From: a virus
Reading direction: 5' to 3' (one strand)
DNA: 25,674 nucleotides
Virus record (IMG/VR): IMGVR_UViG_3300027969_000393
Span: 1-25,674 of that record
The translations under genes were made by a program, and so were the position numbers. The notes beneath the pieces are model-generated. The model saw only the letters and a program-made list of their open reading frames with translations. It was not told the DNA's origin and searched no databases. How positions within the stretch are numbered: position 1 is the stretch's first letter; each line of letters begins with the position of its first letter. Positions 1 to 25,674 of the stretch are shown here, in pieces.

Positions 1-492
1 TATCATCTGTGCCAAGGTAGTGCCTTTGGGTGTCAACACCATCTCCATAGAGATGCCAGCGGTCACAGCAGAAAAGTCTTGACTCTTCTTGGGAGGGCTG
101 GCTTTTACTCCTGGGCCTTTGGGTTCTGGAGTTGTAGTCAATTGTTTGTATTCTGCCGCAGTGATCCTGCCCTCAGCTAGAAACCTATCTGCTTGTTCCT
201 TGCCTAATGTATTGTTATCATCACCTTCTACATTCTGCACTGCTGATGTCACTGTGACAAACGGCACCGACGGTGGAGAAGATGCGCCACCAGTACTGGC
301 AGCATTGTATAATGCAATTAAAACACCGTTGGCATAGACATTGACAGCATCGTAGACTGGTTCAACTCTTCCATTGGTACCAAATCGCAGGCCTGTAATC
401 GCAGTAAACGGGTGTGTATGCGGGACTGGTGGAAAAGGTCCAGTTGCGGTATTTGATGCCGAAGTTGACGGGTTTATCGTTGGTGTGGCCAT
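1..492 (-). CDS. Virion-associated protein of unknown function, truncated by window edge
   Basis: An open frame starts at ATG 490-492 and runs to base 1 without a stop, giving the first 164 residues. The N-terminus (MATPTINPSTSASNT) is rich in Pro, Thr and Ser, followed by a region reading FGTNGRVEPVYDAVNVYANGV and then a charged, low-complexity linker (TTTPEPKGPGVKASPPKKSQDF). That composition suits a phage structural or baseplate-associated protein with a flexible N-terminal arm, but no catalytic motif is visible in the part present. Its ATG directly follows the stop of the upstream gene (TAAATG), and no clear Shine-Dalgarno sequence is seen, so it is probably translated by coupling. The C-terminal domain lies outside the window, so a peptidoglycan-cleaving or hub domain cannot be excluded. 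The frame is certain; the function is not. Confidence 0.75.
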   Translation of the reverse strand, partial: MATPTINPSTSASNTATGPFPPVPHTHPFTAITGLRFGTNGRVEPVYDAVNVYANGVLIALYNAASTGGASSPPSVPFVTVTSAVQNVEGDDNNTLGKEQADRFLAEGRITAAEYKQLTTTPEPKGPGVKASPPKKSQDFSAVTAGISMEMVLTPKGTTLAQMI

Positions 493-801
493 TTAGAATT
501 TAGCTATGTCGTTTAGTTTAGAATGATAATCTGTCAATGCTGTTAGCCCTATTGCTCCGGTGTCATCGACAGAAATTTTATACATGCTGGCTGCTAACAA
601 CCAACTATAAGCCGGTATGGTTTTTATACCGTCTGTCGACGCCATTACAACTAATTGTTCAAGTGCTGTAGCGATTCTTTCATATTTGTCCGAGTAGTCA
701 ATGGCCATATTGCCAGTTGACTCGTCAAACACAACATTTATAGTTGTTGAAGAGTCTTGTGCTTGTACTGGTTCAACTTGAAAACGTGGTCCTTGAGACA
801 T
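493..801 (-). CDS. Small conserved-looking phage protein, unknown function
   Basis: 102 residues. It begins MSQGPRFQVEPVQAQDSST and contains a likely helical middle (YSDKYERIATALEQLVVMAS). There is no signal peptide, membrane segment or catalytic motif. A good ribosome binding site (AGGA, about 8 bases before the ATG) and a late-promoter-like motif immediately upstream (820-825) indicate a real, late-expressed gene. Its stop abuts the ATG of the next gene, so the two form a transcription unit, and a structural or tail-assembly accessory role is plausible from that linkage alone. I do not recognise the family. Confidence 0.7.
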   Translation of the reverse strand: MSQGPRFQVEPVQAQDSSTTINVVFDESTGNMAIDYSDKYERIATALEQLVVMASTDGIKTIPAYSWLLAASMYKISVDDTGAIGLTALTDYHSKLNDIAKF

Positions 802-815
802 AGTATGATCCTAAA

Positions 816-828
816 GTAGTATTTAAGC
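816..828 (-). promoter_or_regulatory. T4-type late promoter motif
   Basis: On the minus strand this reads CTTAAATACTAC, with core TAAATA at 820-825. It matches the TAAATACT motif found before many other genes here and resembles the T4 late promoter TATAAATA, recognised by the phage sigma factor gp55. It overlaps the stop codon of the Sm-like gene and lies about 20 bases before the ATG at 801. Confidence 0.55.
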
Positions 829-1116
829 CAATGCAATACCAGTGGTTGACTGGATAAATTGATCAGCAAATGCTTTGTCTGTGGCTTCTGCTACTGTTAC
901 TGTTGTTTTTAACAGTTTGATCTCTTTGTTGGGATCTACTGTAAACAAATAGGGCATCAATCCCGGCCCTTTTGGTCCCATTCCAATTACCTGTGGATTT
1001 TTTAGTTTGTAGTATGCAGCACCGTCTTCAACTAGTTTGGCAACAATTTCTTCACCACTGGTTAGTTTTAATGTGATTACTTCACCTTCTGCAACACCTT
1101 TGTCTATTAACATCAT
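823..1116 (-). CDS. Sm-like (LSm-fold) phage protein
   Basis: 97 residues. The segment from about residue 12, VITLKLTSGEEIVAKLVEDG, has the look of an Sm1 motif: alternating hydrophobic strands, a Gly turn, then V-A-K-L with an acidic residue, followed by YYKLKNPQVI. An Sm-like protein of putative cyanophage origin with this kind of sequence has a known crystal structure, and relatives are common in T4-like marine phages. The role is unknown; Sm folds usually form rings that bind RNA. It overlaps the glutaredoxin gene by ATGA, with two consecutive ATG codons (1116 and 1113) as possible starts. It therefore belongs to the nrd operon and is co-translated with it. The fold call is by eye; a non-RNA-binding beta-barrel is the main alternative. 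Confidence 0.6.
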   Translation of the reverse strand: MMLIDKGVAEGEVITLKLTSGEEIVAKLVEDGAAYYKLKNPQVIGMGPKGPGLMPYLFTVDPNKEIKLLKTTVTVAEATDKAFADQFIQSTTGIALA

Positions 1117-1367
1117 ATTTCACCTTTGCCGAATCCGCCGGCTGTTTGTTCTAAATGTTGGCGCAGTTCTGTAAACCCGCCAATTAGTTGATTATGAATA
1201 AAAATCTGGGGAACGGTTCTTGCATTAGGCACAGCTTCTAAAAGCTCTTCTCTAGTGTAACCATCTCCAATCTTACGTTCTTCGTATTTAATACCTCGTT
1301 GTGTTAGCAGGGCTTTGGCCTGATCACAATAGGGGCAATTATACTTACTCCATACGATAGCTGTCAT
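1113..1367 (-). CDS. Glutaredoxin
   Basis: 84 residues, the normal length for a single-domain glutaredoxin. The dithiol active site CPYC is at residues 11-14, directly after the first beta strand (TAIVWSKYN). The cis-proline motif TVP (residues 51-53) and the glutathione-binding GG (63-64, in LIGGFTEL) are both present. It would use glutathione to reduce disulphides, most likely the C-terminal cysteine pair of the co-encoded NrdA, like T4 nrdC. The ribosome binding site is AAAGGA, seven bases before the ATG. It sits three genes after nrdA, and its stop overlaps the next start. All expected residues are intact. Confidence 0.93.
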   Translation of the reverse strand: MTAIVWSKYNCPYCDQAKALLTQRGIKYEERKIGDGYTREELLEAVPNARTVPQIFIHNQLIGGFTELRQHLEQTAGGFGKGEI

Positions 1368-1380
1368 TGCATTTCCTTTG

Positions 1381-1548
1381 TTAATTTGAATAAATCACAG
1401 CACCTTTTTTGTCCGTGACTCGAACCAACAATACACCTTTGCGTTTGTACTGTAAAGCGGCACTAATAGCTGCTTGTTCACTGTTATAAGTTCCTATAAC
1501 GATCCAGCTTTCGTAGGGTGAGTTGCGTTTGTACTGTGCTTTAAACAT
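1381..1548 (-). CDS. 55-residue conserved-looking protein between nrdB and glutaredoxin
   Basis: A short frame from ATG 1546-1548 to TAA 1381-1383. It fills the gap between nrdB and the glutaredoxin gene and starts three bases after the nrdB stop. The protein begins MFKAQYKRNSPYESWIVIG and ends with KGVLLVRVTDKKGAVIYSN. The alternating pattern, with YESWIVIGTYNSEQ, an Ala-rich helix (QAAISAALQYKRK) and VLLVRVTDKKGAVIY, suggests a compact beta-alpha-beta fold. No Shine-Dalgarno sequence is evident, so it probably relies on coupling to nrdB. Its placement points to redox or RNR-related work, but no function is known to me. Confidence 0.7.
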   Translation of the reverse strand: MFKAQYKRNSPYESWIVIGTYNSEQAAISAALQYKRKGVLLVRVTDKKGAVIYSN

Positions 1549-1551
1549 ACA

Positions 1552-2652
1552 TTATATAGCTGGCAATGCATCATAGTCAAGATTTTCGCTCATTACACCT
1601 ATGACATAGTTGGTGCTTTCGCTTTCTTGTAGAGCTGTTTGTTTTTTGCTGGTATCAACGTGTTTGTTAAACCAAGGAATTGGAGTTGATCTAGGAGCAG
1701 CCTGCTGATATTTTATGCCAATGTCTTTGAGTGCGCCCACTGCTGTGTAGTCCACAAAGTCTTTGAGAATGTTGGCATTCAACCCAATCACTGGGCCTTT
1801 GTTGAACAAGTAGTCAGCCCATTCTTTTTCTTCACGTATGACATCTAGATACAATGCGTATACTTCAGACTCACATTCTGCTTTGACTTCAACGAAGCGA
1901 TGGTCTTCTTTGACCACTTGATTAATTAAGAACGCTGTCCAGCCTTTGTGTAACAGTTCGTCTTGTAGGATCAATTGGATGATGTTGCCATTGCCCATGA
2001 AGATCTTGTTCTCTACCATTGCAAGGCTTGTAGCAAAGCTAACCATAAAGCGGAATGCTTCCAAAGCATACGATGCGTGTAGTGCCATCCAAATTGCTCG
2101 GATATATTCTTTTTCTGGAATTGTTTCGCCTAATTGTTTACGACAGTTGATAACGTGTAATGCTTCATAGTAGTTGCCAACACTTGATGCCATATCCACA
2201 ATTTCTTTGGTATCATGTATGGTGTTGAACACATCTTTGGGCACGTTGTAGATGTTACGGATAATATGGCTGTAACTCTTTGAATGAATGTTTGTTTCAA
2301 AGAATGTCCAATTGTACACCAATGCTTCCAATTCAGGCAGGCTAATCACCGGCATAAAGATTTGACTTGGTCCACGTCCTTGCAAACTATCCAATGCTGT
2401 TTGGCGTAGCAAGTTGCTGGTGAAGATATGCTTCACAGCATCACTGGCATCCTTGAAATCGTTTGAGTCTTTAGTAAGGCTGATCTCTTCTGGTTGCCAA
2501 AAGAAGCCACGTGCTGTTGCTTCAAAGTCTGCAATCTTCTTATACTTAACTTCTTCAAATCGTTGAATAGTAACCGGCCCGGCTGGATCCAGAAACATCT
2601 TACGATTAAGATAGTCTGTCTTTGTGTGTAAATTGTATTGTTGTTTGCTCAT
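1552..2652 (-). CDS. nrdB: Ribonucleoside-diphosphate reductase class Ia, beta subunit
   Basis: 366 residues from ATG 2652; E. coli NrdB has 376. It holds the diiron-tyrosyl radical cofactor and passes the radical to NrdA. Visible ligands are Asp88 (ALDSLQGR), Glu119 and His123 in ETNIHSKSY, Glu198 (LEAFRF), and Glu232 and His235 (QDELLH). The radical tyrosine is Tyr127, and the C-terminal radical-relay tyrosine is Tyr349 (NYVIG). In E. coli NrdB the Glu and His flank two residues (ETIH); here three lie between them (ETNIH), a one-residue insertion. The start at 2652 is chosen over 2661 because it gives an ATGA overlap with nrdA and has GAGG about ten bases upstream, whereas 2661 would leave GAGG one base from the ATG. 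Confidence 0.95.
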   Translation of the reverse strand: MSKQQYNLHTKTDYLNRKMFLDPAGPVTIQRFEEVKYKKIADFEATARGFFWQPEEISLTKDSNDFKDASDAVKHIFTSNLLRQTALDSLQGRGPSQIFMPVISLPELEALVYNWTFFETNIHSKSYSHIIRNIYNVPKDVFNTIHDTKEIVDMASSVGNYYEALHVINCRKQLGETIPEKEYIRAIWMALHASYALEAFRFMVSFATSLAMVENKIFMGNGNIIQLILQDELLHKGWTAFLINQVVKEDHRFVEVKAECESEVYALYLDVIREEKEWADYLFNKGPVIGLNANILKDFVDYTAVGALKDIGIKYQQAAPRSTPIPWFNKHVDTSKKQTALQESESTNYVIGVMSENLDYDALPAI

Positions 2653-4982
2653 AGTTTGCATGCCTCGCAGTCGTCTTCTTCTATGATTTCACGTTCATTG
2701 TGGAATCCGTTGTAATGAACTTCTGGTGTTCGTTGTTCTTGTCTACTACCGGCCTTGTTGATTAGGCTGTAGTAGAATGTTTTCAATCCCCATACATGTG
2801 CCTGCATCAAGTTCTTGGCAATCAATGTGGTGGGCACTTTGCGATCCGCAAAGTGTGCTGGGTTGTAGAATGTATTGGTTGAGATACTTTGATCAACATA
2901 AGCTGCCAAGACCGCTGCTGTTTTAATATAACCGTCACAGTCTTTCTGTTCCCACATCAGTTGATATTTGTGTTTCAATCTATTGTATTCCGGAACTACC
3001 TGTGTGAATGATCCTGCCTTGCTTTCTTTAGTAGAAATCAAACTCATAGGCATTTCAATACCATTGGTTGAATTGATAACCACAGAACTAGACTCCACGG
3101 GTGCAATCGCCATTAGTGTGGCATTTCGCACACCGTGTAACATCATTTCTTGTCGTAGTGGTTCCCAGTCAAGTTCTGGTGCAAAGTCAGTGAGCTCGTT
3201 TACTCCTCTGGCTCTTCTTTCCCAAGGGAACTCTCCCTTGCCGTATCTGGTGTGATCGGAATCTTTACAGCGTCCTCTTTCTTTCGCCATTTCGACCGTG
3301 GCCTCTGTAAGGTAAAAGGCTTGATGCTCCATCCAAACTTTAACTTCTGCCAGTGCGTCTTTGTCGCCATATTTTATTCCCCTTCTTGCATGCCAATAAG
3401 CAAGGTTAGTTACACCAATGCCTAAGGGTTGAATTTCGTCGTTTGACAACTTGCTTTGAATACTCAAAAAATCTTGATAATCTAAGATGTTGCACAAACT
3501 ACGTTGTAGTATGCGACATGCACGGCGCATGTCTTCTGGGTTACGGAACGCACCCCAGTTGATGGATCCCAGTGTACATAACGCTATGCGTCCTGTCTCG
3601 TCGTCTAGTCTTTTAAATGGACGAGTCGGTAGTAAGATCTCACAGCACAGGTTACTTTGATATATGGTATGGTACTCTGGATCGAACGGACCCTGTTCCA
3701 TAACATTATCAATAAACACCAAATAGATGCGACCTGTATCTGTACGCTCCTTGAGAATGCCTGATCTGAATACTTCTTCAGCACTCATTGTTTTCTTCCG
3801 CAAGTCTTTGCGCTTTTCATATTTCACATATAGCTCTTCGAATCTCTGTGTGTTTTTATAAAATGCTTCGTACAAGTCTGGTACTTCGTTGGGGTCAAAG
3901 AATGTTATGTCTTCTTTGTTTTTAAATCTTCTCCAGAAGAAAGCTGACAGCACAACGCCATAATCCATGTGTCGAACTCGTGTTTCGTCTGTGCCTTGAT
4001 TGTTTTTAAGCACGATGAGATCATCGAACTGTAGGTGCCATATGGGATAGAACACTGTAGCTGATGCATTACGAATACCACCTTGGCTACAACTACGCAG
4101 GTCGCCGAACCATTTCTTTAGGAATGGTATCATACCAGTGTGCTGAATTTCTCCGCCACGTATAGGAGACCCTAATGACCGTAGACGTCCTATCTCTAAG
4201 CCAATGCCAGCACGTTTGCTGGCATACTTGGCCATCATCTCGCCAGAAGCAAAAATGGAGTCAAGGTCATCATCACTGCGAATGAGCACACAACTACTGA
4301 ACTGCTTAGTGGGAGTGCCAAGGCCAGCAAGAACAGGAGTAGCGAGAGTAAATAAACCGTCTGAAGCTGCATTGTAGTATTCCTTGATTAATTTCATTCT
4401 TGCTGTGTTAGGTTCTTCTTTGTGGAACACAGTGGCCGCAGCTATCATATATCGAATCTGAGGTGTTTCGTAGATTTCTTTGGTGGCACGATTCTTGACA
4501 AGATATTTTTCAATCAACTGTTCAATGGCAGCATAAGAATACTCTTCATCTTTGGCATGATCCAACATTTCATGCATGCGGTTCCAATCATCTTCACTGT
4601 ACCATTCTAGCAATTCGTTAGTGTAGAGTCCCACTGACACATTCTTCTTTACAATGTCATAGAGGTGGGGTGGAGTATAACTGCCATACACATCCTTCCT
4701 CAACATGCTGAGTCTTTGTTTACCTGCTACGAATTGGTAATTGGTGTTGCCTACATCTGGATTTGATTCGACATCAATTAGATCCACTATGGCTCGTAGG
4801 GTGAGTCCATCTATGGCTTCTGTAGTGATGCCGTCATAAAAATGAGGTTGGGCTTTGATCTCTATCATCGACTGACTAACGTCAGCAATGCCTTGACAAA
4901 CTTTGGCAACCTGCGCTTGCCACTTTTCTACTGCCAGCGGCTCTTTATTGCCGTTTCTTTTAATAACTGTAATGCTTGTCAT
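2649..4982 (-). CDS. nrdA: Ribonucleoside-diphosphate reductase class Ia, alpha subunit
   Basis: 777 residues, close to E. coli NrdA (761). It reduces ribonucleoside diphosphates to deoxyribonucleotides together with NrdB. The N-terminal 90 or so residues are an ATP-cone-like regulatory region (ITVIKRNG...EKW). Catalytic features are all visible: Cys231 (QFSSCVLI) and Cys469 (ALCTLGSIN) form the redox pair, and NLCCE (444-448) holds the thiyl-radical Cys446 with Asn444 and Glu448. The radical-relay Tyr737-Tyr738 are present, as is the C-terminal shuttle pair Cys772 and Cys775 (CEAC), the likely glutaredoxin target. No intein or split is seen, although phage nrd genes are frequent intein sites. 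It is the first gene of the nrd operon, about 30 bases after a late-promoter-like motif. Confidence 0.97.
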   Translation of the reverse strand: MTSITVIKRNGNKEPLAVEKWQAQVAKVCQGIADVSQSMIEIKAQPHFYDGITTEAIDGLTLRAIVDLIDVESNPDVGNTNYQFVAGKQRLSMLRKDVYGSYTPPHLYDIVKKNVSVGLYTNELLEWYSEDDWNRMHEMLDHAKDEEYSYAAIEQLIEKYLVKNRATKEIYETPQIRYMIAAATVFHKEEPNTARMKLIKEYYNAASDGLFTLATPVLAGLGTPTKQFSSCVLIRSDDDLDSIFASGEMMAKYASKRAGIGLEIGRLRSLGSPIRGGEIQHTGMIPFLKKWFGDLRSCSQGGIRNASATVFYPIWHLQFDDLIVLKNNQGTDETRVRHMDYGVVLSAFFWRRFKNKEDITFFDPNEVPDLYEAFYKNTQRFEELYVKYEKRKDLRKKTMSAEEVFRSGILKERTDTGRIYLVFIDNVMEQGPFDPEYHTIYQSNLCCEILLPTRPFKRLDDETGRIALCTLGSINWGAFRNPEDMRRACRILQRSLCNILDYQDFLSIQSKLSNDEIQPLGIGVTNLAYWHARRGIKYGDKDALAEVKVWMEHQAFYLTEATVEMAKERGRCKDSDHTRYGKGEFPWERRARGVNELTDFAPELDWEPLRQEMMLHGVRNATLMAIAPVESSSVVINSTNGIEMPMSLISTKESKAGSFTQVVPEYNRLKHKYQLMWEQKDCDGYIKTAAVLAAYVDQSISTNTFYNPAHFADRKVPTTLIAKNLMQAHVWGLKTFYYSLINKAGSRQEQRTPEVHYNGFHNEREIIEEDDCEACKL

Positions 4983-5008
4983 TTATCGTTCTCTGTTTTA
5001 TCTTTGTG

Positions 5009-5020
5009 AGGTATTTATTG
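5009..5020 (-). promoter_or_regulatory. T4-type late promoter motif before nrdA
   Basis: The minus strand reads CAATAAATACCTC with core TAAATA at 5012-5017. It overlaps the stop of the upstream gene and leaves a leader of roughly 20 bases before the nrdA ATG. T4 nrd genes are usually expressed early to middle, so a late-type motif here would be an unusual timing signal if it is functional. Confidence 0.5.
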
Positions 5021-5455
5021 CAATTTGCTAACTGCGTATATTGTCTTGGTATCGAGGGTTTTAAGTTGTTCTGCGCTTACTACTGTGCCATATTCAAGGT
5101 TAAGAACCTGTTCGTCTCCGACTACTAACATGTATTGGTGTTGTTTCTCTTGTGGGCACATAGACATATGTATCTCACATTTGGTATCAATAAACCGCTG
5201 TGTTAATTTAATAGTATACAGCATTCCTAACACTAATGCAAGATTATCCAGCCTAAGATCTAGCATTAAATGCCAGGGATCGGGCCATTCTGTGGGGAGT
5301 TGTGGATCTAAGTATGGACTAACAAAAGGTGCATGACACCAAAGTTCAGCAACATCTTCCAATGGGGTTGGACTTGTTTCCAAACTTTCTCTAAACTGTC
5401 TCCAGGCTGCTAGTCTTTTGGTTCCATACTCATCAAACACCGTAGGCCACATCAT
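5015..5455 (-). CDS. Conserved-looking phage protein of unknown function
   Basis: 146 residues from the ATG at 5453-5455 (MMWPTVFDEYGTKRLAAW). The frame extends upstream to a TTG at 5485, but that start would lie deeper in the preceding tail-spike gene and has no better ribosome binding site. A second ATG directly follows at 5452. The sequence is rich in Trp and Pro (ELWCHAPFVSPYLDP, TEWPDPWHLMLD) and then has a hydrophobic helix (NLALVLGMLYTIKLTQ), ending in a beta-rich segment. It is not an obvious membrane protein. The overlap with the tail-spike gene suggests translational coupling and a tail-related role, possibly assembly or chaperone-like. I do not recognise a characterised family. Confidence 0.75.
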   Translation of the reverse strand: MMWPTVFDEYGTKRLAAWRQFRESLETSPTPLEDVAELWCHAPFVSPYLDPQLPTEWPDPWHLMLDLRLDNLALVLGMLYTIKLTQRFIDTKCEIHMSMCPQEKQHQYMLVVGDEQVLNLEYGTVVSAEQLKTLDTKTIYAVSKLQ

Positions 5456-7037
5456 ACGATATGGACCCGGCGATACCGGTGGCAAGAGGATTTTTATAGG
5501 TCAACATCACAGTATCTATTACCGCTGCTGTTGAATCGTCTAAGACAGTGTTACTGCTCTTAGCCACGCTGAATTCAAAATTGGTCATTGTGCTTCCTCC
5601 TGGTGATGTAAGTGTATTTGGTGAATATGCGAAACTATCTGTGATTGAGACATCGCTGCCGTGGCTTTCAGGACTGAGATCATCGCCGATGACTATAGTG
5701 GCTGTGCCATATCTAGTGTGTTCGCCTAGTTTAAGACAGTAATTTATCACAGTAAACTTATTTTGTGCAGAAAATGCTGCTAGGGGAGCAAAACTGTCAG
5801 ATAGTGGTACAGCAGCATAATTTTTATCAACAAAAGACACACCCGAAGCGTTGTAGACTTCCGAGAAAGCAGCTGTACCTGACGTAACAGTTGGCAAAGT
5901 ACCTGCAGCCTGTTGGCGATCGCTGGTGCAATCAACTAACACATTGCCTATCTTTTCACCAAAGTACACCACGTAGTCGTTGGGGCTAGTGCTGAGGCTA
6001 GTACCAGTACCTACAGCTTTGAATTTTGATCTCTGTATTAATGTACCGCGACCTGCAGTTGATCTAAATGCTTGATTAGCAACTTCTTCAAATTCACAGT
6101 CGTTGATCTGCCAACGATTACCCTGAGCAGTAACTCCATCGATGTAGATGGCTGTGTCATTGACAAAAAATTTGCAGTCTTGAAATCTCACTGCGGTATC
6201 AAATGCATCACTTTGCAAACACTTTGCTGATACCGCGTTTTGTTCGAATACACATCCGTCGAACACAATGTTATGTGCCCTGGTGCCGATCCCAGTGTTC
6301 TGCCAAAACACCGCAGCAGGAGCAGAGTTAAAGTCTACTGCATTGCCTAGATTATATTCACCGAGGAATCTCAAACTCTCGAATCTAGATTCTGCTAGTC
6401 CAGACAATGTCAATGTTCCAGTGGTGCGTTTAATAGTAAAATTACTCCATCGCATGTTCTGTGGTCGATTGGTACTATTGAAATCTCCCAGCTCAAGTCC
6501 TTGGCTGGTTATTAATCGAATGTTGTTGCCGCCAATGTTTAACACAGCGCCTAACTGTGTTTCACCTTTGAGGATCACTCCGCTGGGCACAGCAAGGTCG
6601 GTGGTAAACAGGTACTCGCCGTTGGGTATCAATAATTCTTTTTTGTAATTTTCGTTGGCGTTTCTAAATAGTTCTGTGAACGCAGTTTCAAATGCTGCCA
6701 CACAGTCAGTGCTTCCGTCTCCCACAGCACCAAAGTCTGCCACGCTGACAGTTTCATCTTCTTTGCTCTGTAGACTTCGTGACACGCTGAGAGTGATGGC
6801 TGTGTCATCGCTGGCAAACTGGTAGCTAGATGCTAGTTCTAGTATGTTATCGTGTTCGGTGAGTACTTTGGTATTGCCCACATACGGAGCACCTTCTAGT
6901 ACGCTGCCATTGCCTATGAACAGTTCTTGAGAATCTACTGCCCATGCAAATTCAGCAGAGCTCAGTTGCGGAATTCCACTATTGGAGTTTTTTTGGCCTC
7001 TTCTGACCTGGATTTTTGAGATTTGGACCACTGCCAC
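5433..7037 (-). CDS. Tail spike / tail fibre with pectate-lyase-type beta-helix
   Basis: 534 residues in three parts. Residues 1-65 (VQISKIQVRRGQ...AEFAWAVDSQELFIGNG) resemble the N-terminal attachment domain of phage receptor-binding proteins (major-tropism-determinant-like). Residues 97 to about 360 open with VADFGAVGDGSTDCVAAF, the signature start of the Pectate_lyase_3 beta-helix, and continue with the N-x-F/C-x-F rungs of a right-handed helix. Residues about 370-534 form a beta-rich C-terminal domain ending SISYDVAYGV. The beta-helix could bind or cleave host surface polysaccharide; no catalytic residues can be assigned by eye. The start is GTG (7035-7037), fixed by GGAG seven bases upstream. 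A late promoter motif and a perfect hairpin precede it, and its 3' end overlaps the next gene. Confidence 0.88.
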   Translation of the reverse strand: MAVVQISKIQVRRGQKNSNSGIPQLSSAEFAWAVDSQELFIGNGSVLEGAPYVGNTKVLTEHDNILELASSYQFASDDTAITLSVSRSLQSKEDETVSVADFGAVGDGSTDCVAAFETAFTELFRNANENYKKELLIPNGEYLFTTDLAVPSGVILKGETQLGAVLNIGGNNIRLITSQGLELGDFNSTNRPQNMRWSNFTIKRTTGTLTLSGLAESRFESLRFLGEYNLGNAVDFNSAPAAVFWQNTGIGTRAHNIVFDGCVFEQNAVSAKCLQSDAFDTAVRFQDCKFFVNDTAIYIDGVTAQGNRWQINDCEFEEVANQAFRSTAGRGTLIQRSKFKAVGTGTSLSTSPNDYVVYFGEKIGNVLVDCTSDRQQAAGTLPTVTSGTAAFSEVYNASGVSFVDKNYAAVPLSDSFAPLAAFSAQNKFTVINYCLKLGEHTRYGTATIVIGDDLSPESHGSDVSITDSFAYSPNTLTSPGGSTMTNFEFSVAKSSNTVLDDSTAAVIDTVMLTYKNPLATGIAGSISYDVAYGV

Positions 7038-7047
7038 GATAGTTCTC

Positions 7048-7067
7048 CTAGAAACTTCTGTTTCTAG
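7048..7067 (-). promoter_or_regulatory. Perfect 8-bp hairpin in the tail-spike leader
   Basis: CTAGAAAC and GTTTCTAG pair exactly around a four-base loop (AGAA in the minus-strand transcript). The 3' arm runs straight into the GGAG ribosome binding site, and the 5' arm begins at the edge of the late promoter motif. It could shield the 5' end of the mRNA or modulate ribosome access, though part of the 5' arm may lie upstream of the transcription start. Confidence 0.6.
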
Positions 7068-7077
7068 TATTTAGCTT
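7064..7077 (-). promoter_or_regulatory. T4-type late promoter motif before tail spike
   Basis: The minus strand reads AGCTAAATACTAG with core TAAATA at 7068-7073, about 30 bases before the GTG start. It is nearly identical to the motifs at 10382-10387 and 11261-11266, which suits a late structural gene. Confidence 0.6.
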
Positions 7078-7774
7078 ATCGCAGTGAGTAATACTCTTCC
7101 ACTTTAGTCAACCAGGCATCTTGCCACTTGTTGAAATCTTTGGGTTCTAGCGTAAACTGTTGATATTCAAAAGCACGACTGCACATAAAGATAACACCTT
7201 TCTTGATGTCTGTGCCGTAGACTTCATTATGTGCTAATATATATGCCATTAGCTGTAGATAGTAATCTTCTACCCACTCTGCTTTCTTAGGCTTGTTAGT
7301 CTGTTTGTGATCCATTACTGCGGGTTCACCATCATGCACACCTACAAGATCAGTGGTACCTGAGAACAGACCTGGAAAGTATAGACTCTGCTCCATGGCC
7401 CATACTTCGCTGACTTTGCTGAGTCCATTCTCGATGATAACATCGGCCATTTTATTAGCCTGAACATGCACAGGTGCATTGCCGGGCTGTCGCTGTTCAC
7501 CAACAACAAATCGTTCTAGGTTGGCATGCATGGCTGTGCCTACTCCAGCCGCCTCTGTAGTGATCTGTTGTGCTTTGGCATGTCCGATCCTATCTCGCCA
7601 TTCGTTTAAGTGTGTCATATCCTTGGTAGCTGAAAGGATAGTAGTAACACTCGGCAGGCTTTCACCGTCGGGTGTTAGATACACACGTTTGCGTGTAACA
7701 GGATCGTTGATCTGTTTGCAGTTTTTATATTGGATCCGTTCGATGAACGGTGGAGGAGTAAAAGTTGTAGTCAT
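7076..7774 (-). CDS. PD-(D/E)XK superfamily exonuclease (RecB/Cas4-like nuclease fold)
   Basis: 232 residues. The active-site pattern of RecB-family nucleases is visible: GTAMHANLE at 79-87 (with His83), Glu129 in MEQSLYFPG, Asp142 in GTTDLVG, then Asp155-His-Lys157 (VMDHKQT), and the QLMAY motif at 174-178. Such enzymes in T4-like phages are thought to act on DNA ends during recombination, repair or degradation of host DNA. No Cys cluster typical of Cas4 iron-sulphur domains is seen. Although it lies among late genes, it has its own strong sigma70-like promoter, placed so that the mRNA would begin about at the ATG, which suggests early expression. The exact substrate cannot be inferred. Confidence 0.87.
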   Translation of the reverse strand: MTTTFTPPPFIERIQYKNCKQINDPVTRKRVYLTPDGESLPSVTTILSATKDMTHLNEWRDRIGHAKAQQITTEAAGVGTAMHANLERFVVGEQRQPGNAPVHVQANKMADVIIENGLSKVSEVWAMEQSLYFPGLFSGTTDLVGVHDGEPAVMDHKQTNKPKKAEWVEDYYLQLMAYILAHNEVYGTDIKKGVIFMCSRAFEYQQFTLEPKDFNKWQDAWLTKVEEYYSLR

Positions 7775-7791
7775 CCTGTATATATTACAGG
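7775..7791 (-). promoter_or_regulatory. Inverted repeat abutting exonuclease start codon
   Basis: CCTGTA and TACAGG form 6-base arms around a 5-base AT spacer and end exactly at the ATG. The repeat covers the -10 element of the exonuclease promoter (7782-7787), so it looks more like an operator for a dimeric repressor than an RNA hairpin, since most of it would not be transcribed if the start site is at the ATG. Confidence 0.45.
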
Positions 7792-7810
7792 TTTTTAATC
7801 AAGTTGTCAA
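7782..7810 (-). promoter_or_regulatory. Sigma70-type promoter of the exonuclease gene
   Basis: On the minus strand a perfect -35 TTGACA (7805-7810) is followed by exactly 17 bases and a -10 TAATAT (7782-7787) preceded by TG. The ATG begins seven bases after the -10, so the predicted start site is at or one base before the start codon. The TGA inside TTGACA is also the stop codon of the upstream gene. The same layout recurs at 24381-24416. Confidence 0.7.
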
Positions 7811-8175
7811 GCCTGAGCGGCTAATTGTTGGGGAGCCGCAGATGCTGCTATTTGATCCACTTGGTCTTGACTGGTCTGACCCTGTTTGACTGGGGTTTGA
7901 GTATCTTTGTCAGTGCCTGGCACATTTAGTTCGATGCCGTCGGCGTTGAAATTCTTTACCAAACTTTGAACAATTGGGCTGGAATCATAGATGCTTTTAA
8001 AAGTTTCATAGTCGGCACCCATTTCGAATCCGCTGCGATCTGCAATCTGCTGTAGGCTCTTCCAATTTAACTTGGCGGCTTGTTTTTTAGAAGCTGACCT
8101 TCCTACAAAGTTTTTAAGTATGATCACAAACTTGTCGAGATCAACATCAGTGTCTGCGAATTCAAAAAATCTCAT
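7807..8175 (-). CDS. Probable virion protein, possible capsid-interior protein
   Basis: 122 residues. It begins MRFFEFADTDVDLDKFVIIL; the middle is Lys-rich and helical (GRSASKKQAAKLNWKSLQQ), and the last 35 residues are a Gln/Ala/Ser-rich low-complexity tail (VKQGQTSQDQVDQIAASAAP). There is no catalytic motif or membrane helix. The first six residues fit the MRxx[ED][LFI] pattern shared by several neighbours and reminiscent of T4 internal-protein targeting peptides. It is translationally coupled to the upstream gene by an ATGA overlap and ends at the exonuclease promoter. The family is not recognised. Confidence 0.7.
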   Translation of the reverse strand: MRFFEFADTDVDLDKFVIILKNFVGRSASKKQAAKLNWKSLQQIADRSGFEMGADYETFKSIYDSSPIVQSLVKNFNADGIELNVPGTDKDTQTPVKQGQTSQDQVDQIAASAAPQQLAAQA

Positions 8176-8600
8176 TTTATCTGTGCCAGTTGTTGTTGTA
8201 GCTGTTGCAGTTCTTGTTGCTTGGCTTTGATTTGATCCTGCACTTCTTTTTTAGCAGCAGCCACCTGTTGAGCTTGTGCGGCCGGATCTACTTCACCGCC
8301 TAGGCCTCCGGCCTGAGCTGCTTGCCCGACCGCTTTGACTCCCTGTCCTACTGCCTTGGCACCTTGTGATGCTACATTGCTCACAGTTTTTGCACCTTGT
8401 GATGCCACATTCCCTAACGCTTTTGCACCCTGTGAAACCGCGTTGCCGACACCTTTGGCAAGAGCAGTACCACCTCTCATTGCGGCACCACCTAATGCAG
8501 CAGCGCCTCGTGCTACTCCGCCTGCTACTGCGCCCAACACCGGAAGAATTTCGTCTAACTGTTGTTGTTCTTTAGCAGAAGTAATTTCACTGAGTCGCAT
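8172..8600 (-). CDS. Gly/Ala-rich repeat protein with C-terminal coiled coil, probable virion component
   Basis: 142 residues in three parts. The short N-terminal segment MRLSEITSAKEQQQLDE fits a capsid-targeting-like peptide, with a possible QLDE cleavage site. Residues about 20-100 are Gly/Ala-rich with repeats of the form NVASQGAK (two exact copies plus NAVSQGAK). Residues about 108-142 are a charged, Gln-rich coiled coil (KEVQDQIKAKQQELQQLQQQ). The Gly-zipper-like middle could insert into or disturb membranes, or form flexible packing inside the head. It overlaps the upstream gene by one base (TAATG) and the downstream gene by ATGA, so the three genes are co-translated. No family is recognised. 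Confidence 0.72.
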   Translation of the reverse strand: MRLSEITSAKEQQQLDEILPVLGAVAGGVARGAAALGGAAMRGGTALAKGVGNAVSQGAKALGNVASQGAKTVSNVASQGAKAVGQGVKAVGQAAQAGGLGGEVDPAAQAQQVAAAKKEVQDQIKAKQQELQQLQQQLAQIK

Positions 8601-10357
8601 TAGCCTGCCAACACTTTGAGTAGGCTGCTGCTGCGGTTGATGCTTTCGCGCTGCTCACGACCTGCATCACCTAGTCCACCTGCTGCTGGTTCAGCTGCGG
8701 CAAACTCATCTTCGCCACCCATGTCGCCTATGTCGCCGTCCATGTTCATTGCGTCTGGCTCTGCTGGTCCCATTTCATCACCACCCATTGCAGCTGGATC
8801 ACTACCTAGCATTTCTGCACCTTGTTCTTCGCCGGTTAGTTGGCGAACACCAGTGGCCATTGTTTCACGTGTGGATTTTAAATTTTCCAGTGCTTGTTGG
8901 ATCGCAGGAGCCACTGAGCTAATAAATGCTTTGGCTTGTTCTTGTCCCATTTCATCACGGATTGAATCACCTAACTGTAGCAGTGTATCATTCTCCATGC
9001 TTGATAATTCTTCAATCCAACGGCTGACTCTGTCAACCATGGTCTTTGCTGTAACGATAGCGGAAGCCTGTTGTACTTCGCCTTCTTGTAATCTTGTCAT
9101 AATATCTCCTGTATTGACTGATTCTGTATTAACTGATTCTTTCATATTGGCTTCAATCCATTGCATAACGTCATATAGATCGTTGACCAATTGATTTGGT
9201 CTAACTGGATCGCCTTGACCAAGTTCGGCCATTTTAGATTGTTTTCTAATATCTGCTAAAAGATTGATCGCATCTCTAGCATTATTAATATATGCTTCGT
9301 TGGTATTCATATCTTCCTTTTGATTAATGCTTTCAGTGGGGTTCTCGCCAGTAATAGAAACGGTCCATTTCTTGCCTGTGGACTCGCTCTTTTTAGCTGC
9401 CCAATCTTTGAGTTGGTAATAGTGCTTTCTTTCGGCTGAGTCGTCAGCATACTGGCCACGACCTTTGAATACTTTCCACTGCTTGCCGTTGATACTAACA
9501 GCAAAGTTGTTTGGTGGTTCTGTGTTGCCTTCATCCCAATCTTCTGGATCTCTTTCTCGTTCCATTGTAACATCTTCGCCTACATCGTGTTCATGTCTTT
9601 GTAGCCACTTGTACTCGCTGATAAAGTCGCTAGGAAAGTCTTCATCGTAGCTGAAATAATATCGAGCAGCTTTTGCGCCATCTCGTTGTTTCATTATTGA
9701 AAAACCAGCATTTAAAATGTCATCTTCTGAATCTAGGTCTGGGTTAGATTTATATAATTCTTGTGCCATACTCATTCTAGATGATTCGTCTTCAGTTTCT
9801 ATGCTTTCGTAGTCTTCGTCGCTGCCAAAGCCTGCTGAGGCTAGTGCGTAATTGTCGTCAGTTTCACCACCTTCATCATCATAAGTGCCGCCATGGAATC
9901 TGTCTGCTAGTTCTTCAGCATAACTTTCAATATCATCTTCCGGAACTTCTCCGTCTAGAAAACGTAGGGCTTTATCAAATACAACTTTGTCATCGCCGCT
10001 GTCATCATCCATAGGAGCATATTCACTGTTCATCCATTGATTAAACAATTCGTCTGGATCTGTCTCTGGGCCTTCTCGAACATCAGTGTCTACTATGTGC
10101 TCTTGACGATCCATTAGTTCTGCAACAATAGCATCGTGCATGAACTGTGCCTGCGTTAGGGTTTCGTTTTCGATAGTTTCATTGAATCCGCTGTCTTGGC
10201 GGGCTGTATGTATTTGGGTGCGTAGTTTGTTACGTGCATCCTCTAGCTTGGGAGTATCAAAACTCTCTAGGTCTAGCTTTGTTCCAAATGTCTTAGCCAA
10301 CGACTCGTTGAGTCTTTTTGAAGATCTATTGTTTTTAAAAAGGTCGGTTGTTCTCAT
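8600..10357 (-). CDS. Large acidic phage structural protein (capsid-interior candidate)
   Basis: 585 residues. The N-terminus MRTTDLFKNNRSSKRLNESLAK contains LNE at 16-18, which matches the T4 prohead protease consensus (Leu/Ile-x-Glu). Residues about 80-280 are extremely acidic (runs such as DEDYESIETEDESS). At about 280-345 there is a distinct module with INGKQWKVFKGRGQYADD and KKWTVSITG. The C-terminal part is helical (SSMENDTLLQLGDSIRDEMG), then a Met/Gly/Asp-rich linker and a tail ending ESINRSSSLLKVLAG. The acidic, low-complexity composition suits a scaffold, core or internal head protein. A late promoter motif lies about 25 bases upstream. It is the first gene of a coupled trio. The function remains inferred. 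Confidence 0.72.
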   Translation of the reverse strand: MRTTDLFKNNRSSKRLNESLAKTFGTKLDLESFDTPKLEDARNKLRTQIHTARQDSGFNETIENETLTQAQFMHDAIVAELMDRQEHIVDTDVREGPETDPDELFNQWMNSEYAPMDDDSGDDKVVFDKALRFLDGEVPEDDIESYAEELADRFHGGTYDDEGGETDDNYALASAGFGSDEDYESIETEDESSRMSMAQELYKSNPDLDSEDDILNAGFSIMKQRDGAKAARYYFSYDEDFPSDFISEYKWLQRHEHDVGEDVTMERERDPEDWDEGNTEPPNNFAVSINGKQWKVFKGRGQYADDSAERKHYYQLKDWAAKKSESTGKKWTVSITGENPTESINQKEDMNTNEAYINNARDAINLLADIRKQSKMAELGQGDPVRPNQLVNDLYDVMQWIEANMKESVNTESVNTGDIMTRLQEGEVQQASAIVTAKTMVDRVSRWIEELSSMENDTLLQLGDSIRDEMGQEQAKAFISSVAPAIQQALENLKSTRETMATGVRQLTGEEQGAEMLGSDPAAMGGDEMGPAEPDAMNMDGDIGDMGGEDEFAAAEPAAGGLGDAGREQRESINRSSSLLKVLAG

Positions 10358-10377
10358 TTTATGGGATCCAGATTGAT

Positions 10378-10391
10378 GTAGTATTTATTCA
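10378..10391 (-). promoter_or_regulatory. T4-type late promoter motif
   Basis: The minus strand reads TGAATAAATACTAC, core TAAATA at 10382-10387, just after the stop of the previous gene and about 25 bases before the ATG at 10357. It is one of the best matches to the window-wide consensus. Confidence 0.6.
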
Positions 10392-10393
10392 AT

Positions 10394-10813
10394 TCACAAC
10401 AAACGTTCTGCTTGATTTTTAGCAGTAACAGTACGATCTCGGCTTTCACAATATCGAGCCCACAGCACGTCTGCACGATCGTAGTCCTGTGTATGTATGG
10501 CTTTTTGATGCTGAGACCTCAGCATCTGGCTGTCAACGAACCAACGTCCGTATTCTTGATCAGCTTTATACAACACATCTACTGATAAATGACTGTGTCT
10601 CAAAGCCAGGATATTGGCCATTTTGATAGCCACAGAGTTTAAGTGTATTTCTGCATAGATCAACTGTGTATTTCTGTAAAGAAATTTGAGATTATCTTCA
10701 TTGGTTATTAGTACGTCGCCCACTAGGATACCATCCGGAGTTTTTACTGGAATGATATTTTTAGATAGTTCTCGGCGAACTATCTGTTCTAGTCTACGGC
10801 TAATTTGTGTCAT
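10394..10813 (-). CDS. Phage protein of unknown function
   Basis: 139 residues, predicted largely helical. It begins MTQISRRLEQIVRRELSKN, has a short beta-like stretch with IPVKTPDGILVGDVLITNED, and ends in a basic helical region (RYCESRDRTVTAKNQAERLL). There is no membrane helix, Cys cluster or recognisable catalytic motif. Its ATG sits right at the U-tract of a terminator hairpin (10815-10836), so there is no free leader and no normal Shine-Dalgarno site; expression probably depends on read-through. It may be a virion component like its neighbours, but I do not recognise it. Confidence 0.65.
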   Translation of the reverse strand: MTQISRRLEQIVRRELSKNIIPVKTPDGILVGDVLITNEDNLKFLYRNTQLIYAEIHLNSVAIKMANILALRHSHLSVDVLYKADQEYGRWFVDSQMLRSQHQKAIHTQDYDRADVLWARYCESRDRTVTAKNQAERLL

Positions 10814-10814
10814 G

Positions 10815-10836
10815 AAAAAAGGACCATCGGTCCTTT
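10815..10836 (-). terminator. Rho-independent terminator after the coiled-coil membrane protein gene
   Basis: The minus-strand transcript reads AAAGGACC-GAU-GGUCCUUU followed by more U: an 8-bp stem with a 3-base loop and a U-run. It lies between the genes at 10854-11171 and 10394-10813. The stem is identical to the terminator at 11722-11744. Confidence 0.85.
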
Positions 10837-10853
10837 ATTTAACTGCGTATATT

Positions 10854-11171
10854 TTAGTGGAATATTTTTGTTAACGTTTCGAAATGCCCTGATACAAATC
10901 CTAGAACTGCTATACCGCCTAGAACAAGATACATCCACTTCTGTTTAAATTGTTGCAGTTCGGAGATCTTAGCGTCTAGTTCTGTGTGGGTACTTGTGAT
11001 AGATTTAGCCAGCTCTGCATGCTGTGTGCATGAAGCATCGTACATTTGATCTAATCTAGAATTTATGCCGGTGCCCAGTTGATTAACATCAACTTTAATT
11101 TCGTCGATCTTTTCATCTAGATTAGCAACTTTTGTTTCGACTATGCCAAGTCGCTCTACGGTTGTGGCCAT
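10854..11171 (-). CDS. Coiled-coil protein with one C-terminal membrane helix (holin/XhlA-like candidate)
   Basis: 105 residues. Residues 1-75 show heptad-like coiled-coil character (ERLGIVETKVANLDEKIDEI, then LDAKISELQQFK). A Lys-Trp boundary leads into one hydrophobic span at about 79-95 (WMYLVLGGIAVLGFVSG) and a short tail. This layout, cytoplasmic coiled coil plus a C-terminal transmembrane helix in about 90-110 residues, is that of XhlA-type haemolysin/holin accessory proteins, so a role in host membrane disruption or lysis is plausible. No endolysin is visible next to it, so a membrane anchor with another role is possible. It has its own late promoter motif, a roughly 80-base leader with a hairpin, a GGAG ribosome binding site and a terminator, making it monocistronic. 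Confidence 0.7.
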   Translation of the reverse strand: MATTVERLGIVETKVANLDEKIDEIKVDVNQLGTGINSRLDQMYDASCTQHAELAKSITSTHTELDAKISELQQFKQKWMYLVLGGIAVLGFVSGHFETLTKIFH

Positions 11172-11199
11172 TTAGGCTCTCCAATGTTATAAGTCAAGT

Positions 11200-11212
11200 G
11201 CTCGCTCAGAGC
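11200..11212 (-). promoter_or_regulatory. Leader hairpin with TGAGC loop
   Basis: The minus-strand transcript has GCUC-UGAGC-GAGC: a 4-bp stem and a 5-base loop in the leader of the coiled-coil membrane protein gene. The same loop, with a compensating change in the stem, occurs in the leader at 12239-12251. Confidence 0.5.
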
Positions 11213-11216
11213 CATG

Positions 11217-11244
11217 TGCCTAATGTATGATTGAATGCCTAATG
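11217..11244 (-). repeat. Two direct copies of CATTAGGCA in the leader
   Basis: CATTAGGCA occurs at 11217-11225 and 11236-11244 (minus-strand sense) with a 19-base period, between the late promoter motif and the leader hairpin. It may be a protein-binding site or chance; nothing in the sequence decides this. Confidence 0.4.
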
Positions 11245-11257
11245 GGTGCCTTTGAAC

Positions 11258-11270
11258 TAGTATTTATGCT
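11258..11270 (-). promoter_or_regulatory. T4-type late promoter motif
   Basis: The minus strand reads AGCATAAATACTAG, core TAAATA at 11261-11266. It is about 90 bases before the ATG at 11171, leaving a structured leader. A second, weaker candidate (core 11314-11319) lies inside the preceding coding region. Confidence 0.6.
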
Positions 11271-11293
11271 GACTGTGTAAAAACACTCTTTGC

Positions 11294-11686
11294 CTAAATC
11301 ATTGTTACCCAAGTATTTATCATGTCGCCTTGAGTTTGGAAAGCGGCTGGGTCTATGTCTTCACTGTTTTCTAAATCAACAATCACCGGCACATGATTGA
11401 GATCGTGTGCCAGTAGATACACCGGATCCCCATCTTGTAGAAACACCTGATCACGTTCACAATCAAACTCCCAGATCCAATGTGTGGCCTTGCCTGAGGC
11501 CGGTTCAGGAAGCCTTCCTGTGTGCTTTTTTGGATCACGTAGCCATTCTACATTGGATCGTAGCCCTATGGCCTGTAGTAGGCTGTTGAAGTTGGCCTGT
11601 TGTCCTAACAGAGTAGTGTCGGTGTTGTCCCGTGAAGGTTGACTTCGGGTTATATCTACAAGAGTAACAATTTGATATCGTGCCAT
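11294..11686 (-). CDS. Conserved-looking phage protein of unknown function
   Basis: 130 residues, starting MARYQIVTLVDITRSQPSRD. It includes GQQANFNSLLQAIGLRSN, a Trp-rich stretch (KATHWIWEFDCERD) and a C-terminal half reading VPVIVDLENSEDIDPAAFQT. It looks like a soluble alpha/beta protein with a conserved acidic C-terminal motif. I believe similar sequences occur in other T4-like phages as uncharacterised proteins. No catalytic residues can be assigned. There is no Shine-Dalgarno sequence; a TAAATAC motif (11695-11700) lies only eight bases before the ATG. It sits between a terminator and the next gene's promoter, so it is probably transcribed alone. Confidence 0.72.
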   Translation of the reverse strand: MARYQIVTLVDITRSQPSRDNTDTTLLGQQANFNSLLQAIGLRSNVEWLRDPKKHTGRLPEPASGKATHWIWEFDCERDQVFLQDGDPVYLLAHDLNHVPVIVDLENSEDIDPAAFQTQGDMINTWVTMI

Positions 11687-11691
11687 AATGT

Positions 11692-11703
11692 ATGTATTTA
11701 ACT
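11692..11703 (-). promoter_or_regulatory. Possible late promoter motif very close to ATG
   Basis: The minus strand reads AGTTAAATACATA with core TAAATA at 11695-11700. It matches the core but not the trailing CT of the consensus. If it is used, the transcript would start within a few bases of the ATG and be nearly leaderless, in keeping with the absence of a ribosome binding site. Confidence 0.35.
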
Positions 11704-11721
11704 CGTAGAAATTCAGCCAAC

Positions 11722-11744
11722 AAAAAAGGACCTTGCGGTCCTTT
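11722..11744 (-). terminator. Rho-independent terminator
   Basis: The minus-strand transcript has AAAGGACC-GCAA-GGUCCUUU and a U-run: an 8-bp stem with a GNRA-type tetraloop. It ends the transcription unit of the gene at 11781-12215. Confidence 0.88.
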
Positions 11745-11780
11745 AGTGCTTCCCATCCCTGAGAATAAACTTAATTTAAA

Positions 11781-12215
11781 TTAAGCGAATGTGATGCCTG
11801 TTGGAACAACTGTGTCAACTGCACAAGTACCACCAATTGCTGCAACAATCTCAGCTTCTAGTTTAGCATAAGATGCATCGCTTAGTGATGGGCTTGCTGC
11901 TGAACCGTCGTTGAGTGTGTCGTCTGCGTAACCAACGATCAAACCAGTTGCTGATGGTGTACCAATTACATAAATCTCACCATAGTTCTGAGCACAACGA
12001 ACTGCTTTAGCTAGGTTACTGTTAGTTGTTGCTTTGCTAGTTGTAAGATCGCCTGATGTTAACGAAGCAACTACAATCTTAACGAAACGTAGTTTACGTG
12101 TGCTGAACTGTGATGCTGGATCAACAAATTTGTATGCGTTTGCACCTACGCGAGATGCTGTGATTTCTGCACCAGCGTTGTCATAAATTTGTGCTACTGT
12201 TGAAATGTCTGCCAT
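11781..12215 (-). CDS. Small, probably abundant virion protein of unknown function
   Basis: 144 residues: MADISTVAQIYDNAGAEITA at the N-terminus, an alternating beta pattern (KLRFVKIVVASLTSGDLTTS), a GEIYVIGTPSATGLIVGYAD segment, and a small-residue-rich C-terminus ending VVPTGITFA. No signal peptide or catalytic motif is seen. Its expression signals are the strongest in the window: a late promoter containing the full TATAAATA, a leader with two hairpins, AAGGAG eight bases before the ATG, and a dedicated terminator. That suggests a protein made in large amounts, such as a head-decoration or other structural component. The family is not recognised. Confidence 0.78.
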   Translation of the reverse strand: MADISTVAQIYDNAGAEITASRVGANAYKFVDPASQFSTRKLRFVKIVVASLTSGDLTTSKATTNSNLAKAVRCAQNYGEIYVIGTPSATGLIVGYADDTLNDGSAASPSLSDASYAKLEAEIVAAIGGTCAVDTVVPTGITFA

Positions 12216-12238
12216 GATAAATTCTCCTTAATCAATGA

Positions 12239-12251
12239 CCTCGCTCAGAGG
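12239..12251 (-). promoter_or_regulatory. Leader hairpin with TGAGC loop (second copy)
   Basis: The minus-strand transcript has CCUC-UGAGC-GAGG. The loop is identical to the hairpin at 11200-11212, while the outer base pair is swapped from G-C to C-G, keeping the stem intact. A further hairpin, UAGGAA...UUCCUA (12262-12282), lies between it and the promoter. Confidence 0.5.
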
Positions 12252-12285
12252 CCGGCAATATTAGGAACCACCTTGATTCCTATGC

Positions 12286-12299
12286 AAGTATTTATATTG
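12286..12299 (-). promoter_or_regulatory. Strong T4-type late promoter
   Basis: The minus strand reads CAATATAAATACTTG, containing the complete T4 late consensus TATAAATA. It is about 75 bases before the ATG at 12215 and is the best late-promoter match in the window. Confidence 0.72.
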
Positions 12300-12327
12300 G
12301 ATTGGAAAAATCAGGTGTTTTGATGCG

Positions 12328-13425
12328 TTAATCAGCTCTAAATGGGGTCCAACGATCACGCGGTACTAGTTTTGTACCTGCTGCAACATAGCCTTCACCG
12401 CCGGGTTTGCCTTTGGTGTTTTGTTCTATTTCACCGCTCGCACCATCAAGTTCGCGAATTACTTCGTCTTTGGCCGCCATGATTTCACGCACCAGCTCAA
12501 ACAGCAGATCCATTACTCCGGGGTGGGCATCACTGTGGGCTTTTATCTTTGCTGCTTTTACTGGAGTCTTTTGTTCAAACGCTAGGAAAGCATCAGTGTT
12601 GATATTGTCTAGTTGTTTTGCTTTTGATTGATTGTTAACAAATGTGTAGATTTCACCTTGCAAGTAACCCATACCTGCAACTGGCGCTAACAGATTGTTA
12701 ATTGCCTGTTGATTCTTAGCCAAGGCTTCAATCTTGGTAAGGTTATCTGCACCTACTGCTGGGCGATGGCTTACACTGGTTAGTCCAAATATTGCTAATT
12801 CCGGATTGCTGCCAAACTGTTCGGGATCAGTAAAGTCCTCTCCGCTCTTGTCTCCAAAATAGCCAAAGAACTTGTGGGCGGCTACAGCTACCTTTGCTTT
12901 GATCAATTTCTGATAATACGGACTTCCAACTTTAACACCGTAGGTAGTTTGATTAGGAGTAAAACTTATGCGGCCATCAGCACCTGTGTAGGGTTTGCCT
13001 GGATGGAATAGTATGTCTCCGTAAACATACCCACGGAAGTCTGCGGGGGTAGCTGCTTCAAAAATGGGCCACAGTGCTGCCATATCATTGGCAAACTTGG
13101 GCCGCCAATCTTCACCTTTACCGCGACTCATAATAAATTGTTTGAGTTCTTCTGGGCTAGAGCTCTTGCCTTCTTCACGTCCCCAGTTATTCTTGCCCAC
13201 CATACGGAATGTACCATCGTCCTCACGTCCCCAATAAACTGTGGGATTCCCATCCCACTTGATAGTGATGCTGGTTTCGGGACTGGCTAGGTCTTTTAGG
13301 ATCTTAATGGCCTTGACTGCACCGTTGGTTTCTGTGAATACCAGATCTTCTAGGTGGTTGAACTCTCTGCCAACTTTCTTAGCAGGAGGTGCTTGATCTT
13401 CTAATAACAGTTCCCAGAATCTCAT
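12328..13425 (-). CDS. KxDG-motif (ligase/capping-type) nucleotidyltransferase-like protein
   Basis: 365 residues from ATG 13425 (MRFWELLLEDQ). A longer start at 13455 is open, but 13425 gives an ATGA overlap with the upstream gene and a neighbour-like N-terminus. Residues 55-59 read IKWDG, matching motif I (KxDG) of covalent nucleotidyltransferases, with Lys56 as candidate nucleotidyl acceptor. GYVYGDILF (132-140) resembles motif III with Asp for Glu. EGYV (344-347) followed by Lys352 (TKLV) resembles motifs IV and V. Family members include ATP-dependent DNA and RNA ligases and mRNA-capping enzymes. No OB-fold domain is obvious. I believe homologues in T4-like phages are annotated only as unknown-function proteins. 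Coupling to a polymerase-beta-type nucleotidyltransferase suggests a joint role on nucleic acid. Confidence 0.65.
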   Translation of the reverse strand: MRFWELLLEDQAPPAKKVGREFNHLEDLVFTETNGAVKAIKILKDLASPETSITIKWDGNPTVYWGREDDGTFRMVGKNNWGREEGKSSSPEELKQFIMSRGKGEDWRPKFANDMAALWPIFEAATPADFRGYVYGDILFHPGKPYTGADGRISFTPNQTTYGVKVGSPYYQKLIKAKVAVAAHKFFGYFGDKSGEDFTDPEQFGSNPELAIFGLTSVSHRPAVGADNLTKIEALAKNQQAINNLLAPVAGMGYLQGEIYTFVNNQSKAKQLDNINTDAFLAFEQKTPVKAAKIKAHSDAHPGVMDLLFELVREIMAAKDEVIRELDGASGEIEQNTKGKPGGEGYVAAGTKLVPRDRWTPFRAD

Positions 13426-14237
13426 TTTACAATTTCTATGAGTTGGCGCATCCAACCTATAGTACCTGGTTGGAAGCTTTCTATTTGATTGGCCTTGGGC
13501 AACTCTATGCCTTGACGACCCAGCGTTTCGCGGGCACCTGCAACTAGTTCTTCATAGTTAGGTAGTTTCTTAATGTAGTTTAGAATAGCATCTACTGATC
13601 TAATATCTTTAACTGTGGCTGTTTGTCCTAGCAGTTCTTTGGCTATCTGATTCCAATCGTTACCGTTAGGTAACAGTTCATCTGTTTGCGGATTTAATAT
13701 TCCGTGTTTTGGACTGTACTTCATACCCTTGGCACGAGCAATTGAACTTAATACAATGTGTCTGTGTTCACCACGATACACACCCTGTCCACCAATCATA
13801 CTGCCTTGTTGGAATGCAGGATTCGCACTGAACATAAAGTCTGCTTGTACAAATCCATTAGCTGGATCACCTTTAATAGGTACCTTCCAATGTACGTTGT
13901 CTCCGCTGAGTTTGATGTTTTCTTTGCCGAACTGCGATATGAGTTTGGCAGCAAATTCTTTTTTGTCTACTTCGTTGGCATCCACGCTGAGGTCTAGATC
14001 ACCCGAACTGTTTTTTTCAAATGTGCCATCTGGATCTTCTTTGCGTCCAGTAGTACCTAACCATTTTACAGGTTTCTTGTCGTCGAGATGTTTCTCTTTG
14101 GTAAAGTCCAGTCCAGTGATCTTTTCGATGTAGTCCACTGTGCTTTCTACATCTGCGGTGGCAATACGCTGTGTTAAGGGTTGCTTGTCTGCACCCTTGA
14201 ACACATTACCGCCTTCTAGTAGGTTACTCTGATTCAT
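13422..14237 (-). CDS. Polymerase-beta-fold nucleotidyltransferase-like protein
   Basis: 271 residues. The N-terminus is MNQSNLLEGGNVFKG. The core shows the superfamily pattern: KWLGTTGRK at 58-66 (the G-S/T-x-G helix-capping loop), SSGDLDLSVD at 77-86 with the two metal-binding aspartates Asp80 and Asp82, and a third carboxylate Asp133 in VQADFMF on the following strand. The C-terminal half is helical (KELLGQTATVKDIRSVDAIL). Such enzymes add nucleotides to RNA, DNA, protein or small molecules; the substrate here is unknown. The gene overlaps the upstream small gene by 14 bases and the KxDG protein by ATGA, so the products are made together. The LLEGG near the N-terminus may be a prohead-protease site. 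Confidence 0.68.
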   Translation of the reverse strand: MNQSNLLEGGNVFKGADKQPLTQRIATADVESTVDYIEKITGLDFTKEKHLDDKKPVKWLGTTGRKEDPDGTFEKNSSGDLDLSVDANEVDKKEFAAKLISQFGKENIKLSGDNVHWKVPIKGDPANGFVQADFMFSANPAFQQGSMIGGQGVYRGEHRHIVLSSIARAKGMKYSPKHGILNPQTDELLPNGNDWNQIAKELLGQTATVKDIRSVDAILNYIKKLPNYEELVAGARETLGRQGIELPKANQIESFQPGTIGWMRQLIEIVK

Positions 14238-14502
14238 TTAACGGTCTCTTGGTTCTTTTAGATTCAGCGATCTTGCGTATGCCCCGTGTGAATTTGGCAG
14301 GATCTTGCCCACGTATGGCATTTAACAGCCTACGTTCTAGTTCATCCGCTTGTTCTGCTGTATAGTGTTTTTTCAACGTTTCCAGAAGATTGATAGCTGA
14401 GTTGATAATATTGGTGGCACGACTTTCAAACAGTGCATCCTTGTTACGGATTTCTGCTAGTTCATTTAATTCCTGCAGTATCGATCTTGTGTGTAGTTTC
14501 AT
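14224..14502 (-). CDS. Small helical protein upstream of the nucleotidyltransferase pair
   Basis: 92 residues, highly charged and helical: MKLHTRSILQELNELAEIRN, then SRATNIINSAINLLETLKKH and EQADELERRLLNAIRG, ending KRTKRPLNESE. No membrane segment or catalytic site is seen. LQE, LAE and LNE all match the Leu-x-Glu rule of T4 prohead protease cleavage. A ribosome binding site (AAGG) and late promoter motif precede it. It overlaps the nucleotidyltransferase gene by 14 bases, so it may be a partner or packaging adaptor of that enzyme. The function is not known to me. Confidence 0.72.
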   Translation of the reverse strand: MKLHTRSILQELNELAEIRNKDALFESRATNIINSAINLLETLKKHYTAEQADELERRLLNAIRGQDPAKFTRGIRKIAESKRTKRPLNESE

Positions 14503-14516
14503 ATGCCTTTTCCAGT

Positions 14517-14530
14517 CTAATATTTACCCT
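14517..14530 (-). promoter_or_regulatory. T4-type late promoter motif
   Basis: The minus strand reads GGGTAAATATTAG with core TAAATA at 14521-14526. It lies about 20 bases before the ATG of the small helical protein and would drive the nucleotidyltransferase operon. Confidence 0.5.
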
Positions 14531-14561
14531 ATCTATATACTACAATAAAAATAGCTATTAA

Positions 14562-17500
14562 TCAAGCCTGTGCTTCGCCCCAACGTAGAATAATGTTTGT
14601 AGGTGTAGCCGAACCCGCTACTTTATAGACGTTTATAGCTAGCACGTCTGGGCCGTTGGGGAATGTGCCACGACCTCCAATTGCAGTACTAGTGAGCTCT
14701 TTTAACGCACTTAGCTCTAGTACTTCAGTGTTGCCGGGATTAGCAATAAACGAAAATACCTGTTCACCTGGTAGTGCATACAGCGCACCAAATTGCCATG
14801 TAATACTAGCAGCAGCATTAATCGTGGTATTAGCTGATTGACTAAACACCACTCTATACACTGTAGTGCCTCCGTAGGTTCTTGATTCTACTGCTGTGAT
14901 GCTGGTTCCAGCTGCGAACTGTGTGTTAATGGTGGCTAGTTTTGTACTGACCCCAGCACCGCTGGCTAACCAAGAACCTGATGTAAAGAACAAATAATTT
15001 TTATTCACGTATGAGGCAGCAGACAGAGCAGCTGTGATAGTTACTACTACATCGTTACCAGAACCTGTAGAGGATGTAAGATTAGCATTGCCACTCATCA
15101 CAATCCTAGTATATAATGTTGCACCGATGGTAATGTAACTAGGAGTAATACTGGTAATGGTTTGGCCGCCACTGATAAATGTCTGCAGAGTATAAGTCAA
15201 CCCTGTTGGAGTACCTGCAGTGGTTGATACTCCGCCGCCACCTGAGGTAGCACTTAGAGTAAAAGTAGTAGAGCCGTTGGTGGCCACAATAAAATACTGG
15301 GCGCCAGTTGCGTATCCGCTGATAGTACCTGTACCCCCTAGTGTTCCAGTGATAGTTATTTTTTCACCGATAAACAAAGTGGTAGCTGTGCAGCTAAATT
15401 GTCCGGCAGTGCCTGTTATCACCACAGATGCCAATGTAGTACCTGTGCCTGCGATGCTCAGTACATCGTTGACCGCTATTCCAGATCCTGTAGCAGTGCT
15501 GTTGGGAATTAAAAAATCACTTCTTGAAGCCGATATAGCTGACCCATAGGCAGCTGTGACTGCGCTGGTACCGGTCACTGCAATGTTGTTGCCTGTGCCT
15601 GCTGTGCTGGTAGCTGTGCCGTTGGTACTCATAATTATTCTAGCATAAGCCACACTGCCTATGGTCCAATAATTAGGAGTTATAGAAGCTATAGCTTGTC
15701 CATCAGTTAGATATGTGCTTGCCGATACCACATCAGTGGCCACAGTGGTAGAAGCTGCATATTGACTCTGTGTGACCAAGAAATCATTTCTGCTGGAAGA
15801 TATAGCTGTATTGAATCGTGCAGCAACACTGCTGGTCACTGTGACAGTGACGTTTTGTGCGCCGTTGCTGGCAGCTAGGGTGCTGTTGGCAGTGGGCACT
15901 GCTGTCATTATCACCCTGGCATAGACCACGCTGGCTATGGTGATATAACTTGGAGTTATGCTGGATATAGCTTGTCCACCTAGAATGAATGTGGTAGCGG
16001 ATAATACATCTGGATTACCAATAGTTGTGGTCAACGCAGCATATGATGTTTGTGTGATCAAGAAATCCAGTCTACCAGTTGACAGTGCTCGTCCGTATGT
16101 GCCGTTGATCACTATGGACACATTGTTGCCTGCGCCTGCTGTGCTGTTCACTGTCATGTTTTGATTGAACACTATGCGTGTATATGCACCTGCGATGAAA
16201 GCTCGGGTCACGCTGGCTATGGTGGTATTGGCAGCAATGCCTGTGCCTGACACTGCATCACCAACAACCAACGGTGTGGTTAGAGCATCATACTGCGTGT
16301 TGGTGATAAGTATGTCGTTTCTCGTAGTATCTGTAGCTCTAATGTAGGTGTTGTTACCATATGGCTGTCCTGCATTAAATCCCAACGCTGTGACTGTCTG
16401 GCCAAAGCTGGCAGCTGTGATTGTTTGTGTGGTAGCACTGAAACTAACAGCAGTAAGACTGTTTGTAACCGGTGTAAATCCAGGTGCAGTTAGTGTGGTA
16501 CTTAGTGCTCCTGCCACTGTTGAAGTAGTAGTAGAAACATTTCCGCTCCATGTCACAGAACCTCCACTTGCTACCTGTGCAAAACTAGGCTGTCCACCAG
16601 CTGCTTGTGTGAGCAAACTTCCCCATGTGATGTTTGCTGGGTTAGTGGGATAGTTGATAGGATTTAACACTCCTTCAATAACAATGGCTCCTCCGCCGGC
16701 AACAGTATCACTGGTAATAGAAATACTTGACAACAACAACTGCGCACGATTCAGCAGATCTCGCTCTCCAAGGTCTCCGATCAGCGCATTACTCACACTG
16801 GGTGCTAGTCTAATCAAGAAAGCAGTGACTTTGTCAACTGATGCTGATAGACCAGTTGCAGCATAGTTAAAGATATAACCACGATCTGAATCAAACTGGC
16901 CGTCTATCATAAATGCTGAACCCCAATGGCTGATGATTGGAGTCACTGTGTTAGAGACCAATACCACACCACTGCGTATGACATGGCTGGCAGCTGTGCC
17001 TGCGCTGAAAGTTCTAGATGAGCCTGACACAAATTGATTCAGTGTGGTAGCTCTGGTGCAGCCAGTCAACGCTGAGCCGCTGTTGCCAGTAAAGCTGATC
17101 AACTCATTGTCTATATACACAGTTCCTGAATTTGGAAACCAAAACAAGTCATCTGCACTCATAGGTATCGTGGTCTGGTTGCTGGTCATTGCTGCTGATA
17201 ATTTGCCTTTATATCCCTCGTTGATTACTTCGTATCTCACCGGTTGGTTACCTGTGCGCATATAAGCTTCAAAGTTCACATTACTGTTACGGAATCTATG
17301 CACAAATGTATAGTTGCCGTCTGAGCCTCGCATCATAAAATCAATAAATCCTGCACCGTACCATGTGTGCTGTATACCGATCATCTGCATCTTGGTCACA
17401 TCTATGTTATATCCGCTGGGTCCAGACCCATTCATGGTATCTAGATTCCAATCACTTTGAGGCACTAGAGTGTCCACAACTTTGGTTATCTTTACACTGC

Positions 17501-20500
17501 TGACATTGCTGACACCGCGGAAATCTGGAGTCACGGTCATTGATGTGTTTGACGCTACATTGGAAACCACGTGAGTCATACCACGGATAACAACTCTGTC
17601 GCCTGATGCTAATTGTTCTGTGAATCGAGTGTTGGTGCCTGTTATTGTGTTGGCATTTGCATTGATGCTGATGGTTCCTGCAATTTGGAATGTGCTGCTT
17701 CTTCTGCACACAGCCATTCTTATGCCATCATATTGGAAAAACATGCCGTTCTGATCATCAAATATACCTGCTCGTACTGTGGCACCGTGCCAATTCTTTA
17801 CACTCATTAAACAAGGACTACCTAATATTGGTGATGCGCTGCCTAGTATCTGTGTAGCCACAAAACTCAATTGTCTTTCATTGGTTATGGTACTAACTGT
17901 GTAAGTGCCGTTGTATCCAGAAGTAACAACACCCGTGATTGTGATAACTCCACCAACTTGGCATCCGTGATCTGTGTCGTCACTGATTATAGTAATGATG
18001 CTGCCTATTGCTGTGCCTGTGGCGGTGACTGAACGTATATCATAACTGGGAGCAAACAGTGCACCAGTATTATATGTAACACCCTTGCCTGATTGATAAC
18101 GAATGTATTTTTTACTCATACGTATGGCAGTAGAGCCGTGTGCTGGACCGGCTGTGCCTAATTGCACACCGCCGTCAAAGGGTCTGTGTATAAAGAATGA
18201 ATCTGGTCTGCCATAGACCTGTCCAACTAAGGTATTGGCTATGGTACCAGCGGCTCTGGCCGTGTATCGTAAAGTGGTTGCTGTTGGCACACTTTCTACA
18301 AAGTAAGCACCAGCGGCTAATTGAGCATTGGTACCAACACTTGTGATCTGTGTCGTTATGGTGTTTCCTGGTATAAACCCGTGAGCCGTGGCAAATGTAG
18401 CTTCTATAGTAGAGATAGCCGAGAATGTAAGCCCTGTATTGCCACTGGCTATTTGAGCAGTAGTTGGTTCACTGATAGTGAAAGCACTGATGAAATCTTT
18501 GGTAGGGGCTGTGACTGCTGTACCAGTGACTGTGGCAGATTGTATGGCGCCACCTGGAGTTACTGTGGCCACTGTGCATTGTGCCTGAGTGTGTAGAGTA
18601 GCTACGTCGAACTGTCCTGCTGACCCTCCGCCTTGCACCACTGTTATTGTGTTGCCGATAGCGTATCCTGATCCCGGATTATTAACTGTAACTGACAAAA
18701 TGCCGCCAGCACCGTCGTCAACAATGTTAACAGTGAGACCTGTGCCGCCACCGCCTGTAGTTGCCAACCCACTAGCAGTGGTATACCCCGAGCCTGCGGC
18801 GATTGTACCAGCAGTGCTAACACGGCCTGTGGCTCCTATGGTAATAACTTCGTTGGCTGTGTAGCCACTACCGCCTGCACTGATTGCAACAGCTGTGATA
18901 ATGCCAGCTGATGCAGTGGTGTTTATTGTAAGGCCTGTGCCTGAACCGCCACTGGTTGTGGCAACTCCAGCAGCAGTTGAATATCCTGTGCCTCCTACGG
19001 TGACTGCACCAAGAGTAGCAGCCACATCTAAAGGAGAAGCTGAAACCACGAGAACAGTGGCGTTGTTAGCAGGAGCAGCACCATCCATGCTGGTTCCCGG
19101 AATGGTCACTGTATTAGTGGCCACATATCCACTTCCCGGAGTGGTCACTGTGACACCGTAACCAGGACTTCTTGATATGCTGAACTGTGCTCCAGTGCCT
19201 GATCCAGTTGTGGCACTTTGTGTGAGTGCAGTATAGGTTTTAGTTGTACCTATGATTGCTGAAGTCAATGCTCCACTAAGAGTAACAGTGTTGCCAGTAA
19301 CGTCTGTTACGATCACTGCCTGACCGTCACCTCGATTAAACACTAGACCAGGACCAATTCCGGTGGTACTGGTAACATCTATAGTAGTTGCGCTGATCGC
19401 AGCGTTGGCACTCAGTGTGGTTGATGCTGCTATGCCGCCGGAACCAGTGACTGCTGTGATCTGTGTGCCAGTATTAACTCCTGTGCCGCTAAGAGGAGCT
19501 CCTATCTGTGGACTGCCTGAACTGAATCCAATTACTGCACTGCCGCTGGGCGTGATCAAACTAGTGGTTATGGTACCGGAACTACCTCCTGATACCACAG
19601 CTAGACTAGGTGACCCTACCGCAGCACCTGTATAGAATCCACCTTTTCTCAACTGTGTATATGTGCTAGCCAACACTTCACCGTTGGTGGTTCCTACTTT
19701 AGATTTGGCATAAAAAGATATCTGCGTTGATGACCCTACCACAGCAACTAAAAAACTCCCTTCTGCACGACTGAACCCCGAAACACTGTTACTTAGGGCC
19801 TTGATGGTTATAGGATCATTCACAGCTAGTCCGTGAGCAGCTGTGGTAGTCACTGTGATAAGACTGGCACCCACATCGCCAGTTCCTGAACTGGCATCTG
19901 TAGTCACATTAGTCACCGGAATATCACTGCCCGGTATTTCATAGATACTTGGATAGTTGCGCATCAATCCAATGGCCTGCCACTTGGTAGGTTGAAGTCC
20001 GTACTCGAAGTCAGCATCCAACATGCTTTGCGGGATCCCTACTTTTTGTCTTTCCATGGCATCAGTGGCTATGGAGGTCATACGCACTGCCTGTTCTTTG
20101 GCTTCAACAAAAATCTGTATGTTGTCAGTGACCATCATAGCACTGGTATCTATGTCAAGAGTTATGCTAGTGATCTTATCTACACCATATAATGCTCCTG
20201 GGAAACTGGTATCATAATCTTCTGAATAGGTGATTTCCGCAGCCAAGCTGTCATCAGCAAAATTATACATGATGATGTTGCGTGAACTGTTGGTAATCAA
20301 TAGTAGATCTTTGAGTTTATAAAAGCCGGGTACTTTGATGTAGCCGCGATTGCTGATCTTGGTTGGCAATCTTGATACCCCAAATTCGATTACATCTAAC
20401 ACGATGTTGCTGAGTTCTTTTAATCTAGTCTGTGCCGGTTCTTCCGCAGTATAGGATAGATCACGAACTTGACTGACTAAGATCTGTTTCGGAGTAAATG

Positions 20501-21410
20501 CTATATTTGCCCAAATAAAGTTGTCTATGAGATCTCTGATAAATGTATGTGCATATATTTCAGGTTGACGATCTCCGTCTACCTGTGCAACACCGTTTTC
20601 CCAATATTTTTCTGCGTTGAAGTAGGTCTGTCTATTGCCACCGTGTTTTAAATCGCTGAGGTAACCTTCTAAAATGTAACTAACATCTCGTCTGCATTTT
20701 TCTGCATTATAGGTATAGTTCACATAGGGTGAAATACTGTTATCAACGTTGTATTGAATGTAAGCAATGGTTTCTTCTTGTACGAATCGCTTGTTGGCTT
20801 CAAGTAGATAAACAGCATTAGGTAATAGGCTGCCGCCTTGACTGCTAGGTGCTACTGGCGCTGGCAATGTGCTGAGTCCTGTGTCGATGATATTGATAAC
20901 GATATTGGCCAATGTAAGAAATGCATTATACGCACCTGCTTCTGCGGCTGCGCCTAACAACACTTGAGGTTCACCAACTAGATTTAACACAGATGAATCA
21001 ACTTCATTGGTTAAGATTAAATCGTTGATCTGTGCTCTAATTGTAGTTTGTACATCAACTTCAACATCTCCCGACACTACCTGCAACACTCCACCGATAT
21101 AATATCTTGATGCATTGGCATATGTTAAAGAATTTCCGCCGTAGGTAAGATCGTAGATATACCCGTCAATCACATACCCAATATCTCTTTTACATTTTAA
21201 TTCTCTTGTAGCATCGTAAACATACCCATACCAAATGCTGCCAGCATTACCAGTGTTAGCAGCTATTTGATTTTTGATATATTGGTTAGCTTCTTGTATT
21301 ACATAATTTTTGTTTGCAGTAATCAACGCTACTGCATTTGGATACTGGTTGTAGGCCGGGGGCACCACTCCAGGAAAAAATTTATAATTGCTTAACTGTT
21401 TCTTTGCCAT
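14562..21410 (-). CDS. Giant modular virion structural protein (tail-fibre-like), 2282 residues
   Basis: The longest gene in the window. Residues about 24-185 and 197-352 are two copies of one domain, each with a CxRDxxYxxxGYxxDLxxGGN motif (residues 73-93 and 239-259). After a connector come many Thr/Ser/Gly-rich beta segments, including repeats with GSGY (18590-19200), and then five tandem units of about 85-90 residues near the C-terminus (about 14785-16370). The protein ends with a small domain containing FPNGPDVLAINVYKVAG. This modular beta-rich design suits an extended fibre or baseplate-attached structural protein. There is an AAGGA ribosome binding site nine bases before the ATG, directly after the repeat-bearing fibre gene. 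No enzymatic motif is seen. Its exact position in the virion is not inferable from sequence alone. Confidence 0.85.
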   Translation of the reverse strand: MAKKQLSNYKFFPGVVPPAYNQYPNAVALITANKNYVIQEANQYIKNQIAANTGNAGSIWYGYVYDATRELKCKRDIGYVIDGYIYDLTYGGNSLTYANASRYYIGGVLQVVSGDVEVDVQTTIRAQINDLILTNEVDSSVLNLVGEPQVLLGAAAEAGAYNAFLTLANIVINIIDTGLSTLPAPVAPSSQGGSLLPNAVYLLEANKRFVQEETIAYIQYNVDNSISPYVNYTYNAEKCRRDVSYILEGYLSDLKHGGNRQTYFNAEKYWENGVAQVDGDRQPEIYAHTFIRDLIDNFIWANIAFTPKQILVSQVRDLSYTAEEPAQTRLKELSNIVLDVIEFGVSRLPTKISNRGYIKVPGFYKLKDLLLITNSSRNIIMYNFADDSLAAEITYSEDYDTSFPGALYGVDKITSITLDIDTSAMMVTDNIQIFVEAKEQAVRMTSIATDAMERQKVGIPQSMLDADFEYGLQPTKWQAIGLMRNYPSIYEIPGSDIPVTNVTTDASSGTGDVGASLITVTTTAAHGLAVNDPITIKALSNSVSGFSRAEGSFLVAVVGSSTQISFYAKSKVGTTNGEVLASTYTQLRKGGFYTGAAVGSPSLAVVSGGSSGTITTSLITPSGSAVIGFSSGSPQIGAPLSGTGVNTGTQITAVTGSGGIAASTTLSANAAISATTIDVTSTTGIGPGLVFNRGDGQAVIVTDVTGNTVTLSGALTSAIIGTTKTYTALTQSATTGSGTGAQFSISRSPGYGVTVTTPGSGYVATNTVTIPGTSMDGAAPANNATVLVVSASPLDVAATLGAVTVGGTGYSTAAGVATTSGGSGTGLTINTTASAGIITAVAISAGGSGYTANEVITIGATGRVSTAGTIAAGSGYTTASGLATTGGGGTGLTVNIVDDGAGGILSVTVNNPGSGYAIGNTITVVQGGGSAGQFDVATLHTQAQCTVATVTPGGAIQSATVTGTAVTAPTKDFISAFTISEPTTAQIASGNTGLTFSAISTIEATFATAHGFIPGNTITTQITSVGTNAQLAAGAYFVESVPTATTLRYTARAAGTIANTLVGQVYGRPDSFFIHRPFDGGVQLGTAGPAHGSTAIRMSKKYIRYQSGKGVTYNTGALFAPSYDIRSVTATGTAIGSIITIISDDTDHGCQVGGVITITGVVTSGYNGTYTVSTITNERQLSFVATQILGSASPILGSPCLMSVKNWHGATVRAGIFDDQNGMFFQYDGIRMAVCRRSSTFQIAGTISINANANTITGTNTRFTEQLASGDRVVIRGMTHVVSNVASNTSMTVTPDFRGVSNVSSVKITKVVDTLVPQSDWNLDTMNGSGPSGYNIDVTKMQMIGIQHTWYGAGFIDFMMRGSDGNYTFVHRFRNSNVNFEAYMRTGNQPVRYEVINEGYKGKLSAAMTSNQTTIPMSADDLFWFPNSGTVYIDNELISFTGNSGSALTGCTRATTLNQFVSGSSRTFSAGTAASHVIRSGVVLVSNTVTPIISHWGSAFMIDGQFDSDRGYIFNYAATGLSASVDKVTAFLIRLAPSVSNALIGDLGERDLLNRAQLLLSSISITSDTVAGGGAIVIEGVLNPINYPTNPANITWGSLLTQAAGGQPSFAQVASGGSVTWSGNVSTTTSTVAGALSTTLTAPGFTPVTNSLTAVSFSATTQTITAASFGQTVTALGFNAGQPYGNNTYIRATDTTRNDILITNTQYDALTTPLVVGDAVSGTGIAANTTIASVTRAFIAGAYTRIVFNQNMTVNSTAGAGNNVSIVINGTYGRALSTGRLDFLITQTSYAALTTTIGNPDVLSATTFILGGQAISSITPSYITIASVVYARVIMTAVPTANSTLAASNGAQNVTVTVTSSVAARFNTAISSSRNDFLVTQSQYAASTTVATDVVSASTYLTDGQAIASITPNYWTIGSVAYARIIMSTNGTATSTAGTGNNIAVTGTSAVTAAYGSAISASRSDFLIPNSTATGSGIAVNDVLSIAGTGTTLASVVITGTAGQFSCTATTLFIGEKITITGTLGGTGTISGYATGAQYFIVATNGSTTFTLSATSGGGGVSTTAGTPTGLTYTLQTFISGGQTITSITPSYITIGATLYTRIVMSGNANLTSSTGSGNDVVVTITAALSAASYVNKNYLFFTSGSWLASGAGVSTKLATINTQFAAGTSITAVESRTYGGTTVYRVVFSQSANTTINAAASITWQFGALYALPGEQVFSFIANPGNTEVLELSALKELTSTAIGGRGTFPNGPDVLAINVYKVAGSATPTNIILRWGEAQA
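14785..16370 (-). repeat. Five tandem beta-repeat units within the giant structural protein
   Basis: Units begin near 16368, 16106, 15835, 15568 and 15028 on the minus strand. Each contains a variant of RxDFLIT...YAAL, a segment like GQxIxSITPSYxTI, xYxRIxM and GxGNxVxVT. The first four starts are about 262-271 bases apart; the fourth unit is about twice as long because a foreign-looking segment (about 15210-15505) is inserted in it. The copies have diverged at the nucleotide level. Confidence 0.75.
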
Positions 21411-21427
21411 TTATTTTTGTCCTTGTT

Positions 21428-22207
21428 TCAACTCAGTGCCACTGAAAAAGCAATCGCTCTGGAATCTGTATAACGTTTGTTGGTAGCATGTGTTGGTAAT
21501 TGTGGAGTTTGATTGATCACAACATTAGCATTGGCTGTGATATCATTGGTTACTGCTAGACTAGTTAGTGTACCTACACTGGTAAGACTGGATGATGTCA
21601 CTGACGCATTTATAACAGCACCGGTTAACGTTCCGGCTGCTGCTGTTACAGTGATATTTGTACTGCCATCGAAACTCACACCATTTATCGATCTTGTTGT
21701 TTGTAGTGTTGTTGCAGTTGAAGCATTGCCAACAACAGCACCAGTATGTGTGCCTGTGGTATTACCAGTTACATTACCGACAACAGCACCAGTATGTGTG
21801 CCTGTGGTATTACCAGTTACATTACCGACAACAGCGCCTGTGTGGGTTCCTGTGGTATTACCAGTTACATTACCAACAACAGCACCAGTATGTGTGCCTG
21901 TGGTATTACCAGTTACATTACCGACAACAGCGCCTGTATGTGTACCAACTGTGTTACCGTTTATTGTTCCGATGAATTGAGCTGCTGTTACAGCACCTGT
22001 GCCAAAATTGACACTTTTATTAAGCACTGCTTTGATGTTTGACAGGTCGTCTTTGAGCAGACCTTCTCCGCCTGCTATACCATTGTAAATTCTCAAAGTA
22101 CCAGTGGTAGTATCGAAATAAATCTCACCGCGGGTACCTGTTATGATCTGTAGATCTGTATTTGAAAACGGTCTTAATCTCAGCTGGCGAATGGGTAATT
22201 GGCTCAT
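21428..22207 (-). CDS. Tail-fibre-like protein with tandem 16-residue repeats
   Basis: 259 residues. The N-terminus (RPFSNTDLQIITGTRGEIYF followed by DTTTGTLRIYNG) resembles the attachment domain common to phage fibre proteins. Residues about 75-160 consist of TGTHTGAVVGNVTGN repeats. These are followed by a beta-rich domain (INGVSFDGSTNITV) typical of fibre shafts and a C-terminal region (PQLPTHATNKRYTDSRAIAF) that resembles the end of fibre proteins before a chaperone or collar domain. It probably forms a trimeric fibre. It precedes the giant structural gene by 17 bases and shares its late promoter. The ribosome binding site is TAGGA. Confidence 0.82.
   Translation of the reverse strand: MSQLPIRQLRLRPFSNTDLQIITGTRGEIYFDTTTGTLRIYNGIAGGEGLLKDDLSNIKAVLNKSVNFGTGAVTAAQFIGTINGNTVGTHTGAVVGNVTGNTTGTHTGAVVGNVTGNTTGTHTGAVVGNVTGNTTGTHTGAVVGNVTGNTTGTHTGAVVGNASTATTLQTTRSINGVSFDGSTNITVTAAAGTLTGAVINASVTSSSLTSVGTLTSLAVTNDITANANVVINQTPQLPTHATNKRYTDSRAIAFSVALS
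21733..21972 (-). repeat. Five tandem 48-bp repeats inside the fibre gene
   Basis: Copies begin at 21733, 21781, 21829, 21877 and 21925. Copies 1, 2 and 4 are identical over all 48 bases. Copy 3 (21829) differs at a few positions and copy 5 (21925) at many. Each encodes one 16-residue repeat, so gain or loss of a copy keeps the frame. Confidence 0.95.
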
Positions 22208-22219
22208 AATGGGTCCTAT

Positions 22220-22233
22220 CAGTTATTTATATG
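22220..22233 (-). promoter_or_regulatory. T4-type late promoter before the fibre genes
   Basis: The minus strand reads CATATAAATAACTG, containing the full TATAAATA (core 22224-22229). The ATG at 22207 follows after a short leader with TAGGA. Confidence 0.65.
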
Positions 22234-22285
22234 TTTTTTGATATCGGACAAAGACATTAATTTTTGTGCGGGTACCCACGATCCT

Positions 22286-22299
22286 CGCTAAATACTCAG
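22286..22299 (+). promoter_or_regulatory. T4-type late promoter motif, plus strand
   Basis: CGCTAAATACTCAG has core TAAATA at 22289-22294, the only clear plus-strand match noticed. It faces away from the fibre promoter and lies about 50 bases before the first plus-strand gene. Confidence 0.55.
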
Positions 22300-22342
22300 T
22301 AGAAACCACGAGTATCTACACACACTTACAGAGGAAAGCAAA

Positions 22343-22519
22343 ATGAAATACATATCAGAAAGGATGCTGGCCATCTTGGAACGTTTATCCGAAATGTTCC
22401 CAGGCAGCAGCTATCAATCAAGCCTAGATGCTTATCTAGCAGACAAAGGCATTACCGATGCCGCTCAATTAGAAAACTATATCCGTCAGTTCAACTATCA
22501 AAAGGAACAATACCTATGA
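22343..22519 (+). CDS. 58-residue helical protein, unknown function
   Basis: Starts at ATG 22343 with GAGGAAAG about seven bases upstream and ends at TGA 22517-22519. The protein is MKYISERMLAILERLSEMFP then GSSYQSSLDAYLADKGITDA and a final charged helix ending QYL. It is soluble, acidic to neutral and helical. The strong ribosome binding site, upstream promoter motif and ATGA overlap with the next frame make it a credible gene. No family is recognised; a small host-interaction protein is a guess from size and position. Confidence 0.75.
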   Translation: MKYISERMLAILERLSEMFPGSSYQSSLDAYLADKGITDAAQLENYIRQFNYQKEQYL

Positions 22520-22635
22520 AAAACTTTTTAAACACCATATACGACATTTGTCTATCAATTGGACAAACAAGAGCGGCATGTGCATTGGCTCGCGTGGGCC
22601 GATACGAAGAAGCCAAAGCCTTGATGACCAAATAA
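22516..22635 (+). CDS. 39-residue protein, unknown function
   Basis: Starts at the ATG overlapping the previous stop (ATGA) and ends at TAA 22633-22635. It begins MKNFLNTIYDICLSIGQTRA and ends RVGRYEEAKALMTK. The Ala-rich helical middle (RAACALARVGRYEEAKAL) resembles a single helical hairpin. Translational coupling to the previous gene supports it. The function is unknown. Confidence 0.65.
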   Translation: MKNFLNTIYDICLSIGQTRAACALARVGRYEEAKALMTK

Positions 22636-22664
22636 CTTGTTGCACCGCAAGAGATATATACACT

Positions 22665-23240
22665 ATGAACTTAGTTTATATCCACGGTGCTAATGCCACC
22701 GGCGAAAGTTTTAATCATATCAGAACTAGACTGGGCAAGGGTCTGGACTTAAACTACGACAGTCGTGACGGGTTTGAACATAACCTAGCACAGATGCAAC
22801 AGAGTTTGGCTGGAGTAAATCAGTGTTTCTTCATAGCACACAGCCTAGGTGGCATATATGCACTGCATCTCAGCCACCACTTGCCCACACAGGTTTCGGG
22901 CGCAGTTACACTAAGCACACCCTATGGTGGTGCAGAAGTAGCGGACTATGCTCAATACTTTTTACCATTCAGCAGGCTCATGCGTGATATTGGTCCTAGC
23001 AGCTGGGCCATGCGGGAAGCGGCTAAGATCAAAGTGCAGCATCCTTGGTGCAACGTGGTCACTGTACAAGGTCGCAGTCCGTTTATAGTCGTGGCCAATG
23101 ATGGAGTTGTTAGTATTCAAAGCCAACGGCACCATGCAGATATGGAACTAGTAGATGTTGACTATAACCACTATGAAGTGGTGTTGGCAGAACCCGTGGT
23201 AGAGATCATCCGTGAACGGATAAACAGAATCACAAAATAG
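22665..23240 (+). CDS. Alpha/beta hydrolase (lipase/esterase-like)
   Basis: 191 residues from ATG 22665 (MNLVYIHGANATGESF). The frame is open further upstream, but that region overlaps the 39-residue gene, and the true fold begins with the strand VYIHG, which carries the oxyanion-hole HG. The nucleophile elbow is AHSLGG with Ser60, the acid is probably Asp146 (NDGVVS) and the base His169 (YNHYEVV), giving a complete Ser-Asp-His triad. STPYGG at 84-89 is typical of lipase/PGAP1-like enzymes. The substrate is unknown: lipids, esters or a peptide are possible. There is no signal peptide, so it would act in the cytoplasm or reach membranes from inside. The ribosome binding site is weak. Confidence 0.85.
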   Translation: MNLVYIHGANATGESFNHIRTRLGKGLDLNYDSRDGFEHNLAQMQQSLAGVNQCFFIAHSLGGIYALHLSHHLPTQVSGAVTLSTPYGGAEVADYAQYFLPFSRLMRDIGPSSWAMREAAKIKVQHPWCNVVTVQGRSPFIVVANDGVVSIQSQRHHADMELVDVDYNHYEVVLAEPVVEIIRERINRITK

Positions 23241-23241
23241 C

Positions 23242-23269
23242 TTGTTTTTTTAAATAAAGGCTATATAAT
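23242..23269 (+). promoter_or_regulatory. Sigma70-type promoter for the 90-residue protein
   Basis: TTGTTT (23242-23247), a 16-base spacer and a perfect TATAAT (23264-23269). The leader is about 55 bases and ends in AGGAG before the ATG at 23330, pointing to strong, probably early, expression. Confidence 0.65.
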
Positions 23270-23329
23270 AAACTAACAGCGAAATAGAAGTAGCTGCTAG
23301 ACACAGACATTACACACAGGAGAATTAAA

Positions 23330-23602
23330 ATGTCAGACACTTTTACAGCACCAAAACTACCAGAAGTTAAATTCAACAAGAACGGCTACGAAATCCGTAC
23401 AGACATCTTGGGCATGGCAAAAAGCCTAGTACAAGATGATTTCCAATCTAAATTTGCAGGTTGGGAAATGACAGCTACTCGTGATGAGAAGACTGGTCAA
23501 ATCGTTACTAAAGTAGGTATGCCAGAGTTTCCAGGTTTAGATAAAGTACTAGAAACCGCCGAAAAGATGTATTCATTTGTTAACAGCGGCGTGAAGAAAT
23601 AA
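23330..23602 (+). CDS. Small conserved-looking phage protein, likely highly expressed, unknown function
   Basis: 90 residues: MSDTFTAPKLPEVKFNKNGY, then EIRTDILGMAKSLVQDDFQS, a Trp-containing beta stretch (GWEMTATRDEKTGQIVTKVG) and PEFPGLDKVLETAEKMYSFV. It is soluble and mixed alpha/beta, with no catalytic motif. I believe very similar small proteins occur widely in T4-like marine phages without assigned function. The strong sigma70-like promoter, AGGAG ribosome binding site and strong terminator indicate an abundant monocistronic product. It ends 61 bases before the convergent desaturase gene. Confidence 0.8.
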   Translation: MSDTFTAPKLPEVKFNKNGYEIRTDILGMAKSLVQDDFQSKFAGWEMTATRDEKTGQIVTKVGMPEFPGLDKVLETAEKMYSFVNSGVKK

Positions 23603-23633
23603 AAGTACGCTCGTAGAGCATTACAATAGTGGT

Positions 23634-23665
23634 AAAAGAAAAGCACCTTCGGGTGCTTTTTCTTT
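23634..23665. terminator. Bidirectional rho-independent terminator with UUCG loop
   Basis: AAGCACC-TTCG-GGTGCTT, extended by A-rich and T-rich flanks that also pair (AAAAGAA with TTTCTTT). It lies between the convergent 90-residue gene (plus) and desaturase gene (minus), and it has a run of A on one side and T on the other, so it can stop transcription from both directions. Confidence 0.92.
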
Positions 23666-24365
23666 ATCTAACTGTGGCTAACTTAAAGAACCGCAGTATT
23701 GAAATATACATCCAACCTAGATCAAACTCATACCACTTCTGGCTGAACTTGGCATTGGCGCCGTCAGCATGGTGATTGTTGTGTAGTTCTTCCCCGCCAA
23801 TCCATACAGCCCAAGGGATGATGTTACGGCTGGTGTCTTTGGTATCAGTGTTGCGATATCCCCACCAATGGCTAAGCCCGTTGACTACTCCAGCAGCCCA
23901 GAACGGAATCCATATCATTTGAATACCCCACACTACAAGTCCCCACGGTCCAAAGAGCAAGAAGTCTATGACCAGCATTAAAAGAATACCTGAGCGACTG
24001 TGTGCAGAGTAAAGGTTGCGTTCGATCCAATCATTAGGGCAGTCCTTGCTCAAGGAGTCAACCATAGCTGTGTCTTTGCTGGCACTATGATAAAGCAATG
24101 CTCCGCCGAACAGCACACGCCAAATGCCGTAGATCTGTGGGCTATGCGGATCGCCCTCTTGGTCCGAACGTTGATGATGTTTGCGATGTATGGCCACCCA
24201 TTGGCGAGTAACCATTCCTGTGGTCAGCCAAAGCCAGGCTCGCATAAAGTGGTTAACCGCTGGGTGAAATTGGACAGCTCTATGTGTTTGGCTTCTGTGC
24301 AAATACAGGGTAACACAGGCTATAGTGATTTGTACCATCACTAGGGTATAGATTATTATGTTCAT
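23664..24365 (-). CDS. Fatty acid desaturase (acyl-CoA/acyl-lipid delta-9 type)
   Basis: 233 residues. All three histidine boxes of membrane di-iron desaturases are present: HRSQTH (23-28), HRKHH (60-64) and HNNHH (195-199), with the extra His166 in NGLSHWWGYR. Hydrophobic segments at about 3-22, 41-60, 125-150 and 150-165 form the membrane core. It would introduce a double bond into host or phage-directed fatty acids, changing membrane fluidity. It is shorter than many bacterial enzymes (about 300 or more) but has every metal ligand, so it is probably active. It is isolated on the minus strand, convergent with the 90-residue gene and divergent from the HAD gene; a weak AAAG precedes the ATG. 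This is an auxiliary metabolic gene, probably acquired from a bacterium. Confidence 0.93.
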   Translation of the reverse strand: MNIIIYTLVMVQITIACVTLYLHRSQTHRAVQFHPAVNHFMRAWLWLTTGMVTRQWVAIHRKHHQRSDQEGDPHSPQIYGIWRVLFGGALLYHSASKDTAMVDSLSKDCPNDWIERNLYSAHSRSGILLMLVIDFLLFGPWGLVVWGIQMIWIPFWAAGVVNGLSHWWGYRNTDTKDTSRNIIPWAVWIGGEELHNNHHADGANAKFSQKWYEFDLGWMYISILRFFKLATVR

Positions 24366-24380
24366 TCTTTACTTATCCGC

Positions 24381-24409
24381 TTGACAACAGCCCAAAATAA
24401 TGCTATAAT
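24381..24409 (+). promoter_or_regulatory. Consensus sigma70 promoter of the HAD gene (leaderless layout)
   Basis: TTGACA (24381-24386), a 17-base spacer ending in the extended -10 TG, and TATAAT (24404-24409): all consensus elements are perfect. The ATG at 24416 is seven bases after the -10, exactly where transcription would start, and there is no Shine-Dalgarno sequence. Confidence 0.88.
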
Positions 24410-24415
24410 ACTGGT

Positions 24416-25000
24416 ATGAAGCAAAAAATTATACTCACAGACGCAGACGGTGTTCTACTAGATTGGGAATGGGCATTCTCAGTTTGGATGCAAGAACGTG
24501 GTTATACCTTAACAGCTGACAATAAGAAAAGCTATTATCTACATCATCACTACAACGAGCTAGAAGAAAAAGATTCGAAGAAAGTCATCAAGACATTCAA
24601 TGAATCAGCAGCAATTGGATTTCTTCCTGCCTTACGTGACAGTGCTTACTATGTTAAAAGACTGCACGAGGAACACGGCTACCAATTCCGGGTTATTACA
24701 AGTCTAAGTCTAGATAAAAACGCACAGAAGCTTCGCGAAAAGAATCTACACAAACTGTTTGGCAATGCTATTGAGAATATAATCTGTTTGGACACAGGTG
24801 CAGACAAAGATTCAGCATTGGAACCATACCGTGATAGCGGCTTGTGGTGGATTGAAGACAAACCGGCTAATGCCGATGTTGGGTATTATTTAGGTTTGAA
24901 ATCAATTCTTATCGAGCACGGACACAACATGCATCATGAGTGTGCTTATCCTATAGTTAAGAACTGGAAAGAAATCTACGGTATTATTGTAGATCACTGA
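24416..25000 (+). CDS. HAD-superfamily hydrolase, possibly 5'(3')-deoxyribonucleotidase-like
   Basis: 194 residues. Motif I is DADGVLLDW, with nucleophile Asp9 and general acid Asp11. Motif II is the Thr/Ser of VITSLS. A Lys in DKDSALEPY fits motif III, and WWIEDKPANAD fits motif IV with an acidic pair (Glu-Asp). These are the residues expected of a HAD phosphatase. The helical cap between motifs I and II contains LHHHYNELEEKDSKK. Phage relatives often dephosphorylate nucleotides, which would fit a phage that degrades host DNA and encodes RNR, but the substrate is not determined. It has a perfect sigma70 promoter and a leaderless layout, so early expression is likely. Its 3' end overlaps the convergent amidotransferase-like gene by 17 bases. 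Confidence 0.85.
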   Translation: MKQKIILTDADGVLLDWEWAFSVWMQERGYTLTADNKKSYYLHHHYNELEEKDSKKVIKTFNESAAIGFLPALRDSAYYVKRLHEEHGYQFRVITSLSLDKNAQKLREKNLHKLFGNAIENIICLDTGADKDSALEPYRDSGLWWIEDKPANADVGYYLGLKSILIEHGHNMHHECAYPIVKNWKEIYGIIVDH

Positions 25001-25619
25001 CAAAGTCCAACAGCAACTCGTGATGTCGGCCACTGTGATAATGTGGCTTCATCCAACTGTGGTATTCCGAATACCAACTAGGTTGGCTTTCTGGGTGACA
25101 CCCTATTAGCCCTATGTTGTTTTGTATAATAGCCATTGGATCGCCGTTGGCATAAGTAGCTACAGTTTTAAATTTTGTAGTATCACCTACCAATGCACAC
25201 CCATCATAGAAGTACATGCGTTCCTGTTGCCCTTGCCAAGTAATGGGTAATGCTTTGGCATGCGGTCTACGTGTGTCTGTGCCGGGTCGAGTGATGTATT
25301 GCACAGCTTCTATGCCGTCTACAATATTGAAGTAGTCTTTAGCTGCCCAGTATGCGCCCATGCATATGCCTAGATACCTTCCGCCTCGACTAACAAAGTC
25401 TTTGACTCGATCGCCGTTGTGTGCCAGCAGGTGATCAAAACTATCAGCATCACCAATACCGCCTGGTACAGCTATCATATCAACATCGTCGAAGAAGTCA
25501 GCGTCAAGAGGCCAGCGTGTGAATATTTTAAAACTATGGTATGGTTGTAGTGCCTGGAGAATGCCGTTGCCGGACTCTACTGAGCATTTAGGCTGATGCA
25601 AGAACAATGCTATCTTCAT
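24984..25619 (-). CDS. Class I glutamine-amidotransferase-like protein (biotin-protein-ligase N-domain type)
   Basis: 211 residues from ATG 25619 (MKIALFLHQPKCSVESGNGI); the frame is open to the window edge, but this start begins at the first core strand. A Gly-rich loop AVPGGIGDADSFDHLL (50-65) precedes the nucleophile elbow GICMGAYWA with Cys86, and GCHPES supplies His175 and Glu177, so the triad is complete. RRPHAKA and MYFYDG resemble the BPL_N family seen at the N-terminus of eukaryotic biotin-protein ligases and as standalone bacterial and phage proteins. No synthetase or ligase domain is attached, so what it acts on is unknown. A TATAAA lies six bases before the ATG, but no convincing -35 is seen. 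Confidence 0.78.
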   Translation of the reverse strand: MKIALFLHQPKCSVESGNGILQALQPYHSFKIFTRWPLDADFFDDVDMIAVPGGIGDADSFDHLLAHNGDRVKDFVSRGGRYLGICMGAYWAAKDYFNIVDGIEAVQYITRPGTDTRRPHAKALPITWQGQQERMYFYDGCALVGDTTKFKTVATYANGDPMAIIQNNIGLIGCHPESQPSWYSEYHSWMKPHYHSGRHHELLLDFVSDLQ

Positions 25620-25674
25620 ACAGTCTTTATAAAAGTGCTCACTTAGAACGCCATTCCGGGGCACGACTCCCATA

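What the first reader, a model, noticed from the sequence alone, without database searches (positions are those of the whole stretch)
12328..14502. Coupled pair of two different nucleotidyltransferase-fold proteins in a late phage operon
A polymerase-beta-type protein (GTTG loop; Asp80, Asp82, Asp133) and a KxDG-type protein (Lys56, GDILF, EGYV, Lys352) are translationally coupled by ATGA, with a small charged protein upstream overlapping by 14 bases. One could prepare or tail an end and the other seal or cap it, or one could nucleotidylate a protein substrate. Both being made late, next to virion genes, is odd for replication enzymes. The motifs are seen directly; that they form one system is inference. 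This is my best candidate for an undescribed system in the window.
Basis: partly seen in the sequence, partly recalled or inferred. Interest (0 to 1): 0.72.

Follow-up and report, generated by a model that had tools for sequence, protein, structure and literature searches.

The report
Phage-head-packaged polymerase–ligase repair pair
Two neighbouring genes of a large lake-water phage encode a polymerase-X-like enzyme and a ligase-like enzyme that sequence evidence says work as one unit, and both carry the short tag that T4-type phages use to pack proteins into the virus head, so the phage may inject a ready-made nucleic-acid repair kit together with its DNA.

Summary
A (13422-14237, minus strand) is a polymerase-beta-superfamily protein whose predicted fold matches DNA polymerase X. 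B (12328-13425, minus) is a member of DUF6267 (PF19782) with every covalent-nucleotidyltransferase motif invariant. They overlap by ATGA, and C (14224-14502) overlaps A by 14 bases. The pairing is real: all 148 loci first recovered hold A next to B. Further out, A and B are fused in one ORF in 30 loci, and an independent fusion has the reverse order (ligase then A). Jumbo phages pair A with a KLDG 'RNA ligase' that is the first non-DUF6267 structural hit of B. The new element is the N-termini. B starts MRAFEFLTE|A-type, like T4 internal proteins (MKTYQEFIAE|A). A's leaders end in [L/I/V/M]xE|GG in 255 loci (81 distinct leaders), whereas jumbo homologues start at M|GG. Such tags are enriched genome-wide in two related contigs that also hold the T4-type prohead protease. 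An A homologue in phage PA5oct is annotated as a virion protein by mass spectrometry. Best reading: a capsid-packaged, co-injected gap-filling/end-sealing pair. Substrate (DNA or RNA) and activity are untested. It is a new variant combining known kinds; neither protein has an assigned function in the libraries searched.

The parts
13422..14237 (-). gene A, 271 aa: polymerase-X-like nucleotidyltransferase
   Evidence: ORF; Foldseek top 50 solved structures all family X polymerases, best E 6e-4, probability 1.0; invariant catalytic residues
12328..13425 (-). gene B, 365 aa from ATG (375 from upstream TTG at 13455): DUF6267, ligase-like covalent nucleotidyltransferase
   Evidence: Pfam PF19782 E 1.7e-15; motif alignment; profile match to KLDG ligases, probability 97.2
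14224..14502 (-). gene C, 92 aa: small virion protein of jumbo phages, start of the operon
   Evidence: PHROG 11854 'virion structural protein' E 6e-17; 56 phage records, many annotated virion/structural protein
14214..14237 (-). A leader MNQSNLLE, putative prohead-protease site before GGNVF
   Evidence: [LIVM]xE|GG in 255 loci, 81 distinct leaders; M|GG in leaderless jumbo homologues; model residues 1-9 disordered
13399..13425 (-). B leader MRFWELLLE, putative capsid-targeting sequence
   Evidence: compare T4 IPII/IPIII MKTYQEFIAE; genome-wide enrichment; absent from cyanophage DUF6267
13992..14006 (-). A motif S78-G-D80-L-D82
   Evidence: G79, D80 and D82 invariant, S78 in 49 of 50 representatives
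14046..14057 (-). A nucleotide-binding loop G61-T-T-G64
   Evidence: G61 and G64 invariant in 50 representatives
13839..13841 (-). A third catalytic Asp, D133
   Evidence: invariant
13249..13260 (-). B motif I K56-W-D-G59
   Evidence: K, D and G invariant in DUF6267 and jumbo ligases
13006..13020 (-). B motif III-like G136-D-I-L-F140
   Evidence: G136 and D137 invariant in diverse DUF6267
12385..12396 (-). B motif IV E344-G-Y-V347
   Evidence: E344, G345 and V347 invariant
12370..12372 (-). B motif V Lys352
   Evidence: invariant
13422..13425 (-). ATGA stop/start overlap coupling A to B
   Evidence: sequence; same spacing in 130 of 148 loci

Best explanation
A and B are one end-repair unit. 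A, a stripped-down polymerase-X-type enzyme, adds nucleotides to a 3' end or fills a short gap. B, a minimal ATP-dependent-ligase-type enzyme, charges Lys56 with AMP and seals the join. In this phage lineage both proteins are made with removable N-terminal capsid-targeting leaders. They are taken into the prohead core, trimmed by the T4-type prohead protease after [L/I]xE, and injected with the genome, so repair is available before any phage gene is expressed. My preferred substrate is the incoming phage DNA (nicks, gaps, cut ends); broken tRNA is the main alternative. Shown by computation: motifs, polymerase-X fold match of A, linkage and fusion of A and B, leaders and their genome-wide enrichment. 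Shown by others, as record annotation only: an A homologue and C homologues in virions. Inferred: ligase fold of B, cleavage, packaging in this phage, injection, chemistry, substrate.
For: Fold of A: Foldseek against PDB, top 50 all PolX (Thermus PolX, pol mu, lambda, beta, ASFV PolX), E 6e-4 to 1e-2, probability 0.84-1.0. B: invariant KxDG, K, EGxV, K; profile-profile match of DUF6267 to jumbo KLDG ligases, probability 97.2, E 3.8e-11, against 1.7 for an unrelated control; PDB structural hits mostly led by DNA and RNA ligases, though weak; first non-family viral hit is 'RNA ligase' of Atu_ph07, 324 aa, the length of the gene beside A there. One unit: 147 of 148 loci with C, A and B; 40 of 63 clusters at 80% identity have a ligase partner; 30 A-B fusions, a reverse fusion, 13 of 13 jumbo-type contigs with the ligase directly upstream of A. 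Packaging: leaders; tag at 8 of 374 gene starts against 0 of 1820 internal Met, and 5 of 297 against 2 of 1486, with no shuffle of 1000 reaching either count; the same test finds exactly ipII and ipIII in T4 and nothing in lambda; S77 prohead protease in both contigs; PA5oct gp253, an A homologue, annotated 'structural protein, ESI-MS/MS', and gp259, a C homologue, 'virion structural protein'. T4 CTS and L/I-x-E cleavage: PMC9026906. Injected T4 proteins as counter-defence: PMC12373910.
Against: No activity, cleavage or virion data exist for this phage. B's model is mediocre (pLDDT 68) and no single PDB match is significant; the profile match covers only motifs IV-V. B lacks the OB or C-terminal domain usual in ligases. 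No Pfam PolX domain reaches its cut-off in A-family proteins. 18 of 63 A clusters have room but no recognised ligase nearby. DUF6267 in cyanophages has neither the leader nor an A neighbour. The MS-detected PA5oct homologue has no T4-like leader, its ligase gp256 is not flagged as virion, and PA5oct's FtsH-like protein is also annotated structural (PMC6892783), so that list may include contaminants. The tag pattern was written after seeing B and its neighbours. The 25.7 kb window does not itself contain the protease.
Confidence: 0.55

Rival explanations
1. RNA (tRNA) repair kit: A restores nucleotides lost from cleaved tRNA, B reseals it, countering host anticodon nucleases at the first minutes of infection.
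For: Jumbo partners of A score weakly as Pfam RNA_ligase (E 0.002 and 0.085; 0.0004 in L328); a CCA-adding enzyme with the same MRAFEFLIE leader sits between A and B in L195, L196 and L206; RlaP pol-beta plus RNA ligase pairs are proposed for this in jumbo phages (PMC7824862).
Against: A is not RlaP (PF10127 not found in A-bearing G001-G004) and its fold match is polymerase X. Relatives sit beside primase/helicase, polymerase and recombinase genes.
Confidence: 0.3
2. Protein or virion modification: A or B nucleotidylates a virion or host protein (as T4 Alt ADP-ribosylates host RNA polymerase after injection).
For: Virion cargo that modifies host protein has a precedent in T4 Alt (annotated); the pol-beta and KxDG folds can use non-nucleic-acid substrates (general knowledge).
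Against: Pairing and fusion of a polymerase-X-like with a ligase-like protein fit sequential end processing better; no protein substrate is suggested.
Confidence: 0.08
3. The pair works intracellularly late in infection (for example repairing DNA during packaging) and the N-terminal leaders are not capsid-targeting signals.
For: Homologues in cyanophages (DUF6267) and jumbo phages (A) lack leaders and lie in replication modules.
Against: Leader pattern, enrichment and positive/negative controls; prohead protease in related contigs; virion annotation of a relative.
Confidence: 0.15
4. A and B are unrelated neighbours in a structural-gene block, co-inherited by chance.
For: 18 of 63 A clusters have room but no recognised ligase nearby; DUF6267 occurs without A in cyanophages.
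Against: Two independent fusions in opposite orders, conserved ATGA coupling, and repeated pairing with two diverged ligase families.
Confidence: 0.02

Closest known systems
DUF6267 (Pfam PF19782; cyanophage T4-GC 71)
   Same: B is a family member (E 1.7e-15) with the same KxDG and EGYV...K layout.
   Different: Cyanophage members have no leader, no A neighbour, and adjoin or are fused to a cytidylyltransferase-like (HIGH) protein. No function is assigned to the family.
DNA polymerase family X, including the minimal ASFV PolX
   Same: Predicted palm-type fold and catalytic residues of A; ASFV PolX chains are among the fold hits.
   Different: A has no significant sequence match; no HhH or 8-kDa domain is detected; thumb only hinted at (PF14791 E 0.04 in L328).
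PolX-ligase pairs and fusions of giant viruses (PgV PolX-NAD ligase, PMC5537341)
   Same: Pol-beta core and KxDG ligase together, also as one polypeptide.
   Different: That ligase is a complete NAD-dependent LigA type; here B is a minimal unassigned family, in phages, with capsid-type leaders.
RlaP plus RNA ligase systems of jumbo phages (PMC7824862)
   Same: Pol-beta nucleotidyltransferase working beside a KxDG ligase.
   Different: A has no PF10127 (RlaP) match; packaging in the head is not part of the RlaP proposal as read.
T4 internal proteins IPI-III and Alt (capsid targeting sequence plus gp21)
   Same: Leader of about 10 residues ending in L/I-x-E, shared by unrelated cargo; prohead protease in related genomes.
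   Different: T4's known cargo are restriction inhibitors and an ADP-ribosyltransferase, not a polymerase-ligase pair.

Membership tests
DUF6267 (PF19782) | Profile match above the curated cut-off | tested here: met
   57.7 bits against cut-off 27, E 1.7e-15
Covalent nucleotidyltransferase / ATP-dependent ligase superfamily | Motif I KxDG, motif III-like, motif IV EGxV, motif V Lys | tested here: met
   Invariant in alignments A4 and A7
Covalent nucleotidyltransferase / ATP-dependent ligase superfamily | Ligase fold | tested here: inconclusive
   Most of the best PDB hits are DNA/RNA ligases but E 0.2-1, model pLDDT 68; profile match to KLDG ligases covers motifs IV-V only
Covalent nucleotidyltransferase / ATP-dependent ligase superfamily | C-terminal OB-fold or other accessory domain after motif V | tested here: not met
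   B ends 13 residues after Lys352; it has instead a helical stretch before motif IV
Covalent nucleotidyltransferase / ATP-dependent ligase superfamily | Lysine adenylation and sealing activity | not testable with these tools
   needs purified protein
DNA polymerase family X | Pol-X palm fold with three catalytic carboxylates | tested here: met
   Foldseek top 50 all PolX; D80, D82 and D133 invariant
DNA polymerase family X | Significant sequence match to PolX domain models | tested here: not met
   No PolX Pfam hit for A up to E 10; only PF14791 E 0.041, below cut-off, in one homologue. So A is called PolX-like, not filed as PolX
DNA polymerase family X | Template-directed gap filling | not testable with these tools
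   needs assay
RlaP (PF10127) | RlaP profile match | tested here: not met
   No hit for A nor anywhere in A-bearing G001-G004
RlaP (PF10127) | Genomic association with a KxDG ligase | tested here: met
T4-type capsid-targeted internal proteins | N-terminal leader of about 10 residues ending L/I-x-E | tested here: met
   T4 and lambda controls
T4-type capsid-targeted internal proteins | gp21-family (S77) prohead protease in the same genome | tested here: met
   Present in related contigs G001 and G002; the window itself is a 25.7 kb fragment without it
T4-type capsid-targeted internal proteins | Protein found in virions | tested here: inconclusive
   Only a distant, leaderless A homologue (PA5oct gp253) carries an MS annotation
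T4-type capsid-targeted internal proteins | Cleavage of the leader and injection into the host | not testable with these tools
   needs virion proteomics

The most novel reading that the evidence does not exclude
A large family of T4-related phages packs into its head, and injects with the genome, a tagged nucleic-acid repair kit: a polymerase-X-like enzyme and a ligase, in some lineages one self-separating polyprotein, in others joined by similarly tagged CCA-adding, second nucleotidyltransferase or HIGH-type enzymes. It would act before phage gene expression to undo damage by host defences.
Probability: 0.45. Interest if true: 0.87.

Novelty: new variant of a known kind. Interest (0 to 1): 0.76.

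Why it matters
It gives the first concrete function hypothesis for DUF6267, a family found in 127 phage records here, mostly marine cyanophages, and assigns a fold to a second, unannotated phage family. If the leaders work as they look, repair of incoming nucleic acid is something a phage brings with it rather than makes, an injected counterpart to T4's restriction inhibitors. The leader also offers a way to read a phage's injected cargo directly from sequence.

Tried and rejected
PDB sequence searches with profiles of A, B and the jumbo ligases gave only chance hits. Pfam and PHROGs gave no family for A. A scan of about 85,000 bacterial and archaeal species genomes found no cellular relative of A at that sensitivity. 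RlaP membership rejected. Hairy enterobacterial jumbo phages (CBB, RaK2, 121Q) share C, exonuclease and a structural protein (and CBB and 121Q also NrdA) with the window but lack A and B in that region, so C alone is not a marker of the pair. The hypothesis that C belongs to the enzyme system was dropped: C is a wider virion protein. A loose tag definition ([LI]xE within 12 residues) is only about 2.5-3-fold enriched and was not relied on. A search with the second nucleotidyltransferase of L190 in phage records found nothing. No literature on DUF6267. The PA5oct proteome paper was not held.

Full report
Observation. On the minus strand, C (14502-14224), A (14237-13422) and B (13425-12328) form a tight gene string with a 14-base C/A overlap and an ATGA A/B overlap. 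Around it lie NrdB, NrdA, an exonuclease and virion-type genes. NrdA, the exonuclease, the 585-aa structural protein and C have homologues in the same region of the jumbo phages CBB and 121Q; all but NrdA also match in the RaK2 stretch read.

Conservation and linkage. In the first two scans of IMG/VR, 148 loci gave C, A and B in 147 (in the last, A itself is cut by the contig end, so C would lie outside), and 130 had the same A/B spacing. Wider searches with profiles brought in relatives down to about 25% identity. After clustering A at 80% identity, 40 of 63 clusters have a ligase-type partner fused, adjacent or one to two genes away; 5 have too little sequence to tell and 18 have none. The partnerless ones are mainly one distant branch. 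In 30 loci A and B are one open frame. The junction reads ...GMQVITE-A-ARIEHPED..., and nearly all junction variants contain an [I]xE-type site. In L289 and L292 the order is reversed: a KVDG ligase followed by A in one 894-aa frame, again with an IIME|GG sequence ahead of A. In 13 of 13 Atu_ph07-type contigs a KLDG ligase lies directly upstream of A. Two different fusions in opposite orders make a chance neighbourhood very unlikely.

What A is. AlphaFold2 gave pLDDT 78 with residues 1-9 disordered. Foldseek against solved structures returned only family X polymerases in the top 50, with two matches below E 0.001. In 50 representatives below 70% identity the loop glycines, D80, D82, Q131, D133 and M135 never vary. 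Sequence models do not reach significance for PolX, so A is described as polymerase-X-like and not filed as a member.

What B is. B is DUF6267, which has no assigned function in Pfam and no paper in the library. Its model is weaker (pLDDT 68). PDB hits are headed mostly by DNA and RNA ligases but each has E above 0.2. In the viral library the first hit outside the family is an 'RNA ligase' of Agrobacterium phage Atu_ph07 of 324 aa, the length of P0001, the gene that precedes the A homologue in that phage. Aligned together, DUF6267 and these ligases share invariant K56, D58, G59, K78, E344, G345, V347 and K352, and profile comparison gives probability 97.2 over motifs IV-V against 1.7 for a control. 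I conclude a minimal covalent nucleotidyltransferase, most likely a ligase, without the usual C-terminal domain.

Why late and next to virion genes. B orthologues begin MRAFEFLTE, MRFWELLLE and the like. T4 internal proteins II and III begin MKTYQEFIAE. T4 needs only those ten residues for packaging, and its protease gp21 cuts after L/I-x-E (PMC9026906). A's leaders vary in length and sequence but end in [LIVM]xE before GG in 255 loci with 81 distinct leaders, while jumbo homologues start M|GG, exactly where the leader would be cut. Cyanophage DUF6267 has no leader. In two long related contigs, 8 of 374 and 5 of 297 gene starts carry the tag, against 0 of 1820 and 2 of 1486 internal methionines, and no shuffle of 1000 reaches either count. 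Run on T4 the same pattern picks exactly ipII and ipIII, and on lambda nothing. Both contigs encode an S77 prohead protease. In L328 and L329, A, a KLDG ligase and a HIGH-type nucleotidyltransferase are joined by two ATGA overlaps, and each has a leader of this style (MLGVNFKTFYQQALLSE, MIPFKQYFKQVLLE, MKSFQQFFIE).

Virion evidence from others. In Pseudomonas phage PA5oct the C homologue gp259 is annotated virion structural protein, the A homologue gp253 (E 4e-17) structural protein by ESI-MS/MS, and gp256, annotated hypothetical, is the ligase homologue. This is the only experimental hint. It is distant, leaderless, and from a list that also contains an FtsH-like protein (PMC6892783).

Mechanism. 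Most likely A fills or extends an end and B seals it, the two being delivered with the genome. DNA is preferred because A resembles polymerase X and because relatives sit beside primase, helicase, polymerase and recombinase genes. RNA repair is a serious rival because of the RNA-ligase-like partners, the tagged CCA-adding enzyme found between A and B in three contigs, and the RlaP precedent (PMC7824862). Everything after 'one unit with leaders' is inference.

Novelty. Each half fits a known superfamily, PolX-ligase fusion is known in a giant algal virus (PMC5537341), and injected counter-defence proteins are known in T4 (PMC12373910). I found no description of this pair, of DUF6267's function, or of a packaged polymerase-ligase kit in phages, within the open-access library only. 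From memory, not tested here: mimivirus particles have been reported to carry base-excision-repair enzymes.

Noticed in passing
L195:7156-8310, also L196 and L206: A CCA-adding enzyme (PolyA_pol PF01743 E 2e-36) with the leader MRAFEFLIED sits between A and B; it looks like a head-packaged tRNA-repair enzyme.
   Followed up: partly
L190:8048-9175, L192:8753-9775, L316 (MKIKDIILEGGWDTT...): A second, different pol-beta-like protein (GSSAYH...YGD[IV]DLQ...VQ[IV]D) with a capsid-type leader; no Pfam match for the L190 and L192 copies, and no PHROG or phage-record match for the L190 copy.
   Followed up: partly
L328:4337-5931: Three ATGA-coupled genes (A, KLDG ligase, HIGH-type cytidylyltransferase-like), all with T4-like leaders; cyanophages fuse or adjoin the same HIGH domain to DUF6267 (L210:6602-7774).
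   Followed up: partly
B of L041, L063, L101, L187 and others; insert genes of L160 and L190: A movable N-terminal cassette (MRAFEFL.E-WSKKYKSSINCSNPKGFSQKAHCAGRKK) occurs in front of B and of unrelated proteins, as if leader modules are shuffled between cargo proteins.
   Followed up: no
G001:136245-137137, 208489-210871, 269523-270083; G002:9353-10445, 189187-190221, 266556-267599: Other capsid-tag-bearing proteins, several very basic or Ala-rich, some near the prohead protease gene: a candidate list of injected or core proteins.
   Followed up: no
L148:8812-9600, L149:8824-9501, L203:3234-4100 and next to the A-B fusions L269-L298: A helical-looking protein family without annotation (D) repeatedly follows or adjoins the pair; possibly a third partner.
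   Followed up: partly
window 7807-8175, 8172-8600, 8600-10357: Three consecutive genes start MRFFEF, MRLSEI and MRTTDLF, resembling the front half of the capsid leader.
   Followed up: no
L192:9778-10934: DUF6267 is split into two frames (possible frameshift or intron), as also in S-PM2 (L210:5995-7774).
   Followed up: no
window 23664-24365 and 24984-25673: A fatty-acid-desaturase-like protein (PF00487 E 1e-14) and a protein matching the biotin-protein-ligase N-terminal / glutamine-amidotransferase domain (PF09825 E 3e-10), unusual phage cargo.
   Followed up: no
window 14562-21410: A 2282-aa repetitive Ser/Thr/Gly-rich protein directly upstream of C, probably a tail or surface adhesin.
   Followed up: no
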